Source: Gammaproteobacteria bacterium
Lineage (GTDB): Bacteria > Pseudomonadota > Gammaproteobacteria > UBA6429 > Thiohalophilaceae
Length of the DNA: 64,000 bases
Reading direction: 5' to 3'
NCBI GenBank assembly: GCA_016194635.1
Contig: JACQBC010000032.1
Span: 62,001-126,000 of the forward strand
The position numbers and the translations under genes are program-made. Under the pieces are notes generated by a model. It made no database searches and had not been told where the DNA came from. It worked only from the letters and a program-made list of their open reading frames with translations. Positions 1 through 64,000 of this stretch are shown here, in pieces. The stretch's first letter is position 1; each line of letters starts with the position of its first letter.

Positions 1-207
1 GTTAAATTGTTAACTGCACTAAGCGATGAAGTACCGCTTATCCAAAAGGTTCAAGCGGAAGGAATTAAGGTCATTGCCTGTGGCCGTTCACTCAAATCAG
101 AAAATATTAAACAAGCTGATTTAGCCCCGGATGTGCCTGTCGTTCCCTTTGGCGCGGTCTACATCGTGGAGCGGCAGAAAGCAGGTTGGCAATATTTTAA
201 ACCCTAG
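1..207 (+). CDS. DsrE/DsrF-like family protein, C-terminal part (cut by window edge)
   Basis: The reading frame is open from the first base, so the gene starts outside the window and only about 68 C-terminal residues are visible. The segment IACGRSLKSENI followed by a hydrophobic strand ending in VPFGAVYIVERQ resembles the C-terminal half of DsrE-like small sulfur-relay or YchN-type proteins, where a conserved Cys sits at this place. The Cys in IACGRS could be that residue. The TTG near the left edge is unlikely to be the true start because the frame continues upstream of it. Function beyond the fold is not assignable; a role in sulfur transfer is only a family-level inference. Confidence 0.6.
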   Translation, partial: VKLLTALSDEVPLIQKVQAEGIKVIACGRSLKSENIKQADLAPDVPVVPFGAVYIVERQKAGWQYFKP

Positions 208-521
208 CAAGGCGATGTCAGTAAACAGATTTTGTCAACCGGGGATCAATAGTGTCATAGCCCGTTGGAGTTTATCGATAACCTCAGGCAGGTGGGGTTC
301 GCTGCCGTTGTATTTACCGCTCTTTGGCATGCGACATTGCCAGGTTGTCTGGTTGCACACAGGACAAAATTGCCCGCGGCTGTAACCGTTTGCGGGGCGT
401 CGACGGATGTGAGCACTCGCCAGGGTTTCCTCTGGGCGGGTTCGTCACCGAAACCCCCTCTTTCTGCGTTTTTCTGAGAGCCCGGTCTCGACGACCACGA
501 TCACTTCGGTTGGTCGCCGTT
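208..521. other. Intergenic stretch with a possible degraded zinc-ribbon gene end
   Basis: This gap lies between the DsrE-like gene and the end of the minus-strand arsR gene. The only protein-like signal is a minus-strand open frame at 235-444 with no start codon. It contains CPVCNQTTWQC followed by a polar segment ending in LPEVIDKLQRAM. The clustered Cys residues look like a zinc ribbon, as in the ends of some transposases or nucleic-acid-binding proteins. It may be the surviving 3-prime end of a lost gene. I cannot name the family. Confidence 0.2.
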
Positions 522-881
522 TTATCCGCTGCGCCCTCGTCGACGGGTTTTCATCATTTCCTGTTCATGCGCCTTGAGAATTGATTGAAGTAACCCGGGA
601 AATCGCGTCTCCAGTTCGCGTCCACGCACCCGGCTCGTGAGTTCCACGCCCTTGCGTTCACTGACGATCAACCCCGACTCTCGCAGAATGCGATAGTGTT
701 GAGAGCAGGTTGATTTCGGCATTCCAACTTCGAGTCGGTCCGTCATTTGCGTGCAGTTCAAACCGCTTTCCGCTTTTAGCAGTTCACTGACGATTGCCAG
801 CCGCACAGGGTCGGCGAGGGCGTGCAGAATCCCCGCCACGGTAACGTCTTCGATGTTCGGGTGTGCCAGGGGTCGGCTCAT
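522..881 (-). CDS. ArsR-family transcriptional regulator, divergent from an Old Yellow Enzyme
   Basis: This 119-residue protein has the usual ArsR/SmtB winged-helix plan: ALADPVRLAIVSELL as the first helix pair, the recognition helix around MPKSTCSQHYRILRESGL, and a basic C-terminal tail (MMKTRRRGRSG). Cys43 and Cys59 sit in or near the DNA-binding helices. The metal-binding ELCVCD motif of classical ArsR is absent, so arsenic sensing is not indicated. The gene is transcribed away from the flavin ene-reductase gene, and a perfect inverted repeat lies between them. By analogy with electrophile-responsive repressors that control ene-reductases, it probably represses its neighbour and itself. 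Thiol-based sensing through the two Cys is inference. Confidence 0.85.
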   Translation of the reverse strand: MSRPLAHPNIEDVTVAGILHALADPVRLAIVSELLKAESGLNCTQMTDRLEVGMPKSTCSQHYRILRESGLIVSERKGVELTSRVRGRELETRFPGLLQSILKAHEQEMMKTRRRGRSG

Positions 882-929
882 AAGTCATTAAGGGTACCAG
901 ATACTGTTGCTTTTTCAAAAATACTGTAG

Positions 930-944
930 TTCAATAATATTGAA
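930..944. promoter_or_regulatory. Palindromic operator between arsR and the ene-reductase gene
   Basis: The sequence TTCAAT-AAT-ATTGAA is a perfect 6+3+6 inverted repeat. It lies 20 bases upstream of the ATG of the ene-reductase and about 50 bases upstream of the arsR start. The surrounding AT-rich stretch is the only place for the promoters of both genes. ArsR-family dimers bind imperfect 12-2-12 or shorter palindromes of this kind, so this is the likely binding site of the adjacent regulator. The gene assignment rests on position. Confidence 0.6.
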
Positions 945-963
945 CAATAGAGAGGAGCTACTT

Positions 964-2028
964 ATGACGACGCTTTTTGATCCGTTGCGTGTCGGAGATT
1001 TGCTATTGCCGAACCGTATCGTGTTGGCGCCCTTGACCCGCAGCCGGGCCGGTGCGGCGCGTGTTCCAAATGCCCTGATGGCCGAATATTACGCGCAGCG
1101 AGCAAGCGCGGGGCTGATCATCACCGAGGCGACCTCCGTCACGCCCCAGGGCGTGGGCTACGCCGACACGCCCGGTATCTGGTCGGCCGAGCAAGTGGCT
1201 GGCTGGATGCTCATCACCCAAGCAGTGCATCGGAACGGCGGTCGCATCTTTTTACAGCTTTGGCATGTGGGCCGCGTGTCGCATCCGCTCTTCCTCAAGG
1301 GTGAATTGCCGGTGGCCCCTAGCGCGATCGCACCCGCAGGCCATGTCAGTTTGGTTCGCCCCGAAACGCCCTACGTGACCCCACGGGCGCTTGAGCGCAA
1401 TGAGATTCCGGGAATTATCGAAGCCTACCGGCTAGGCGCGGCAAACGCGAAAGCCGCGGGCTTCGATGGCGTGGAAATTCATGGCGCCAATGGATATCTG
1501 CTGGATCAATTTCTCCAGGACAGCACCAACCGCCGTATGGATGACTATGGCGGCAGTATCGAAAATCGAGCGCGCTTGATGTTGGAAGTCACGGATGCCG
1601 TTATGGGCGTTTGGGGAGGTCATCGCGTTGGAATGCATCTCGCGCCGCGTGGCGATGTGCACTCGATGGGGGATTCCAAGCGAGCGGCCACCTTCGGTTA
1701 CCTGGCCGCTGAACTCGGCCGGCGCAAGATCGCGTTTATCTGCGCTCGCGAGTACATCGCACCGGACCGGCTTGGTCCAAAAATCAAGGCTGCCTTCGGT
1801 GGCGTGTTCATCGCCAATGAAAAATTTACCAAGGAATCGGCTGAACAAGCGATCACCAATGGCGACGCCGACGCCGTGGCGTTCGGTCAAGCGTTTCTCG
1901 CCAACCCCGATTTACCCGAACGCTTTCGCCAAAACGCACCGCTCAACCCGCCGGATACGACGACATTCTACCAAGGCGGCGCAAAAGGTTACATCGACTA
2001 TCCAACGCTTATGTTGCTGCCGCAGTAA
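964..2028 (+). CDS. Old Yellow Enzyme family ene-reductase (NemA-like, FMN)
   Basis: This 354-residue TIM-barrel flavoprotein reduces activated C=C bonds such as N-ethylmaleimide or enones with NAD(P)H. It has the usual family length of about 360. The N-terminus LFDPLRVGDLLLPNRIVLAPLTRSR is characteristic. His173 and Asn176 in HGANGYLLDQFL are the substrate-binding pair, and DDYGGSIENRAR follows as in NemA and OYE. The ATG was chosen because GAGAGGAG precedes it at good spacing and it matches family N-termini; an upstream TTG would add a non-conserved 19-residue tail across the operator. A divergent ArsR regulator and a palindrome imply inducible expression, probably by reactive electrophiles. 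The physiological substrate cannot be read from sequence. Confidence 0.9.
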   Translation: MTTLFDPLRVGDLLLPNRIVLAPLTRSRAGAARVPNALMAEYYAQRASAGLIITEATSVTPQGVGYADTPGIWSAEQVAGWMLITQAVHRNGGRIFLQLWHVGRVSHPLFLKGELPVAPSAIAPAGHVSLVRPETPYVTPRALERNEIPGIIEAYRLGAANAKAAGFDGVEIHGANGYLLDQFLQDSTNRRMDDYGGSIENRARLMLEVTDAVMGVWGGHRVGMHLAPRGDVHSMGDSKRAATFGYLAAELGRRKIAFICAREYIAPDRLGPKIKAAFGGVFIANEKFTKESAEQAITNGDADAVAFGQAFLANPDLPERFRQNAPLNPPDTTTFYQGGAKGYIDYPTLMLLPQ

Positions 2029-2142
2029 GTGCTTGAAGGGTGAACGTGTTGGGGTGATGAGATGAGGATTTTCAGAATAACCATCGCGGAGGGCGGCACA
2101 TCCGGTCGGTACGAGCCGGCCGCGCGACGCACCCCGCCCCGG

Positions 2143-2730
2143 TTAGGGTTTAATACCAATTACTTGTACGACCGCGCCGGTGCCGTGGTGGTAGCGCCCT
2201 TCAATGACTTGACGTTCGCACTCCAGGGCGTGCACAAAGTCTAAACCTTTTAATTCCTGCTCCAACCCCGCGAGGGTCATGGTCATCTCAACGTTTTGTG
2301 GGCCACCGGTTTTAAGTTGTAACTGCTTGGGGGTGTAGGCTTCGAGAATTAAAATGCCGCCCGGCCGCAGCCCGGCCACACATTGCTGGTGTACTATGGC
2401 GCGCAGTTGTGGAGGCACATGACAAAAAATGGAGATGATCGCGTCCCACGACTTCGGCGCAATCACAAACTGGGCTAGATCCATCGCCCGGGTGTCGAGG
2501 CTGACGCCACGCTCCCGGGCCAGGGCATCGGCCTTGGCCAAACCCACCGCCGATGCGTCGACCGAGGTCACCTGGCAGCCTTGTTGTGCCAGATACACAC
2601 CGTTGCGGCCTTCGCCGTCACACAAACACAAGACCTTGCCTGGCGGGATACGCGCGATGTTGGCCGCTAAAAAATCATTGGGTTCCTTGCCGTAGGCATA
2701 TTCCTCGGCCGCGTAACGTTCATCCCACAT
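2143..2730 (-). CDS. Class I SAM-dependent methyltransferase (TehB-like)
   Basis: This protein of about 195 residues begins MWDERYAAEEYAYGKEPNDF, a start typical of small TehB/UbiE-type methyltransferases. The SAM-binding motif I is VLCLCDGEGRNGVYLA, a D-G-E-G-R-N variant of the usual glycine-rich loop. Motif II follows as VTSVDASAVGLAKA, and the acidic motif IV region is WDAIISIFCHVPPQLR. The ATG used here has AAGGAGA seven bases upstream; an in-frame start 11 codons earlier lacks this support. The substrate is unknown: relatives act on thiols, tellurite or small molecules. The gene stands alone between an ene-reductase and the ethanolamine genes and is transcribed away from the latter. Confidence 0.8.
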   Translation of the reverse strand: MWDERYAAEEYAYGKEPNDFLAANIARIPPGKVLCLCDGEGRNGVYLAQQGCQVTSVDASAVGLAKADALARERGVSLDTRAMDLAQFVIAPKSWDAIISIFCHVPPQLRAIVHQQCVAGLRPGGILILEAYTPKQLQLKTGGPQNVEMTMTLAGLEQELKGLDFVHALECERQVIEGRYHHGTGAVVQVIGIKP

Positions 2731-3394
2731 CGAGTGTCTCCTTGCATAAACCCTGGGTATCACAATTAGATCGGCCGCGCGTATAAAATCTTACCCTTCT
2801 TCCTGTCCGCGTCAATTCGCGCGCGGCCGCTTCTTACCTATTGCACCCAACCGTCGATCTGCCACCGGTTACCGGCTAGGCTGATCATCCGCACAACTGC
2901 ACGGGTTCGATTCTAAGGCCGAGGATTACGCAACCGTTAAGCGGGCCTAATTGCTTGGCCGAGGCGTGTGGACCGCGTTCGTATAACAAAACAGTGCGTC
3001 CTACCCTTTACCGCGCACCAGCACAGCGCCTTCGGAACTCCATTACCACCTCTCTTTGTCATGAGTTGATCATGTAGTACCGCTAAACTGTATCTCCAGC
3101 GCCTGCATGGAGGGTCAGGTGAAAGGTGAAATATAGTTATCAAACAATCAGTTAAAAAATCCGCTGGGTAGCCATAGTGACGCTGCCAGTGTCACAAGCC
3201 CGTGTGAATAGTCCTGGCATGCCGATTGCTGAATCAGGTTTGAGGTCGTGCACGATAAACACCAAAAACAGGTACGACGTCATTCAACCAACCCAAGCCG
3301 CCGCCATGAACGGGTCTGTCGGTGGCACGAATTGAAATAACCGTGGGGGGTTAAAAAGGCATTAACCGGCTATCAACCTTGGGAGTTCGTTCAC
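2731..3394. other. Long intergenic region upstream of the ethanolamine operon
   Basis: About 660 bases separate the divergent methyltransferase and permease genes. Short open frames here have no ribosome binding sites or recognisable products. The region must contain the promoter of the permease-eutBC operon. No convincing sigma-70 box pair, riboswitch or large hairpin is visible by eye. GGGAG at 3381-3385 is the likely ribosome binding site of the permease. Confidence 0.5.
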
Positions 3395-4807
3395 ATGGGC
3401 ACTATAGAAAACACGGCGCTTACGGATGGTGCCGTTACCCTCAAAAAGGATCATTTATCCTTTGTCGAAACCCTGGGTCAATCGGTGGCCAATGTCGCGC
3501 CCACCTTCATGCCGGCGATTATGATCGCCACGGTAGCGGGTATTGCGGGCACGGCGTCATGGCTGGTGTACGCCTTGGCGACGATCAGCCTGATCTTCGT
3601 GGCGCTCAACGTGGCGCGGTTGGCGGGACGGTATGCAACGGCGGGATCGTTCTTCGTCTACATCTCGCGCACCATGGGGCCGATGGCGGGCATGCTGGCC
3701 GGCTGGGCCATGATCGTGGCGTATTTGTTTACCGCCATGGCGGTCACCGTCGGTGTCGCGATTTTCGTTAACCTTATATTACAGAGTTTCAGCCTGAGCT
3801 TGCCAAGCGCGGTGATCTACGCTGTCAGTGTCGGGCTGGTGTGGTTACTCGCGTACCGCGACATTAAAGTTTCATCGCGGATTGGGTTGGGCCTGGAGAT
3901 CATCTCGGTCGGCATTATTCTGGCCGCGGCCGCCTTGGTGCTCTGGCACCACGCCTTCAAATTCGACATGGCGCAGTTCAGCTTGCAAGGGAGCACCAGC
4001 AAGGGCGTGATGCAGGCGCTGGTGCTGGCGATTTTCTCCTTCGTGGGTTTCGAGAGCGCCACCAGCCTCGGGCGGGAAGCCAGGAACCCGCTGCACGCCA
4101 TTCCCAAGGCGGTGGTGTTGACGCCAATACTCGCCGGGGCCTTCTTTGTGCTGATGGCCTACACGGTGCTGATGGGATTCAACGACGACGGCGCGATCGT
4201 CGCCAAAGACTCCTCGCCACTCAATACCCTGGCGGCGGGTGCCGGTGCGCCGTGGTTGGGTTTGTTGATCTATGTCGGTGCGACCATCAGCTCGTTCGCC
4301 TGTGCGCTTGCCTCGCTCAACGCCGCCGCCCGGTTGTTGTTTTCGATGGGCCGGTACCAATTTATCCACGATTCGATGGGCTTGATCCATACCCGTCACC
4401 GCACGCCGCATTTGGCGGTATCGCTGAGTGCCGTCGCCATGTTCTTGGTGCCGGCGTTGATGTTTAAGTACGCGCTAATAGATGCCTTGGGTTACCTTGG
4501 TACGATCGCCACCTTCGGTTTTATCGTGGTGTATTTCTTGATCTCGGTGGCCGCGCCGTTGTACTTGAAGCAACATCACGACCTCAAACTCAAGGATCGG
4601 ATCATCGGCGCGGTCGGTGCGTTGGCCATGGCGGTGGCGATGGTCGGTAGCGTCTATCCGGTGCCGGACTATCCTTACAATATCCTGCCCTACTTTTTCC
4701 TGGTCTACATGGCACTGGGCGCCCTCTGGTTTCTGCGGATCAAGCTGCGCTCGCCCCAAACCCTGGTGAATATCGAAAAGGATTTGGAAATGTCAGCGCC
4801 GGGGTGA
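3395..4807 (+). CDS. APC-superfamily permease, probable ethanolamine transporter
   Basis: This 470-residue integral membrane protein has about 12 hydrophobic helices. The first pair (SVANVAPTFMPAIMIATVAGI) contains the broken-helix region typical of APC amino-acid/amine permeases. Further family features are LARLAGRYATAGSFFVYI-like spacing in TM3 and FSFVGFESATSLGREARNP in TM6. It lies 50 bases upstream of eutB and points the same way, so the likely cargo is ethanolamine or a related amine. The cargo is inferred from context; sequence alone says only amino acid/amine permease. Confidence 0.8.
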   Translation: MGTIENTALTDGAVTLKKDHLSFVETLGQSVANVAPTFMPAIMIATVAGIAGTASWLVYALATISLIFVALNVARLAGRYATAGSFFVYISRTMGPMAGMLAGWAMIVAYLFTAMAVTVGVAIFVNLILQSFSLSLPSAVIYAVSVGLVWLLAYRDIKVSSRIGLGLEIISVGIILAAAALVLWHHAFKFDMAQFSLQGSTSKGVMQALVLAIFSFVGFESATSLGREARNPLHAIPKAVVLTPILAGAFFVLMAYTVLMGFNDDGAIVAKDSSPLNTLAAGAGAPWLGLLIYVGATISSFACALASLNAAARLLFSMGRYQFIHDSMGLIHTRHRTPHLAVSLSAVAMFLVPALMFKYALIDALGYLGTIATFGFIVVYFLISVAAPLYLKQHHDLKLKDRIIGAVGALAMAVAMVGSVYPVPDYPYNILPYFFLVYMALGALWFLRIKLRSPQTLVNIEKDLEMSAPG

Positions 4808-4857
4808 GGGAAATAACCTAGTATCTCTCACTAGAGCTTATCGCAATGTAAGGATCG

Positions 4858-6249
4858 ATGACCACCTACACCCACAGCATCGATGGCACAGGCTACCGGT
4901 TTGAGGGCCTGCGCGTATTGCTGGCCCGTGCTTCTCCCGCGCGCGCCGGTGATGTCCTGGCGGGACTCGCGGCGGACAGCGCCCGCGAGCGCGTCGCGGC
5001 GCAGATCGCCTTGAGCGAGGTGCCGCTACGCGAATTTCTTCAGCAGCCGCTCATTGCGTACGAACACGACGAGGTCACGCGGCTGATCATCGATGGGCAC
5101 GACACGGTCGCCTTTGCTCCGGTGAGTCACCTGACGGTGGGCGGGTTCCGCGATTGGTTATTGTCCTACGCGGCGGACGCAACAAGCTTGGCGCAGCTTG
5201 CGCCGGGCCTGACGCCGGAAATGGTCGCGGCGGTATCCAAGATCATGCGTATTCAGGATCTGGTGATCGTGGCGGCCAAGTGCCGTGTCGTGACCCGTTT
5301 TCGCAACACCATCGGTTTAGCGGGCTGTTTGTCCACGCGTTTGCAACCCAATCACCCGACCGATGATCGCAAAGGCATCGCTGCGAGTATTCTCGACGGT
5401 TTATTGTTGGGCAGCGGTGACGCGGTGATTGGCATCAATCCCGCCACCGACAGCTTGCAGGCCATTATCCCGTTGCTGCAATTGGTCGACGATGTCCGCG
5501 AACGGTACCGTATTCCCACCCAATCCTGCGTGCTCACCCACGTCACCCAACAGATCCAGGCGATCGAACGCGGCGCGCCGGTGGATCTGGTATTTCAGTC
5601 CATCGCCGGTACCCAACAGGCCAACAGCAGCTTCGGTATCGACCTGGCCCTGCTCGCCGAAGCGCGTGCGGCGGCGTTGTCACTTCAGCGCGGCACACGG
5701 GGCGACAATGTGATGTACTTCGAGACGGGACAGGGCAGTGCCCTCTCGGCCAACGCGCATCACGGTGTCGATCAACAAACCTGCGAGGCACGCGCGTACG
5801 CAGTGGCGCGCGCCTACCAACCGCTGTTGGTCAACAGCGTGGTGGGCTTCATCGGTCCGGAGTATTTGCACAACGGCAAGGAAATCCAACGCGCCGGGCT
5901 GGAAGATCATTTCTGCGGCAAACTACTCGGCCTGCCGATGGGTTGCGACGTGTGTTACACCAATCACGCCGAAGCGGATCAAGACGACATGGACACCTTG
6001 TTGACCTTGCTGGGCGTGGCCGGTTGCACCTACATCATGGGTGTGCCCGGTGCCGACGACATCATGCTCAACTACCAGAGCAGCTCGTTTCACGACGCTC
6101 TGTATTTGCGCCAAGTCCTCGGCCTCAAGCCCGCGCCGGAATTTCAGCAGTGGCTACAGCACATGGGTATTTTCGACAGCGCGGCGCGCGTGCATCGCCT
6201 CGGCCTGGATCACACACTGCTGGGCCTGACAGGACCGGTGGGCGCATGA
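4858..6249 (+). CDS. eutB: Ethanolamine ammonia-lyase large subunit EutB
   Basis: EutB forms the catalytic barrel of the adenosylcobalamin-dependent lyase that turns ethanolamine into acetaldehyde and ammonia. The 463 residues match the family length. Conserved blocks are GINPATDSLQAI, VFQSIAGTQQANSSFGID, YFETGQGSALSANAHHG, GPEYLHNGKEIQRAGLEDHF and MGCDVCYTNHAEADQDDM, covering the substrate- and cobalamin-facing loops. The start has TAAGGATCG before the ATG. The stop overlaps the eutC start by four bases, so the subunits are translationally coupled. No microcompartment shell or eutA reactivase gene is present, so this is the simple soluble EutBC type. It needs an external supply of B12 cofactor. 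Confidence 0.97.
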   Translation: MTTYTHSIDGTGYRFEGLRVLLARASPARAGDVLAGLAADSARERVAAQIALSEVPLREFLQQPLIAYEHDEVTRLIIDGHDTVAFAPVSHLTVGGFRDWLLSYAADATSLAQLAPGLTPEMVAAVSKIMRIQDLVIVAAKCRVVTRFRNTIGLAGCLSTRLQPNHPTDDRKGIAASILDGLLLGSGDAVIGINPATDSLQAIIPLLQLVDDVRERYRIPTQSCVLTHVTQQIQAIERGAPVDLVFQSIAGTQQANSSFGIDLALLAEARAAALSLQRGTRGDNVMYFETGQGSALSANAHHGVDQQTCEARAYAVARAYQPLLVNSVVGFIGPEYLHNGKEIQRAGLEDHFCGKLLGLPMGCDVCYTNHAEADQDDMDTLLTLLGVAGCTYIMGVPGADDIMLNYQSSSFHDALYLRQVLGLKPAPEFQQWLQHMGIFDSAARVHRLGLDHTLLGLTGPVGA

Positions 6250-7046
6250 GCGCGCCAGTGTCCAAGGAAGGTGACGCCGGGTTTTGCTGGCAACGGCTGC
6301 GCGCGTTCACCGCCGCCCGCATCGGTCTTGGCAGCGCGGGCGGCAGTCTGCCCACCGCGTCGTTACTCGCGTTCCAACTCGCCCACGCCCGTGCCCGCGA
6401 TGCGGTGCATCTGGCCTATGACGTGGATCGTATGCTGGCCGGCATCACGCAACGGGGTTGGCGCGCGTTAGCCGTGGCGAGCGCGGTGCGCGACCGGGCG
6501 GAGTATCTCAAACGGCCGGATCTCGGCCGCAAACTCTCGGCCGAGTCGCGCGTCTTGCTGGGCGATCAACAACCGGCCGCGCGGCGTTATACCCTGGCCT
6601 TGGTCATCGCCGACGGTTTGTCGGCCTTGGCGGTGCATCACCACGCGCTACCGTTATTGGACCGGGTCGTGCCGCGCCTGCTGGAATGGGGTTGGGATAT
6701 TGCACCCATCGTGGTGGCGCGCGAGGGCCGGGTCGCACTGGGCGATGAGATCGCCGGCTTGTTGCCCGCGCGCCTGGTCGTCATGCTGATCGGCGAGCGT
6801 CCCGGCTTAAGTTCACCCGACAGCCTGGGGGTCTACCTGACCTATGAACCCACGCTGACGTGCAACGATGCGCAACGCAACTGCATCTCGAATATCCGCC
6901 CCGAGGGCCTAAGCTATGACATCGCCGGCCACAAGCTGGTTTATCTGCTGGAGGAAGTGCTGCGCCGTCGGCTCTCGGGGGTAAACCTCAAGGATGAATT
7001 TGACCTGCTGGCGGCACCCACGGCGACGGCGGGTTTAGTCGAATAA
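6246..7046 (+). CDS. eutC: Ethanolamine ammonia-lyase small subunit EutC
   Basis: EutC completes the cobalamin-binding interface of ethanolamine ammonia-lyase. The chosen ATG overlaps the eutB stop codon as ATGA and gives 266 residues, the normal length; a longer in-frame extension upstream would lie inside eutB. Family blocks include PDLGRKLSAESRVLL, LVIADGLSALAVHHHA, LIGERPGLSSPDSLGVYLTY and NIRPEGLSYDIAGHKLVYL. It carries no obvious N-terminal encapsulation peptide, consistent with the missing microcompartment. It is followed after 36 bases by a phosphatase-kinase fusion on the same strand. Confidence 0.96.
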   Translation: MSAPVSKEGDAGFCWQRLRAFTAARIGLGSAGGSLPTASLLAFQLAHARARDAVHLAYDVDRMLAGITQRGWRALAVASAVRDRAEYLKRPDLGRKLSAESRVLLGDQQPAARRYTLALVIADGLSALAVHHHALPLLDRVVPRLLEWGWDIAPIVVAREGRVALGDEIAGLLPARLVVMLIGERPGLSSPDSLGVYLTYEPTLTCNDAQRNCISNIRPEGLSYDIAGHKLVYLLEEVLRRRLSGVNLKDEFDLLAAPTATAGLVE

Positions 7047-7082
7047 ACCGACGCACGAGCCACGCCTACGAGGAAAGCGTCT

Positions 7083-8780
7083 ATGTCCAGCGTCGCCGAC
7101 CCCCTACCATCAGCCGCGCCGCTGCGCGCGGGTTTTGCTAGCCAGGTCGGCGCAAGAGCCGATAATCAAGATTACGTCGGTATCGCCCAGGCCGGGCTTG
7201 CGCAGCAGGCGCTGCGCGGTAGCGTGTTCGCCGTGGCCGATGGCATGAGCGGCGGTAAGGGCGGCCGGGTCGCGGCGGAACTCACGGTACGCGGTTTTAT
7301 CGAGGGCTACTTCGGGCTACCCGATACGTTTACGGTAGAGCGGGCAACCGCGCTGTCCTTGTCGGCCATCAATACTTGGATCAGCGCCCAGGGACGTCAG
7401 GATGCCCAGCTGCGCGATATGGCGTCGACCTTGACGGCGCTGCTGGTGCGCGGCCGAGTAGGCTATATGGTGCATGCCGGTGATTCGCGGCTTTACCGCT
7501 TGCGTGCCGGCACCCTGGAACTGCTCAGTACCGATCATGTTATGCGCGTGGGCTTTGGGAAAATTGTCACTCGCGCGGTGGGGCTGGAAAAGGCCTTGAT
7601 CGCCGACCTGCAGGTGATCGAACTGCTGGCCTATGATCGTTACTTGCTGTGCACCGACGGTGTGTCGAGCGCTTTGTCGCAAAGTATTATCCAGGCGTGC
7701 TTAACCCAACACGGCGATGCGCAGGCGGCGGCTGCGGCGCTGGTGGCGGACGCCATCGCCAAGCGCGGCGCCGACAATGCCAGCGCCATCGTAGTCGACA
7801 TTATGAGTTTACCGCCGCTGCAATGCGGCGCGGTGGAAAAATTTCTGGGAGGGCTGCCGATAGTGGAACTTCCGCAGTTGGGCGAGTGGGTCGACGGGTT
7901 TCGCCTGGATCGATCCCTGCACCAGGGTCGCTACAGCCGCTTGTTCGAGGCCTATGATCCTGTTGAGAAGCGCCCTGTCGCGATTAAATTCCCGCATCCA
8001 CGTATCCGTAGCGATGCCAATGTTTACAGCGGTTTTATACGCGAGGCCTGGGTAGCGTCGCAAGTAAGCAGTCCGTGGATCGCGCAGGTCTATTTATTGC
8101 CGCCAGGCCGTCAAACACGGTTATATTCGGTTGCGCCGTTTTACCGGGGCGAGACGTTGGAGGTGCGTTTGCTGCGTGCGCAGGTCAGCGTGAACCAAGG
8201 CATCGATATCGGCCTCAAATTGGCCGAGGCGCTGGATGCCCTGCATCGTAAGGGCATCGTGCACCGTGACGTGAAACCGGCCAATGTTATGCTGCTCGCC
8301 GCGGGCGGCTTGAAGCTGCTTGATCTCGGGCTCGCCTATGTCGCGGGGATGCCGGACGCACCCAGTGAATCAACCCCCGGAACGCTCAGCTACATGGCAC
8401 CGGAACTGGCAAACGGCCACCCGGGCGATGCACGATCCGATGTGTACGCCTGCGGCATCACCCTGTTCCGGTTATTCAGCGGCGGTCACTTTCCTTACGG
8501 GCTCCGCCACCGCACAGCGCTGTCGAAGTATCGGCCCGATCTGCCTCCCTGGCTGGACGGCATACTCGAAAAAGCCAGCGCCACGGATCCAAAACAGCGC
8601 TACAACGACGCGATTGAATTGGCCAACGAACTCGAACACGCGCGTCTGCACGGTGGCTGGACCGTACCCGCGTCGCGCAGCCTATACGAAAAAAATCCCC
8701 TCGCGCTGTGGCAGGCAATCAGCGCCTTACTCGCGCTCGCCTTGTTGTGCCTAGTGTGGTGGGCGGCGCATCTTGACTAG
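7083..8780 (+). CDS. PP2C phosphatase-Ser/Thr protein kinase fusion with C-terminal membrane anchor
   Basis: The N-terminal ~245 residues form a PP2C-type Mn/Mg phosphatase, with DNQDYVG, AVADGMSGGKGG, HAGDSRLYRL, LLCTDGVSSAL and DNASAIVVD as metal and core motifs. Residues from about 270 to 525 form a Hanks-type kinase: VAIKFPHP with the ATP lysine, HRDVKPANVM as catalytic loop, DLGLAY in place of DFG, and GTLSYMAPE in the activation segment. A single hydrophobic segment near the C-terminus (ALLALALLCLVWW) anchors it to the membrane with the catalytic parts inside. Similar fusions are known in proteobacteria near nitrogen-assimilation genes. Here it follows eutBC by 36 bases, which suggests a role in regulating amine/nitrogen use. 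The target is unknown. Confidence 0.92.
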   Translation: MSSVADPLPSAAPLRAGFASQVGARADNQDYVGIAQAGLAQQALRGSVFAVADGMSGGKGGRVAAELTVRGFIEGYFGLPDTFTVERATALSLSAINTWISAQGRQDAQLRDMASTLTALLVRGRVGYMVHAGDSRLYRLRAGTLELLSTDHVMRVGFGKIVTRAVGLEKALIADLQVIELLAYDRYLLCTDGVSSALSQSIIQACLTQHGDAQAAAAALVADAIAKRGADNASAIVVDIMSLPPLQCGAVEKFLGGLPIVELPQLGEWVDGFRLDRSLHQGRYSRLFEAYDPVEKRPVAIKFPHPRIRSDANVYSGFIREAWVASQVSSPWIAQVYLLPPGRQTRLYSVAPFYRGETLEVRLLRAQVSVNQGIDIGLKLAEALDALHRKGIVHRDVKPANVMLLAAGGLKLLDLGLAYVAGMPDAPSESTPGTLSYMAPELANGHPGDARSDVYACGITLFRLFSGGHFPYGLRHRTALSKYRPDLPPWLDGILEKASATDPKQRYNDAIELANELEHARLHGGWTVPASRSLYEKNPLALWQAISALLALALLCLVWWAAHLD

Positions 8781-8907
8781 CCGCGAGTGGGGTGGTTTTG
8801 CGTCGGGTTATGCACCTAGATGCTATTCTCTTGCGACCTTTTCTCGCCCCCTGTCTATACCGATACATCGATTCCGATGTGTAACCGTAAATTTACAGGA
8901 GCTGATA

Positions 8908-9219
8908 ATGAAACGATTTCATGTACAGGTTGCAGTCGCCAATCTTGCCGCCCGCGTTGAGTTTTACAGCAAGTTGTTCGGCCAGGCCCCGAGCAAAACA
9001 AGGCCCGATTACGCCAAATGGATGCTGGATGATCCGCGCGTGAATTTCGCGATCTCGGCGCGCGGTCATGACCCTCGCAGAGGCTCAGGAATTCGGTGCC
9101 GACACGGCCAGCCCAGCCGGGGCATGCTACATTCCGGTGGCATCATCCGCGCAAGGCAGCGAGTCGGCCAAGAGTGCCCTGCTGCCTTCGCAACCTTGGA
9201 CAGCGGAGAGAATATATAA
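8908..9219 (+). pseudogene. VOC/ArsI-like glyoxalase-fold gene, internally deleted
   Basis: The start is good (AGGAGCTGATA then ATG), and residues 1-52 (MKRFHVQVAVANLAARVEFY through DDPRVNFAISARG) closely resemble the first half of ArsI/CadI-type vicinal-oxygen-chelate proteins. After that the similarity stops and the frame continues into non-family sequence. In the +2 frame just downstream, the stretch AGACYIPVASSAQ resembles the Cys-containing tail such proteins often carry. The best explanation is an internal deletion that removed the second beta-alpha-beta-beta-beta half and shifted the frame. The remnant lacks the metal ligands of the second half and should be inactive. The following ~210 bases to 9429 hold no recognisable gene. 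Confidence 0.55.
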
Positions 9220-9429
9220 CTGTAGGACCAGGATTTCCCGCTGTCCTTTTTCTCATGGATAAATCCATAAGCAATCCAGTACCCTCTCCGCTGTAGAAAT
9301 CCTTGACGCAGCGGCGCTGTTTCGTATACAAATATTGGCAGGCAGGGTAGCGTAAGCGATCACATGGAAAGGCTGGGCTATCCCGAGTATTCAACATCGG
9401 TTTAACCGCCCTGGTAGGGAGAGGGAGTC

Positions 9430-10325
9430 ATGGAAAAAATCAAGCACTCGGTCGGTCGAGGCGGGGTAAATACTCCCCGTGACATCGTGATCGTCCAACG
9501 GCTATTGAACCGGCATCAAACCTCCTCCGGCGCGCTGCTGGCGGTGAACAGAATAATGGATGGACACACTCTGTCCAGGCTATTAAGGAGTTTCAGCAGC
9601 GGGTCGTGAAAATGCCCCGTCCCGATGGCCGGGTTGATCCGGGCAAGATGACCGCTGAGCTGTTGTACACTTCGCCGTACCTCGTGGTGATTCAGTCTAT
9701 CGTGGATTATGTAAAATCACTTGTGGCCAATACCGAGACCCAGAAGAAAAAGTCCAGCGCGGGCGAGGCCGTCGTGTTACAAGCCAATATACTCTCACAA
9801 CACAACCAGATTGCGTGGGGCGCGAAAGTCTCGCCGGAGTTTAAGGCCAAGGTCATTAAAATTTGTGATAATTTAGGGATTAACCCCGATTTCTTAATGA
9901 CGTGTATGGCCTTTGAAACCAAAGAGACATTTAGTCCGTCTATAAAAAATGATGCGGGTAGTAGTGGTACGGGTTTAATTCAGTTTATGAAAGATACCGC
10001 AACTGATTTAAATACGACCACTGAAAAGCTTGCCGCAATGTCCGATATACAACAGCTCGATTATGTCGAAAAGTATTTTAAAAATAGAGTACGGATGTAT
10101 AAAAGATTAGACACATTAGAGGATGTCTATTTTGCGATATTAAATCCAATCGGCATTGGAAAAAAAGACGATGACGTTATCTTTACGGAAGGCGTCAAAA
10201 ACGGTGGCTACACCCCCAATAAAGGGCTTGATAAAGACCAGGATGGAAAAATTACCGTCGCAGAAGTAGCGGGTAAAATAAGGCATATGTATCACAGAGG
10301 TTTGAAGCAAGGTTATATCGGGTAA
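9430..10325 (+). pseudogene. Peptidoglycan-binding plus lytic-transglycosylase-like effector, frameshifted
   Basis: A good ribosome site (GAGGGAG) precedes the ATG. The first ~40 codons read SVGRGGVNTPRDIVIVQRLL, a peptidoglycan-binding repeat as found at the N-terminus of secreted cell-wall enzymes. That frame ends soon after, while the continuation of the same domain (AIKEFQQRVVKMPRPDGRVD) lies in another frame, so an indel sits near 9550-9565. The second frame runs about 240 residues with a transglycosylase/SLT-like core: LMTCMAFETKETFSPSI contains the likely catalytic Glu, then GTGLIQFMKDTA. It ends with a DKDQDGKI calcium-like loop. This layout is known from contact-dependent or type VI cell-wall effectors. 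The next gene encodes a lipoprotein that could be its immunity partner. A sequencing error cannot be excluded. Confidence 0.65.
9586..9886 (+). repeat. Direct repeat A, copy 1 (within the lytic-transglycosylase gene)
   Basis: These ~300 bases recur almost unchanged at 10857-11157 (constant offset of 1271). The unit covers the end of the peptidoglycan-binding domain and the start of the enzymatic domain. The few differences are scattered point substitutions, so the duplication is recent but not brand new. Confidence 0.9.
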
Positions 10326-10353
10326 CGGGAAAATATTTTAGGAGGATGAGACG

Positions 10354-10818
10354 ATGACATACCTGCGTTCGGTTATTCTCGGTATGGGGCTGGTGATAGC
10401 CTCCTGTATGGCCGGTGAGCCGAGTAGTGTATGGTATGGCGAATATCATTTTGCGGGATTGGGGGGAGAAACCGGCGGCGGATCACCCATCGTGATGGAC
10501 ATTACACTAAATATACATACGCCCGGTCCCAACGACGCCTGTAATGTGCATATGATAGGCATTCAAAAAGACGAAACCATTTTCTGTACAACCACGGCTA
10601 ACGATAGCAAGATTGATATTAGATTTAAAACCTATGATGATGGTAGAATTTTAAATGGATACGACGTTGCACGGTATAAAGTAGGTGAGATTTTATTTTC
10701 ACTCGAAAAAGCAGTAGGAAAAGATAAGAAAATACTTTATATCCCCCATTGGGCATCGTATGTGCCTTTTGACGATATGGAAAAAGGCGGGAAGTATCAA
10801 TTTGTGAAAACCAAATAA
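10354..10818 (+). CDS. Small lipoprotein, candidate immunity protein of the cell-wall effector
   Basis: This 154-residue protein starts with a lipoprotein signal: charged start, hydrophobic core VILGMGLV, then IASC as lipobox with Cys18. The mature part begins with WYGEYHFAGLGGETGGG, an extracytoplasmic beta-rich pattern seen in small inhibitor-like lipoproteins that accompany lysozyme-type effectors (I believe the DUF5991 type). It starts 28 bases after the effector frame with an excellent AGGAGG site. Location in the periplasmic membrane leaflet fits protection of peptidoglycan. Base composition is AT-richer than the flanking housekeeping genes. The immunity role is inferred from context and signal; no inhibitory activity can be read from the sequence. 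Confidence 0.6.
   Translation: MTYLRSVILGMGLVIASCMAGEPSSVWYGEYHFAGLGGETGGGSPIVMDITLNIHTPGPNDACNVHMIGIQKDETIFCTTTANDSKIDIRFKTYDDGRILNGYDVARYKVGEILFSLEKAVGKDKKILYIPHWASYVPFDDMEKGGKYQFVKTK
10580..10658 (+). repeat. Direct repeat B, copy 1 (inside the immunity-candidate gene)
   Basis: These 79 bases of the lipoprotein gene (encoding IFCTTTANDSKIDIRFKTYD and a few residues more) reappear at 11163-11241 with an offset of 583 and only two or three changes. Confidence 0.88.
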
Positions 10819-10856
10819 TTGTTTTGTTGGCGTGTGATTATTACCGAATAACAAAT

Positions 10857-11157
10857 AGGAGTTTCAACAGCGGGTCGTGAAAATGCCCCGCCCCGATGGC
10901 CGGGTTGATCCGGGCAAGATGACCGCTGAACTGTGGTACACCCCGCCGTACCTCGTGGTGATTCAGTCTATCGTAGAATATATAAAATCACTTGTGGCCA
11001 ATACCGAGGCCCAGAAGAAAAAGTCCAGCGCGGGCGAGGCCGTCGTGTTACAAACCCATATACTCTCACAACACAACCAGATTGCGTGGGGCGCGAAAGT
11101 CTCGCCGGAGTGTAAGGCCAAGGTCATTAAAATTTGTGCAAACTTAGGGATTAACCC
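10857..11157 (+). repeat. Direct repeat A, copy 2
   Basis: This is a near-identical second copy of the segment at 9586-9886, still in frame (KMPRPDGRVDPGKMTAEL is readable). The upstream half of the domain and the whole catalytic core are missing here. It is joined directly at its 3-prime end to a duplicated piece of the immunity-candidate gene. Confidence 0.9.
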
Positions 11158-11241
11158 TACCCTTTTCTGTACAACCACGGCTAACGATAGCAAGATTGAT
11201 ATTAGATTTAAAACCTATGACGATGGTAGAATTTTAAACGG
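10857..11241 (+). pseudogene. Shuffled remnant: effector fragment fused to immunity-gene fragment
   Basis: Repeat A copy 2 and repeat B copy 2 (11163-11241) are fused with about five bases between them. This gives an open frame in which the start of the transglycosylase domain runs into the middle of the lipoprotein (NLGINPTLFCTTTANDSK). The order is what remains if the whole effector-immunity unit was duplicated in tandem and the middle was then deleted. The frame continues past the repeat into unrelated sequence overlapping the next gene. The product lacks the catalytic Glu region and any signal peptide, so it is unlikely to function. Confidence 0.75.
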
Positions 11242-11249
11242 TGTAAATC

Positions 11250-11900
11250 ATGAATCAGATCTTAGTCTATTCAGATTCGCTAACCTGGGGAATCATTCCG
11301 AACACTCGCAAGCGACTTGGTTTTGATCAGCGCTGGCCCGGTGTTATGGAGAATGCGTTACTTGAACGCGGCCGGCGGGTGCGAGTCATTGAGAATTGCC
11401 TCAACGGCCGTCGTACCGCTTGGCCAGATCCCTATAAACCGGGCCGCAATGGTTTAGAGGGCGTGGAGCAAATTATTGAAATGCACTCACCCTTGTCGTT
11501 AGTGATCGTGATGCTGGGGACCAATGATTTCCAGTCCATGCATGCGCACCGTGCCTGGCATGCGGCGCAAGGGGTCAAGGCAATTGTTAACCCGATCCGG
11601 CGCGCACCGGTGGAACCCGGAATGCCTATTGCTCCAATAATAGTAGTGGCCCCGCCCTCTATCGAAAATCCCCGCGGCCCGATTGCGGAAAAATTCCTCG
11701 GCGGCGATGAAAAGTGCACGGGTTTGGCCGAGGAATATCAAGTTGTCGCCGACGAAGTGGGGTGTGGATTTTTTGACGCCGCATCGGTAACGACCGCGAG
11801 TAAGGTCGACGGTATTCATTTGGATGAAGGCCAGCACGGGTTATTAGGTAACGCCTTGGCGCGGCATGTTGTGGAGTTTTATGCGGGAAATCTCGCATAA
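11250..11900 (+). CDS. SGNH/GDSL-family hydrolase
   Basis: This 216-residue protein is a cytoplasmic-looking SGNH hydrolase, an esterase or arylesterase class. Block I is ILVYSDSLTWG with the nucleophile Ser near residue 9; the first Gly of GDSL is replaced by Ser, a known variant. Block III is VIVMLGTNDFQS with the oxyanion Asn, and block V is DGIHLDEGQH with catalytic Asp and His. There is no signal peptide. Its start lies just after the shuffled duplication, so its native promoter may have been replaced; the ribosome site is weak. The substrate is unknown. Confidence 0.88.
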   Translation: MNQILVYSDSLTWGIIPNTRKRLGFDQRWPGVMENALLERGRRVRVIENCLNGRRTAWPDPYKPGRNGLEGVEQIIEMHSPLSLVIVMLGTNDFQSMHAHRAWHAAQGVKAIVNPIRRAPVEPGMPIAPIIVVAPPSIENPRGPIAEKFLGGDEKCTGLAEEYQVVADEVGCGFFDAASVTTASKVDGIHLDEGQHGLLGNALARHVVEFYAGNLA

Positions 11901-11943
11901 TAGGCCCGCGCTTGTTGATTGACAAAATACGAGGTGAAACGCC

Positions 11944-12417
11944 GTGCAAAAAATCACGCCATTTTTGTGGTTCAATGACCAAGCCGAAGAGGCGGTGAAT
12001 TTTTATATCTCGGTTTTCAAGCATGCAAAGATAAGCAGCGTTACGCGTTATGCGCAAGATGGGCCCGATCCAAAGGGCCCGGTGATGTCCATGACCTTCC
12101 AGCTTGAGGGACAGGAATTTATCGCGTTGAACGGTGGCCCTATGTTCAGCTTCACGCCCGCCATATCATTATTTGTAAACTGTGAAACCCAGCAAGAGGT
12201 AGATGAGTTGTAGGACAAGCTCTCCGCGGGTGGAGAAAAACAACGCTGCGGCTGGTTAAAAGACAAATATGGGTTGTCGTGGCAGATCATACCGGTCGCC
12301 TTGGGCCAAATGTTAAGTGACTCCGGCACGGTGAAATCAAAAAGGGTGATGCAGGCGATGTTACAAATGAATAAAATCGATATAACAGGATTAGAAAAAG
12401 CCCAGCAACAGCAATAA
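11944..12417 (+). pseudogene. PhnB-like VOC protein broken by an in-frame TAG
   Basis: A GTG start gives MQKITPFLWFNDQAEEAVNF, the standard beginning of PhnB/3-demethylubiquinone-like VOC proteins. The frame runs into TAG at 12211-12213, exactly where relatives have Trp in DELWDKLSAGGE. The same frame then continues with normal family sequence (KDKYGLSWQIIPVALGQML) to a stop at 12415-12417. A single TGG-to-TAG change explains everything. The ORF would otherwise be about 157 residues, the usual length. It is either a fresh pseudogene or a read error. Confidence 0.8.
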
Positions 12418-12445
12418 CTTTCATAAAGTAGTCTTGGGAACTGGC

Positions 12446-13042
12446 ATGAAGGATTTACATCATATCAACAACCCGCATCATAACGTGCCGACGGATACTA
12501 CATTACCAAGCGTGATAGCCGTTAGCAGCAGCGCTGCGCACACGTTTAGTAAAATCAGCCGCGAATCGATCCAGCTGTTGGTGGGTTTGGGGGTTGAGGG
12601 GGATGCTCATAACGGGCACAGCGTAAAACACCGTTCACGCGTCGCTAAAGATCCCTCCCAGCCCAATCTCAGGCAAATTCATTTGCTGCACGCTGAATTA
12701 TTTGACGAATTGCACACACTTGGTTTTATGATCGCAGCGGGACAACTTGGTGAGAATATAACAACCCGAGGAATCGATCTGCTGGGTTTACCCAGCGGCG
12801 CACGGCTGCATATTGGAGATACGGCGGTTGTAACACTCACCGGGCTTAGAAATCCCTGTGCCCAATTGGATAATTTTCAACAAGGGTTGCTTGCCGCCGT
12901 AGTGGGCCGGGATGAACAGGGCCGTCTTGTACGCAAGGCCGGTGTTATGGGTATCGTTACAGCGGCGGGTAGCGTAAAACCCAAGGATGCGATTGTTGTG
13001 GAGTTGCCGGAGCAACCCCATGTGCGCCTGGAAAAAGTATAG
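12446..13042 (+). CDS. MOSC-domain protein
   Basis: This 198-residue protein has a single MOSC domain, the fold that in molybdenum-cofactor sulfurases and YiiM/YuaD-type proteins handles sulfur or the cofactor. Typical segments are LLVGLGVEGDAHNG, RQIHLLHAELFDEL, AGQLGENITTRGIDL and LTGLRNPCAQLDNF, where the Cys is the conserved reactive residue. The ATG is preceded by TTGGGA; a TTG four codons earlier is less likely. A second MOSC gene lies 1.7 kb downstream. The specific substrate is not known for this subgroup. Confidence 0.88.
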   Translation: MKDLHHINNPHHNVPTDTTLPSVIAVSSSAAHTFSKISRESIQLLVGLGVEGDAHNGHSVKHRSRVAKDPSQPNLRQIHLLHAELFDELHTLGFMIAAGQLGENITTRGIDLLGLPSGARLHIGDTAVVTLTGLRNPCAQLDNFQQGLLAAVVGRDEQGRLVRKAGVMGIVTAAGSVKPKDAIVVELPEQPHVRLEKV

Positions 13043-13456
13043 CACTCACCGCTATTTCCAGAGCGACCGCGCAAACGCCAGTGTAAAATCCGCCCGCACC
13101 TTGCTTGGTTTGCGAGGCGGTGAGGGCGTTACGAATTTCATCTTACCGATTTGTCGCAAGCAAACGTAATACAGCGCGAAACGGTTAATTCCATTATTCT
13201 CTCTAGAAACACCCTAGAAAATCAGTAAGATTACATATCAGCTCCGCACCGAAGCAGCATCGCACGGTTTGAGCCTGATCACCGCTTGGCTGCGCATGGA
13301 ATGTTGAGGCCGTGAAGAAACGCGACATTCGCAAATTGAAAAATCTTTTATATACTGGATTTAGTGGATTACTACCCCCGGCATTTGAAAACCGGGTTTT
13401 TGTACAAGCTTGTTAGGCGATAGGACTACGCGTTCATTACTCGATGGAGGATTCAA
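13043..13456. other. Intergenic region with a terminator-like hairpin
   Basis: No gene is visible in these ~410 bases. Near the right end CCCGG (13377-13381) pairs with CCGGG (13392-13396) and is followed by five T, which looks like a weak Rho-independent terminator for plus-strand transcription from the MOSC side. The next gene has its own GGAGG site at 13447. Confidence 0.45.
13377..13401 (+). terminator. Weak Rho-independent terminator candidate
   Basis: The stem is five GC-rich base pairs, with a ten-base AT-rich loop and a T5 tail. The short stem and large loop make it marginal. Confidence 0.35.
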
Positions 13457-14122
13457 ATGTCACAACGTACTTATCTTGCGACGGGCCTTGTTCTGCTGGC
13501 AATGTCATTCCCGGCGTATTCGGACAGCCCGGCGGACTTTGGCCGATTTTTATCTAAGCCGCAAACCGAGTGGGACGCCGACGGCCGTGACATGTCCCTG
13601 CTCAGCGACTTCGTTTATGAGGACCAGCACCACACCCGTTGGACCGCCAAGAAAGGCGCGAGCATCAACGGTGCGTCGATCCCACAGGTCTTTTGGGGGA
13701 TCATCGGCGGCCCGTTCGAGGGCAAGTACCGCAACGCGTCGGTGGTACACGACACCGAATGTGAACCGCCTTACAAGCACGACTGGAGAGACGTGCATCG
13801 GATGTTTTACAACGCAAGTCGAGCCGGCGGAGTTCCCATGTACAAAGCCAAGACCATGTATATGGCGGTGTATTTTTGCGGACCACGTTGGACCTGGAAC
13901 GGCGTGAAACCGCACGACAGTTGTTTCCAACGCGATACCCTCATCCGTGGAATGGTGGTGTTGCGGAAAAATCCGGCGCTTTCGCTGGAGGCCATCGAAG
14001 CGTTCACTCCAGAGAGCTTGGCTTCGCAAGTGACCGACGCCGAACTCGCCGCGGAACGCACCCTTCTCGACCATGATCTCACCAAGGGAGGTAATCTGGA
14101 TCTGCCCAAGTTATTGCCGTGA
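13457..14122 (+). CDS. Secreted DUF1353-like protein
   Basis: The 221 residues begin with a clear Sec signal peptide (LATGLVLLAMSFPAYSDS). The mature domain contains WTAKKGASINGASIPQVFW, GGPFEGKYRNASVVHD and HDWRDVHRMFYNASR, the conserved blocks of DUF1353, a small family seen in phages and bacteria and suspected of a hydrolase-like role. The His-Asp in VVHD and the WRDVHRMFY helix are the most conserved features. Only two Cys remain near CEPP and YFCGP, which could form a disulfide. The function is unknown. The gene stands alone with its own ribosome site. Confidence 0.75.
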   Translation: MSQRTYLATGLVLLAMSFPAYSDSPADFGRFLSKPQTEWDADGRDMSLLSDFVYEDQHHTRWTAKKGASINGASIPQVFWGIIGGPFEGKYRNASVVHDTECEPPYKHDWRDVHRMFYNASRAGGVPMYKAKTMYMAVYFCGPRWTWNGVKPHDSCFQRDTLIRGMVVLRKNPALSLEAIEAFTPESLASQVTDAELAAERTLLDHDLTKGGNLDLPKLLP

Positions 14123-14419
14123 GCAGTTTTCACACGGGCGTTGCGTGTCGTCTAACCCTTCGGCGAATTATGCCGCGCTTTGAATTTTGACTTGACGGCC
14201 CACGTATAGCCGAACCGGCGCAGGGTGTGGAAAGTAAAGCAAAACCGCGTACACCAACCGAATATGCGATGCGTGTTTGCTAAGTAAACGTTGTGATGGT
14301 TGTTTGCGCGAAATAATCCAGTGCCTTACACTCTACAACACCCGGGTGCGGGATGCGGGGTGTGCTTAGAAAATCTATCCTGCCGGGTATAAACACATCG
14401 TCTACAAGCACACAATTTA
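14123..14419. other. Intergenic stretch without recognisable features
   Basis: About 300 bases contain no supported gene. No clear terminator after the DUF1353-like gene and no strong promoter box pair before the PhzF remnant could be seen. Confidence 0.5.
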
Positions 14420-14695
14420 ATGACTAAACCAACATTTTTTATCACTGACGTTTTTGCCGCTTGCAAGTACGGAGGTAATCCGTTGGCTATATTCGTCGAT
14501 TGTGAATCTTTGTCCGATCAGGAAATGCAGCAGATCGCAAAGGAAATCAATTTTTCAGAAACGACATTTATCACCTCGCGGCAACCCAAGGAGGGTGGCT
14601 ACGTGCTACCACTACCCAAGACGGCATCGAGGTTTTTGTCGGCGGCAATATGGTTGAAGTGGCGCAGGGGGCATGGGGTTGGGTGGTATTGGTAG
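14420..14695 (+). pseudogene. PhzF-family isomerase reduced to its two ends
   Basis: The first ~58 residues (TDVFAACKYGGNPLAIFVD, then FSETTFITSRQP) are the N-terminus of a PhzF/YddE-type diaminopimelate-epimerase-fold protein. Such proteins normally have about 260-300 residues. Right after this, in a shifted frame, the sequence reads QDGIEVFVGGNMVEVAQGAW, which is the characteristic C-terminal strand pair of the same family. About 200 residues in the middle are missing. The remnant lacks one lobe and most of the active site, so it cannot be functional. Confidence 0.75.
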
Positions 14696-14702
14696 GCAAC
14701 TT

Positions 14703-15215
14703 ATGTGGAATATAAAATTCTTTACCCGTGCCACCACGCCCGCCACGCTTACAGCGATATATATAACGTCTTCAGCGGGACAACCCATGCGGGCGGTGAC
14801 ATCGGTAGAGGCCCTGTGTAACATTGGTTTACAGGGGGATCGCTACGCCAACCACGTCGGTTTTTGGCGGGCTACCGACGCCTGCCAGATCACGCTTATC
14901 AGCGAATACGATCTGCGGCAGGCGCTAAAACGCGCGTCGCGCGAATTACACGAGCACTTACTCAGCGGCCACCATCGCCGCAATCTAGTGATTAAAGGTT
15001 TGCGCAGTAACACACTCGAAGGCAGGCGGTTTCGGATCGGTACCGCGGTGTTTCATTACCATAAACCACGTCCACCCTGCGGTTATTTAGATCAGATCGA
15101 GGGCGAGGGTTTGAGTCGCGCCCTGGGTAGGCATAGCGGTGTTTGTCTAAGGGTCGTGACGAGTGGCAGTTTGAGCATCGGTGATAGTGTTGTGATCCTC
15201 GATCCATCGGTTTGA
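14703..15215 (+). CDS. MOSC-domain protein, second copy type
   Basis: This compact 170-residue MOSC protein has EALCNIGLQGDRYAN, ITLISEYDLRQAL, RRNLVIKGLRSNTLEGR and YHKPRPPCGYLDQ; the Cys in PPCGYLD is the conserved reactive position. It is only distantly similar to the upstream MOSC protein, so the pair is not a recent duplication. It resembles stand-alone MOSC proteins of about 150-180 residues. The ATG chosen follows the PhzF remnant; an upstream in-frame start would overlap the remnant and has no ribosome site. Confidence 0.85.
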   Translation: MWNIKFFTRATTPATLTAIYITSSAGQPMRAVTSVEALCNIGLQGDRYANHVGFWRATDACQITLISEYDLRQALKRASRELHEHLLSGHHRRNLVIKGLRSNTLEGRRFRIGTAVFHYHKPRPPCGYLDQIEGEGLSRALGRHSGVCLRVVTSGSLSIGDSVVILDPSV

Positions 15216-15714
15216 AAATCACAACGCCACTAAAATACGCATCAGCCAAGTAATAACTTTATTAAATTTGCCGGGAAGATTACCGTACAAATTGTTGTGT
15301 TGTTGCCCCCGGCGTTTGATTCTCGCATGGGGGCTGTCCAGAAAAATCACTAACGTTAGCCGCCTTACTAATGAGGCGTATGGAAAGGATACCCCCCACC
15401 AAGACCGTCAGCAGCAGGAATGCTGCTGTCGAGTCTACAGGGATGTATTGACGGCGTGTCTTGGTGGGGGGGTATCCTTTCCATATGACTCAGTAATAAG
15501 TCGGCCGCGCTGTGAAATATTACCCAACCTATTATGCAGTTGTTCATACATTTTAAAATGCGCCAAGCAGATACTGCTGCGCTATACACGCGACAAGATT
15601 TTATTACCAACCTGGATGACAAAAGCCAATTTCAATCGTTTTATGGATTTAAATGGTCGGGTATGTATCTTGAGCATTTAGCACCGCAACTGAAAAACGC
15701 AGGGAGAGGTAACA
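15216..15714. other. Intergenic region before the HMG-CoA reductase operon
   Basis: About 500 bases hold a large inverted-repeat element at 15379-15485 and, on the right, the leader of the operon ending in a good ribosome site (GGGAGAGGTAACA). A 64-codon frame overlaps the operon start but has no ribosome site. The promoter of the operon must lie here, possibly downstream of the element. Confidence 0.5.
15379..15485. repeat. 107-bp imperfect inverted-repeat element (MITE-like or long hairpin)
   Basis: The left arm starts TATGGAAAGGATACCCCCC and the right arm ends GGGGGTATCCTTTCCATA. The complementary arms extend for about 32 bases (to CCGTCA and TGACGG) with small bulges. Inside lies a second perfect hairpin, CAGCAGCA-GGAA-TGCTGCTG at 15409-15428. 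The flanks are weakly inverted too (TTACTAATGAG against CTCAGTAATA). There is no room for a transposase. It could be a non-autonomous element, an attenuator-like structure or a remnant; no second copy was seen in the window. Confidence 0.75.
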
Positions 15715-18237
15715 ATGAAAAATATTAAGGCTACTCTAGGGTTGGATCATGGCGCACTTAATCTGATAGACCAGGTCATCACAGACTACAATGATACACC
15801 ATCACCGTTCACGCCGAATAATTTCGAGCAAACCGAATCAACAGATACTAAATCTACTAAGTTCGCACGCGTTCCCGGCACGGGTATTCATACTGAAGCG
15901 GCGCGGCAAACACGCCTGAATTTTATTAAAGCGCATACAGCAACCAAACTTCAGCACGTGGAAAACACCTCGTTTGAGGCAAAAAGACTCAGCAATAATA
16001 TTGAGTCGTTTATAGGCTCGATCGAAGTACCGGTTGGTATTGCCGGGCCCCTTAAAATAAATGGGCGGCACGCGAGCGGGGTATTTTATGCGCCGATAGC
16101 CACGTCGGAAGGCGCCCTGATTGCATCCATGTCGCGCGGTGCCTACGCACTTTCAACCGCCGGAGGTGTTACCACCCGAGTGCTCGCCCAGCGCATGATG
16201 CGCGTGCCTATGTTTTTATTCGCGGATCTTTCTAGGGCGGCGTTATTTGCCAATTGGGTGGAGGAATATAACCTCGAAATCAAGGCTGAAGCCGAAAAAC
16301 ATTCAAACTACGCAAGACTAATAGAATTGACACCGCAAGTATTCGGCAAGGCGGTGCATCTGCATTTTGTCTATGAAACTGGAGATGCCGCTGGACAAAA
16401 CATGACAACCACCTGCACTTGGCAGGCGTGTTTATGGATCCTAAAACGCACAAAACAGCGCAACGACTTTGCTGTGGAAAAATTTGTTGTGGAGGGTGGC
16501 TTATCGAGTGATAAAAAAGTGTCGTATTTGAGTCTCATCAAGGGTCGGGGGGTAAGGGTCCAAGCCGAGGCGTTGTTGCCTGCGCGGGTTGTCAGGCGGG
16601 TGCTTAAAACCACACCCCATGATATAAAAGATATCTGGAACCAATTTGCGATTGGTGCCACAGGCGCCGGTATTATCGGATTAAACGTAAATATAGCCAA
16701 TGCGATTGCCGGTATGTTTGTTTCCACCGGGCAAGATATTGCGTGCGTACATGAAAGTGCATTGGCCACTACTTTCTTTGATGTGACGCGTGAAGGAGAT
16801 CTGTACGTCTGCATGTCAATGCCAACACTCCCTATTGGAACCATAGGCGGTGGCACCAGGTTACCGCACCAGCGCGAGTGTCTGGAAATGTTGGGTTGTT
16901 ATGGCGCGGGGAACGCGCATAAACTCGCCGAAATTATCATTGGCTTTTGCCTGGCACTGGATCTATCAACCACTGCGGCGATCGTGGCCGGTCACTTCGC
17001 CACGGCCCATGAAATGCTGGGAAGAAACCGGGACATCAATCATTTAAAGCTCGGCGAGTTAAACGAGGAATTCTTTCAAGCCTATTTGCGTATGGCAAAC
17101 GCCGATGCAACGCTTAAGGTAAAAGAAATCATCAGTCTCAATAGTATGGAATCCGGCAGCTCGTTGATCACCGAGATGACGGCGAGAAAACTCAAAAAAA
17201 CCGTCGGCTTGTTCCCATTCGAGATTGTTTATGAAAGCGGGCAACGAACTTTATCCCAGTGTGTTATGGCGAAAATCAAACCCAGCTCAAAAGAAGTAGT
17301 GGGTGCATTAAACCAACTGGCCAGTATGTGTGGTGCGGAGTTGGCTGAGGAATTCGATAAGTACAAACACGAGGTGGGCCTGGGGGGCACCGATCGACGA
17401 GAGCTCGCTGTCTATCGTCAAACCGATAAACGTTTTACTCAACATATTCCTCAAGTGTTTGGGATATATGAAGACCTTGAACGGGAATCGTTTGTTATCG
17501 TGCAAGAGTTGCTTACCGATATGGAATTGATGGACTCCGCCAACGATGTTTCGCGCTGGACGGACGCTCACCTGCAGGCGGCTTTAAAGGGTATAGCGGC
17601 ATGTCATGCCATTTGGTTTGAAAAAGAAGACGGCCTAAAAGCCAGTGATTGGTTAGGAGATTATCCCACGGCTGAACGACGTTGCAGGTTGATGCGCTTA
17701 TATGGTTTATTAAATACTTACGCGTTACACGAATTTCCGCATTGGATCGGCGAAAAAGAATTCGCACGGTTTCAGGCTATTTTGGAGGCCATGCCGGGGT
17801 GGTGGGCGAAAATGCAGGCCATGCCAAAAACACTGATCCACAATGACTTCAACCCCAGAAACCTGGCGTTTCGCAAGACTACCGAGGGGTTACGCTTGTG
17901 TGTGTATGACTGGGAGTTGGCGACGATCCATTTACCCCAGGTTGATGTGGTCGAATTGCTGGCGTATACCTTAGCTAACGACGTAACACCTAGACGCGTG
18001 GTTAATTTAGTTAACTTTCATCGTCAGCAGCTTGAGCAGCAGATTGGAAAAACGATTGCCGCTGATAGTTGGTGGGAAGGGTTTCGTTACGCAACTTGGG
18101 ACTTTTTCATCAGCAGGATGTCATTATATTTAATGACGCACGCCTTCAGGAACTATGAATTTATTGAGCGGGTATATGCTTCCTTGTGGAAACTGCTCGA
18201 TATTGTTGACGAGTACGAAATCACAGCAATCGAATAA
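15715..18237 (+). CDS. Class I HMG-CoA reductase fused to APH-like kinase
   Basis: This 840-residue fusion is the first gene of a six-gene operon. Residues ~60-445 are a class I HMG-CoA reductase: VPVGIAGPLKING, catalytic Glu132 in ATSEGALIAS, NADPH loop DAAGQNM (224-230), catalytic Lys in SDKKVSYLS (266-268), Asp341 in VSTGQD, IGTIGGGTRLPHQRECLEML, and His432 in GHFATAHEM. All catalytic residues are present, so HMG-CoA reduction to mevalonate is expected. Residues ~500-840 form an aminoglycoside/choline-kinase-like domain with HNDFNPRN (Asp711, Asn716) and YDWE (Asp732), so it should bind ATP-Mg and phosphorylate a hydroxyl. Mevalonate or a product alcohol is a tempting substrate but is inference. 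The N-terminal 55 residues are polar and unassigned. There are no membrane spans, unlike eukaryotic HMGR. Confidence 0.9.
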   Translation: MKNIKATLGLDHGALNLIDQVITDYNDTPSPFTPNNFEQTESTDTKSTKFARVPGTGIHTEAARQTRLNFIKAHTATKLQHVENTSFEAKRLSNNIESFIGSIEVPVGIAGPLKINGRHASGVFYAPIATSEGALIASMSRGAYALSTAGGVTTRVLAQRMMRVPMFLFADLSRAALFANWVEEYNLEIKAEAEKHSNYARLIELTPQVFGKAVHLHFVYETGDAAGQNMTTTCTWQACLWILKRTKQRNDFAVEKFVVEGGLSSDKKVSYLSLIKGRGVRVQAEALLPARVVRRVLKTTPHDIKDIWNQFAIGATGAGIIGLNVNIANAIAGMFVSTGQDIACVHESALATTFFDVTREGDLYVCMSMPTLPIGTIGGGTRLPHQRECLEMLGCYGAGNAHKLAEIIIGFCLALDLSTTAAIVAGHFATAHEMLGRNRDINHLKLGELNEEFFQAYLRMANADATLKVKEIISLNSMESGSSLITEMTARKLKKTVGLFPFEIVYESGQRTLSQCVMAKIKPSSKEVVGALNQLASMCGAELAEEFDKYKHEVGLGGTDRRELAVYRQTDKRFTQHIPQVFGIYEDLERESFVIVQELLTDMELMDSANDVSRWTDAHLQAALKGIAACHAIWFEKEDGLKASDWLGDYPTAERRCRLMRLYGLLNTYALHEFPHWIGEKEFARFQAILEAMPGWWAKMQAMPKTLIHNDFNPRNLAFRKTTEGLRLCVYDWELATIHLPQVDVVELLAYTLANDVTPRRVVNLVNFHRQQLEQQIGKTIAADSWWEGFRYATWDFFISRMSLYLMTHAFRNYEFIERVYASLWKLLDIVDEYEITAIE

Positions 18238-18278
18238 ACCTTGGTACACACGCCGCACAAACTTTAAGCGGAGGAATT

Positions 18279-19481
18279 ATGAGAGCACAGAGTGATATCC
18301 AAAGCAATTCCCGCCACCATGGCATGGGTGATTTTTTTATTATCCGCCTGAATGTGGTTGATATGGTTACATTGTCGGGTGTTGTATTGTCATGCATCAG
18401 TATCGCCCTGATGCTCAATGGAAAACGGGAGCTATCCTTAGCGATCCTATATTTAGCGGTGATCGCCGATGCTTTTGATGGTGTGTTGGCGCGTAAATTA
18501 AAACTCGAAAGAGATTTTGGCCGCTACTTGGACGGGTTTGTGGATACGCTGGATTATCTAGTGGCGCCGGCTTTATTTGTGTTTTTATGGGGATTCAATG
18601 CCTGGTACCAGGGTTTGTTACTGGTAATATTCATCATGTGCGGCTTTATTCGGCTTGCGGTTTTTAATCAAGTGGGGAATATTACCAATGCCGAGCATCG
18701 CTTGAGTTACTGGGGCGCGCCCGTGTTCTGGAGTACGCTGGCGCTCGGGCCGATTTTTATCGCCCACTGGTTCATCCATAAAGAATTAGTTTTCTATCTA
18801 TTAATGTTAATACTGCCCCTGTTTTCGATTGCAATGTTACACAACGGACAGTATTACAAATTCAAAAGCCCACTGGTGATGCTGACCGGGCTATTGGCAT
18901 TCAGCATGTTATTTATCAATACGGAATTCAGTGCATGGCAGAAACACATGTTAACCGCGGTTCTGGCCATTTTCCCCTTGGTGTTTGCCGGCGTATTGCA
19001 TATGTTGGTGGTTAAGCATAATTTTCTACAGACTTTAGCAATACCGATTAACAAAACGTGGTTTGGCGCCTCGAAGACGTGGCGCGGGGTGGTCGTGATG
19101 CCGTTATTCTGCGCGGCGGGGTTTTATATAATGGATAGATTTTTCAACGTTACTATCGCGCATTTGAGCTTTGATATAAATCGTTATTCGCCTGTTGCCT
19201 TAGGTTTGATGCTCGGCCTGGCGTATATTATGGCTGAACTGCCTAATTCATTCATAAAAAGAAGAATGGGAATAGCCGCTGGGGCATTGCCAGGCAAACA
19301 TAAATTAATTTTTATCATGGCGGATCAGCTTGATTCCGTGATTGGCTGTGGATTGGTGTACGTCATCGTGGTGGGCATGCCACTGGTGACTTTCTTGTAT
19401 CTTACTGTTATCGGTGTATACATTGCCTTGGCGGTAAAAAGTATTTTGTACTACTTGGGGTACAAGAAAACACGGGCCTAG
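18279..19481 (+). CDS. CDP-alcohol phosphotransferase fused to CDP-archaeol-synthase-like (CarS) domain
   Basis: This 400-residue polytopic membrane protein has two enzymatic parts. Near the N-terminus the complete CDP-OH-P signature D-x2-D-G-x2-A-R-x8-G-x3-D-x3-D is present as Asp64, Asp67, Gly68, Ala71, Arg72, Gly81, Asp85 and Asp89. The C-terminal ~145 residues match the CarS/DUF46 fold that makes CDP-archaeol from CTP: SKTWRG (265-270), AELPNSFIKRRMGI (319-332) and ADQLDSVIG (348-356). One polypeptide could therefore activate a lipid phosphate with CTP and then exchange CMP for an alcohol head group. The gene is 41 bases after the HMGR-kinase gene and 24 before the next. The lipid and head group are unknown. 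Both motifs look intact. Confidence 0.85.
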   Translation: MRAQSDIQSNSRHHGMGDFFIIRLNVVDMVTLSGVVLSCISIALMLNGKRELSLAILYLAVIADAFDGVLARKLKLERDFGRYLDGFVDTLDYLVAPALFVFLWGFNAWYQGLLLVIFIMCGFIRLAVFNQVGNITNAEHRLSYWGAPVFWSTLALGPIFIAHWFIHKELVFYLLMLILPLFSIAMLHNGQYYKFKSPLVMLTGLLAFSMLFINTEFSAWQKHMLTAVLAIFPLVFAGVLHMLVVKHNFLQTLAIPINKTWFGASKTWRGVVVMPLFCAAGFYIMDRFFNVTIAHLSFDINRYSPVALGLMLGLAYIMAELPNSFIKRRMGIAAGALPGKHKLIFIMADQLDSVIGCGLVYVIVVGMPLVTFLYLTVIGVYIALAVKSILYYLGYKKTRA

Positions 19482-19505
19482 TTTATAACGCTAGGGCGGG
19501 CGCCT

Positions 19506-20261
19506 ATGAATATAAAAACACTAAAAACACTGGTCATTACATCCAAAGTAACCTTTGCGCCGGATAATTACGATCCTTTAATTATTGGGTTGGCGTCCTG
19601 CCCGCAAGTCGGCGGTTTATTGGTATTAAATAATAGAAGCTTGTCTATTTTTGTCCGATCAATCGGAGCTTTGGTGCATGGAGCTTATCACTTAGGAACT
19701 ACACTGATCAGCAATCACTTCAGTAACAGCCAAGAACGCCGTGAGCGCGCCTATCGAACCCATGGCAAACCGGTCTGGACTCTAAAATGTCTAAATGGCC
19801 CCGAGGTATTAAAAATCATTGCTGAAAATCAGTTTGATCTGCTATTAAATGCACGGACGCGAGTGTTTTTTGAAAAGCCCCTCCTTGAACAACCACGGCT
19901 GGGCGCAATAAACATTCATCATGGATTATTGCCCGAGCAACGCGGACTGATGTGCGATCTGTGGTCATTATCGAGCGATGAACCCTCGGGATTTTCGCTG
20001 CATAAAATGAACGCTGAAATTGACAGCGGTGGTATTGTAAAAGTCGTCAAGGTGTCTGACGGCACCGATAAAGACTATATAGGCTATTTAAATAAAGCCT
20101 CGCAGGTAGAGTTAGAGACGGTTTGTGAAACGCTTCAAGACATCGAGTCAGCGGGAGAAATTAAAACCTTTCCGAATATCAAGTCCAGCGATCGGCCGAG
20201 GTACACCGACCCTACTCGCCAAGATATTAAACGCATTAAATGCAAAGGGGTGTTGCTATGA
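19506..20261 (+). CDS. Formyltransferase-fold enzyme (Fmt/PurN type)
   Basis: The 251 residues contain the formyltransferase core. Asn136 and His138 in AINIHHGLLPEQRG are followed 37 residues after the Asn by Asp173 in NAEIDSGGIV, matching the N-H-D triad of folate-dependent formyltransferases. The N-terminal ~110 residues are a divergent Rossmann half, and the OB-type C-terminal domain of Fmt is missing, so it is not a tRNA formyltransferase. It probably formylates an amine with 10-formyl-tetrahydrofolate. Its stop overlaps the start of the next gene (ATGA), so the two are translationally coupled. The substrate is presumably an intermediate of the operon pathway, which is inference. Confidence 0.8.
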   Translation: MNIKTLKTLVITSKVTFAPDNYDPLIIGLASCPQVGGLLVLNNRSLSIFVRSIGALVHGAYHLGTTLISNHFSNSQERRERAYRTHGKPVWTLKCLNGPEVLKIIAENQFDLLLNARTRVFFEKPLLEQPRLGAINIHHGLLPEQRGLMCDLWSLSSDEPSGFSLHKMNAEIDSGGIVKVVKVSDGTDKDYIGYLNKASQVELETVCETLQDIESAGEIKTFPNIKSSDRPRYTDPTRQDIKRIKCKGVLL

Positions 20262-22777
20262 GTAAACTACTGGTAGCCCTGCACGGCAACCCAGGCGATA
20301 GTAGCGATTTCGATATGTTGTTAAATAAACTCGCAATTGATACACAAGCCAACATCATTGTTCCTCGCCGGCCGGTTGCGGGGGCTGATCTCGATCGATT
20401 GAGTATTGCTATTGAGGCCAATATAGCGCTCTTCACCCCAAGCGAGGTCACGGTAATCGCTTATTCCTGGGGGTGTTATCTTGCGTGCTGGTGGCTTGTT
20501 ACCAGCCAGTGTAATATAACCAAACTGATCCTTATCAGCCCGACGATCGTTGCGGAAAACCCCCTGTCTTGGTTCGCGATAATACTCACCAAGCTGCCTG
20601 TTATTGGTAATCTTCTGCTAAAGAAAATAGCAAAAACCAAATCCCATGAGTTTATTGAAAAAAGTTTCTACCCGCAGCAGGCTTCGGTGCAGGACCGAGC
20701 CAGCCTCTACAACAAACTCAATAATCCGCTGTTATGGAGGGGCGCCATCCGTTATAAATACCAGCAGCAAGCACGTGGTATAAATAAGTTAAAACCGATT
20801 GATAATATCAATACAATCATTATACGCGGCACGCTGGATAACGCCGCCAATTGGCCCATGCAGCAACAGGCACTGCGCAGGCTTTTCCCAGCCTGGGACA
20901 AGGTTTGTGTACATGCGATCCAACATGCCGGCCATGCCTTGCCCTGGACCGCAACAAACCAACTTGTCCAGATTATACAAAGCGAAATCGGTTTAAAAAC
21001 TACACATCTTTGCTCAAGCATGGAATATTCATCGAAGCAAGATCAACATAACGTGGTTTCATTTCTAAAGCAGCATGCGCAGCGAACCCCGCGCAGGATT
21101 GCATTACGCTGGGCGCTCCCCGATGAAGTACAGGCTTTTAGCGGCGATGTGACGACAAAATTTAACGCCAATGAGATTAATTATGCGGACCTCTACCAGC
21201 GGATCGGATGTTTGGCACAAGGATTGGCGGAGCTTGGTCTGCACTCGGGTGATCGGGTTATTGTATTTTTGCCGATGAGCCTGGAGATGTATGTCGCAAT
21301 GTTTGCGATTCAGTATATTGGCGCGATTGCGGTTTTTTTGGATTCATGGGCGCGCCGAAATCAATTGGGCGCCAGCGCCCGGTGTGTGACACCCAGGGCG
21401 ATGATCAGTCATAAGCGGGCCTTTGACGTCATCGCGGGAATACCCGAACTTGATGCTATACCGTTACGGATTATCGCCGGGCCTGGCTATGACGACTCGT
21501 TCTGTGCGCAACTGGAAACGTTGCTGGCGACGCCTGGCCGCGCAGCGATGAGCGCGGTGAACCCCGATGACACCGCGTTAATCACTTTCACCACCGGAAG
21601 TTCCGGCGAGCCCAAGGGCGCAAACCGGACCCACCGATTCTTATACGCGCAACACGCGGCCCTCACTGCGGTGGTGCCCTATCGAGATCAGGCAACGGAT
21701 ATACCGGCATTTCCGATTTTTTCCCTGAACAATCTAGCGAGCGGGATAACCACCGTGCTGCCCGCCATCGACCTCGCGCGGCCGCATCCCAACGACGCCG
21801 CGGCGCTGGTCAGCCAGGTACTGCATGAAAAAATCACTTGCACAACGCTCTCGCCGTCGATGTTAAATGGTCTTTCCGATTTTTGCAGGCGTAGCAATAT
21901 ACAACTTGCCTCGATCCAGCGCGTTATTACCGGTGGCGCGCCGATTAGCCGGGATAATGTGCGTGACTTCCACGCTATCGCGCCGGCCGCGGAGATCTGG
22001 ATATTGTACGGATCCACGGAAGTGGAACCCATGGCCCATATCGAAGCCAAAGAAATGTTGGCTTTGGAAAACCACCCTGATGTGGAAATCGTTGAGGAAG
22101 GTGTCAACGTCGGCCACATTGCTCCTGGCTTGAACTATAAATTCATCAAGCCGTACAAAGACGCCATTGATTTCGCTCAGTTTAAGTGGGAAGAATGGGA
22201 GGTGCGCAGTGGTGAAGTGGGTGAATTTATTGTGGCGGGAGACCACGTTTGCGCCGATTATTATAACAACAATAATGCATTCTTCAGGACAAAAATCCGT
22301 GCACAAGACGGCACGGTCTGGCATCGAACCGGCGACCTAGCGCGCCTGGATGAGCGCGGTTACCTTTGGGTCGTTGGTCGGGTTCACACTATGATTTGCA
22401 GACAGGGTCAAAACTTTTACCCCGTCAAGGCTGAAGTATTGTTGAATCGCTGTAGCTTCATCAAAAAAGCCGCGTTTTTGGGTATTGACGATGGGCGTCT
22501 GGGTGAACGTACCGCCGTAGTTGTAGAGTTTTGCGCCGGATTCCAAGACAAGCCGGCGGGGATCAAGGAAATTCTACGCCTGTTTCACAAAAACAAGCTG
22601 CGGGTGGATTCCTTATATGAAGTTGATGCCATCCCCATGGACCCTAGGCACCATAGCAAGGTGGAATACGGCTTATTGCGCACCAAGCTTCATGCCGAGC
22701 GGATTAAAGATCTGCTAGCTCAGCAAAAGAAAACACTGGAAAAAATTCAACATGCACTCACCGACGATAGCTTTTGA
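20258..22777 (+). CDS. Alpha/beta hydrolase-acyl-adenylating enzyme fusion (OleC-like ANL domain)
   Basis: The product is about 839 residues. The ATG overlapping the previous stop has AAAGGGG upstream; an ATG six codons earlier is less likely. Residues 1-~245 form an alpha/beta hydrolase: LLVALHGNPGDSSDF (oxyanion loop), nucleophile Ser70 in IAYSWGC, acid Asp194 in IRGTLD, and His226 in HAGHALPW. From ~260 an ANL adenylating domain follows with P-loop TFTTGSSGEPKG (443-454), YGSTE, HRTGDLARLDERGYLWVVGR and a C-terminal Lys in HHSKVEYG. The pattern around DIPAFPIFSL and the Pro-rich loop after it recalls OleC, the beta-lactone synthetase of olefin clusters, which also occurs fused to OleB. However, the hydrolase here has a Ser, not the Asp of OleB. 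It probably activates a carboxylic or beta-hydroxy acid as AMP ester. Confidence 0.85.
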   Translation: MSKLLVALHGNPGDSSDFDMLLNKLAIDTQANIIVPRRPVAGADLDRLSIAIEANIALFTPSEVTVIAYSWGCYLACWWLVTSQCNITKLILISPTIVAENPLSWFAIILTKLPVIGNLLLKKIAKTKSHEFIEKSFYPQQASVQDRASLYNKLNNPLLWRGAIRYKYQQQARGINKLKPIDNINTIIIRGTLDNAANWPMQQQALRRLFPAWDKVCVHAIQHAGHALPWTATNQLVQIIQSEIGLKTTHLCSSMEYSSKQDQHNVVSFLKQHAQRTPRRIALRWALPDEVQAFSGDVTTKFNANEINYADLYQRIGCLAQGLAELGLHSGDRVIVFLPMSLEMYVAMFAIQYIGAIAVFLDSWARRNQLGASARCVTPRAMISHKRAFDVIAGIPELDAIPLRIIAGPGYDDSFCAQLETLLATPGRAAMSAVNPDDTALITFTTGSSGEPKGANRTHRFLYAQHAALTAVVPYRDQATDIPAFPIFSLNNLASGITTVLPAIDLARPHPNDAAALVSQVLHEKITCTTLSPSMLNGLSDFCRRSNIQLASIQRVITGGAPISRDNVRDFHAIAPAAEIWILYGSTEVEPMAHIEAKEMLALENHPDVEIVEEGVNVGHIAPGLNYKFIKPYKDAIDFAQFKWEEWEVRSGEVGEFIVAGDHVCADYYNNNNAFFRTKIRAQDGTVWHRTGDLARLDERGYLWVVGRVHTMICRQGQNFYPVKAEVLLNRCSFIKKAAFLGIDDGRLGERTAVVVEFCAGFQDKPAGIKEILRLFHKNKLRVDSLYEVDAIPMDPRHHSKVEYGLLRTKLHAERIKDLLAQQKKTLEKIQHALTDDSF

Positions 22778-23705
22778 CAAAACTAAAACACTTAATCGCT
22801 GGTGGACATTTATACGCGAGCGATTTCCCCTTGTGGAGCACGCGGTAAGTATCTTCTGTTTGACGCTTGCCAATAGTGTTGTCGCCTGCGCGATTACCGC
22901 GAGGGATTTTAATAGTTATAATTTCTGCATCGCCTATACTGTCTGCTTGTTATTCTTCTTTCGGCTGCGGTGTTTTGATGAAATAAAAGACTATGCGACC
23001 GACAAGCTGGTTAATCCAGCCCGGCCTTTGGCAAGGGGGCTGATTAGCCAAGGGGATGTTAAGCGCATGTTTGTACTCCTCACCCTCGCCGAAATGGTGT
23101 TGGTGAGCTTGCTGGGGGCCAGCGCCTTGTTAGCGCACTCGATAGCGGTTGTTTATAGTTACCTGATGTACAAGGAGTTTTTTATAGGAAAATATTTATC
23201 CCCGCACCTAACCACCTATGCATTGACCCATACCTTTGTTTCGGTGCTGGTGGCGTATTCCATATTTTCACAATTGACGGGCACCGGTGTGGACAGATTC
23301 ACTGTGGAGTTAGTGGTATTTGGGTTGGCCAGTTGGGCGATATTCAATTTGTTCGAGTTCGCGCGAAAAACCTACGCCCCGTTAGAAGAACGTAACAACG
23401 TTGCCACTTATACCACAACCTTCGGCAGTGTTGGCGCCGTCGTGCTGAGTTTGAGCCAAATCGCGGCGTCGATACTGGTGATAGTTTATCTTTACCGGCA
23501 CAACACCATTTTCGACCTGACGAATATTTATTATTACCTAGTGGCCGCGTCGGTTCCGGTTTTATCAGGGATCCTGTTTCTTATCAGGGAAACCCCGGGT
23601 TCGGCCAGGCTCTTCCGCGCTACCTGCGCCGTGTATCTAATAGCCTATTACGGGTTGGTCGCTTACCAGGGTTTTACCAGCCACAACGTTTTTCACAGTG
23701 CATAA
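22752..23705 (+). CDS. UbiA-family prenyltransferase
   Basis: This 317-residue membrane protein has about nine hydrophobic helices. The first aspartate-rich motif is complete: Asp76, Asp80 and Asp84 in RCFDEIKDYATDKL, followed by NPARPLARG, the Mg-diphosphate site of UbiA enzymes. The second Asp motif is replaced by EFARKTYAPLEERN (202-215), an E-x2-R-K form seen in an uncharacterised subgroup. It should transfer a prenyl chain, or bind a polyprenyl diphosphate, at the membrane. Its start overlaps the preceding gene by 26 bases, so it is co-translated. In archaea a UbiA enzyme makes the second ether bond of membrane lipids, a useful comparison given the CarS-like neighbour, but no direct evidence for that reaction exists here. 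Confidence 0.88.
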   Translation: MHSPTIAFDKTKTLNRWWTFIRERFPLVEHAVSIFCLTLANSVVACAITARDFNSYNFCIAYTVCLLFFFRLRCFDEIKDYATDKLVNPARPLARGLISQGDVKRMFVLLTLAEMVLVSLLGASALLAHSIAVVYSYLMYKEFFIGKYLSPHLTTYALTHTFVSVLVAYSIFSQLTGTGVDRFTVELVVFGLASWAIFNLFEFARKTYAPLEERNNVATYTTTFGSVGAVVLSLSQIAASILVIVYLYRHNTIFDLTNIYYYLVAASVPVLSGILFLIRETPGSARLFRATCAVYLIAYYGLVAYQGFTSHNVFHSA

Positions 23706-23723
23706 TCAGGCGGTTTATATCCC

Positions 23724-26414
23724 ATGTTAGTACAAAGAAACTCTACCGATTATTTTGCAAGAAATGAATCCGGCGGAAAGGGCTACAATCTTTATTTAAT
23801 GCAGCAAGCCGGGATCCCGGTTCCCGATTGGGTGATTGTGGGTAAATCGGTGTACGGCGCCTTTATATCAAAGAGCGGTCTTTTACCCAAAATAAACCAG
23901 TTAATACAGGCATTTCAGGCTAACACGCTCGGCGCAGGGCAGCTGTCTGACGGCGTTAAACGATTAATAATAGACACCACGTTACCTCCTGATATTGTGA
24001 GTCTGGTTAATGAGGCTTACCAAAAAGTAGCGCGCGGTGGGATGATCGCGGTGCGTTCATCCGCGGCCGATGAGGACGGTTCGACCTACTCGTTCGCGGG
24101 TCAGTTATCGTCGTATTTGTACGTGAACACCGTTGTGGATGCGGCACGCTACCTTAAGCTTTGCTGGGCCTCGGCGTTTTCCGCAAGGGCCATCGCCTAC
24201 CGCGTGGAAAATACATTATCGTTGCAGGATGTTTCGGTGGCGGTGATTTTCCAAACGATGATCGACCCGGACGCGTCAGGGGTGATGTTTACGTGTGACC
24301 CGGCGGATGCCACCGCCGATAACTATGTCATCAGCGCGGTGTATGGCGTCGGCGAGGGTCTGGTCTCGGGCCTACTGGAGTGTGATACTTTTTGGGTCGA
24401 GGCCCAGAGCGGGCGACTTCTCCGCCGTGAGATCGTGGAAAAACAGCGAATGCTACGGCAGGGGGGCTCGGGTCACTGTGAGCCGCAGGCGGTTGATCCC
24501 GCCAAGACGCGGCTTCCCACCCTTGACCATGCTCAATTAAATGAATTGATCGCCCTGGGGGCAACGCTGCGTGAAATATACAAAATGCCACAAGACATCG
24601 AGTGGGCGATAGCCGCCGGGCAGTTGTTCATACTACAAACCCGTCCGGTGACGACTATCAAGTACAACACCCAGGGATTTCCCAACCTATGGGATAACGC
24701 TAATATCGTCGAGAGTTATGCCGGGATAACCTTACCGTTGACTTTCAGCTTCGCGTTAGAAAATTACAAAAACGTGTACATTCAGTTTTGTGGAATTCTC
24801 GGTGTGTCCGCGGCGGTGGTGAAAGACATGGAGCACTATTTAGGTAATATGCTGGGCTGCATTAACGGACGGGTTTTCTACAATTTATACAATTGGTATA
24901 AATTAGTCGGAGTATTACCCGGATTCAAACACAACCGGCAGTTTATGGAGACCATGATGGGGGTTGGACAGTCTTTGTCCGCCGAGATAAAAGAACGTAT
25001 CGAGCCCCACCCTTCGTGGAATACCCTGCTCGGAAGACTCCGTAAGTTACGCACCGGATTAACCTTCATCTACTACCATTTCACGATCAACGCCATAGTC
25101 GAGAAATTTCTGCGTGATTTTGACCGGGACTACCAAATTTATCGTCGAAAACCGTTCTCAAAAATGCGCGGCGATGAGCTTTTCAGGTTGTATATCGAGA
25201 TAAATAGGAAATTTCTTAATAAATGGAAAGCACCGATTATTAACGATTTTTTGTGTATGGTGCACTTCGGGATTTTAAATAAACTCACTGTAAAATGGCT
25301 TTCCCAAGTCAATTGTAACCTGCAAAATGATCTTTTAGCGGGGGGTGGCGACTTAGAAAGCGCTGAACCCACTAAAATGTTAATCCGCTACGCGAATGAA
25401 ATAAGCGACAATCAAGCGCTACATGCCCTTGTTATGTCCACCCCCGATTACGTTTTATTTGAAGCATTAAAACAGAGCGACTTCCAGGAGTTTTATGCCA
25501 AGGTTTGCCATTACATCGATCGCTTTGGGTATCGCTGCAACAGTGAAATGAAGCTGGAAGTCAAAGATTTGTATGTTGATCCAAGTTTTATGTTTACTTG
25601 CATCAAGAACTATATTCGCGCGGGAATCAGCGTCACCTCGGCCTCGGCAGGCAGGGAAAAGGCGTTGCGCGCTGCGGCTGAAACTACACTAAATGCGGCG
25701 CTGCACGGCTGGAAAAAAATACTTTACCGGTGGTCATTAAATCATGCCCGGCAAGCGTTGAAAAATCGTGAAAATACGCGGTTTTCCCGCACCCGCATAT
25801 ATGGGGTGGTGCGGGCGCTATTCAGGGAACTTGGAGCGCGTTTACGTCAAGACGGGGTGATTACAGCACCCGAGGATATCTACTATCTCACTTTGCAAGA
25901 ACTGTACGGCATCTATCAGGGGACGCTTACCAGTTATAACTTGAAAGCCTTGGCGGCGCTACGCAAACATGATTATTGCGATTACCAATCACTAGAACCA
26001 AAAATTCGTTTTCAAACCCGTGGACCGGTGTACTGGAAAAATGATTTTCTGGAGAAGCCAGACCCAACCCCGATCTCCCCCGGCACAGAGTGTGACTTAA
26101 GCGGTATCGCTTGTTGTCCCGGGATAGTCGAGGCCAAGGTTCGGGTGATCCATTCGCTCACGGATGATCTGGTCTTGAATGGCGAGATACTGGTTGCCAT
26201 GCGGACTGATCCGGGCTGGGTCCCGATCTTTCCCAGCATATCCGGCTTGTTGGTTGAGCGCGGCAGTCTGCTTTCGCATTCGGCGATCGTCGCGCGCGAA
26301 ATGGGTATTCCTGCCGTCGTCGGCATTAAGGGTCTGTTAACCACGTTAACCGACGGTATGGTAGTACGTATGGACGGTAAAAACGGTACAGTTAAAATTC
26401 TGAAACGCGCTTAG
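23724..26414 (+). CDS. PEP-synthase/rifampicin-phosphotransferase-like dikinase
   Basis: The 896 residues have the layout of rifampicin phosphotransferase rather than true PEP synthase. An N-terminal ATP-grasp domain (GGKGYNLYLMQQAGIPVPDW, AVRSSAADEDGSTYSFAGQ, EWAIAAGQLFILQTRPV) covers ~1-310. A middle domain opens with LWDNANIVESYAGITLPLTF, and a C-terminal swivelling domain carries the phosphohistidine His852 in RGSLLSHSAIVAREMGIPA. The PEP/pyruvate barrel of PpsA is absent. Such enzymes split ATP to AMP and phosphate and move the beta-phosphate through His to a hydroxyl in the middle domain. As the last gene of the operon it likely phosphorylates a pathway intermediate. Drug inactivation is possible but less fitting in this setting. 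Confidence 0.85.
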   Translation: MLVQRNSTDYFARNESGGKGYNLYLMQQAGIPVPDWVIVGKSVYGAFISKSGLLPKINQLIQAFQANTLGAGQLSDGVKRLIIDTTLPPDIVSLVNEAYQKVARGGMIAVRSSAADEDGSTYSFAGQLSSYLYVNTVVDAARYLKLCWASAFSARAIAYRVENTLSLQDVSVAVIFQTMIDPDASGVMFTCDPADATADNYVISAVYGVGEGLVSGLLECDTFWVEAQSGRLLRREIVEKQRMLRQGGSGHCEPQAVDPAKTRLPTLDHAQLNELIALGATLREIYKMPQDIEWAIAAGQLFILQTRPVTTIKYNTQGFPNLWDNANIVESYAGITLPLTFSFALENYKNVYIQFCGILGVSAAVVKDMEHYLGNMLGCINGRVFYNLYNWYKLVGVLPGFKHNRQFMETMMGVGQSLSAEIKERIEPHPSWNTLLGRLRKLRTGLTFIYYHFTINAIVEKFLRDFDRDYQIYRRKPFSKMRGDELFRLYIEINRKFLNKWKAPIINDFLCMVHFGILNKLTVKWLSQVNCNLQNDLLAGGGDLESAEPTKMLIRYANEISDNQALHALVMSTPDYVLFEALKQSDFQEFYAKVCHYIDRFGYRCNSEMKLEVKDLYVDPSFMFTCIKNYIRAGISVTSASAGREKALRAAAETTLNAALHGWKKILYRWSLNHARQALKNRENTRFSRTRIYGVVRALFRELGARLRQDGVITAPEDIYYLTLQELYGIYQGTLTSYNLKALAALRKHDYCDYQSLEPKIRFQTRGPVYWKNDFLEKPDPTPISPGTECDLSGIACCPGIVEAKVRVIHSLTDDLVLNGEILVAMRTDPGWVPIFPSISGLLVERGSLLSHSAIVAREMGIPAVVGIKGLLTTLTDGMVVRMDGKNGTVKILKRA

Positions 26415-26538
26415 GGTGCCTAGAGTAATATCAGTGAGGTAAGCCGAATCACATAACCCATCAGCACCGACTAAGCCCACCGAGCCAAGGTTATTATGTG
26501 CTATACCTAAATGAGTGGTGAACTACAAGGGCGTGTAC

Positions 26539-26997
26539 ATGATTAGTCATGGAGTCATACGTTTAGCCAATCGCCGTGATATCCCCTACATCGCAGTGTT
26601 ATCGCGGGATAGCGTGGAGCAGGGCTTGGGTTGGAGCTGGACAGCGGCGCGGGTGGGTAAAAGTTTGCAGGATGAATCCACCAATGTGGTGGTTGCCAGC
26701 ACCGCCACCAAGCTGCTGGGGTTCGGCATTATGGAGTACAACCTCAATGACGCACACCTGGTATTATTGGCGGTTGATCCTACGGTGCGTCGGCAGGGGA
26801 TCGGTTCCAGGTTAATGGCATGGCTGGAGTTAACCTGTTCTACCGCCGGGATTGGCAATATTGGTCTTGAGGCGCGGGTGATCAATACGCGCGCGCGGAC
26901 TTTTTATTACCGGCTTGGATACCATGAAATTAACATTATTCCAAGGTTTTACCATGGCCGCGAAGATGCGGTGCGGATGATGAAAAAACTGTGGTAG
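26539..26997 (+). CDS. GNAT-family N-acetyltransferase (RimI-like)
   Basis: The protein has about 152 residues with the acetyl-CoA loop VDPTVRRQGIGSRLM (Q/R-x-x-G-x-G/S) and the C-terminal YYRLGY motif that follows N-T-x-A-x-x-F/Y in RimI-like enzymes (here INTRARTFYYRLGYHEI). The ATG was chosen because AAGGG precedes it; two in-frame GTG codons further upstream are less likely. It starts 125 bases after the six-gene operon on the same strand and may or may not belong to it. The substrate could be an amine of the operon product or a protein N-terminus. Confidence 0.85.
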   Translation: MISHGVIRLANRRDIPYIAVLSRDSVEQGLGWSWTAARVGKSLQDESTNVVVASTATKLLGFGIMEYNLNDAHLVLLAVDPTVRRQGIGSRLMAWLELTCSTAGIGNIGLEARVINTRARTFYYRLGYHEINIIPRFYHGREDAVRMMKKLW

Positions 26998-27054
26998 ATC
27001 AAAACCCTACGCAATGTCGCATAACCGACACTTCTTATAATCCTGTAACAGTTG

Positions 27055-27067
27055 TGACAATTTGTCA
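27055..27067. promoter_or_regulatory. Perfect 13-base palindrome upstream of the STAS-like gene
   Basis: TGACAA-T-TTGTCA lies about 150 bases before the next gene start and about 60 bases after the GNAT stop. It has the form of a dimeric-regulator operator. No adjacent regulator gene is present, so the protein that would bind is unknown. Confidence 0.35.
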
Positions 27068-27216
27068 GGTATCGCAAGTTACCTGGTAAGACTTGAATGC
27101 CCTGCCTATACTGACACTCGTCGATTAAAACGTTGTACCCGTAATAGGTGTGATGTGATTACGTTACGGAATGCGCACTTTATGCAAAGGAAGATAACCG
27201 ATCAGTGGGGAACACA

Positions 27217-27609
27217 ATGAGCATGGAATTTACTATCGAATACCGCGGTGACTACCTGTATGTGTTGGTAGGCAAGTCCTATGAAATTACGCCCGTCAGC
27301 ATGGGAATGTTCTGGCCCGCCATCACCCAGGCGTGTGAGCAATACCAATGTTGGCGTGTATTGTCGGAAGGTATTATTACGGCACGGCGTATGAGCACCG
27401 TAGATGCCTTTAATTCCGCACTCCAGGCCGCGAGCAACGCCCAGCTAACCTTGGCGTGTTGTTTTCACGGCTACCAGCCCGATGAATTAACCGAATTCTT
27501 CAAGACCGTGGCTTATAATCGTGGTGTGCGCATCGAATTTTTTTCAAACCTAGAACAGGCCTACCGTTGGCTGGGCGTTGAACAGCGCAAGGTCAGCATG
27601 GCGCACTGA
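27217..27609 (+). CDS. STAS/SpoIIAA-like small protein
   Basis: This soluble protein of 130 residues has alternating strands and helices: MEFTIEYRGDYLYVLVGKSYE, then MGMFWPAITQACEQY, LTLACCFHG and GVRIEFFSNLEQAYRWLG. This is the pattern of SpoIIAA-like/STAS proteins found singly in many proteobacteria. GTGGGGA precedes the ATG. No phosphorylatable Ser of the classical anti-anti-sigma motif can be assigned with confidence. The function is unknown; such proteins often report on membrane or redox state. It ends four bases before the next gene start, so the two are probably co-transcribed. Confidence 0.65.
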   Translation: MSMEFTIEYRGDYLYVLVGKSYEITPVSMGMFWPAITQACEQYQCWRVLSEGIITARRMSTVDAFNSALQAASNAQLTLACCFHGYQPDELTEFFKTVAYNRGVRIEFFSNLEQAYRWLGVEQRKVSMAH

Positions 27610-27613
27610 GGCC

Positions 27614-28183
27614 ATGCCAACCCTGCTAACCCATCCGGCGGTTCCGTTGGCGGTGGGTATAACCCTTGGCCGTAAGATCCTCCCACCTCGATTGCTGCTG
27701 GTTGGAATGGTCGCCGCGATGTTACCCGATCTGGACGTGGTCGGTTTGCAGCACGGCGTGGCGTATGCCGCCGCGTATGGACACCGCGGGGTAACTCATT
27801 CGCTCAGCATTGCACTGGTAACGGCTTTATTACTGTCATTGACCTACCGCCGGTTGAAGGTGAATTACACTACGGCCTGTTGGTTTTTATTCATCAGCAT
27901 CGGATCACACGGCGTGTTGGACGCGTTCACCAATGGTGGATTGGGGATAGCGTTGGCCTGGCCGTTTTCGGAACAACGCTATTTTGCACCCTGGCGGGTG
28001 ATTGAGGTGTCCCCTTTGGGAGTGGAGCGGTTTTTCTCCGTGCGCGGCTGGGAGGTATTACAATCCGAAGCCGTTTGGGTGTGGTTGCCGCTACTGGTCG
28101 TGGCGGGTGTTGGCGGATTCATTCGTCGGAGCTTAACGCCGCCACCAGGGCCAGATCCCCGGGGCGCACCGAATCAAGGTTAA
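27614..28183 (+). CDS. Membrane-bound metal-dependent hydrolase, YdjM family
   Basis: This membrane protein of 189 residues begins MPTLLTHPAVPLAVGITLG, with the characteristic T-H-P near the start, AMLPDLDVVGLQHG in the first loop, and GHRGVTHSLSIAL. The set His/Asp-x-Asp/His-R-G-x-T-H-S is the YdjM (DUF457) metal-site signature. About four hydrophobic helices are visible. The ATG directly follows the STAS-like gene; an earlier in-frame ATG inside that gene is less likely. The last 65 bases run into the coding end of the opposite-strand ParB-like gene. The substrate is unknown. Confidence 0.85.
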   Translation: MPTLLTHPAVPLAVGITLGRKILPPRLLLVGMVAAMLPDLDVVGLQHGVAYAAAYGHRGVTHSLSIALVTALLLSLTYRRLKVNYTTACWFLFISIGSHGVLDAFTNGGLGIALAWPFSEQRYFAPWRVIEVSPLGVERFFSVRGWEVLQSEAVWVWLPLLVVAGVGGFIRRSLTPPPGPDPRGAPNQG

Positions 28184-29114
28184 AGTTTTTAGCACTGGCA
28201 TACATCCGGGTTAACGCCGCGGCCATCGGCATCACCGGGGTAGTGACGCCTTTTTTGGTTTTATGAAAGCGCACCGGGTTGATCCGGGCCACGACGTAAT
28301 TGCGCAAATACGGGGATTTAAAACCCTTGGCTTGTAACTTCGCGATGATCTTTTTAACCTCGGCCTCAATCGATTCCAGACGCGAGGCATAATCCTCACG
28401 CTGCCGCAGACTCACGGCGAGGCCACGATCGGCGAAACGATCCAGTTTTTTTAAAAAAGGACTGTAGGCCCCGCCGCCAAAGCGGCTGGTCTTTTCGTAA
28501 ATAATGCCCAGGGTGAGAAATTCCGGCGCCTCGAATTCATTGCGGTAATCGGATTCCTTGCCGCGCGGCGCGCGTTGGGCGAGATTGCGTGCCATGCGGA
28601 TCACTTCCAGGCTGCGATCTTTTAAGTTATGCGCCTTTTCAGTATTGAGCGCGAGGATGCGAAACGCCAGCTGTTCATCCGGTGATACCAAGGCGGTGAT
28701 TTGTTTCAGGCCCAAGACCTTGGCGGCCGCGAGGCGGTGCCGGCCGTTGGGGGTCCAGAGTTGTTGGCCTTGTCCGCGCACCACGATCAAGGGATCTAAA
28801 AACGCACCGCTCTCCTCGATCTTCTGCGCCAGGCGTTTTACATGGGTAGGCGAGAGGTCGCGCTGAAACGGCGTGGGCTCGATGGCGGACAGCGGCAAGG
28901 TGGCGATGATGATTGGCCTACCCGACAAGGGTTCGTGGTAGGCGCCGATCACCGCGCCACCTTTATGGGCAATCTCCCGCGACAATTCCGCCAGCGCTGG
29001 ATCGGTTTTGTCTAACACGATTTGCTCGGCCGCCAAGCCGCGTTTGGTCTTGCTCGGCGCCAGAGGGGTTGATTTGGTTTTCTTACGTAGCGAGGTTTTT
29101 TTCTTAATCGCCAT
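28119..29114 (-). CDS. ParB/Srx-domain DNA-binding-like protein
   Basis: The protein has about 331 residues. After a basic N-terminus (MAIKKKTSLRKKTKSTPLAP) comes a ParB N-terminal domain: IATLPLSAIEPTPFQRDLS, VKRLAQKIEESGAFLDPLIV, WTPNGRHRLAAAKVLGL and NTEKAHNLKDRS. The box containing GRHRLAAA matches the GERRxRA CTPase/nuclease motif of ParB-like proteins. No helix-turn-helix with parS contacts or parA neighbour is evident, so this is an orphan ParB-like protein, not the partition protein. AAAGGGAG precedes the ATG. The last 65 coding bases overlap the convergent YdjM gene. A long Lys/Arg-rich middle suggests nucleic-acid binding. Confidence 0.75.
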   Translation of the reverse strand: MAIKKKTSLRKKTKSTPLAPSKTKRGLAAEQIVLDKTDPALAELSREIAHKGGAVIGAYHEPLSGRPIIIATLPLSAIEPTPFQRDLSPTHVKRLAQKIEESGAFLDPLIVVRGQGQQLWTPNGRHRLAAAKVLGLKQITALVSPDEQLAFRILALNTEKAHNLKDRSLEVIRMARNLAQRAPRGKESDYRNEFEAPEFLTLGIIYEKTSRFGGGAYSPFLKKLDRFADRGLAVSLRQREDYASRLESIEAEVKKIIAKLQAKGFKSPYLRNYVVARINPVRFHKTKKGVTTPVMPMAAALTRMYASAKNFNLDSVRPGDLALVAALSSDE

Positions 29115-29223
29115 AATGAAACTCCCTTTGGTTGGACCGACTCGCACTGCACGTGCGCGGGGGGATGGTATACCATGGTTTGCCGCCCTTTGGTGGGTAC
29201 CGCTCCAGGTCTATCATCCCAAT

Positions 29224-30900
29224 TTACAACTGATGTTTAATAATCTCCGCTACTCTAAAGGCGTTAGCATAGATGGTCCAGGTGAAGGGCACGCTGCCGC
29301 CGGTGGGCATGAAGCTGCCGTCGGTGACGAACAGGTTCGTGGCATTATGCATCCGACAATCGCTGTCCAGCACCGAGGATTTGGGATCGGTACCAAATCG
29401 GCATCCACCGGCCATGAGGTTCTGCGGCGGCGAAGTGCTGGCGCTACCGCTGATATTTTTCGCGCCCATCGCAGTGAGCACGGTCTTGGCTTGATTGCTT
29501 AAATAGGTACCGATGATCACATCCTGCGGATGCGAGTTCAAACGTATCTTGGCCACCGGCTTGCCCCATTTATCCTTCACCGCGCTGTCTAAACTTACAA
29601 AACAATCGTCCGTGGGCAGCCAATCACAAAACACTTCGTAGTCGAGGTATTGCGCGCGGGTGAATTCGTTTTTGAGACGTTGCTTGAGGGCCTGGCCCCA
29701 GATCAATTCGTCGTTGTCGTCGCGGCGCAAGCCCACCGCGCGCGAGATCGGATTGGGGTGGCGGAGCAGAAAATCGATGGTGCCGCCTTTACGTTTTCCA
29801 CCTAGCTGTTTTTCGTTAATAAAATACCATTCTTGCAAGCTACGATTCACAAACGGGCCAATCTGTTTGAGGGCCTGGGCTTGGTCGGTGCTGAAATCCG
29901 CGTATTCAAATTCACCCCGACCGGAGCCCCCGGCGGAAAAAATCAAGTTTTTACCCACCTGTTGATAGCGGTTCCCCAGCCCTTGCGGGTGTTTGGGGCC
30001 GGTGGAAAGTAACAGCAGGCGTGCGGTTTCCACGGCTTGGCAGGCCACCACGAAAATCTTGGCGCGAACCCGCTGTATATTATTCACGGTATCAACGTAT
30101 TCCGCGGCAGTAACGCGACCGCTATCATCGCTGATCAGGCGTTGTACCTGCGCGTGCGGGCGGATTTCACACTGCCCGGTTTTAATCGCGCGATCCAGCA
30201 ACGCCACCCGTGCGCTGCCCTTGGCGCCGGTGGCGCAGCCATAGCTGCCGCAATAACCGGCGTATTCACAGGCGCGGCGCTCATCCACCGGGCGCGACAA
30301 CACCGCGCGGGGTGTGGGGATGGCGTGTAATTTTAATTGTTCACAGGCGTGATCAAACACGCGGCTGAGCAGGTGCTCGGCGGTGGGGGGATAGGGGAAT
30401 TCGGCTGTGGAACGCGGTTCGGCAAACGGATGGGCCACCACGCGGCCGGAGATCCCGACCTCGGTTTCCACCTGGGTGTAATACGGTTCCAGCTGTGAGT
30501 AACTGATCGGCCAGTCCGCGACGTTGGCGTTTTTTATCGGGCCGAATTCACTGCGCAACTGAAAGTCTTGAGGTTTGAGACGGAAAAAAAATCCGCTCAT
30601 AAAGTTGGTTGAGCCGCCTACGACATTGCCATTCCAAAAATCCCAACCCGAGTCATAGGTGGATTGCGCCTTCCAGTTTTTACCCTCCCGTTCTTCGATG
30701 ACGTGGCGTTCGTCGCGTAAATTGGGCGTATAGGTACTGCGGCGGCAACAAGCGATTTCATCTTTAAAATAATCGCTGGTCTTCAGCCAGGGGCCTTTTT
30801 CCAGCACCAGTACGCGGTATCCGGCTTGGGCCAGCGTCAAGGCCACCGGTCCGCCGCCCGCGCCGCTACCGATGATACAGACGTCGTAGTGATCCGTCAT
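29224..30900 (-). CDS. GMC-family FAD oxidoreductase
   Basis: This 558-residue flavoprotein starts with the FAD dinucleotide fold DVCIIGSGAGGGPVALTLA. It has the GMC block around WNGNVVGGSTNFMSG, and ends with the second signature including NATNLFVTDGSFMPTGG and a His/Asn region before PFTWTIYANAFRVAEII. It resembles the large subunit of membrane-linked gluconate/sorbitol-type dehydrogenases or cholesterol-oxidase-like enzymes. It is the last gene of a three-gene minus-strand operon whose first gene encodes a subunit-3-like protein. No cytochrome c subunit is present, so the electron acceptor is unclear. The alcohol substrate is unknown. Confidence 0.88.
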   Translation of the reverse strand: MTDHYDVCIIGSGAGGGPVALTLAQAGYRVLVLEKGPWLKTSDYFKDEIACCRRSTYTPNLRDERHVIEEREGKNWKAQSTYDSGWDFWNGNVVGGSTNFMSGFFFRLKPQDFQLRSEFGPIKNANVADWPISYSQLEPYYTQVETEVGISGRVVAHPFAEPRSTAEFPYPPTAEHLLSRVFDHACEQLKLHAIPTPRAVLSRPVDERRACEYAGYCGSYGCATGAKGSARVALLDRAIKTGQCEIRPHAQVQRLISDDSGRVTAAEYVDTVNNIQRVRAKIFVVACQAVETARLLLLSTGPKHPQGLGNRYQQVGKNLIFSAGGSGRGEFEYADFSTDQAQALKQIGPFVNRSLQEWYFINEKQLGGKRKGGTIDFLLRHPNPISRAVGLRRDDNDELIWGQALKQRLKNEFTRAQYLDYEVFCDWLPTDDCFVSLDSAVKDKWGKPVAKIRLNSHPQDVIIGTYLSNQAKTVLTAMGAKNISGSASTSPPQNLMAGGCRFGTDPKSSVLDSDCRMHNATNLFVTDGSFMPTGGSVPFTWTIYANAFRVAEIIKHQL

Positions 30901-30921
30901 GGCTGACGAATAACCCCTGGG

Positions 30922-31374
30922 TTATTCATACCAAGCTTTTTCGCGGCCGGTTTTGAGCGTGGTGATTTTCTTCAAGCGTTCACCGCTGGTGTTGAGCGCG
31001 GCCAATGCCCAAAGCTTGTAGAGATCATCGGGCGATTTTGGTTTGCTGGTGAGGATATACAAATGTTGCGGGTTAAAGCCGTAGCTGCCGAACATTTCGG
31101 CCAAATAGGCGGTGAGCTGTTGTAAGGTACCGATAAACACCTTCGGTGTGATTTCGGCAGGCAGATTAAAGAACTGCGCCACGCTGGGATCCACAATATC
31201 AAAGCTGTTGATACGCAAGTGGTAGTGGTAACTTCCCAGGCTGTACAAGTCCGGGCGTAGGCCGGTTTCAATGAAAATATCCGAGGCCAGCGACTGACAG
31301 GCCGCCAGACAACTGCCGGTGCGTTTTGAGGCGTGCCGGTGTAGGTTCTGCATCGAACTTTCTATGCTGTGCAT
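30922..31374 (-). CDS. Conserved hypothetical protein in the GMC oxidoreductase operon
   Basis: This soluble 150-residue protein sits between the Tat-type subunit and the GMC enzyme, 21 bases before the latter. I do not recognise the family. It is mixed alpha/beta with GLRPDLYSLGSYHYHLRI, ITPKVFIGTLQQLTAYLA and YGFNPQHLYILTSKP. The start was set at the ATG preceded by AAGAGGT; an upstream extension of 26 codons is basic and unsupported. Two Cys occur near residue 22 in RTGSCLAACQSL, a C-x3-C spacing, but no haem-binding CxxCH is present. A structural or maturation role for the oxidoreductase is plausible. Confidence 0.6.
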   Translation of the reverse strand: MHSIESSMQNLHRHASKRTGSCLAACQSLASDIFIETGLRPDLYSLGSYHYHLRINSFDIVDPSVAQFFNLPAEITPKVFIGTLQQLTAYLAEMFGSYGFNPQHLYILTSKPKSPDDLYKLWALAALNTSGERLKKITTLKTGREKAWYE

Positions 31375-31527
31375 ATTCAACCTCTTATGTTTATGTGGGT
31401 TCGGTAATTTGGTTGTGTAAAACAACCGACACTTATTTCTTGGTAAGGACACCTTGTGTGTCGGGTACTATCGTTTCCCAGGGACAGATACGCGCAGCCT
31501 GCGCCTGCGGGCCACGTCACACAGGCG

Positions 31528-32133
31528 TTATGCGTGGAAGAGACCCTTGCTCGGTCGCGGGAAGCCCGGCGTATGCTCCAACCATCGCCAGCCAATACCG
31601 TTGGGATTGCCGCCGTACACCGGGTCGCCTAACATGGCCTCTAATATATAGGTAAGCAAGGCGCCCAACCAGCGATCCCCAACGCGGGATTCCGCCAGAT
31701 CTCGCAACAGCGGATCGCGCAGTGCGGGGTCGAGCATTAAAAATGCCCGCTGGTGCTGCTCCTGACAAATATCGTCGAGCCGGTGTGCCCCGTCAAGAAT
31801 AAATTGCCGCTCTTCGGGATCAAAGTCCGAGGTCTGTAACAAGGCGTGTAAATAAGGTGTTGCGCGGATGTCAGCGGCTCCGGGCCCGAACGCATCGTGC
31901 GGCAATAATATTTCTTGGACAGCGGCCAAGGTCGGCCAGGGGGCCTGGCTCAGCGGAGGGCTAGTGCTGCGCTGATCCGAACATCCCGGCAATGAACTGA
32001 CAAGCGGTGCCAAGGCGATCACGGTGGCGGTTTTTACCGTCGCGCGCAAAAACGCCCGGCGCTGCCAGCGGTGGGGTAGGTCGTCCAAGAAGGCGCGGCT
32101 GTAGGTGCGGTTCCATATATCGAGTGATTTCAT
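31528..32133 (-). CDS. Gluconate 2-dehydrogenase subunit 3-like protein with Tat/lipoprotein signal
   Basis: The 201 residues begin with a twin-arginine region (WQRRAFLRATVKTATVIALA) followed by SSLPGC, which fits a lipobox, so the protein is probably exported folded and lipid-anchored. The mature part (LAAVQEILLPHDAFGPGAAD, PALRDPLLRDLAESRVGDRW, MLGDPVYGGNPNGIGWRWLE) matches the gluconate_2-dh3 family, whose members help export and assemble GMC flavoenzymes. It is the first gene of the three-gene operon. The GMC partner itself has no signal peptide, consistent with hitch-hiker export through this subunit. Confidence 0.85.
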   Translation of the reverse strand: MKSLDIWNRTYSRAFLDDLPHRWQRRAFLRATVKTATVIALAPLVSSLPGCSDQRSTSPPLSQAPWPTLAAVQEILLPHDAFGPGAADIRATPYLHALLQTSDFDPEERQFILDGAHRLDDICQEQHQRAFLMLDPALRDPLLRDLAESRVGDRWLGALLTYILEAMLGDPVYGGNPNGIGWRWLEHTPGFPRPSKGLFHA

Positions 32134-32226
32134 ATGTTTTTATCATGAACAATGCAATTATTCATAAGATGACGCATTGCGATAAAACCTGACCGCGATG
32201 CGACATTATAAATGCGGTGGAAAACC

Positions 32227-32799
32227 TCAGTGCGACTCTTGCGCCGGTAATACAATGATGGGGTTACCTTGAGGGTCTTGTTGAATATGGGTTTTGTTTG
32301 GGTGTTCGGGGTTGAGTTTGGCTTTTTCTCCCACCGCCACAGGGATCATGATGGATTTGTTCTGCAGTTGGCCATTGGCATCCTCCAGGGTCGCGCTAAC
32401 ACTGACATAATGCAAACCTTCCGCCTGTGGCAGGACTTCGACGGTCTGGGTTAATAATTTCCCGGTTGCGGGGTCGGGAATATTAACCTCGCTTACAGGA
32501 TCTAAGCCCGTCAACGCGCCTTGCATATGATAGGAAACATTAAGATTATGCGCCGGGACCAGCGGTTTGAAGTTAATGGAGATTTTTAAAGGAACACTTA
32601 CCGCCGGCGTGCCGGACAGTTGGTAGGTGATATCAATCGGCGCAGAGGGTTTCCCCGCGGAACGGGGCCTGATCTCGTGCGCGTGTTTATCCGTGGATTG
32701 AGAGGTCGGGATGGGTTGGTTTGCAGATGAATTGCAAGCGCACAGCGGGGCCGTTATGAGGCCAACCAAACCCAGGATGAAAGTAAATCGGATATGCAT
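32227..32799 (-). CDS. Secreted lipoprotein of unknown function
   Basis: The 190 residues start with a signal peptide (RFTFILGLVGLITAP) and LCAC as probable lipobox. The mature domain is beta-rich and Pro-rich: PIDITYQLSGTPAVSVPLKI, HNLNVSYHMQG, LPQAEGLHYVSVSATLED and KSIMIPVAVGE. This suggests an immunoglobulin-like fold. I do not recognise a family. It lies 14 bases downstream of the secreted metallopeptidase on the same strand, so the two are probably made together. A structural partner or inhibitor of the protease is possible, but there is no direct support. Confidence 0.7.
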   Translation of the reverse strand: MHIRFTFILGLVGLITAPLCACNSSANQPIPTSQSTDKHAHEIRPRSAGKPSAPIDITYQLSGTPAVSVPLKISINFKPLVPAHNLNVSYHMQGALTGLDPVSEVNIPDPATGKLLTQTVEVLPQAEGLHYVSVSATLEDANGQLQNKSIMIPVAVGEKAKLNPEHPNKTHIQQDPQGNPIIVLPAQESH

Positions 32800-32813
32800 A
32801 AGTAATCTCCGGG

Positions 32814-34709
32814 CTAATTGATATTAATGGAGAGACACGACGTGCCAGAGCGAGTAGGTTGTGGGCTGATGAGATTGTAGTCGTCCACTTCGATAATGTA
32901 CTCACCCGAAGAAAAAGTGTAGGGCAGGCTGTCACTGGTTCCGGTATTTTCCGCTTGGGCGACAATTCGTCCATTCTGATGCAGATAGATATCCGGGTCG
33001 GAAAGTGAGTCACCGCTGACCGTGATGGTATGTGCTCCCGGCGAGTTAACGATTAAACGCAAATAACGCCAATTACCAAGCAAGTTATAGGCGCCCGGCG
33101 TAGGATTGGTAGTGCATAGGCTAGAAATATTTCCGCCGACCGAGATAGGCGTGTAAATAGGCAGTGCGTTGGTGCCGAGGCCGCCGCTATTCGTTTCGGT
33201 GATTCCATAGGAATCAATAGGGTTGCTAACCACATTCTGATTGTTCACCAAGGCATTGATGGCGGCGAGGCTGGTGGGATCAGTAGCGTAATTCGCTTTT
33301 AACGCGGTAATGAAGGTGAACAGGCTGGTAAACGCCGGGGTGGTTTTTTGTTGGGTTGTTAATACCGTAAAGATGGGGGTAAAGCCCAGGCTGATAGTGT
33401 CGACGCCGTCGTTAGTGCTGTCATATAAATCATAAAGGATGGATTGCACCGATCCTTCACTATACCAACCGGGATTGGTGACAGAATTATTTTCGACACT
33501 AAAAGAAAATCCAGCCCCCTGGCCAGTACCGCTGGAGTCGATATAAACTGGATCATTAGTTGCCATACCCGAAAAAGCATTACCCCAGCCCTCACTGAAG
33601 GCGACGCGCATGTCTAATCTAAGACCACCAGAATGCGAACCCCCTATCGAGTCTGAGCGCGAGAATAGATCTTCCACGTAGTGACCAAATTCGTGGATGA
33701 TCACATGATCATCGTATTCGTCGGTATCGGTGTCGGCCGCACCTAAAATATAAATATTGGAGTCGAAATAATACGTGGTCCCAATTTGCCCCGGTAGGTT
33801 GCCCGAGGCGGGGACATTATTCGGACTCCAGTTGAGCGAGAGTCCGGGGAAGGCGGTGTTAGGGGCGGAAGCTGAAATCATGGAAATCGCAGTGTAGACA
33901 TCATCGAGGATTGCAAACGGGGCGGCCGAGCGTGGTGCGGTATAACTTGTGCGTCCCCAGCCCGAAGCAGCGTTTAAATTAAGCACTTGGCTGCTTGTTC
34001 CCGAGTTAAGCGAAGAACTCTGGATCGACCATTGTGCCGAGCCTGCCGTATTATCGATAACGCGATAAGCCCAGGAGGTATTTCCTTGTTGTACCATTTC
34101 GGCCAATACACGAATTTGCATGTTAGTGTTCTGGGGTACGGATAGGCTGTAATTCCCGGATGCGTCGGTGTTTGTGCAAGTAATTAATGTACCGTTGGCG
34201 CTGTTAATAGCCTGGACGTTGACCCCGCGCGCAGGCCAGGGTTGGGTCGCGGCGTAATTAAGACCGTTTGTACTAGAATTATGCGGTACATGATCGAAAG
34301 TTATTTTTCCATTGATAGTCGCCGCAGGGCTAAAAGAAGTTTGGCAACCGCAGGTGATCGTAACGTTACGCACGCCACCCACCGGTATCGTGCCGGTTGC
34401 GTTATTCACAGTGCATTGTTGCGGCGAGCCTGGCGGCGTCAGCATGCTGACAGCATAGGAGGTTCCGGGGTTTAAGAGAGGTGGAAACGTAAAACCGCCG
34501 TTGCTGGTGAGGGCGAGATCATTGGCGCCGTTCAACTGAAGCGTCACCGTCCCTGAACTCAAGCCCTCCACCTGACCTCCAACCTTAAACGTGGTAGGGG
34601 CAAACGTGGTGGAAGTGTTAGGGCCTAGGGCTTGATTTCCACCCCCGCTACCGCACCCGGCGAGAACAACGCTGAAAATTAATCCGAGATCTCTTAGCCC
34701 ACGCACCAT
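32814..34709 (-). CDS. Secreted zinc metallopeptidase-like lipoprotein with PPC-type C-terminal domain
   Basis: The 631 residues begin with a lipoprotein signal (LGLIFSVVLAGC). A Carboxypeptidase-regulatory-like beta domain follows (TVTLQLNGANDLALTSNGGF, then cysteines in QCTVNNATG and ITCGCQ). The catalytic part has HVIIHEFGHYVEDL, a HExxH zinc site, with AFSEGWGNAFSGM about 40 residues later supplying a probable third ligand Glu as in gluzincins. The last ~100 residues (TITVSGDSLSDPDIYLHQNG, then YIIEVDDYN) form a PPC-type beta sandwich common in secreted proteases. The peptidase family is not certain. It starts about 180 bases from the neighbouring small membrane protein and leads a two-gene operon. 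Confidence 0.75.
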   Translation of the reverse strand: MVRGLRDLGLIFSVVLAGCGSGGGNQALGPNTSTTFAPTTFKVGGQVEGLSSGTVTLQLNGANDLALTSNGGFTFPPLLNPGTSYAVSMLTPPGSPQQCTVNNATGTIPVGGVRNVTITCGCQTSFSPAATINGKITFDHVPHNSSTNGLNYAATQPWPARGVNVQAINSANGTLITCTNTDASGNYSLSVPQNTNMQIRVLAEMVQQGNTSWAYRVIDNTAGSAQWSIQSSSLNSGTSSQVLNLNAASGWGRTSYTAPRSAAPFAILDDVYTAISMISASAPNTAFPGLSLNWSPNNVPASGNLPGQIGTTYYFDSNIYILGAADTDTDEYDDHVIIHEFGHYVEDLFSRSDSIGGSHSGGLRLDMRVAFSEGWGNAFSGMATNDPVYIDSSGTGQGAGFSFSVENNSVTNPGWYSEGSVQSILYDLYDSTNDGVDTISLGFTPIFTVLTTQQKTTPAFTSLFTFITALKANYATDPTSLAAINALVNNQNVVSNPIDSYGITETNSGGLGTNALPIYTPISVGGNISSLCTTNPTPGAYNLLGNWRYLRLIVNSPGAHTITVSGDSLSDPDIYLHQNGRIVAQAENTGTSDSLPYTFSSGEYIIEVDDYNLISPQPTRSGTSCLSININ

Positions 34710-34888
34710 TCGGTCATCCCCTCTGCACCAGCATAGTGATACAGTCTTATGGAAATAAAGTCACTTATCCACGATCCAGGTCATGATTCTAATCGGAAGC
34801 GGGTGAATAGAGGAGATTTTTCGCAAAATACCCACTACCGTCTGTTTGCGGCAGTGGGGGTACCGGCCGTAACCGGTGGCGCTGGAGT

Positions 34889-35092
34889 TTATTGTTGTTC
34901 GGTGGTACCGCCAAAACTTGCCGTGTCCGGGTCGGATTTTACCCAGTAGTGCCGCACCAGGGCGATGATGCTGACGAGGATCAGCGCGGTTCCTGCGGCG
35001 GCGGTCAGGGCGGAAGGCAGGGCTATCATCAGCACCAAACCCATCGCGGTGGCGGCTATAGCCACAAATTCAATAATGGTACGTCCAATCAC
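34889..35092 (-). CDS. Small two-helix membrane protein
   Basis: The 67-residue protein consists of two hydrophobic helices (IEFVAIAATAMGLVLMIALP and AAGTALILVSIIALVRHY) and a short polar tail (WVKSDPDTASFGG). The GTG start is supported by AAGGAGA at ideal spacing. I know no family for it. A perfect CRP-type palindrome lies 65 bases upstream of the start, so expression probably answers to a CRP/FNR-family regulator. Confidence 0.65.
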   Translation of the reverse strand: MIGRTIIEFVAIAATAMGLVLMIALPSALTAAAGTALILVSIIALVRHYWVKSDPDTASFGGTTEQQ

Positions 35093-35156
35093 AGAGCATC
35101 TCCTTAGTGTGTAATGAATATATTAAGTATGTAAGTGTTTTGTTATACGTGTGTAG

Positions 35157-35176
35157 AATGTGATGCGTATCACATT
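35157..35176. promoter_or_regulatory. CRP/FNR-type palindromic site upstream of small membrane protein gene
   Basis: AATGTGAT-GCGT-ATCACATT is a perfect 20-base palindrome. It contains TGTGA-N6-TCACA, the consensus of CRP in gammaproteobacteria. It lies 65 bases upstream of the GTG of the 67-residue membrane protein and about 100 bases from the stop of mshQ. Placement fits activation or repression of the small gene on the minus strand. Confidence 0.7.
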
Positions 35177-35257
35177 ACGGATAACTATAGTCGAGGGACA
35201 AAAAACCGTCAATGCACCGCTTTGTGATTAATTTTGTAATCGTTCAGGGAATATTAC

Positions 35258-38200
35258 TTACTGCAAAATCTCACGCCAATAGATAATCCGGTCATCACCA
35301 CGGAATTGCCCGAACGAGGCCGTGGCGTTTTGGGTGCGTAGATACGGATGGCTGACGAAGGGCAGCAGGTAATCGCCACCGTTGCCGCCACCGGTATAGA
35401 ACAGCTGCCAGCCGGCGGAGTGGTTGAAACTATCGGGTACGTGTACTCGGCCGCTGCTGCCGGTGTAATCGTAGCTGCCGCTGCTCACGCTGGGGGCCGC
35501 GCGCCGGTAATATCCCTTGCCATCGCCCGTGCTGGTGGAGCCCAAGGCGGTTTGCGCCGGGGGGGTGACGGTAAATAACGTACAGCTGTCGGTTACGATC
35601 TTGGTCCAGCTGCTGCAGGCACCGGCGACGACGGTGTTGCAGTATTGGGTCTGCGCCCACATCGGCAGCGCCAAGGTTTCGGGGCCGTAGGCGTTATCCG
35701 CGTACAGGCGGCCGAAATACAGGATCGTATTCGCGGCCAAACGATAATTGTCCGTGCCGATATTGAGGTTGGTGGAGTCGATGCGCACGTTATCGGTATC
35801 GATGGGATTTAGTCCGAGTGCGACCTGATTAAACGCCGCCTCAGGGGTGTAGCTCGGCGCGCTGCCGCTGCGGTTGATGTGCAGCCGTGCGCTGACATCG
35901 ATTACGCCGTTGCTGAACAGACCGCTGGCCGGGGTACTCGCGGCGCTATTGATCGCGATACGGCTGTTAAGGTTGGTTGGCGTGCCGCCGGGGTCGTTCA
36001 CGGCGCCGAGATTGAACTTACCCGGTTCCGTTGCCACTGTGGTGTTGTCATTAAACGGCGTACTCAGTTTCGACCACGCCCCGGAGTAATTCTGGGTCAG
36101 GGTGCCGTCGCTGCAAACCGCCCCGAGTGTTTGCGCGCTCAAACGGTAGCGCAGATCGAAATCTTCATCGAGAAAATTAAAGGTGTCGGTGCAACCGGCA
36201 GCGCTGTTGCTGTCGGTACGGTTGACGATACTGTTATTGCTCAAACAAAAATGATCCGGGATAAATCGCCCGATATAAGTACTGCTGTTGAGGTTGCCGT
36301 CGCCGATCAGATTACCGAAATAACCGCCGGCGGGGGCCATGGCGGTAAAGGTGAACACGCCCACCTCCGACACGGTTTGGTTGGCAACCACATGTTCGCC
36401 GGCGTCGCCAGCGCTGCTGTTAAAACTCGCTACGCCTAGGCTGCCGGGGGCCATCGCCGGGGCGTTATTGGTATGGGTGAGGGTAATGCCGTTTAATTGA
36501 AAGTTCGGAGTGACGCTGTTATCCGCACAGGCGGCGCGGATTTTTAAATTAAACGTCTCGCCGGCGCGTTTAAACACGCTGCAGGTGGCGCTGGCCCCGG
36601 CACAATCCGAATTCGCGTCATCGCTGTAGACATAAAATTTATACGGCGTGGTGACATAACTGCTCGCCCCGTTCATGACTAAACCCGCCTCGCTACCGCT
36701 GCCGGTGAACTGACTGTTGAGGGTCAGTTGCCCGGCGTCGTTATAGGTGAGCGTCACGCTGGCTTGGCCGCTGTTATTAAAATTCAACGCCACACTGGTG
36801 CCGGGGGAGGCCGTGGCGAGGGTGTAATTCGCGCTGCCGTTATTCAGCGTGAGAGGGCGTGTGCCGCTGCTGGGGCTGGCATAACTGCTCCAAAAGTTTA
36901 CGTTGGCGCTGCGGCTCTGAAACGACGGCACACATTGCTGCGAGCTGTTGTCCAGGCGCACCGCGCTCACGGTGATCGCGGCGGAGGGGGTGCAGGATAT
37001 TTGGGGGGGGACGGTATAAATAAAACCCGTGTCGTAATAGGTCAAGGCGCAGGAATTGGTATTGGTGGCGGTATTCAAGCACACCACGTTGTTACTGGCT
37101 GCGGGCGTGGAACTGCTGACCCCCAGGCTGACCGTCTGTGCGCTGGAGAGCCGCAGTTGCAAGCTGCCCGAACCGCCACTGATGGTTTGGGTATTGCCAC
37201 CGACCCAGCCGCTGGGGGTTAAGGTCACGGACACGTTGCCGCTGTATAAACTACTGCAGGTGCTATCAGCGCAGGCGCGCACGGTGATCGCCTCGGGGTT
37301 ACAGGTCAGCGCGGTGCCGTCGTGTTGGATCTGCAGGTGGTGCAGGCTGCCGCTGCCGCAACTGCGGGTGTCATTTTTTACGGCGGTGATCGCGGCGGCG
37401 TCCAGGGCGCTATTGTAAATACGCACCTCGTCGATCAAACCATTAAACCGATACTGGTTGTTACCCTCGCCACTGGCATTGTTTTCCCCGCCGATGCTGG
37501 CGGCACCGCTGTCGGTTCCCCAGGTGCCGGTATAGGTTAGGGCGCCGGTCACGGCCGCGCCGTTGACAAAGATCTGGCGGGTTTTAGTGCCGGCATTGTG
37601 GACCGCTGCGACATGGAACCAGCTGCCGGTGCTGATCACGATGGGGCTGTCGATACTGACAGGACTGATATTGCGGGAAAAAAATCGCAACATGCCGTTA
37701 TCCGAATCCCCTAAACTCAAGGCGTAACCGCCGCTGTTGTTTTGATCGTCGGCAAAAATGCGCTGGTCGCCGGTGATACGGTTGGCGCGGATCCACGCGG
37801 TGAGGGTAAAACTGCCGGTGAGGTTGGGAAAATTATTCAGCGCGATGTAATCATTATTACCATCGAATCCCCCATAACGGCAGGTGCCGGGGGAACCGGC
37901 GATGGCCGGGGTAGTATTGGCGGTGGTCGGTCCATTGGTTGCGGTGCCGTTATAACCATTGCCACTGCTATCGACGACCTCGTTGGCGCTACCGCTCCAG
38001 CTGGCTTCTTCAAACCGCCAGGCAGCGAGCGGGTTGGGAAGAATCGTCCCGCTGGGATAGCTGTTGGCCAACGTTCCGTTGACCTGATTGGACAAATATA
38101 AATAAAACAACACCTGCCCCGAACTGCTGGCCGCGTTGGTGGGCACACTCACCGTCGTAGACGTAGCGCCCGTGGGAATCGTAGCCGTGCCGCTGTTGGC

Positions 38201-39049
38201 GGTGTAATCGGTACCCGCCACGGCGGTGTTGTCTTGGGTTTGGTATTGCACGCTAATGGGATAAGCCACGGCGGCACCGATGCTGAAGGTAAAGGTGGCG
38301 GTTTGACCTTTCACGACGCTGACATTATTCACCGTGACCGTGACGGCGGCACCACCGCTGGGGTTTTCATCATTGGTTGCACCGCTGCTGGCGCCACCGG
38401 AATTTCCCGAGCCCGCGTCGCGCCAATTACCGGTGCCATCGGGATAACGCTCAATCGTAGAAGAATTGGTGGTGGTCATGGTTGAACCCAAAGGCAGGAC
38501 GCAACTGTTGTCGCGCTGGCCGGTGTAGTCTACGACGCTGAGATAATCGATGGTGTTGCCGCCGCCATCGCGCAGGATCGCATCCATGCCATTAGAGAGA
38601 TCGATATAGTTCTGGCTGGTGATGGACGCCATTGGGATCACCAGCCAGGGATAACTATTGGTGGCATTGGTGAGGCTGATGGCATTGGAACAGCTGGCCT
38701 GATAATTACACAGGCGCAGGGTCCAGGTGTTATACACGGCCGAGGTGATGCTGGTGTCGAGGATTTTAAGCTCGACAAAACGGCTGGAGTTGCCATTGCG
38801 ATGCACTTCATTGATGCTGGCATGGCCCAGATAACTTGAGCAGGTGGCGGCGACCGTGGCCGACCCGAGCAGACCACCTACGATAAGCGTCAACAGCATC
38901 GCTCGGTACAGGGAGAATATCGATCGGTGCAGACGTCGCTGCGACCCAATGATTTCCTTGCTAACCCCTAACCCGTGGCATCCCATCAGACCTGGCCCTC
39001 CTGCTCGGGCGGGCTGAATGTGCGATTGCTGAAACGATGTTGACAGCAT
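35258..39049 (-). CDS. mshQ: MshQ-like giant surface/pilus-tip protein (LTD, Calx-beta, LamG, DUF6701)
   Basis: The 1263-residue product is last in the MSHA operon. A signal-type hydrophobic stretch (MLLTLIVGGLLGSATVAA) lies near residues 51-68. An LTD-like domain follows (INEVHRNGNSSRFVELKIL), then a Calx-beta repeat (VVKGQTATFTFSIGA, VAGTDYTANSGTATIPTG) and a LamG-type lectin fold (WRFEEASWSGSANEVVDSSG, GSWFHVAAVHN, LIDEVRIYNSALDAAAI). The long C-terminal part with VRLDNSSQQCVPSF, YIGRFIPDHFCLS and LALPMWAQTQYC is the MshQ/DUF6701 region, rich in paired Cys. It probably works as a minor tip or adhesin component. A start with AAGGAAA six bases upstream lies 10 bases after mshP; a later Met directly before the signal peptide is an alternative. 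Confidence 0.82.
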   Translation of the reverse strand: MLSTSFQQSHIQPARAGGPGLMGCHGLGVSKEIIGSQRRLHRSIFSLYRAMLLTLIVGGLLGSATVAATCSSYLGHASINEVHRNGNSSRFVELKILDTSITSAVYNTWTLRLCNYQASCSNAISLTNATNSYPWLVIPMASITSQNYIDLSNGMDAILRDGGGNTIDYLSVVDYTGQRDNSCVLPLGSTMTTTNSSTIERYPDGTGNWRDAGSGNSGGASSGATNDENPSGGAAVTVTVNNVSVVKGQTATFTFSIGAAVAYPISVQYQTQDNTAVAGTDYTANSGTATIPTGATSTTVSVPTNAASSSGQVLFYLYLSNQVNGTLANSYPSGTILPNPLAAWRFEEASWSGSANEVVDSSGNGYNGTATNGPTTANTTPAIAGSPGTCRYGGFDGNNDYIALNNFPNLTGSFTLTAWIRANRITGDQRIFADDQNNSGGYALSLGDSDNGMLRFFSRNISPVSIDSPIVISTGSWFHVAAVHNAGTKTRQIFVNGAAVTGALTYTGTWGTDSGAASIGGENNASGEGNNQYRFNGLIDEVRIYNSALDAAAITAVKNDTRSCGSGSLHHLQIQHDGTALTCNPEAITVRACADSTCSSLYSGNVSVTLTPSGWVGGNTQTISGGSGSLQLRLSSAQTVSLGVSSSTPAASNNVVCLNTATNTNSCALTYYDTGFIYTVPPQISCTPSAAITVSAVRLDNSSQQCVPSFQSRSANVNFWSSYASPSSGTRPLTLNNGSANYTLATASPGTSVALNFNNSGQASVTLTYNDAGQLTLNSQFTGSGSEAGLVMNGASSYVTTPYKFYVYSDDANSDCAGASATCSVFKRAGETFNLKIRAACADNSVTPNFQLNGITLTHTNNAPAMAPGSLGVASFNSSAGDAGEHVVANQTVSEVGVFTFTAMAPAGGYFGNLIGDGNLNSSTYIGRFIPDHFCLSNNSIVNRTDSNSAAGCTDTFNFLDEDFDLRYRLSAQTLGAVCSDGTLTQNYSGAWSKLSTPFNDNTTVATEPGKFNLGAVNDPGGTPTNLNSRIAINSAASTPASGLFSNGVIDVSARLHINRSGSAPSYTPEAAFNQVALGLNPIDTDNVRIDSTNLNIGTDNYRLAANTILYFGRLYADNAYGPETLALPMWAQTQYCNTVVAGACSSWTKIVTDSCTLFTVTPPAQTALGSTSTGDGKGYYRRAAPSVSSGSYDYTGSSGRVHVPDSFNHSAGWQLFYTGGGNGGDYLLPFVSHPYLRTQNATASFGQFRGDDRIIYWREILQ

Positions 39050-39059
39050 AACGATTTCC

Positions 39060-39599
39060 TTACGGGCTCTTGGCCATTAATTCAATTTGCCGCGTCGCAC
39101 TGGTATTGGCAAAGCTGCAACTGCCGGTGCTGGTTAGGGTGTAATAGGTGCTACTGCCTAGGGTCGTACTGCTACAGGTTACAAGCGCATTGCAACCGTC
39201 CAACCCGCTGGCGGTGAACGTGGTAGTGGGATAACTCGCGGCGCAATTCGCGGGCGCCCCGCTTAAACTAAACAATTGCGCCAGGGCGATCTGCGCGCCA
39301 CTCTCGGCGGCGTAAAATGCCCGTGTCGATACGGCCTCTTGTCCCAACGCAGTGCGGCTGCTTTGCAGCAGCGATACCAAGGCCGTGCCGAGCAGGGCCA
39401 TGATCACCAGAATAAACACCGCCACCGGCAGGCTGAAGCCACCCATGTTATTGAATGGGAGGCTGGCTCGCAGGCCGGCACTGCGGCCTGTAGGCCAATT
39501 ACGCTGTAGTCGCGCGAAAGCACCCTGCCGGGTATGCACCCGAACTACACGTTTAAAGAATGAGGTGAGATCACATGACATTGCGCAATTGCACCTCAT
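39060..39599 (-). CDS. mshP: MshP-like minor pseudopilin
   Basis: The 179-residue protein has its prepilin-like helix in the middle: MGGFSLPVAVFILVIMALLG. MshP proteins typically carry this G-F-S-L-P form with Pro in place of the usual Glu5 region. The C-terminal part contains ESGAQIALAQLFSL and four Cys (CAASY, GCNALVTC, SCSF) for disulfides. The ~50-residue N-terminal extension before the prepilin site is long; a later start at MGGFSLP would give a nearly leaderless form, so the true start is uncertain. The ATG used overlaps the end of mshO by 29 bases. Confidence 0.75.
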   Translation of the reverse strand: MRCNCAMSCDLTSFFKRVVRVHTRQGAFARLQRNWPTGRSAGLRASLPFNNMGGFSLPVAVFILVIMALLGTALVSLLQSSRTALGQEAVSTRAFYAAESGAQIALAQLFSLSGAPANCAASYPTTTFTASGLDGCNALVTCSSTTLGSSTYYTLTSTGSCSFANTSATRQIELMAKSP

Positions 39600-40446
39600 G
39601 GGTTAAGCGCATCCAATCGTTGTCCACACTCCAGCGTAAATCCAGGCTAACAATGGCATTGCGTTTGAGGGTGCCCGGCGTGTAGGTAAACGGCGTCACC
39701 GCGACGCCGTTATCCGTGCTTTGAAGGTTTTCCGCCAGCAAGGCCACGCCGTTGGCGGGCGGGGTGGCTTGCACACTGTTGAGACCATAACCGCTGTAGC
39801 GATTTAATTGGCTGCCGACCAGGCAAAAACTCACCGGTGAGCCGACAATAAAAAAACGTTGTTGCGGCGAGGTGTCGCTAAAGCGGTGCGAACTCCCCAG
39901 CGTAATCGTAGCCGTAGGCGATCCGGTTACACTGCTAAACACCGCCGTGGGGCTGGGGTTGGTGGTGGTGTATAGATTGGTCGGGGTGTACGGGTAGACC
40001 ACCGCATAGCGCGTGCCGCTATAACCGGGCAAGCTAAACGCGGCGGCGGTGAAACTGCTCGCCGCCACGTCGATCGGCAGGGTCAAATACGCCGAACCGG
40101 TTTGAATCGGTAAAAACTCTAGGCAATTATTGCTGACGCGCACGCTGTTGGGCAGGGCGGTGCGTAATTCGCGGGTCAGGCGTTCGACGGTGACCCGGCC
40201 GGATGCGGCTAAATCATCGCGCCGTACGGTGTTACTGTAGGCGGTCACTCCGTTGGTGATATACGTAGCCGTCCCCGCCATGATCAACCCCAGCACCGCA
40301 ATCACCACGATCAATTCGATGAGTGTAAATCCTCGATAACCGACTCCGCTTACCTGTCCCCTCTCCCTGGGGGGAGGGCCGGGGGGGGAGGGAACATGGC
40401 ATACCACATCACGGTAGCAAGTTTCGCATTTGACGGCACACATCAA
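39571..40446 (-). CDS. mshO: MshO-like pseudopilin with unusual Pro-rich leader
   Basis: The 291-residue prepilin has the cleavage motif YRGFTLIELIVVIAVLGLI at residue ~39/40, then ERLTRELRTALPNSVRVS, typical of MshO/PilW minor pilins. The start overlaps the mshD stop as ATGA, implying translational coupling. The leader is about 39 residues instead of the usual 6-25 and contains PSPPGPPPRERGQ, encoded by a GC-rich palindromic repeat at 40354-40393. The repeat seems to have inserted into the leader region and is now translated. Whether prepilin peptidase still handles it is open. The mature part has Cys in NNCLEFLPI and SFCLVGS. Confidence 0.8.
   Translation of the reverse strand: MMCAVKCETCYRDVVCHVPSPPGPPPRERGQVSGVGYRGFTLIELIVVIAVLGLIMAGTATYITNGVTAYSNTVRRDDLAASGRVTVERLTRELRTALPNSVRVSNNCLEFLPIQTGSAYLTLPIDVAASSFTAAAFSLPGYSGTRYAVVYPYTPTNLYTTTNPSPTAVFSSVTGSPTATITLGSSHRFSDTSPQQRFFIVGSPVSFCLVGSQLNRYSGYGLNSVQATPPANGVALLAENLQSTDNGVAVTPFTYTPGTLKRNAIVSLDLRWSVDNDWMRLTHEVQLRNVM
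40354..40393. repeat. GC-rich palindromic repeat inside the mshO leader
   Basis: The segment CCCCTCTCCCTGGGGGGAG followed by a run of G and GGAGGGA has the form of the dispersed intergenic palindromes common in gammaproteobacterial genomes (CCCTCTCCC...GGGAGAGGG type). It lies within coding sequence and supplies the Pro/Gly/Arg stretch of the mshO leader. No second copy was seen in the window. Confidence 0.5.
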
Positions 40447-40988
40447 AAATTCACCCGGTACACGCTAATAGGAACCTGATTCCCCAGCGGTGTCGTAATC
40501 GTCACCGTAATCCGTTTGGCCTGTTGGTTACTCGCCAAACCGATCTCGCTCCCCGCATAGGCCACACTCACCTGCACCCGGTAACCTTCATACAGGCTCA
40601 TCGCCGTGCCGGTGAGAATCGACAGGGGCGGTTGTTCATCCAAGCCTTGATAATCATCCACATCATCGTAATTTTGGCGCGAGGTTTCGCCCGGATCGAT
40701 CGTGGGGATCACCGCCGTGCAGGCCAGCGCGCCGCTGTCGGTGGAATTACAGCGCGGCACCCCGCCGCTACCGCTGTTCTCGTCAAAACGTTTACTGAGG
40801 ATCTCATCCAAATAGGTTTGCGCCAGCTCCATCGCGCGGGTTTGCAGCATGGCCTCGGGGCTTTGCAATACCGCCCGATGTAACACCAAGGTCACGCCGG
40901 TCAAGGCCAGCGACAGCACCACGATTACCACGATGGTTTCAATCAAGGTGAACCCCCTACATCCCCCTCCATCAACAGGTATGCGCAT
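40443..40988 (-). CDS. mshD: MshD-like minor pilin
   Basis: This protein of 181 residues has a short leader and the cleavage site CRGFTLIETIVVIVVLSLAL with Glu5. ESPEAMLQTRAMELAQTYLD-like spacing follows (here MLQTRAMELAQTYLDEILS), the standard start of MshD/PilV minor pilins. Two Cys (PRCNST, ALACTAV) may form a disulfide. The start at the ATG 13 codons into the longest frame gives the usual leader length; it overlaps mshC by 17 bases. The stop overlaps the mshO start. Confidence 0.8.
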   Translation of the reverse strand: MRIPVDGGGCRGFTLIETIVVIVVLSLALTGVTLVLHRAVLQSPEAMLQTRAMELAQTYLDEILSKRFDENSGSGGVPRCNSTDSGALACTAVIPTIDPGETSRQNYDDVDDYQGLDEQPPLSILTGTAMSLYEGYRVQVSVAYAGSEIGLASNQQAKRITVTITTPLGNQVPISVYRVNF

Positions 40989-41397
40989 AGCCCGTGGCCT
41001 CGATGCACACCTGCCGTGGTGTATCACCCGTGATGACGATGGTGCTGGCCGGGGAAGCGTCGCCCAGCGGGGTGTAGCTAAGGGTGGCGTTGGTCAGCGT
41101 GATGTTGGTGGGCAGGGCCACATCGCGGATCTGTGTGCCACCTTGCGTGTATTGGATGCGCAAGCGATGATTGCCGGTATCAATCTGCAGCTGTACATTG
41201 GCCGTGTTGCCCTTGCTCATCGCCAATTGCTGCGCCTCTTGCGCGCTGCGGATCAATTGATCTTGGGTGGTGCGGCTTTCAAACGACGTACTGTTGAGAA
41301 AACGCGGCACGGTGAACGCCGCCAAGATACCGAGGATCGTGATCACCGTGATCAGTTCGATCAGGGTAAAACCATTACTAGATTCATTCCGTTGCAC
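40972..41397 (-). CDS. mshC: MshC-like pilin subunit
   Basis: The 141-residue type IV pilin has a nine-residue leader (MQRNESSNG) and the mature start FTLIELITVITILGILAAFT with Glu5. The helix continues into PRFLNSTSFESRTTQDQLI, matching MshC. The C-terminal Cys pair (RQVCIEATGYAHTC) forms the D-region disulfide. It follows a hairpin terminator that separates it from mshA, so its level is probably lower than that of the major pilin. Confidence 0.85.
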   Translation of the reverse strand: MQRNESSNGFTLIELITVITILGILAAFTVPRFLNSTSFESRTTQDQLIRSAQEAQQLAMSKGNTANVQLQIDTGNHRLRIQYTQGGTQIRDVALPTNITLTNATLSYTPLGDASPASTIVITGDTPRQVCIEATGYAHTC

Positions 41398-41420
41398 GAT
41401 TTACTCTTCCTCCCTAAAAA

Positions 41421-41448
41421 CCAAAAGGCGGTGTAGACCGCCTTTTGG
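41421..41448 (-). terminator. Terminator between mshA and mshC (minus strand)
   Basis: CCAAAAGGCGGT pairs perfectly with ACCGCCTTTTGG across a four-base loop. On the minus strand the stem is followed by TTTTTAG, making a Rho-independent terminator right after the major pilin gene. Partial read-through would set the ratio of major to minor pilins, as known in other pilus operons. Confidence 0.85.
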
Positions 41449-41468
41449 TGTAGCCTGCTACTTCGTGT

Positions 41469-41936
41469 TTAACAGGTGAGAACACCCGCAACACCGATGA
41501 TCACGGGGTCTGGGGCGCCATTCGGGGTGTACACAACTTGACAGGTTGAGCTACCACCTTGCGGCGTGTAGGTTACGGCATCGGTAACCGCAGCGCAGGT
41601 TGCCGCAACCGTAAAGCCATCGGGATTAGGCATCGCAACAGACATACCTGCACAGGTGGGTCGACCACCCTGTCCTGTATTACCAGTTTCGGGTAATACT
41701 GCCACACTTGTGCCACTCATTAAAATTGTCGTCGCGGTTTTACTGCCATTCACAATATATTGCGACTGCGCCAGCGCCACCGCTGCACGCAAGCCACCCG
41801 CAACCCCTTGCACGCTAGCTTTGCGGGCATCGGTCGTCACGTCAATAAACTTCGGCAGGGCCACGGCGGCGAGTAATCCTAAGATCACGATCACCACCAC
41901 CAATTCAATTAATGTAAAACCACGTTGTGTGTGCAT
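41469..41936 (-). CDS. mshA: MshA-like major pilin
   Basis: The 155-residue pilin has the shortest leader of the cluster (MHTQRG), then FTLIELVVVIVILGLLAAVA with Glu5 and PKFIDVTTDARKASVQGVAG. The latter is the exact pattern of MshA/MshB pilins. The C-terminal Cys residues (PTCAG, ATCAAV, SSTCQVVY, GVLTC) form the disulfide region. It is followed by a terminator hairpin, as expected for the most abundant subunit. The start lies four bases from the end of the upstream prepilin gene. Confidence 0.88.
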   Translation of the reverse strand: MHTQRGFTLIELVVVIVILGLLAAVALPKFIDVTTDARKASVQGVAGGLRAAVALAQSQYIVNGSKTATTILMSGTSVAVLPETGNTGQGGRPTCAGMSVAMPNPDGFTVAATCAAVTDAVTYTPQGGSSTCQVVYTPNGAPDPVIIGVAGVLTC

Positions 41937-41939
41937 AAC

Positions 41940-42530
41940 TTACCTCGTTGATACTCTATTCGTGTGGGTATTGGCAGCGGGAGGTGTCTGGCTTATCCAG
42001 GTAACGACATGACTGCTGCTTAAGCGCAGTCCCGTCAGCGTGTCACCCGCGTCAAACCGGCCATTGCGGTTATTATCGTCATATACCGGCATTAACTTGA
42101 ATTCTACTTGGGCCGGGTCGGTGTCCGTGGGGCTTAAAAGCTCGGTGTGTTCAACTTTATAGATCAATGATTTAGTGTCGGTACGGAAATACCAACTGCC
42201 CCCCGGTACGGCGCTGGGGGGTTGGGGAAAGACCCCCAGATACGTATTCGGAGTTTGTGCCAAGAGCTGGATGGGGTTGCTACCGACGTAGCGTTTAAGC
42301 CCGGCAATGTCACCACGAGCGATGTGGGCGGCGATGGTCATGCCGATCGCGCTTTGCAGATTACCGACGGTCTGGACCACCACGGCGCGTTCGGCGCTGA
42401 TTTGCAGTTTCCACAAATTATCAAACGCGAAATACAGCAGGGTGCTGATGATGACGATCACCACCACCAGTTCTAAATAGGTAAACCCCTTCGTTTTTCG
42501 CCGCACTACACGTATTCGTGCAGACTTCAT
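41940..42530 (-). CDS. GspG-like/MshF-position prepilin
   Basis: The 196-residue protein occupies the place of mshF in MSHA loci. It has a basic leader (MKSARIRVVRRKTKG) and the helix FTYLELVVVIVIISTLLYFA with Glu5, but the globular part (GSWYFRTDTKSLIYKVEHTE, then VYDDNNRNGRFDAGD) looks more like a large pseudopilin. The ATG overlaps the mshG stop as ATGA. A longer frame nine codons upstream is not supported. It lacks the Cys pair of the other pilins. Confidence 0.75.
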   Translation of the reverse strand: MKSARIRVVRRKTKGFTYLELVVVIVIISTLLYFAFDNLWKLQISAERAVVVQTVGNLQSAIGMTIAAHIARGDIAGLKRYVGSNPIQLLAQTPNTYLGVFPQPPSAVPGGSWYFRTDTKSLIYKVEHTELLSPTDTDPAQVEFKLMPVYDDNNRNGRFDAGDTLTGLRLSSSHVVTWISQTPPAANTHTNRVSTR

Positions 42531-43762
42531 TTGCGGATCACGCTGGTTAATTCCCACATGGGCAGGAATACACCGAGGGCCAGAATCAAGACCATCGCGC
42601 CGACGATCACAATCAGGATCGGCTCGATCGCACTGCTGAGGTTCTTGAGTTTGTATTCAACCTCGCGATCGTAGTACAGCGCCACGTTTTGCAACATATC
42701 GTCCACCAGCCCGGTTTCTTCGCCGACGCTGAGCATTTGCAAGGTTAGGGGGGTAAACATCTCGGTGTTGGCGGCGGTGCGGGTGAGGGTGTCGCCGCGT
42801 TCAATCCCAGTACGCATTAGACGGATTTTTTCACCGACATAGGCATTGTCGACCGCGTGTGACACCACCGCTAGACCTTGTAACAAGGGCACGCCGCTGC
42901 GCAAGGTCAGCGCAAAAGAGGTCGCGAAACGCGCTAGCAAGGCCTCGTACAGGATCACCCCGATGATCGGGATCTTGAGTTTCATCCGGTCCCAGCGCAA
43001 GCGTCCGGGCTCGGTGGCCAGGTAACGGCGCAGCCCATAGACCGCGGCGGCGATGCCCACTAACAACAAGGGCCAGTAATGCTGCATGAACAGCGAGCTG
43101 CCGATCAACATCTTGGTTTGCCAGGGTAATTCGGTGTGGAATTTTTCAAAGATTTTAGCGAAGGTCGGCATCACCCATAAATTGATCACCGTGATGGCAA
43201 CCACGATCGCGCCCATCACGATAGCGGGGTAACGCATCGCCTGTTTGATGCGATCGCGGGTGTCTTTCTCACGATCTAGATATTGCGACAATTTTAATAA
43301 TGATCCGTCCAGGTCCCCGGAGCGTTCACCGACTTGCACCATGCTGACAAACAGGTTATTAAACACACTGGGGTATTTCGCCAAGGCGGTGGCCAGGTCG
43401 CGGCCGCTTTCTAATTGCGTCGCCACTTCGCGCAACACCGTGCCGAAGTGCGGATTGCGCACGTTGTCGGCCAGGCCGTGAAACGAACGCACGATCGCCA
43501 CCCCGGCCTTGAGCAGGGTGTGTAATTGACGGCTGAAAAAAATCAGATCATCAATACCAGGGCGTTTTTGCGACAAGCGTTGATTAAGTTGCCGCAAATA
43601 GTGCTGCAGTGAGAGGCTGGCGGCAGGACCGCTACTGATTTCAATCGGTGTGATGCCCTTGCTGAGTAATTGGCTGGCGACGGCCTGCGCGTTAGCGCCT
43701 TCCATAACACCTTGCAGCGCCTCACCGCGGAGGGTCCGGGCCGTGTAGGTAAATTGCGGCAT
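42527..43762 (-). CDS. mshG: MshG inner-membrane platform protein (GspF/PilC family)
   Basis: The 411 residues have two tandem GspF domains. PQFTYTARTLRGEALQGVME opens the protein, and LIFFSRQLHTLLKAGVAIVR and MVQVGERSGDLDGSLLKLSQ mark the first domain. MLSVGEETGLVDDMLQNVAL marks the second. Three membrane helices follow the usual positions (VMGAIVVAITVINLWVMP, YWPLLLVGIAAAVYGL, ILIVIVGAMVLILALGVFLP). It forms the assembly platform on which the MshE ATPase acts. It starts 12 bases after mshE. Confidence 0.93.
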   Translation of the reverse strand: MPQFTYTARTLRGEALQGVMEGANAQAVASQLLSKGITPIEISSGPAASLSLQHYLRQLNQRLSQKRPGIDDLIFFSRQLHTLLKAGVAIVRSFHGLADNVRNPHFGTVLREVATQLESGRDLATALAKYPSVFNNLFVSMVQVGERSGDLDGSLLKLSQYLDREKDTRDRIKQAMRYPAIVMGAIVVAITVINLWVMPTFAKIFEKFHTELPWQTKMLIGSSLFMQHYWPLLLVGIAAAVYGLRRYLATEPGRLRWDRMKLKIPIIGVILYEALLARFATSFALTLRSGVPLLQGLAVVSHAVDNAYVGEKIRLMRTGIERGDTLTRTAANTEMFTPLTLQMLSVGEETGLVDDMLQNVALYYDREVEYKLKNLSSAIEPILIVIVGAMVLILALGVFLPMWELTSVIRK

Positions 43763-43774
43763 CAGCGTTGTTCC

Positions 43775-45526
43775 TTAGGTGGGCGGTGCAGTCGTGGGGG
43801 TGTCGTTGAGCTCTTCGAGCGAACCGGCGACGCGGATCACCTCGGCGATCGAGGTCTGACCCTTGATGGCATAATCCAGCGCGTGTTGCGCGAAGGAGCG
43901 GAACCCGGCACTGTTGCGCGCCAGACGGCTGAAGGCGCTGGCATCGGAACGGCGCAGCGCGTCGGTGAGTTGATCGTCGAATTCTAAAAATTCAAACACG
44001 CCGAAACGGCCGTGGTAACCGGTATTATTGCACTGCGCGCAGCCGCCGCCGATGTGGAAGGTCGTGTTGTGCAACGCCTCGCCGCCCATCATCCGCAACC
44101 AGGCGCTGTCCTGCGCTTCGGGGGCGTACACTTCACGGCAACTGTCGCAGATCTTGCGCACCAGCCGTTGCGCCACCACCGCGCGTAACGCCGTGGCCAC
44201 CAAATAGCCTTCCGCGCCCATGTCCAATAAACGGTGCACGGTGGAGATCGAATCGTTGGTATGTAACGTCGATAACACCAGGTGACCGGTCATGGCGGCG
44301 CGCAAGCCGATCTCGGCGGTTTCTTTGTCGCGCATTTCACCTATTAATACGATGTCGGGGTCTTGGCGCAGTGCCGAGCGCAACACCCCGGCGAAACTCA
44401 AGCCGATCTTAGCGTTGACTTGCACTTGGTTGATGCGCGGTAGGCGGTATTCGACCGGATCTTCGATGGTGATGATCTTGGTGGTCGGATGGTTGAGTTC
44501 ACTGAGCGCGGAGTAGAGGGTGGTGGTTTTACCGCTGCCGGTGGGGCCGGTGACCAATACCATGCCGTGCGGGCGATGGATATTGCGCCGGAACCGTTCC
44601 AGGATATGCGGCGTCATGCCCAGGTGTTGCAGGTCGAGCATGTTGCCGGATTGATCCAGCAAGCGCATTACCACCGACTCCCCGGCCTGGATCGGCATGG
44701 TCGACAGCCGCACGTCGATACTGCGATCGCGCACCCGGATATTGAAACGACCGTCTTGCGGGATGCGTTTCTCGGCGATGTTCAAACCGCCCATGAGTTT
44801 TAAACGCGACACCAGGGCCGGCGCGATGCGTTTTTCCTTCATGATCTGCTCTTGTAATACGCCGTCGACGCGTTGACGGATGCGTAACACCGCGTCGTCG
44901 GGTTCGATATGAATGTCCGACGCCCCGATCTGCACCGCGTCTTCAAAGATCGATTGCAATAATTTGACCACCGGGGCATTGGTAACGTCTTCGCTTTGGA
45001 CCAATTGCTCCAGATCGAAATCGGTGCCGGATAACTCGCTTTGTAACTCTTCGGCCAGCTCGGTGATTTCGTTATTGCGCCGGTACATCATGTCGATGGT
45101 GGCGATCACATCGGCCTCGCGGACCACGGCGAGGTGTAATGGACGTTTGAGTAAGCGCGCTAATTCATCGTAGGCAAAGATATCGGTGGCATCGGCCATG
45201 CCGATCAACAGACTGCGGTCGGTATTTTCCTTCAGCGCCAGCACCCGGTAACGGCGCGCCAGCATCTCCGGGATCAGCTTGACGGTGGTATCGTCGAATT
45301 GATAACGCTTGAGATTAATGTACGGTACCTGCAATTGCCGTGAGAGCAATTCCAGTACCTGGTCTTCCTTGACGAAGCCCTGGTCGATCAGTACTCGCCC
45401 TAGTTTGTGTCCGGTTTTTTTCTGTTCGCCGAGCGCCTGTTGCAATTGCAGATCGGTTAACAAACCCTGTTCGACCAGCAGGTCGCCCAGGCGGATTTTT
45501 TTACGTGCGCTGGCAGGTTGGTTCAT
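43775..45526 (-). CDS. mshE: MshE assembly ATPase with tandem c-di-GMP-binding MshEN motif
   Basis: The 583-residue pilus extension ATPase has Walker A GPTGSGKTTTLYSAL, an Asp box (TIEDPVEYRLPRINQVQV), Walker B VLIGEMRDKETAEIG, a His box (TGHLVLSTLHTNDS) and the zinc tetracysteine (CDSCREVY and CAQCNNTGYHG). At the N-terminus, residues 12-35 (RLGDLLVEQGLLTDLQLQQA and four more) and 41-64 (KLGRVLIDQGFVKEDQVLEL and four more) are two 24-residue MshEN motifs with a five-residue spacer. This exact arrangement binds c-di-GMP in Vibrio MshE. Pilus assembly is therefore expected to depend on c-di-GMP. The gene leads the operon. Confidence 0.95.
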   Translation of the reverse strand: MNQPASARKKIRLGDLLVEQGLLTDLQLQQALGEQKKTGHKLGRVLIDQGFVKEDQVLELLSRQLQVPYINLKRYQFDDTTVKLIPEMLARRYRVLALKENTDRSLLIGMADATDIFAYDELARLLKRPLHLAVVREADVIATIDMMYRRNNEITELAEELQSELSGTDFDLEQLVQSEDVTNAPVVKLLQSIFEDAVQIGASDIHIEPDDAVLRIRQRVDGVLQEQIMKEKRIAPALVSRLKLMGGLNIAEKRIPQDGRFNIRVRDRSIDVRLSTMPIQAGESVVMRLLDQSGNMLDLQHLGMTPHILERFRRNIHRPHGMVLVTGPTGSGKTTTLYSALSELNHPTTKIITIEDPVEYRLPRINQVQVNAKIGLSFAGVLRSALRQDPDIVLIGEMRDKETAEIGLRAAMTGHLVLSTLHTNDSISTVHRLLDMGAEGYLVATALRAVVAQRLVRKICDSCREVYAPEAQDSAWLRMMGGEALHNTTFHIGGGCAQCNNTGYHGRFGVFEFLEFDDQLTDALRRSDASAFSRLARNSAGFRSFAQHALDYAIKGQTSIAEVIRVAGSLEELNDTPTTAPPT

Positions 45527-45757
45527 GGGCGGATCCGCGGCAAAATGACGAGTATTGGGAGGGTATCGGCGGGCGCAAAGATCGGCTTGAGGCTGGGAGA
45601 GGGCAACCGCGCAAGTCCCCGGCGAATTCCCCTATAATTAACTAGTAAAATAAGCACTTGATAGTATGATTAAACAACGGGGCTGTGCCGCACGCCGCCG
45701 CGGCGAGTAAACAAGCCTGTAGCACCAAATAAATTATAAAGGGTGGGTGTAATTGTG
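45527..45757. promoter_or_regulatory. Divergent promoter region between mshE and the GGDEF-EAL gene
   Basis: The 230 bases between the two divergent genes hold the promoters of both. TATAAT at 45633-45638 is a perfect sigma-70 -10 box on the plus strand, but its -35 region is weak. AAAGGG at 45738-45743 is the likely ribosome site of the GGDEF-EAL gene. The region between 45640 and 45700 is AT-rich. Confidence 0.5.
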
Positions 45758-48700
45758 ATGATCAGGTATGACGGTTTGCAGCGGTTGACGGCGTATTGGC
45801 AGCGATGGACTAAACCCGTGGTACCGATCCCCGATCCGGTTAGCGGGCACCCGCTGCGGTTATTACTGCAGGTGTTGCTGATTTTAATACTGCTGGGTGG
45901 GGGTTTGGCGCTGCTGTTAGCCGTTGCGGCGCCACGATTTAATTTGGAATTGATAGCGGTGCTGGTGGCGGAGTCGACCCTGGGGCTGGCGTACTGGGTG
46001 GGCCGGCGGGGTTATCAGGGATTCGCGGCGTTGTTGTTGTGCATGTTGCCCACCCTTGGCAGTGTAAACGCCTATTTGGCGGGCGATGTTACCGCGCTGA
46101 TCTTTTTGATCATTGGTATCATGTTAGGCGGGGCGTTTTTATCGTTTCAAACCACGGCCTTGTTGGCCTTGATAAATATCACGCTGGCCGCGGGATTATC
46201 AGCAAACTTTCCGCGCCCACAACTCCACCTATCCACCACCACCTTGTTGGTATTCGTGGTGAGTTTTTCGGTGTTGCGGCTAGTACTGATGCGCCATCGC
46301 GATTACATCGTCGCATTGCAACAGGATCGGCTGGCCAAGAGTGAGGAAAGTTTACGTGCCCTGGCGGAAAACGCCACCGAAGGTATCTTAGTCAACGCCG
46401 CGGGCAAACATGTGTTCGCCAATCACTATCTGGAGTTATTGCTGGGGTACGAGCGTAATGCGCTAATCGGCACGGATCTGCATGACGTGGTCCACTCCAG
46501 TGAAGTCCAAAAGTTGGAAAAGTTGTTTGTCCGCTGTGGCGATACCGAGATATTACCAGTACAGTACGACACGGTGTTTAAAAACAAGCAGGCGGCGTCG
46601 GTGGCGGTGGAGATCAACGCCGCGCGCACGCTCTGGCAGGGTGAGCCGGCGGTCATGATCCTGGTGCGCGATATTCGTAACCGTTTGCAGCGCGACCACG
46701 CGCTGCGTGAATCCGAGTTGCGGCTGCGATCGATCACGGAAAATTCATCGGATTTTATCCTGTTAACTGATCGCAATGGACGGATCCAGTTTATTAATCG
46801 GGTATTACACGGAATGGCCTATGCCGACGTGATCGGCAAGACGATTTTTGATTTCAACGCGGCTGATGCCAACCAAATTATCCGTGCCGCGGTAGACAAA
46901 GTGCTACAAACGGGCGAACCCACGCGTTATGAGACCTCGATACAACATCCAGGCACGGGCGAAACCGTATGGTTTGAAACCAACATCAGTCCGATCAAAC
47001 ACCACGTGCAGGTAACGGGCTTGGTGCTGACGGCGCGCGATGTCACCAGCCGTATCAGTGCGGAACAATCGATACTTGAAACCGCGCATGAGCTGGGTTC
47101 GATCTTGAGCAACATGCAAGATACCTATTATCGATCGGACCTTGATGGGTGTTTAATTCGTATTTCCAATTCGGTGGAACGGTTATTGGGTTATAGCCCA
47201 AAAGAGCTGTACGGGAAAAAAATTGCCGAGTTGTATTACGAACCCAACGAGCGCGAGCATTTCTTGCGGACGCTGGACCAATCCGGCGGGGAGATGATGA
47301 ATTTTGAAACCCGGTTGCGGCATAAAGACGGCTCGATGGTCTGGGTATCGACCAATTCGCGTCACTACACCAACACCCACGGTGAGGTCGCGGGGGTGGA
47401 GGGTACCGTGCGCAATGTCACCGAACGCAAACTCACCGAGGAAAAAATGCGCACCCTCTCCAGCGCGCTAGAGCAAACCGCCGACCTGGTGATGATTGCC
47501 GATCGACAGGGAATGATTACCTATGTCAATTCCGCGTTTGAACGGGTCACGGGTTATGCCAGCCACAACGCCGTCGGCAAACCGACCAACCTATTACGCT
47601 CGGGCAAACACGGGGCGGAGTTTTATAAACGTTTGTGGGAGACGATCTTGGCCGGGGAAGCCTTCAGCGATGTGTTAGTCAATCGCCGGTTTGACGGGGT
47701 GTTGTATTACGAAGAAAAGACCATCACCCCGATCCGCGATGCGCAGGGGGCGATCACCCATTTTGTTTCCACTGGCAAGGATATTACCGAGCGCATGCAT
47801 ACCCAAGAGCGGTTGCGTTTCATGGCGCACCACGACGCCTTGACTGAATTACCCAACCGGGTGTTATTTCTGGATCGCCTCAAACAAGCGATCGCGCGGG
47901 CCCGCTGGCATGAACGCAAGGTCGCTGTGATGTTCATGGATTTGGACCGCTTTAAAAATATTAACGATACCCTCGGCCACAATATTGGTGACCAACTGTT
48001 GATTAGACTAACCCAACGCCTGGCGGGAAGCGTCCGCACCGGGGATACGGTGGCGCGTTTTGGCGGGGATGAATTCGCAATTTTATTGGATGATGTCGCC
48101 ACCGAACAAGACGTTACCCTGGTGGCGAAAAAAATCTTGTCTAAACTCGCGCCGGTATTTGAAATTGAGCAGCGCGAATTATTCATCACCGCCAGTATCG
48201 GGATCAGTATTTTTCCCGCCGATGGCGACGATTCCGAGGCCTTATTACGTAACGCCGATGTGGCGATGTACCGCGCCAAGGATATGGGCAGGAATAATTA
48301 TCAGTTTTATTCCAGCGAGATGAGCGCGCGCGCCTTTGAACGCTTAACCCTGGAGAACGCCTTGCGTTACGCCCTGCACCGACAAGAGTTTTTTCTCCTG
48401 TACCAGCCGCAGGTTGACGCCCGTAGTGGGCAACTCATCGGTGTTGAGGCATTGTTGCGCTGGCAGCACCCGGAGCTGGGCATCGTGATGCCGTCAGATT
48501 TTGTTACCCTGTTGGAAGAAACCGGTCTCATCGTACCCGTAGGTGAATGGGTTATAAAACAAGCCTGTCAGCAGGCCCGGCTCTGGCAGCAACAGGGGAT
48601 TAAACTTAAGATGTCGGTTAACCTGTCGGGCCGGCAGTTTAATGACCCCGATTTTCTCGGTGCAGTGCAAACAATTCTAAGCGAAGCCCAGGTTAGTCCC

Positions 48701-49156
48701 GGCGCACTGGAATTTGAACTCACCGAGAGCCTGTTAATGCGCAATGCCAGCAATACCCTGCAAGCCTTGGATACGCTTAATACCCTGGGGGTGCAGCTCG
48801 CGATCGATGATTTTGGCACCGGTTACTCGTCGTTGAGTTATTTGCGGCGCTTTCCGATCACCACCTTGAAGGTGGATCGCTCCTTTGTACGGGATGTGAT
48901 TAAGGATCCGGACGACGCGGCGATCGCCACCGCCATCATCGTGATGGCACAGAGCTTGAATTTAAACGTGGTGGCCGAAGGGGTGGAGACCGAGGAACAA
49001 CTGAGTTTTCTGCAAAGCCTGGATTGTTACCATATACAGGGTTATTATTTTTCCCAGGCCGTTTCGGTCGAGCAAATCGCTACCCTGTATACCCAGGGGG
49101 TGCGTTACAGCAACATCCAGGCGGCGGATAACAAGGTTGCTTGGCTTGCCGACTAA
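45758..49156 (+). CDS. Membrane-bound multi-PAS GGDEF-EAL protein (c-di-GMP turnover)
   Basis: The protein has about 1132 residues. Several N-terminal membrane helices span ~45-170. About four PAS domains follow, starting near ALAENATEGILVNAAGKHV, SITENSSDFILLTDRNGRI, ILSNMQDTYYRSDLDGCL and TADLVMIADRQGMITYVNSA. The GGDEF domain (MFMDLDRFKNINDTLGH, then RTGDTVARFGGDEFAILL) has an intact active site and an RxxD inhibitory site. The EAL domain (GVEALLRWQHPELG, VNLSGRQF, FELTESLL, IDDFGTGYSSLSYL) also has its metal-binding residues. Both synthesis and hydrolysis are therefore possible. A GTG one codon before the ATG is an alternative start. It is encoded back-to-back with the c-di-GMP-regulated pilus ATPase. 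Confidence 0.92.
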   Translation: MIRYDGLQRLTAYWQRWTKPVVPIPDPVSGHPLRLLLQVLLILILLGGGLALLLAVAAPRFNLELIAVLVAESTLGLAYWVGRRGYQGFAALLLCMLPTLGSVNAYLAGDVTALIFLIIGIMLGGAFLSFQTTALLALINITLAAGLSANFPRPQLHLSTTTLLVFVVSFSVLRLVLMRHRDYIVALQQDRLAKSEESLRALAENATEGILVNAAGKHVFANHYLELLLGYERNALIGTDLHDVVHSSEVQKLEKLFVRCGDTEILPVQYDTVFKNKQAASVAVEINAARTLWQGEPAVMILVRDIRNRLQRDHALRESELRLRSITENSSDFILLTDRNGRIQFINRVLHGMAYADVIGKTIFDFNAADANQIIRAAVDKVLQTGEPTRYETSIQHPGTGETVWFETNISPIKHHVQVTGLVLTARDVTSRISAEQSILETAHELGSILSNMQDTYYRSDLDGCLIRISNSVERLLGYSPKELYGKKIAELYYEPNEREHFLRTLDQSGGEMMNFETRLRHKDGSMVWVSTNSRHYTNTHGEVAGVEGTVRNVTERKLTEEKMRTLSSALEQTADLVMIADRQGMITYVNSAFERVTGYASHNAVGKPTNLLRSGKHGAEFYKRLWETILAGEAFSDVLVNRRFDGVLYYEEKTITPIRDAQGAITHFVSTGKDITERMHTQERLRFMAHHDALTELPNRVLFLDRLKQAIARARWHERKVAVMFMDLDRFKNINDTLGHNIGDQLLIRLTQRLAGSVRTGDTVARFGGDEFAILLDDVATEQDVTLVAKKILSKLAPVFEIEQRELFITASIGISIFPADGDDSEALLRNADVAMYRAKDMGRNNYQFYSSEMSARAFERLTLENALRYALHRQEFFLLYQPQVDARSGQLIGVEALLRWQHPELGIVMPSDFVTLLEETGLIVPVGEWVIKQACQQARLWQQQGIKLKMSVNLSGRQFNDPDFLGAVQTILSEAQVSPGALEFELTESLLMRNASNTLQALDTLNTLGVQLAIDDFGTGYSSLSYLRRFPITTLKVDRSFVRDVIKDPDDAAIATAIIVMAQSLNLNVVAEGVETEEQLSFLQSLDCYHIQGYYFSQAVSVEQIATLYTQGVRYSNIQAADNKVAWLAD

Positions 49157-50109
49157 CCGCAAGGCGCGGCGCTGGCTTCGTGTAACTGTAAGCTGCCAAT
49201 CAATTCGCTGACGTTGGTTAACTTATGCCGCTGCAGATACTCCACAATCCCGGCATTGATGCTGGCGCAGACCAGCGGGTTGTAGAATAACGCCGTGCCG
49301 ATGCCGACGCCGCTGGCCCCGGCGATCAAAAATTCGATGGCGTCATTGGCAGTGGTGATTCCGCCCTGGCCAATGATGGGGACCTTGTAAGGTTTGCACA
49401 TTTGGTACACCTGGTGGGTTTTTAATAAGGCGATCGGCTTAATCGCCGGTCCGGATAAGCCGCCTTGGTTGTTGCCGATCACCGGGGTGCGCGCCTCAAT
49501 GTCGATGGCCATGCCGGTGAGGGTGTTGATCACCGCCAATCCATCCGTGCCGGCCTCGATGCAACGCCGCGCGTTGTGGGCGATGTCGGTTTGGTTGGGC
49601 GAGAGCTTGGTGATGATCGGTTTGTTGGTGGCTTTGCGGCAGACTTCGACCACCCGCGCCGACATCTCCGGATCATTGCCAAATTGTACCCCGCCTTGCT
49701 TGACGTTCGGACAGGAGATGTTGATCTCCAGCGCGTCAATGGGGGAGTTATCAAAGATCCGCGCTACTTGGTAATACTCTTCCACGGTGGAACCGGAAAG
49801 ATTGGCGATAAAGCGCGTCTCGGAAAAATCCAGGGTAGGCAGGATCTTGTCCACCACGTAACGCGCGCCGGGATTTTGCAGACCAATGGCATTGAGCATT
49901 CCGGCGGGAGTTTCAAACACACGGTGCGCAGGGTTTCCCAGACGTGGCTGCAAGGTGGTGCCTTTCAAACACACGGCACCGACCTCGTGGTGAGAGAACC
50001 CTGCCACGCGGGTATATTCTTCGCCAAAACCCACACACCCTGACAATAAAACCAAGGGAGTGGCAAAGTCCATGCCGCAAAAATCCAGGGTTAACGGGCC
50101 GGGGCTCAA
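49153..50109 (-). CDS. pyrD: Dihydroorotate dehydrogenase, class 1B catalytic type
   Basis: The 318-residue FMN barrel oxidises dihydroorotate to orotate in pyrimidine synthesis. FATPLVLLSGCVGFGEEY opens the domain. The catalytic Cys lies in EINISCPNVKQGGVQFG, the class 1B signature; class 2 enzymes, usual in gammaproteobacteria, have Ser and a membrane helix. IGQGGITTANDAIEFLIAGA is the FMN phosphate loop. No pyrK electron-transfer partner is next to it. The start is TTG directly after an in-frame stop, with no good ribosome site; an ATG 12 codons later would cut the first strand. The 3-prime end overlaps the convergent GGDEF-EAL gene by four bases. Confidence 0.85.
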   Translation of the reverse strand: MSPGPLTLDFCGMDFATPLVLLSGCVGFGEEYTRVAGFSHHEVGAVCLKGTTLQPRLGNPAHRVFETPAGMLNAIGLQNPGARYVVDKILPTLDFSETRFIANLSGSTVEEYYQVARIFDNSPIDALEINISCPNVKQGGVQFGNDPEMSARVVEVCRKATNKPIITKLSPNQTDIAHNARRCIEAGTDGLAVINTLTGMAIDIEARTPVIGNNQGGLSGPAIKPIALLKTHQVYQMCKPYKVPIIGQGGITTANDAIEFLIAGASGVGIGTALFYNPLVCASINAGIVEYLQRHKLTNVSELIGSLQLHEASAAPCG

Positions 50110-50298
50110 GGGGTCGATAGGTCAAACTCCGACTGCTAGCAATGTTTCCATCACGGGTGATTGGCGGGTTTGGATCATGGGTCATTGTTCACGGCTGTTA
50201 TCCGCGCGCTACGCTACAGACCCACAACCGCAAATAGCCGGCCAAGCGGAATTTCCGTAGTATATATGAATCGCGGGTCCGCTAATATCCGGGGGGTT

Positions 50299-50766
50299 AT
50301 GTTTCATATCGTGTTATACGAACCGGAAATTCCACCCAATACCGGTAATATTATTCGTTTATGCGCCAACACCGGCTGCCGACTGCATTTGATCGAGCCG
50401 CTGGGGTTTGAGCTCGACGATGTAAAACTCAAGCGCGCCGGGTTGGATTACCACGAGTACGCGCCGCTTCGTACCTACCCGAGCTGGGAGGCGTTTTTGC
50501 AGCAGATGGCCCCGGTGCGGCTGTTCGCTTTATCCACCCACGGCAAGACGCATTTTTATCAACACGCCTATCGCCGCGGGGATACGTTTTTATTTGGCCC
50601 TGAAACTCGCGGTTTGCCTAAAGCCCTGCGCGAGGCGCTGCCGGTGGATCAAGTAGTGCGTATCCCCTTGCAGCCGGAAAATCGCAGTTTAAACCTCTCC
50701 AATGCCGCGGCGATCGTGGTTTATGAGGCCTGGCGGCAGCAGGGGTTTGCAGGCGCGGTTAAGTAA
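50299..50766 (+). CDS. trmL: tRNA (cytidine(34)-2'-O)-methyltransferase TrmL
   Basis: The 155-residue SPOUT methyltransferase begins MFHIVLYEPEIPPNTGNIIR, exactly as TrmL proteins do. It contains the knot motifs FLFGPETRGLP and IPLQPENRSLNLSNAAAIV. It 2'-O-methylates position 34 of the leucine tRNAs with CmAA and cmnm5UmAA anticodons. The ATG has GGGGGG upstream. Its stop is one base from the convergent gpsA stop. Longer frames upstream are not conserved. Confidence 0.95.
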   Translation: MFHIVLYEPEIPPNTGNIIRLCANTGCRLHLIEPLGFELDDVKLKRAGLDYHEYAPLRTYPSWEAFLQQMAPVRLFALSTHGKTHFYQHAYRRGDTFLFGPETRGLPKALREALPVDQVVRIPLQPENRSLNLSNAAAIVVYEAWRQQGFAGAVK

Positions 50767-50767
50767 T

Positions 50768-51772
50768 TCACTCGGCTTCGGCGCGCGGCGCGCGCTCCAT
50801 CAAATTTTGCACCGCCGCGCGCGGCGCCAGATCTTCGTACAATACCCGGTACACCTGTTCGCTGATCGGCATGCTGACTTGAAGTTCGCGTGCTAAGTGA
50901 TATACGGCCTTGGCGGTGGTCACGCCTTCTACGACTTTACCGCTGTCGGTTTTCGCCTGTTCAATCCGCTTGCCCTGTCCCAACGCCAATCCCATACGGC
51001 GGTTGCGGGACTGATCATCCGAGCAGGTTAATACCAGATCGCCTAAACCCGAAAGCCCCATGAAGGTCTCGCGTTGCCCGCCCATGGCCACGCCCAGGCG
51101 GGTCATTTCCGCCAAGCCGCGGGTGATCAAGGCCGCGCGGGTATTGATGCCAAAACCCAGTCCATCGGAAATGCCCGCCGCGATCGCCAACACGTTTTTC
51201 ACGGCGCCACCGAGTTCAACCCCGCTGATGTCAGGACTGGTGTAGGTACGAAAATAACCGTGGTGCAAGGCGCCGGCCAGGTCTTCGGCGAAGCGATGAT
51301 CTTTGGAGGCCACGGTAATCGCCCCCGGCAGACCGCGCGCCACTTCGTTGGCAAAGGTCGGGCCGGATAACGCGGCGCACGGGTGGGTGATCGCCAGATC
51401 GTCGCGCACCATCTGGTGCAATAAACGCCGCGAGTCTTGTTCCAAACCCTTGGTGCCCCACGCAAGCCGATGCTGATCATTTAACAGAGGCTTGATGTGC
51501 TGCAGGGTCTGGCGAAAAGCGCTGGAGGGTACGACCACCAAGATATCAGCGGCGCGTTCAATACAGGCGGCCAAGTGGGCGATCGGTTCGATGCTGCCGG
51601 GGAGCTTGATCCCGGGTAAATACGCCTGATTCTCCCGCTCCGCTTGCAGCCGTGTAATGTGCTCGGGGCAATGCGACCACAGCAGGGTGGAACGATTATC
51701 TTGCGCGAGCTGGATCGCCAGTGCCGTGCCCCACGCGCCGGCCCCAATGACAGCGAAGATTCGTTCTGACAT
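50768..51772 (-). CDS. gpsA: Glycerol-3-phosphate dehydrogenase [NAD(P)+] GpsA
   Basis: The 334-residue enzyme makes sn-glycerol-3-phosphate for phospholipid synthesis. The start gives the typical N-terminus IFAVIGAGAWGTALAIQLAQ with the GxGxxG cofactor loop. ALSGPTFANEVARGLPGAIT, VELGGAVKNVLAIAAGISDG with the catalytic Lys, and GLSGLGDLVLTCSDDQSRNR are family blocks. It is the last gene of the group ArsR, rhodanese, grxC, trxC, secB, gpsA on the minus strand. The longer frame upstream adds 28 basic residues and is not used. Confidence 0.97.
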   Translation of the reverse strand: MSERIFAVIGAGAWGTALAIQLAQDNRSTLLWSHCPEHITRLQAERENQAYLPGIKLPGSIEPIAHLAACIERAADILVVVPSSAFRQTLQHIKPLLNDQHRLAWGTKGLEQDSRRLLHQMVRDDLAITHPCAALSGPTFANEVARGLPGAITVASKDHRFAEDLAGALHHGYFRTYTSPDISGVELGGAVKNVLAIAAGISDGLGFGINTRAALITRGLAEMTRLGVAMGGQRETFMGLSGLGDLVLTCSDDQSRNRRMGLALGQGKRIEQAKTDSGKVVEGVTTAKAVYHLARELQVSMPISEQVYRVLYEDLAPRAAVQNLMERAPRAEAE

Positions 51773-51794
51773 GCGAGGCCGTGGCGCGCGGGAT

Positions 51795-52277
51795 TCAGTG
51801 TACCGGAGCGGGCTTCGCGGCCTGTTGTTGCAGATGGTGCGCGTACAGGGCGTCAAAATTCACCGGTGCGAGCAGCAATTGCGGAAATCCACCGCGGGTG
51901 ACGATGTCGGAGATCGCCTCGCGCGCATAGGGAAACAAGATATTGGGACAGAAGCTGCCGAGCATATTGCCCATGTCGGCCTCAGGAAAATCATTGAGCT
52001 GAAAGATACCGGCCTGTTGTACTTCGATTAGAAACGCGGTTTCATTATTATTTTTAACTTCCACGGTGATGGCCAATACCACCTCGAATTGATCCTCCCC
52101 AAGATTACGGGCGCGAGTGTTGAGGTCCAGTTGGTGCTGCGGTTGCCAGTTAGGTTGAAAACTTCCCGGGGTGTTGGGGGCTTCAAAGGACAGGTCCTTG
52201 ACATAGATTTTCATAATGCCAAAACGCGGTTGGGGTGCGGCGTCATCACCCCCGTTGGAGGGTTTGGGGTTAGTCAT
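51795..52277 (-). CDS. secB: Protein-export chaperone SecB
   Basis: The 160-residue protein matches SecB: MKIYVKDLSFEAPNTPGSF, LAITVEVKNNNETAFLIEVQ, FCPNILFPYAREAISDIVTR and GGFPQLLLAPVNFDALY. The tetrameric chaperone keeps preproteins unfolded and delivers them to SecA. A slightly long polar N-terminus (MTNPKPSNGGDDAAPQPRFG) precedes the fold. gpsA follows after 22 bases, the same order as in many gammaproteobacteria. Confidence 0.97.
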   Translation of the reverse strand: MTNPKPSNGGDDAAPQPRFGIMKIYVKDLSFEAPNTPGSFQPNWQPQHQLDLNTRARNLGEDQFEVVLAITVEVKNNNETAFLIEVQQAGIFQLNDFPEADMGNMLGSFCPNILFPYAREAISDIVTRGGFPQLLLAPVNFDALYAHHLQQQAAKPAPVH

Positions 52278-52367
52278 GTTAGTACCGGAGTGGATTAACC
52301 AAGGGGCTGTATGGTAGCAAAATTAACGTGACAAAGTAGCCGGGGTTGGAGATAGCAAGAAAATAAT

Positions 52368-52802
52368 CTAACGATGTTGCTGCACAAACCGCAACAAGCC
52401 GCTTAGATCCGTAGCACCCGCCTGGCGGGCGATTTCTCGGCCGTGGCGCAACAACGCCAGGGTGGGGATGCTGCGGATCGAGAACTGTTGCGCCAGCGGG
52501 GTTTGCTCTTCGGTGTTGACTTTTAGCAGACGTATGCTGGGTTCTAATTGCGCCGCCGCTTGCTCGAACACCGGTGCCATCATCCGGCACGGACCACACC
52601 AAGGGGCCCAGAAATCCACCAGCAGGGGAATATCGTTATGCTGCAGGTGCCGCTGAAAATGCTCAGCCCCAAGATTGATCGGATGGCCGTCGAATAATTT
52701 GTGCTGACAACTACCGCATTTGGCGCGTTCGTGGGGTTTGTCCGCGGGTAAGCGATTAATGCTATGACAATGGGGGCATACGATATGCACAGGGTTAGCC
52801 AT
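52368..52802 (-). CDS. trxC: Thioredoxin 2 (TrxC)
   Basis: The 144 residues include an N-terminal zinc finger (HIVCPHCHSINRLP and RAKCGSCQHKLF, two CxxC pairs) and a thioredoxin domain with active site FWAPWCGPCRMMAP and the cis-Pro loop FSIRSIPTLALLRHGR. This architecture is specific to TrxC, a stress-linked cytoplasmic disulfide reductase. The ATG used is three codons inside a GTG alternative. It is placed between secB and grxC on the same strand. Confidence 0.95.
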   Translation of the reverse strand: MANPVHIVCPHCHSINRLPADKPHERAKCGSCQHKLFDGHPINLGAEHFQRHLQHNDIPLLVDFWAPWCGPCRMMAPVFEQAAAQLEPSIRLLKVNTEEQTPLAQQFSIRSIPTLALLRHGREIARQAGATDLSGLLRFVQQHR

Positions 52803-52829
52803 ACAACCCACTTTGGTGGTGAGTGTTAT

Positions 52830-53087
52830 TTATTTCAAGCCGAGTTTATTATCTAAGGTGCCCGCGGATTCCAGTTCATACAGATCATCGCAACCCCCAA
52901 CGTGTATTTCGTCGATGAAGATCTGCGGCACGGTACGCCGCCCGGATCGCTGCACCATTAGCTCGCGTTGCGCGCTGTCGGTGTCGATACGGATTTCAGT
53001 GAATTTCACACCCTTGCGTTCGAGTAATTTCTTGGCGCGGATACAATAAGGGCAGACCAAAGTACTGTAGATGACCACCTGTGACAT
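52830..53087 (-). CDS. grxC: Glutaredoxin 3 (GrxC)
   Basis: The 85-residue dithiol glutaredoxin has active site VCPYCIRAKKLL, the TVPQIFID cis-Pro loop and the GSH-binding HVGGCDDLYELE. It reduces protein and low-molecular disulfides with glutathione. It starts 32 bases after the rhodanese gene, and its stop is 27 bases before trxC, so these redox genes form one unit. Confidence 0.96.
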   Translation of the reverse strand: MSQVVIYSTLVCPYCIRAKKLLERKGVKFTEIRIDTDSAQRELMVQRSGRRTVPQIFIDEIHVGGCDDLYELESAGTLDNKLGLK

Positions 53088-53119
53088 AGGATTGTTTCAC
53101 TTCGGTTGTGTTATAGGGT

Positions 53120-53548
53120 TTACTTCTTTTTCACCAGCGGCAAACTATCCTGTTGCCAGGCGGTTACCCCGCCGTTGAGGTTAAACACCTTCTCAAAACC
53201 GTGTTTCTTAAGGATGCCGCAGGCGGTCGCGGACCGTTGGCCCGAGCGGCAGCCGACAATAATCGGTTTGTCTTTGTGTTTTTCCAATTCGCTAATACGG
53301 CTTTTCAAAAAACTCAATGGGATGTGGATCGCGTTGACGATATGGCCACTGTGAAATTCATTTTCCTCGCGTACGTCCAACACCACGGCATTGTCGCGGT
53401 TAATCAAACGTATGGCCTCGGCGGGCGCTGTGCCGTTAAAGCCACGCAGTTTGTTGCTGAAAAAACTATAAATCAACATCGCGGTTAACACCACGAAGGC
53501 CAAGGTGAGGTACATATGATTCATTGCAAAGTTGAGGTATTGTTCCAT
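53120..53548 (-). CDS. Membrane-anchored rhodanese-like sulfurtransferase (YibN type)
   Basis: The 142 residues start with one membrane helix (MYLTLAFVVLTAMLIYSFF) followed by a cytoplasmic rhodanese domain. VVLDVREENEFHSGHIVNAI is the CH2A box, and Cys100 in VGCRSGQRSATACG is the catalytic loop. In E. coli and Pseudomonas the homologue YibN lies directly upstream of grxC and secB, as here. The precise substrate is unknown. Confidence 0.92.
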   Translation of the reverse strand: MEQYLNFAMNHMYLTLAFVVLTAMLIYSFFSNKLRGFNGTAPAEAIRLINRDNAVVLDVREENEFHSGHIVNAIHIPLSFLKSRISELEKHKDKPIIVGCRSGQRSATACGILKKHGFEKVFNLNGGVTAWQQDSLPLVKKK

Positions 53549-53575
53549 GGGTCCAACGTGGGGTAAGTAGAGAAT

Positions 53576-53902
53576 TTATTCAAGCTCGGCGCTGGTACAA
53601 AATACTTCGCGCATCATGCTGATGAGGCGTAGGGTACGCTGATCGCCGACTTTGTAATAGACCCGATTGGCGTCCTTACGCGAGGCCAGAATACCTTTAT
53701 CGCGTAGAATGGCCAAATGCTGGGAGATATTGCTTTGCGAGGTGCCCACTTGTTCCACTATATCCTGTACGCTGATCTCGCTCTCGCCCAAGGTGCAGAG
53801 GATTTTGAGTCGTAGCGGGTGGGACATGGCTTTCAAGGAGCGCGAGGCGCGGTCGATATCCTCATCTCGGGTCATCAACAGATCAGTTGCAATATACGTC
53901 AT
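53576..53902 (-). CDS. ArsR-family transcriptional regulator
   Basis: The 108-residue winged-helix protein reads MSHPLRLKILCTLGESEISV, then VEQVGTSQSNISQHLAILRD as recognition helix and VYYKVGDQRTLRLI as the wing. It ends with Cys in REVFCTSAELE. The start codon is preceded by only a weak ribosome site, and an internal ATG nine codons on is possible. It is the first gene before the rhodanese-grxC-trxC-secB-gpsA series. Two Cys (LCTLG and VFCTS) could sense sulfur or redox state, which is inference. Confidence 0.82.
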   Translation of the reverse strand: MTYIATDLLMTRDEDIDRASRSLKAMSHPLRLKILCTLGESEISVQDIVEQVGTSQSNISQHLAILRDKGILASRKDANRVYYKVGDQRTLRLISMMREVFCTSAELE

Positions 53903-54111
53903 GAGAAAATGTCCAACCTCTACCACCAGTGTCTTTATTAATAAAACATTATACAATAATCTTCCGTTTGAGAAGGAAAACTCAGCTTTTTCCGGAAATT
54001 TAGTGCAGCAAGCGCTTCAGCCTCCTTTAATTTAAGGTGCTGGATTGTGACCGAGGAGTAGTTTAGACTTTGTCTAAGTCTGATCAGCAACCCAACCCCA
54101 ATGGTAATCGA

Positions 54112-55683
54112 ATGCCAACCATGACTAAACCTGTTTTACTCGTTGTTCTCGATGGCTGGGGCTGTGCTGATCCCAGTCCGGTCAACGCGATTGCCAGTGC
54201 CCATACCCCGGAATGGGATCGGATCTGGGCCCGCTATCCGCACACCTTAATTAATGGCTCGGGCGCGTCAGTCGGTTTACCGGCTGAGCAGATGGGCAAT
54301 TCCGAGGTGGGTCACTTAAATCTCGGCGCCGGGCGGGTGGTCTACCAAGAATACACCCGGGTCAGCCGCTCGATTAAAACCGGTTCCTTCTTTACCAACC
54401 AGACCCTGGTGGATGTGGTGGAGAATGCCAAGACCCACGGTAAGGCGCTGCACATCCTCGGGTTACTGTCTCCCGGAGGGGTGCACAGTCATGAGGAACA
54501 TATCCATGCCATGCTAGAGCTGGCCGTCAAACGGGGGGCCGGCCAAATCTACCTGCACGCATTTTTAGACGGGCGGGATACCGCGCCCAAGAGCGCGGCC
54601 GAATCGCTGCGCAAGATGCAGGCGAAATGTGCGGAGCTGGGCGGCGGGAGGATTGCCTCGATCATCGGCCGCTATTACGCCATGGATCGCGACCACCGCT
54701 GGCCGCGCATACAAAAAGCCTATGATCTGATCACCCAAGGCAAAGCCGAGTTCACCGCGGTCGATCCCATGGCGGGCTTGGCGCTGGCGTATACCCGCGG
54801 TGAAACCGATGAATTTGTGCAGGCGACCGCGATCGTCCCCGCCGGAGAGACCCCGGTACAGTTGCAGGACGGTGACAGCATTGTCTTCATGAATTATCGT
54901 TCGGATCGCGCCCGTCAAATCACCCGCCCCTTTATCGAACCCAATTTTGACGCCTTCCCACGCGCGGTGACCCCTAAGCTGGGGACGTTTGTCAGCCTCA
55001 CCGAATACAAATCCGATTTTGATATTCCCGTGGCCTACCCGCCCGAGCGTTTGAAAAACGTGTTCGGGGAATACATCGCCGGACTGGGCCTGCACCAATT
55101 ACGTATCGCCGAAACCGAGAAATACGCCCACGTCACCTTTTTCTTCAACGGCGGCCGTGAGGAGCCGTTTGAATTTGAAGATCGTATTTTGATCAACTCA
55201 CCCAATGTCGCTACCTATGATCAACAACCGCAGATGAGCGCGTTTGAAGTCACTGATAAATTGGTGAGCGCGATTGAGAGCGGTAAATACGCCGTTATTA
55301 TCTGTAATTATGCCAACCCCGACATGGTCGGTCATACCGGTAATTTTGCCGCCACGGTCAAGGCCATCGAGGTGATCGACAAGTGCTTGCAGCGGGTGGT
55401 GGTGGCGATAGAAAAAGTAGGCGGCGAGATGCTGATCACCGCCGACCACGGCAATGCCGAAATGATGGAAAATACCATCACCCACCAGCCGCATACCGCG
55501 CATACCACCAATTTGGTGCCGTTTATTTATGTCGGGCCACGCGCAATCAAGCTTGCGCCGCAAGGCGGGGTATTGTCGGATGTCGCACCCACGATGCTGG
55601 TGCTGATGGGATTACCGCAGCCCCCGGAAATGACCGGCCGCTCATTGCTGCAAGCGGACACTGCCGATCGCGCGATTGCATAG
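54112..55683 (+). CDS. gpmI: 2,3-bisphosphoglycerate-independent phosphoglycerate mutase GpmI
   Basis: The glycolytic mutase has about 523 residues, the usual 510-525. [20 protein letters not shown] carries the first metal ligands. Ser64 in [15 protein letters not shown] is the phosphoserine intermediate. [51 protein letters not shown] and [12 protein letters not shown] are the remaining active-site and Mn-binding blocks. With the ATG chosen, the serine falls at residue 64 as in the E. coli enzyme; a TTG 14 codons upstream is less likely. It leads the conserved gpmI-envC-ctpA series and is divergent from the arsR-gpsA group. Confidence 0.96.
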
Positions 55684-56006
55684 TCGATTGGATCATTAAT
55701 CCAAATTTAATCCATAAAAATGGTAATAACCCGTGTGGGCGCCAAGCACGATAAAGCCGACACTTAGCCTCACGGCATCCCGCCTTCCGCGACACTTGCA
55801 CTGGCTGGTGCATCGTCCCTGCGGCCGGTGGTCACAACCACGAATACCTGCTCCCGCCGGTGACGCGTCTAAAGGGTTGGCCACCTATCCTTGGCTGTGA
55901 TGTTAAACTTCGCAACAAGAATATGTTGAGGCGGTACATCTGTGTGCACTGGATGGATTGGTATTCATAGTCGTTGTGTGGACTCGACCGGACAAGCAAT
56001 AGATTC
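55684..56006. other. Intergenic region between gpmI and envC
   Basis: The 320 bases have no supported gene. In most relatives envC follows gpmI closely, so the gap is longer than usual. I see no strong terminator. The left part is AT-rich (TTGATCATTAATCC-like sequence); the middle is GC-rich and contains imperfect short repeats. Confidence 0.5.
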
Positions 56007-57152
56007 ATGACCAGGATAACCATCACCTGGCTTCTCATTGCTAACCTCGGTCTAACGCCGTGGTCGTTCGCCGCCCCGGCTGACGAGAAAGAAGCCGCGC
56101 TGGCCAAGGTCCGCCAAAGCATCGAAACCCTGCGTAAAGAGATCGCCGCGACCCAGCACCAACACGACGCGGTTAGTGCTGAGCTGGCGGACATTGAGCA
56201 ACGTATCGCCCAGGTACACAAACTGATCCGGCGTTTGCAACAAGACCAACGGCAACAACAGAAGAAATTAACCAAACTAGGCGCACAAGAACGGCAGTTA
56301 CAGACCGAGGTAAATACTCAGTCCGCGTTATTAGCCCGGCAGATGCGCGCGGCCTATATGATCGGCAACCAAGAACAGCTCAAGCTCTGGCTCAATGCCC
56401 AAGACCCGGCGGCGGTGAGTCGTACCGGTGTGTATTATGATTACCTGCACCGCGCCCGGGCCAGGCGTATTCATGACCTGCGCCAGAGCGTGACGCAATT
56501 ACTGGCCTTACGTGACAGCCTCAAAGTGGAGCGCGAACGTTTATCCGCCTTGCAACAGCAACAGCAAACGATTCAACAAGAACTGCAGGTCCGCTCCGCA
56601 AGCCGTGCCGCGGTGCTGCAAAAACTGCAAGCTGAATTGACCAGTAAGGAACAACAATTGGCGCAGTCGCTGCAAGATGAAAAGCGCCTGAATCAGCTGG
56701 TGAATGCCCTGCGCGAGGTTATCCCCGAGGCCTTGCTGCAAACCGGGCAACGTTCTCCGTTTGGTCGGCTCAAGGGCAAATTGCATTGGCCGACGTTAGG
56801 GCGGGTGCAGGATAGCTTTGGCAAAAAGCAGCAGTCCGGGCGGACCCGCATCAACGGGGTGAGGATCCTCGCCCCGGCCGGCCACGAGGTACATGCCGTG
56901 GCGCCGGGGCGGGTGGCCTATGCCGACTGGTTACGGGGCTATGGCATGTTGTTGATCCTGGATCACGGCGACGGCTACATGAGTTTGTACGGCCATAATC
57001 AGGCGATATATAAGGAACTCGGGGAATGGGTGCAGGCGGGTGAGCTGATTGCCAGCGTCGGCAGCAGCGGTGGCGAGACCCAGGACAGTCTATATTTTGA
57101 GCTGCGTCACAACGGTACCCCGATTAACCCCATGGTATGGTGCCGACGTTGA
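56007..57152 (+). CDS. envC: Murein hydrolase activator EnvC (degenerate M23 domain)
   Basis: The 381 residues begin with a signal peptide (MTRITITWLLIANLGLTPWS, cleavage after FA). A long Gln-rich coiled coil follows (~25-250), then a C-terminal LytM fold (GVRILAPAGHEVHAVAPGRV, SLYGHNQAIYKELGEWVQAG, SLYFELRHNGTPINP). The first zinc ligand H-x3-D of active M23 enzymes is lost (INGVRIL in place of HxGxD), as in EnvC, which activates amidases AmiA/B at the division site instead of cutting peptidoglycan itself. The ATG inside a slightly longer frame was chosen because it starts the signal peptide. Confidence 0.93.
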   Translation: MTRITITWLLIANLGLTPWSFAAPADEKEAALAKVRQSIETLRKEIAATQHQHDAVSAELADIEQRIAQVHKLIRRLQQDQRQQQKKLTKLGAQERQLQTEVNTQSALLARQMRAAYMIGNQEQLKLWLNAQDPAAVSRTGVYYDYLHRARARRIHDLRQSVTQLLALRDSLKVERERLSALQQQQQTIQQELQVRSASRAAVLQKLQAELTSKEQQLAQSLQDEKRLNQLVNALREVIPEALLQTGQRSPFGRLKGKLHWPTLGRVQDSFGKKQQSGRTRINGVRILAPAGHEVHAVAPGRVAYADWLRGYGMLLILDHGDGYMSLYGHNQAIYKELGEWVQAGELIASVGSSGGETQDSLYFELRHNGTPINPMVWCRR

Positions 57153-57246
57153 CTATCACCGCGCGGTTATGCGAATTGTTTAAATCTGGAGTACTATCAG
57201 CAACCTGTTCACTGAACGATGCCATGAGGCCATGCAAGGAAATCCT

Positions 57247-58578
57247 ATGAAGAGCAATTTTACCCGTAATGTCCTGATCCTTACCTTTGGCTTATGCCTG
57301 GGCGTGTTGTTGGCCCTGGGCAGTACCGTGATGTCCAAGGGCGGCAACCCGGACGCGGAGGCCACGGCCGGTATCCCGTTAGAGGACATCCGCACCTTGA
57401 GCGAGGTGTTCGGTAAGATCAAAGAACATTACGTCGAGGAGGTGAGCGACAAGCAGCTGTTGGAAAACGCGATCCGCGGCATGTTATCCGGCTTGGACCC
57501 GCACTCCAGTTATTTGGATAAAGAAAGTTATCAGGATCTTAAGGTGAGCACCACCGGCGAATTCGGCGGCCTGGGTATTGTGGTCGGCATGGAAGAGGGG
57601 TTTGTCAAAGTGATCTCGCCTATTGATGATACTCCCGCCGCCAAAGCGGGCATCAAGGCCGGTGACATTATCATTCGGCTGGATGAAAAACCGGTCAAGG
57701 GCATGAACCTGGATGAGGCCGTGAAGTTAATGCGCGGTCCCCCCGGAACCAAGATCGATTTAACGATTTTACGGGATAAAGACAAACCGCAAACATATAC
57801 CCTCACCCGCGACAAGATCCACGTCAACAGCGTTAAACAACGCTTACTCGATAATGGGTTTGGTTATGTGCGGATCAGCCAGTTCCAAGATAAAACCGGC
57901 GAGGAATTACGCAAGGCCCTGAATAAACTCAAGGAAGATAACAAAGGCCCGCTCAAAGGTTTGGTACTCGACCTGCGCAATAATCCCGGCGGCTTGCTCG
58001 AACAAGCGGTAGAGGTGGCGGATACCTTTATCACCAAGGGTAAGATCGTCAGCATCAAAGGCCGTGGGGGTAGTAACACCACGACCCGCAACGCTACTCC
58101 CAACGATGCGTTGAACGGCGCGCCCATGGTCGTGCTGGTGAACGGCGGTTCGGCGTCGGCTTCGGAAATTGTGGCCGGTGCTTTACAAGATCAGAAACGC
58201 GCGGTATTAATGGGGTCGCGTACCTTCGGCAAGGGGTCGGTGCAAACCGTGATACCGATCAGCAATGACACCGCGATTAAAATCACTACCGCGCGCTATT
58301 ACACCCCCAACGATCGATCGATTCAGGCCGAAGGGATTGAGCCCGACATCGTGCTGGATAACCTCAAGCTGGCTGAAACCAAAACCGACGCGGGTTTAGC
58401 CCCAGTGAAAGAGGCCGATTTGGAGGGACATTTGGAAAATACTACAAGTAAAAAAGATTCCAAGGATCTGGCCGAACAAGCCAAAAAGAAACGCCTAAGC
58501 TTGGTTACCGAGGATTATCCGATCTTTGAGGCGCTGAATATGCTCAAGGGGATGGCCTTGCTCAGCGGCGCCCACTAA
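57247..58578 (+). CDS. ctpA: Carboxyl-terminal processing protease CtpA (S41)
   Basis: The periplasmic serine protease has 443 residues. The signal/anchor FTRNVLILTFGLCLGVLLAL is followed by a PDZ domain (FGGLGIVVGMEEGFVKVISP, AGIKAGDIIIRLDEKPVKGM). The catalytic core has VLDLRNNPGGLLEQAVEVAD, Ser in NGGSASASEIVAGALQD and Lys in FGKGSVQTV, the Ser-Lys dyad. AAGGAAATCCT precedes the ATG. It follows envC by about 95 bases in the conserved gpmI-envC-ctpA order. CtpA trims cell-wall hydrolases in other gammaproteobacteria. Confidence 0.95.
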   Translation: MKSNFTRNVLILTFGLCLGVLLALGSTVMSKGGNPDAEATAGIPLEDIRTLSEVFGKIKEHYVEEVSDKQLLENAIRGMLSGLDPHSSYLDKESYQDLKVSTTGEFGGLGIVVGMEEGFVKVISPIDDTPAAKAGIKAGDIIIRLDEKPVKGMNLDEAVKLMRGPPGTKIDLTILRDKDKPQTYTLTRDKIHVNSVKQRLLDNGFGYVRISQFQDKTGEELRKALNKLKEDNKGPLKGLVLDLRNNPGGLLEQAVEVADTFITKGKIVSIKGRGGSNTTTRNATPNDALNGAPMVVLVNGGSASASEIVAGALQDQKRAVLMGSRTFGKGSVQTVIPISNDTAIKITTARYYTPNDRSIQAEGIEPDIVLDNLKLAETKTDAGLAPVKEADLEGHLENTTSKKDSKDLAEQAKKKRLSLVTEDYPIFEALNMLKGMALLSGAH

Positions 58579-58589
58579 CGGCTGAGTGC

Positions 58590-59138
58590 ATGACGCAGGT
58601 TCTGGTTCCACTGGCACAGGGCTGTGAAGAGCTGGAGGCGGTGACGATTATTGATTTGCTGCGCCGTGCCGGGATGACGGTGGTGAGCGCCGGATTGGAT
58701 CAACACCCGGTGAAGGCCAGCCGCGGTACGGTGTTCCTCCCGGACACAACCTTGGAGGAGGCGCTCAACTACGACTACGATATGATCGTGCTCCCCGGAG
58801 GAATGCCGGGGGCCAATCATTTACGCGATGATGCGCGGGTCCAAGACCTGTTGAAAAAAATGGCCCGACAAGGCAAATACACCGCCGCCATTTGCGCCGC
58901 GCCCAAGGCCTTGGCGAGAGCGGGTTTATTGACGGGTAAACGGGTCACCAGTTTTCCAGGCAGTTTGGATGAGGTGCTGGACAGCGTGCAGTATCTTGAG
59001 CAGGCGGTGGTGATCGATGGCAAGGTGATCACCTCGCGCGGACCGGGCACGGCCATGGAATTTGCCTTGGTCTTGATTGAACAGGTATTGGGCCGACAAA
59101 AGCGTATGGAGGTGGAGGCACCGCTGCAACGGATGTAA
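58590..59138 (+). CDS. DJ-1/PfpI family protein (YajL-like)
   Basis: The 182 residues match YajL/DJ-1. QVLVPLAQGCEELEAVTIID has the conserved Glu, and the nucleophile Cys sits in AAICAAPKALARAGLL, the sharp elbow. YDMIVLPGGMPGANHL and ITSRGPGTAMEFALVLIEQV are further blocks. It probably acts as a covalent chaperone or deglycase-type protector of proteins under oxidative stress. It begins 11 bases after ctpA, so the two are co-transcribed. Confidence 0.92.
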   Translation: MTQVLVPLAQGCEELEAVTIIDLLRRAGMTVVSAGLDQHPVKASRGTVFLPDTTLEEALNYDYDMIVLPGGMPGANHLRDDARVQDLLKKMARQGKYTAAICAAPKALARAGLLTGKRVTSFPGSLDEVLDSVQYLEQAVVIDGKVITSRGPGTAMEFALVLIEQVLGRQKRMEVEAPLQRM

Positions 59139-59146
59139 CTTCCGCC

Positions 59147-59791
59147 TTAGGGTAGTTTGGTAATCACCCGGCGCGCGGTTTCTTCCACGATGGTGGCAAA
59201 ACTCACCGGCCGTTCCTCGGACGTGTCATCGGCATAATTTAATTCCTGGATCGCCTCAAAGGCGATCGTCCCGGTTTGTGCATCCCAGATTTGCACGAAC
59301 AGGCGGATGTTGGCGAATTTTGTATCCACCAAGCGAAACCCAAAAAATCCAAAGCGCGAACTCGAATCCTGTTTGAAATTAGCCAATTTGAGCTGCAGGA
59401 AGTAACGTACGTGGAGTTGCTCGGCAATTTTGGCGAGTACTTCTTTTTTTAAGATCCCGGTGTTGCGGTATTCGTCGTACATGTCACGGTAGGCATCCGA
59501 CAGATTGGCGCGATTGATCACCCCCAGGGTTTCCGGCAGCGAGACATAACAAATCTCCGGACGCTGGGCGCGTAAAACCTCGGAAAATCCCAGCGCTAAG
59601 GCTTGTTTATCTTCTTCTTGCCCGGTGGGCGTGGAGGGGGTTAAAAACGCCAAGTGGTATTGGCTCAATTCGTTTTTGGCCAGGGCGATGACTTGAACTT
59701 GGGTGGAATCGTGAATCTGAACTCCCACACAGCCCGCCGTGATACCACAGGCCCACAGCAGGGCCCAAAATTTTATTTGACGACGATACAT
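59147..59791 (-). CDS. Lipoprotein of unknown function
   Basis: This protein of 214 residues starts MYRRQIKFWALLWACGITAG followed by Cys21, a clean lipobox. The mature part (SQYHLAFLTPSTPTGQEEDK, ALGFSEVLRAQRPEICYVSL, LHVRYFLQLKLANFKQDSSS) and the segment VQIWDAQTGTIAFEAIQELN resemble outer-membrane-linked lipoproteins that bind to assembly complexes, but I cannot name the family. It converges with the DJ-1 gene, eight bases apart. It lies 11 bases after the ubiB stop on the same strand and may share its transcript. Confidence 0.75.
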   Translation of the reverse strand: MYRRQIKFWALLWACGITAGCVGVQIHDSTQVQVIALAKNELSQYHLAFLTPSTPTGQEEDKQALALGFSEVLRAQRPEICYVSLPETLGVINRANLSDAYRDMYDEYRNTGILKKEVLAKIAEQLHVRYFLQLKLANFKQDSSSRFGFFGFRLVDTKFANIRLFVQIWDAQTGTIAFEAIQELNYADDTSEERPVSFATIVEETARRVITKLP

Positions 59792-59802
59792 GGTGCGTGA
59801 TC

Positions 59803-61461
59803 CTAATTTTGTTTGGGCCAGGCCGCAACCACCATGGCGACACCGGCGATACCCAATACCCAACTGAGCAACGGCGCATGGGCCACCATCAGCGGTTGAA
59901 ATCCATCCAGACCGGCGAGCACACTGGCACAGATAAACAACGCCGCACCGACGATGGCGGCGAAATTGCGTCGATTCGCCGCGCGCAACTCCTCGCGCAA
60001 GTCGCTTAGTTGTTCGGGGCTTAATTGCACCTGCAGTTCGCCGCGCCGCGCCTTATCAATGACCTGGTAAATTAAATTGGGTAGGCGCGGCAAACGTTCA
60101 GCCCACAACGGCACGTTCTCGCGCAAATGCCGCCACAGGGCTTGCGGACCTATCTGTTGCGCCATCCAGCGTTCTAGAAACGGCTTGGCGGTTTTCCACA
60201 GGTCCAACTCGGGATACAGTTGCCGGCCCAGCCCTTCAATATTCAAGAGCGTCTTTTGCAGTAATACCAATTGTGGTTGCACTTGCATGTTAAACCGGCG
60301 CGCGACTTGAAACAGCCGGATTAACAGCTGGCCGAAGGAGATTTCTTTTAAGGGTTTATCAAAGATCGGTTCACACACCGTGCGGATCGCAGCCTCGAAT
60401 TCATCGATGCGGGTGTGGCGATCCACCCACCCTGAATCGATATGCAATTGCGCCACGCGGCGGTAATCGCGCTTGAAGAACGCCAGGAAGTTTTCCGCCA
60501 AATAACGTTGATCGGTGGGATTTAAACTGCCCATGATCCCAAAATCAACCGCGATATACCGGCCCTGGGTGGAGACAAAAATATTACCCGGGTGCATATC
60601 GGCATGAAAAAAACTATCGCGAAACACCTGGGTGAAAAACACCTCGACCCCGGTCTCCGCGAGTTTTTTAAGATCAATGCCGGCGGCGCGCAGCTCATCG
60701 ATGCGGCTAACCGGTATTCCGTGGATCCGTTCCATTACTAATACATTGCGGCGGGTATATTCCCAGTAAATCTCCGGCACATAGATCTGATCCGACGCGC
60801 TAAAATTGCGCCGTAGCTGCGAGGCATTGGCGGCTTCGCGCAGCAGGTCGAGTTCATCGAGAATGGTTTTTTCAAATTCGTTAACCACCTCGCGCGGCCG
60901 CAAGCGGCGCGCGGCGGCCCAGTGACGTTCAATACTGTCGGCGATGGCGTATAACAAACCCAGATCACGTTGGATCACCGGCAGGATATCCGGCCGTACT
61001 ACTTTTACCACCACTTCCCGGCCATCGTGTAACCGCGCGGCATGGACCTGGGCGATCGATGCCGAGGCAAACGGCGCCGTGTCGAAGTGGGCAAATACCT
61101 CGTTGAGCGGCCGGGTGTAGGCGGCGGCGACAATGCCGAAGGCCTTGTCGCCCGCAAAGGGGGGAACTTGATCCTGTAACTTGGCCAGCTCTATCGCAAT
61201 GTCGTCCGGCAACAGGTCACGGCGGGTTGAAAGTATTTGTCCGAATTTAACGAAAATGGGGCCGAGGTCTTCCAGGCTGCGGCGGATCCGTACACCGCGC
61301 GCGAGCGTGGTATAACGTCGCAGCCACATCCAGGGCAGTACATAACGCAACCAGCGCACCGGGCGAAATAAGTGTGTCGTAAGGATTAACTCATCCAGAC
61401 CATGGCGCGCCAGCACCCAGCTGATGTACATTAAACGAAACACATGCCTGATCGGTTGCAT
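59803..61461 (-). CDS. ubiB: UbiB-family atypical kinase/ATPase (ubiquinone biosynthesis)
   Basis: The protein has about 552 residues. The KxGQ motif is [14 protein letters not shown]. The A-rich loop is [14 protein letters not shown], followed by [10 protein letters not shown] with the ATP lysine. The ExD motif is in [29 protein letters not shown] is the catalytic loop and [15 protein letters not shown] the metal Asp. Two C-terminal membrane helices ([18 protein letters not shown] and [19 protein letters not shown]) close it. It supports ubiquinone synthesis at the membrane. A start seven codons upstream is equally possible; both lack a strong ribosome site. Confidence 0.93.
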
Positions 61462-61630
61462 ACAGGTCGCAGTGTAATGCATGCCTATGTTGATTGTAAG
61501 TCAGAAATGCGGCCTAACACACGACTCCCAAGCGTAAGCGCATTGACGCTGGCGGCGCACTCACCCTAAAATCCCAAGGGATAAATATTCGGTAAGGGAT
61601 AATAATGAAACAACCGATCAAGAGGGAAGC

Positions 61631-62242
61631 ATGTTGTATACCGTGCGTAATTTCTTAGTCGCATTTTTTGCATTCGGGGTGGCGCTGTATGCGTTGGTGG
61701 CGTACGGATTTTTTACCTTGGGAAGCCTGGTACATCCTGCCATGAAGACTTCTTTCATGGCGCATTCGATCGGTATTTACGCCCACGTCTTCGCCTCGGC
61801 CATTGCCCTGCTGCTGGGTCCATTACAGTTCTCAACCAAGCTGCGTGCAAACTATATTACATTGCACCGTTGGAACGGGCGTGTGTATTTATTCCTGGGG
61901 GTGCTGTTGGGCGGAAGCGCCGGCCTGTACGTGGCGCAATTCGCCTATGGCGGTTTGCTGGCCAAAACCGGTTTTTCGTTACTGGCCATGGCGTGGCTGC
62001 ACAGCGGTTTCATGGCCTATAGCGCGATTCGACGCAACAACATTGCGGAACATCAACGTTGGATGCAGCGTAATTTTGCCTTGACCTTCGCCGCCGTGAC
62101 CTTGCGCATTTATCTGGGAAGCTTCATGGCGGCGGGGGTTCGGTTTGAAGTGTTTTACCCGTGGCTGGCATGGTTGTGTTGGGTGCCAAATCTGCTGTTG
62201 ATGGAGTGGTGGTTGGGTTCGTTCAAAAGTGAAGAAGAGTAA
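61631..62242 (+). CDS. DUF2306 membrane protein
   Basis: This 203-residue protein has about six hydrophobic helices. Conserved His residues in MAHSIGIYAHVFASAIALLL, TLHRWNGRVYLFLG and NIAEHQRWMQRNFALTFAAV are typical of DUF2306, a family that may bind haem or a quinone within the membrane. The function is unknown. The start with GAGGGAAGC is well supported. A strong stem-loop follows the gene. Confidence 0.82.
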   Translation: MLYTVRNFLVAFFAFGVALYALVAYGFFTLGSLVHPAMKTSFMAHSIGIYAHVFASAIALLLGPLQFSTKLRANYITLHRWNGRVYLFLGVLLGGSAGLYVAQFAYGGLLAKTGFSLLAMAWLHSGFMAYSAIRRNNIAEHQRWMQRNFALTFAAVTLRIYLGSFMAAGVRFEVFYPWLAWLCWVPNLLLMEWWLGSFKSEEE

Positions 62243-62252
62243 AGGTTTAGAA

Positions 62253-62285
62253 CGGGCTACTACCCTTTTAGGGTAGACCAGCCCG
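62253..62285 (+). other. Two-part stem-loop after the DUF2306 gene
   Basis: CGGGCT pairs with AGCCCG and, inside, CTACCC pairs with GGGTAG around a TTTTA loop, with one and three unpaired bases between the stems. There is no T tract after it, so it is not a standard Rho-independent terminator. It may act as an RNA stability element between the two membrane-protein genes. Confidence 0.5.
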
Positions 62286-62300
62286 GCAGACAGGTACAGC

Positions 62301-62846
62301 ATGCAAAACAACGCCATGTTAGAAATCGATGACGATATTTATAAATCCACCTCGCGGTTGCTCTTGGCGCATGTCAAGGCGGAATATTATGACCTCACCA
62401 ACACCTGGCGCGACCTCGAACGCAAGGCCCAGATCAATATCGCAGTGGCCGGTATTTTCATTACCGGTACCAGCGTGGTATTACGTACCCTAGAGCATCC
62501 AAGCGGGGCGATGAAACTGTTGTTTCTCACCGCCTTCGCCTTGTTGGCGCTGACGGCGCTGCTTTCCTTGCGCGCGCTACTCATCTCGGATTATGAATCC
62601 CTCGAAGACTCCGACGAAGTACTCACTGCGGCGCAAACAATATACAACGCGGACGACAATCACACCGCCAAACAAGCGATTCGCCTATTTGTGCTGGAGC
62701 GGGTCACGAAACTACACGCGATCAATCGAAAAAACTTCGAGGCCAATAATAACAAAGCCGACAAGGTCGCCTTCGCCCAAAAAGTTTTGATTGTGGGGGT
62801 CAGTTTGGTGATCGTTGCGGTGGGCAGCGCGGTGTTTGCGATCTAA
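62301..62846 (+). CDS. Small membrane protein with 2+1 TM helices, SLATT/Pycsar-effector-like shape
   Basis: The 181 residues have an N-terminal helix with EYYDLTNTWRDLERKAQINI, two close membrane helices (IAVAGIFITGTSVVLRTL; LLFLTAFALLALTALLSL), a charged cytoplasmic part, then NRKNFEANNNKADKVAFAQK and a third membrane helix (VLIVGVSLVIVAVGSAVF). This shape recalls the two-TM effector domains (SLATT/PycTM class) found in nucleotide-signal defence systems. Here no cyclase gene is adjacent, so that role is not supported. The family remains unassigned. Confidence 0.6.
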   Translation: MQNNAMLEIDDDIYKSTSRLLLAHVKAEYYDLTNTWRDLERKAQINIAVAGIFITGTSVVLRTLEHPSGAMKLLFLTAFALLALTALLSLRALLISDYESLEDSDEVLTAAQTIYNADDNHTAKQAIRLFVLERVTKLHAINRKNFEANNNKADKVAFAQKVLIVGVSLVIVAVGSAVFAI

Positions 62847-62895
62847 CGTTGATGGACGGCCGAATTAATTTGATCACAATCGGCCTTGTCCTGCG

Positions 62896-64000
62896 TCAGT
62901 GACTCAGCGCCAATTTATCTTCCACGCCCTGGCTACGCAGGTAGTCTTCATAGCTACCGTTATAATTGACGATGCCACGGGGCGTCATTTCAACGATACG
63001 GGTGGCGAGGGAGGAAACAAATTCGCGGTCGTGGCTGACGAAGATCAAGGTGCCGGGGAAATTCTCCAACGCCAGGTTGAGCGCTTCGATCGATTCCATA
63101 TCCAAGTGGTTGGTCGGTTCATCCATAATTAATATATTGGGGCGTAACAACATTAACTTGCCGAACAACATACGGCCCTGCTCACCGCCGGAGATGATCT
63201 TTACCGACTTATCGATATCATCCTGGCTAAACAGCATTTGCCCCAGAGTGCCGCGAATATACTGCTCATCGTCGCCGCGTTGTTTCCATAGGCTCATCCA
63301 TTCAAACAGGGTCATGTCATTGGCAAAGTCGGCGGCATGGTCTTGCGCGAAGTAACCCGGCGTGGCGTTTTCCGAGAGTTTTACCACACCGCGGTCAGGC
63401 TTGAGTTCGCCGGCCAAACAGCGCAACAAGGTGGACTTGCCAATACCGTTGGGGCCAATGATCGCGACACGCTCCTCGACTTCCACCAGTAAATCCAAAT
63501 TTTTAAACAAGGTTTTGTCGCCGTAAGCCTTACTCAAGCCTTCCACTTGTAAAGCATTACGGTACAGTTTCTTGTTTTGATTAAAACGTATAAAAGGGCT
63601 GACGCGGCTGGAGGGTTTGATCTCGGTGAGGGTGATCTTTTCGATCTGCCGCGCGCGCGATGTGGCCTGGCGTGCTTTAGAGGCATTGGCCGAGAAACGG
63701 CTGACGAAGGATTGCAACTCGGCAATTTGCGCTTTTTTCTTGGCATTGTCGGCCTGCACTTGTTCGCGCGCCTGGGTCGAGGCCAGCATGTAATCATCGT
63801 AATTGCCCGGATACAGGCGTAACTCGCCGTAATCCAAATCCGCCATGTGGGTACACACGCTATTCAAAAAATGCCGATCGTGCGAGATGATGATCATGGT
63901 ACTGTTGCGTGCATTCAATATATTTTCCAACCAGCGGATCGTATTGATATCCAGGTTATTAGTCGGTTCATCCAATAACATAATATCCGGATCGGCAAAC
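62896..64000 (-). CDS. ABC-F family ATPase (YbiT-like), cut by window edge
   Basis: About 368 C-terminal residues are visible; the N-terminal half lies beyond the right edge. The end of the first ABC domain ([33 protein letters not shown]) is followed by the interdomain linker and the complete second domain. That domain has Walker [19 protein letters not shown], signature [17 protein letters not shown], Walker [18 protein letters not shown] and the H-loop VSHDREF. No membrane spans occur, as in ribosome-binding ABC-F proteins. The linker and C-terminal segment ([20 protein letters not shown]) are like YbiT. A role at the ribosome is the family expectation. Confidence 0.92.

Follow-up and report, generated by a model that had tools for sequence, protein, structure and literature searches.

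The six-gene operon described here (g1 to g6) may make a phosphodiester that is probably amphiphilic and has an alcohol other than glycerol as its backbone, a reading to which we give a probability of about 0.5. The genes lie in a window of 64,000 nucleotides, the whole stretch of DNA that was analyzed (contig JACQBC010000032.1, positions 62,001 to 126,000), from a gammaproteobacterial genome (GCA_016194635.1) of 3.7 Mb that is 99% complete.

Operon layout and surroundings

The ORF list of the window places all six genes on the + strand, with exact coordinates that agree with the positions given in an earlier note on this DNA. Consecutive genes are separated by 41 and 24 bases, then overlap by 22 and 26 bases, and are separated by 18 bases ahead of g6; the three gaps are those described before. 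The domain calls made in that note hold as well: every domain of g1-g6 exceeds its curated Pfam cut-off, the UbiA domain of g5 being the weakest (36.3 versus 34.2 bits), and all six genes are intact by motif. The stretch had been called AT-richer than its flanks, and the GC content is indeed ~0.45–0.52 over g1-g6 compared with 0.53–0.64 in most flanking DNA; the dip begins before the operon, near 9 kb, and includes other genes. The operon is absent from all 39 other genomes of its family, in which the sole partial match is a stand-alone HMG-CoA reductase (HMGR)-like gene in a single genome (L125), and the acquisition proposed earlier is probable.

The sequence around the operon contains additional features. 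Duplicated blocks at positions 9586-11326 (300 nt at 95% identity, 1271 from start to start, and 83 nt at 96% identity) carry partial ORF copies, gene debris upstream of the operon that resembles an island edge. A 39-nt inverted repeat (15359-15397 / 15467-15505, 87% complementary), 210 bases 5' of g1, could be a mobile-element remnant or a regulatory hairpin. Promoter scanning found 10 candidates versus 17.3 expected from shuffled sequences, no better than chance. The 137-aa ORF at 15268-15681, which has no convincing family, and an unrelated upstream MOSC ORF were rejected as operon members. On the other side, 100 bases past g6 and on the same strand, a RimI-like GNAT acetyltransferase (26515-26997) lies outside the conserved operon and could be a mere neighbor or a further modifying enzyme.

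Distribution of the HMGR-kinase fusion

The first distant full-length homolog of g1 came from a plasmid of Streptomyces NBC_01435 (39% identity over 96%). An alignment of the two proteins was used to scan one genome per species, which revealed 127 relatives in several phyla, and 80 loci were kept. The titles of these loci include Gammaproteobacteria, Myxococcota, Alphaproteobacteria, Actinomycetota, Bacteroidota, Spirochaetes, Nitrospiraceae, and Thermincola, and many of the relatives are MAG contigs. Neighborhoods were defined as 10 kb around the fusion, with ORFs called mechanically, clustered, and searched with profiles. The earlier note had proposed a search for the same six genes in other genomes: five of the six recur within 10 kb of the fusion in 23 other loci, with the CDP-OH_P, CarS, and ligase parts taken to represent g2 and g4, but the formyltransferase (g3) is rare.

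The most common arrangement is found in 22 gammaproteobacterial loci, in which UbiA, HMGR-kinase, PPDK, a tandem-GNAT gene named c4, AMP ligase, CDP-OH_P, and CarS follow each other in this order on one strand. Hosts include Marinobacter, Thalassolituus, Moraxellaceae, Endozoicomonas, Kosakonia, Limnobaculum, and gamma proteobacterium HdN1, whose complete genome carries the operon; in L059 and L095, the arrangement is shortened or reshuffled. CDP-OH_P and CarS occur as separate or fused genes, varying among these loci. Genes for MMPL, a LolA-like protein, and a putative outer-membrane protein (c10) are often found upstream, as for an exported amphiphile. The HMGR-kinase of L055 is the sister of g1 (FastTree support 0.94), and L071, a MAG labeled Beijerinckiaceae, has the gammaproteobacterial gene set in another order. 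The barest core is that of L117, a Flavobacteriales MAG, where HMGR-kinase, CarS, and CDP-OH_P follow one another, overlapping or nearly in contact; in L119, the succession is PPDK, HMGR-kinase, and CarS. The L117 gene order, which would read as reduce, phosphorylate, activate with CTP, and transfer, supports the chemistry proposed below.

The recurrence of this gene set around the HMGR-kinase in distant genomes bears out the earlier view of one operon and functional unit, and the conserved operon in relatives clearly contradicts a lack of co-conservation. It also weighs on the idea that unrelated genes were gathered by chance in an acquired island, which the low GC content, the absence from relatives, and the gene debris with its duplicated 300-base block upstream would suit. 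With the same set beside the fusion in many distant genomes, we give that idea almost no credence.

A remodeled HMGR fused to a kinase

The first gene, g1 (15715..18237, + strand), encodes a probable HMGR-type acyl-CoA reductase fused to an APH-fold small-molecule kinase. The HMGR-type part (HMG-CoA_red, 380.8 bits; Pfam) spans residues 64-437, and the kinase part (APH, 42.2 bits) spans residues ~470-830. In the AlphaFold2 model (pLDDT 86), superposition of the predicted HMGR part on human HMGR (1dqa) gives a Z score of 38.6, and the predicted kinase part matches the corramycin phosphotransferase 8agy with a Z score of 19.1, among the matches listed. The kinase motifs HNDFNPRN and YDWE are present, and the reductase catalytic residues E132, K267, D341, and H432 are kept. 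Thus, g1 has the fold (Z 38) and the four catalytic residues of class I HMGR (human 1dqa and Methanothermococcus 6hr7) but differs from it in an acyl pocket altered at the equivalents of S684, K735, H752, and L853, in an NADP loop that reads DAAGQN instead of DAMGMN, and in the fused kinase.

We aligned 79 fused sequences with the human and Methanothermococcus HMGRs, using human numbering. The equivalents of E559, K691, D767, and H866 are kept wherever a fused sequence extends over the site (78 or 79 of 79), and those of R590 and K692 are also retained in the family. In human HMGR, K735 pairs with the HMG carboxylate, and both S684 and K735 are HMG-contacting residues. In the fused family, S684 is replaced by E or D (79/79; E260 in g1), H752 by N or D (79/79), and L853 by T (78/79), while no conserved lysine is found at K735, where g1 has Q310. 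Since the catalytic residues are kept and the pocket is changed, we infer that the fused family has preserved catalysis in a remodeled HMG pocket and that its substrate is not HMG-CoA; the most economical reading is that the HMGR domain of g1 would carry out a four-electron reduction of a different acyl-CoA. The retained R590 and K692 count against this reading.

The K735 equivalent is also missing from stand-alone HMGR homologs of Vibrio, Sinorhizobium, and other Proteobacteria (L023-L039, L043, and L044), which mostly read DA[AS]GQN, so that 'HMG-CoA reductase' may be a misnomer for them too. In Sinorhizobium meliloti (L044), the stand-alone gene lies amid acyl-CoA carboxylase, biotin carboxylase, and MmgE/PrpD genes.

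The earlier note had named g1 an HMGR-kinase and left the use of mevalonate open. On a reading in that line, g1 would be a genuine HMGR whose mevalonate goes into an isoprenoid or a head group. The fold and the catalytic residues agree with this, but the HMG-contacting residues are altered family-wide. That note also asked whether the genome has a mevalonate or an MEP pathway: g1 is the only HMGR of the host genome, which contains DXR of the MEP route and gives no match to mevalonate-diphosphate decarboxylase (TIGR01240). On the changed pocket, the presence of DXR, and the missing decarboxylase, we rejected a role in mevalonate or isoprenoid supply and consider true HMG-CoA reduction very unlikely. 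The former label 'isoprenoid/phospholipid-type' therefore survives in part: lipid-type CDP-alcohol chemistry stands, whereas the isoprenoid half now depends on UbiA as its single support.

Domains and motifs of g2 to g6

The second gene, g2 (18279..19481, + strand), probably encodes a CDP-alcohol phosphotransferase (CDP-OH_P_transf, residues 25-171) fused to a CarS-like CTP transferase (residues 260-397; Pfam). The CDP-alcohol motif DxxDGxxAR(x8)GxxxDxxxD is intact in g2 (DAFDGVLARKLKLERDFGRYLDGFVD) and in each of the 26 loci that gave a profile hit, and the same fusion occurs in L055 with 49% identity. The best NCBIfam models, archaetidylserine synthase and pssA, match below cut-off. The CarS-like part scores 35.8 bits against a Pfam cut-off of 22, yet only 44.7 with NF003114 against an equivalog cut-off of 148; by these scores, it is a relative of archaeal CDP-archaeol synthase and not identical with it. 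CTP activation followed by CDP-alcohol transfer would be common to g2 and the archaeal CarS/archaetidylserine synthase pair, with serine-type transferases as the nearest NCBIfam models, but g2 falls far under the curated cut-offs and has its domains fused. No archaeal ether-lipid genes were recognized near the operon.

The g3 protein (19506..20261, + strand) is a formyltransferase (Formyl_trans_N, 39 bits; Pfam) for a probable N-formylation step. It has the triad N136-x-H138 ... D173, with NIHHGLLPEQRG at 136 and DSGGI at 173, and the SLLP-like loop HHGLLPEQRG. The next gene, g4 (20240..22777, + strand), encodes an alpha/beta hydrolase (residues 11-237) fused to a putative AMP-forming acyl ligase (residues 277-815; PRK09274/OleC-like by Pfam/NCBIfam) with the motifs TTGSSGEPK, YGSTE, and HRTGD; the ligase is 47% identical to that of L123 and about 30% identical to the gammaproteobacterial ones. 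OleBC fusions likewise join an alpha/beta hydrolase to an AMP ligase. The g4 ligase falls in the PRK09274/OleC neighborhood but scores 225 against the OleC equivalog cut-off of 900. The OleABCD olefin pathway was ruled out because the ligase is far below the OleC cut-offs and no OleA or OleD was recognized nearby.

The last two genes are g5 (22752..23705, + strand), for a UbiA-superfamily membrane transferase with the motif DEIKDYATD (a pattern found in 37 of the 38 UbiA genes of these loci, window included), and g6 (23724..26414, + strand), for a PEP-synthase-type dikinase with an ATP-grasp part and a phospho-histidine domain (PPDK_N, 255 bits; PEP-utilizers, 83 bits; Pfam), whose phospho-histidine motif SHSAIVAR starts at residue 851. 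The g6 protein passes the NCBIfam model NF004881, 'phosphoenolpyruvate synthase' (1069.8 versus a cut-off of 883), and PigC/RedH models match too. Its nearest solved chains are 5fbs and 5hv1, the best PDB match being 5fbs, an entry named phosphoenolpyruvate synthase; both are known as rifampin phosphotransferases, 5fbs from Listeria. From its likeness to PEP synthase and PigC, g6 may act as a kinase on a hydroxyl group or power a condensation reaction.

A proposed N-acyl or N-formyl module

Most relatives carry c4, a protein of about 380 aa in the common gammaproteobacterial operon, instead of the formyltransferase. Its AlphaFold2 model, built with 25 relatives (pLDDT 91), matches tandem GNAT acyltransferases (best Foldseek E value 9e-12), a likeness seen by fold comparison alone, as a sequence search against the PDB gave no match. 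The c4 profile also finds E. coli YghO (hmmsearch E value 9e-26 in a one-sequence comparison; hhalign 98.7%). For the acyl-CoA N-acyltransferase step in rhodobacterial dihydroceramide synthesis, yghO is listed alongside the Caulobacter gene CC_1154 (PMC9386255). In E. coli K-12 (NC_000913.3; L126:7044-8216), RefSeq names yghO a putative DNA-binding regulator, yet it is a homolog of tandem-GNAT N-acyltransferases.

The host genome of the window has no match to c4, and profile comparison finds c4 unrelated to either the g4 hydrolase or g3. Beside other HMGR-kinases, a g3-type gene occurs in L123 only (33% identity), where it again adjoins a g4-like ligase; with the two genes together in L123 as well, they appear to travel together. 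N-formylation by g3 likely replaces the N-acylation of relatives. The formylation proposed earlier applies to the window locus; most relatives have an N-acyltransferase-type gene instead.

Alternative settings of the fusion

A DUF3419/BtaA-like gene lies by the fusion in eight loci (L068, L070, L072, L073, L102, L110, L113, and L123) of Myxococcota and others, with no CDP-OH_P or CarS nearby. Whole-genome searches found no CarS in all six BtaA-locus genomes tested, so a different head-group step would be needed there. Conversely, most CarS genomes tested are without DUF3419, but L124, L071, and the genome of the window have it elsewhere. The divergent DUF3419 (BtaA-like) protein of the host genome is on another contig (G000:C30:280695-281633). 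Strict exclusion between BtaA and CarS was consequently rejected genome-wide and applies within the locus only. BtaA moves a 3-amino-3-carboxypropyl group from SAM, so the CarS and BtaA settings would both give an amino-acid head.

In Actinomycetota, the HMGR-kinase is found with c7, DUF6182, GH3, and a thymidylate-kinase-like gene, and CarS and CDP-OH_P are absent. GH3 enzymes couple acids to amino acids. The pairing with GH3 and DUF6182 without CarS or CDP-OH_P shows that the fusion can be reused as a module and serves other products as well. The uncharacterized c7 protein (L092:7017-8159 and relatives; about 380-450 aa) has no Pfam or NCBIfam match, is unrelated to c4 by profile comparison, and may faintly resemble nucleotide-binding proteins of the class I aminoacyl-tRNA-synthetase type. 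The thymidylate-kinase-like c5/c17 have a partial, fold-level similarity only to E. coli YghR/YghS.

A proposed composite model of the pathway

We combined these data in a composite model in which we infer every reaction from family membership. First, the AMP ligase would activate a carboxylic acid that ends as a CoA thioester. Second, the HMGR-type domain would reduce this thioester to a primary alcohol with two NADPH. Third, the fused kinase domain would phosphorylate the alcohol made by its HMGR partner, as the fusion suggests. Fourth, the CarS-like domain would activate the phosphate with CTP. Fifth, the phosphatidylserine-synthase-like domain would put a small alcohol in the place of CMP; serine is the simplest choice, since PssA and archaetidylserine synthases are its nearest models. 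Sixth, an amine in the product would be N-formylated by g3 here and N-acylated by the YghO/ceramide-synthase-type GNAT in most relatives. UbiA and the dikinase may add or activate a further group, and MMPL with its partners would export the product in Gammaproteobacteria. An alternative order is equally compatible: an N-acyl amino acid would be made first and its carboxyl then reduced and phosphorylated, through a ceramide-1-phosphate-like intermediate.

UbiA, a companion of the fusion in almost every gammaproteobacterial locus, also raises a prenyl route. Here, the HMGR domain would turn a prenoic acyl-CoA into a prenol, the kinase and dikinase would convert this to a mono- or diphosphate, UbiA would transfer the prenyl chain, and CarS/CDP-OH_P would then add a polar head. 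The thymidylate-kinase-like gene of Actinobacteria and some Bacteroidota could make the diphosphate. This route is nonetheless unlikely, given that the annotated recurrent neighbors included no recognizable prenyl synthase or terpene-acid gene and that UbiA is missing from the minimal core in L117.

It is also conceivable that the CDP-alcohol enzymes decorate a soluble phosphorylated secondary metabolite, such as an antibiotic, in place of a membrane lipid. An antibiotic kinase and a glucosamine kinase are the best structural matches of the kinase domain among the matches listed, g6 resembles prodigiosin ligase, several loci have MFS or ABC exporters, and very large ORFs that give AMP-ligase-like matches lie near the Streptomyces NBC_01435 fusion. 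The membrane families CarS, CDP-OH_P, and UbiA and the gammaproteobacterial MMPL and LolA-like partners fit a lipid better, which makes this reading unlikely.

Comparison with a known pathway and implications

The nearest worked example to the amphiphile pathway favored here is the ceramide phosphoglycerate pathway of Caulobacter, which starts from serine palmitoyltransferase (PMC11324152) and uses a CC_1154/YghO-family N-acyltransferase, the lipid kinase CC_1160, the CDP-DAG-synthase-like CC_1161, and the CDP-alcohol-type transferase CC_1159 to make a glycerol-free phosphosphingolipid (PMC11324152, PMC9386255). N-acyltransferase, lipid kinase, CDP-DAG-synthase-like, and CDP-alcohol-transferase-like steps would be common to both systems, as would the use of an acyl-AMP-type ligase. 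The differences are that the phosphorylated alcohol would come here from an HMGR-type reductase with its fused kinase, that UbiA and a PEP-synthase-type dikinase would take part, and that the window operon has a formyltransferase in place of the N-acyltransferase. Neither serine palmitoyltransferase nor AcpR or CerR was recognized among the recurrent neighbors of the fusion. In agreement with the earlier remark that no described pathway has this set, we found no published account of it in the open-access literature; a description may exist elsewhere. The system would belong to the CDP-alcohol lipid pathways, and it may, with a fair likelihood, make a lipid of a new class. More tentatively, and well short of an even chance, this could be a widespread, unrecognized class of glycerol-free lipids, made without serine palmitoyltransferase on an alcohol from an HMGR-derived reductase-kinase, with interchangeable head (CDP-serine or BtaA) and amide (acyl or formyl) modules.

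The annotation of an HMGR, the enzyme blocked by statins, is always taken to mean mevalonate synthesis; g1 appears to be a remodeled relative from a kinase-fused branch that is spread over several phyla and resides in lipid-type operons. If the proposed pathway is true, it would provide a new family of acyl-to-alcohol reductases and a new way of making phosphorylated alcohols, and environmental bacteria would probably have a new lipid that is secreted or placed in the outer membrane.
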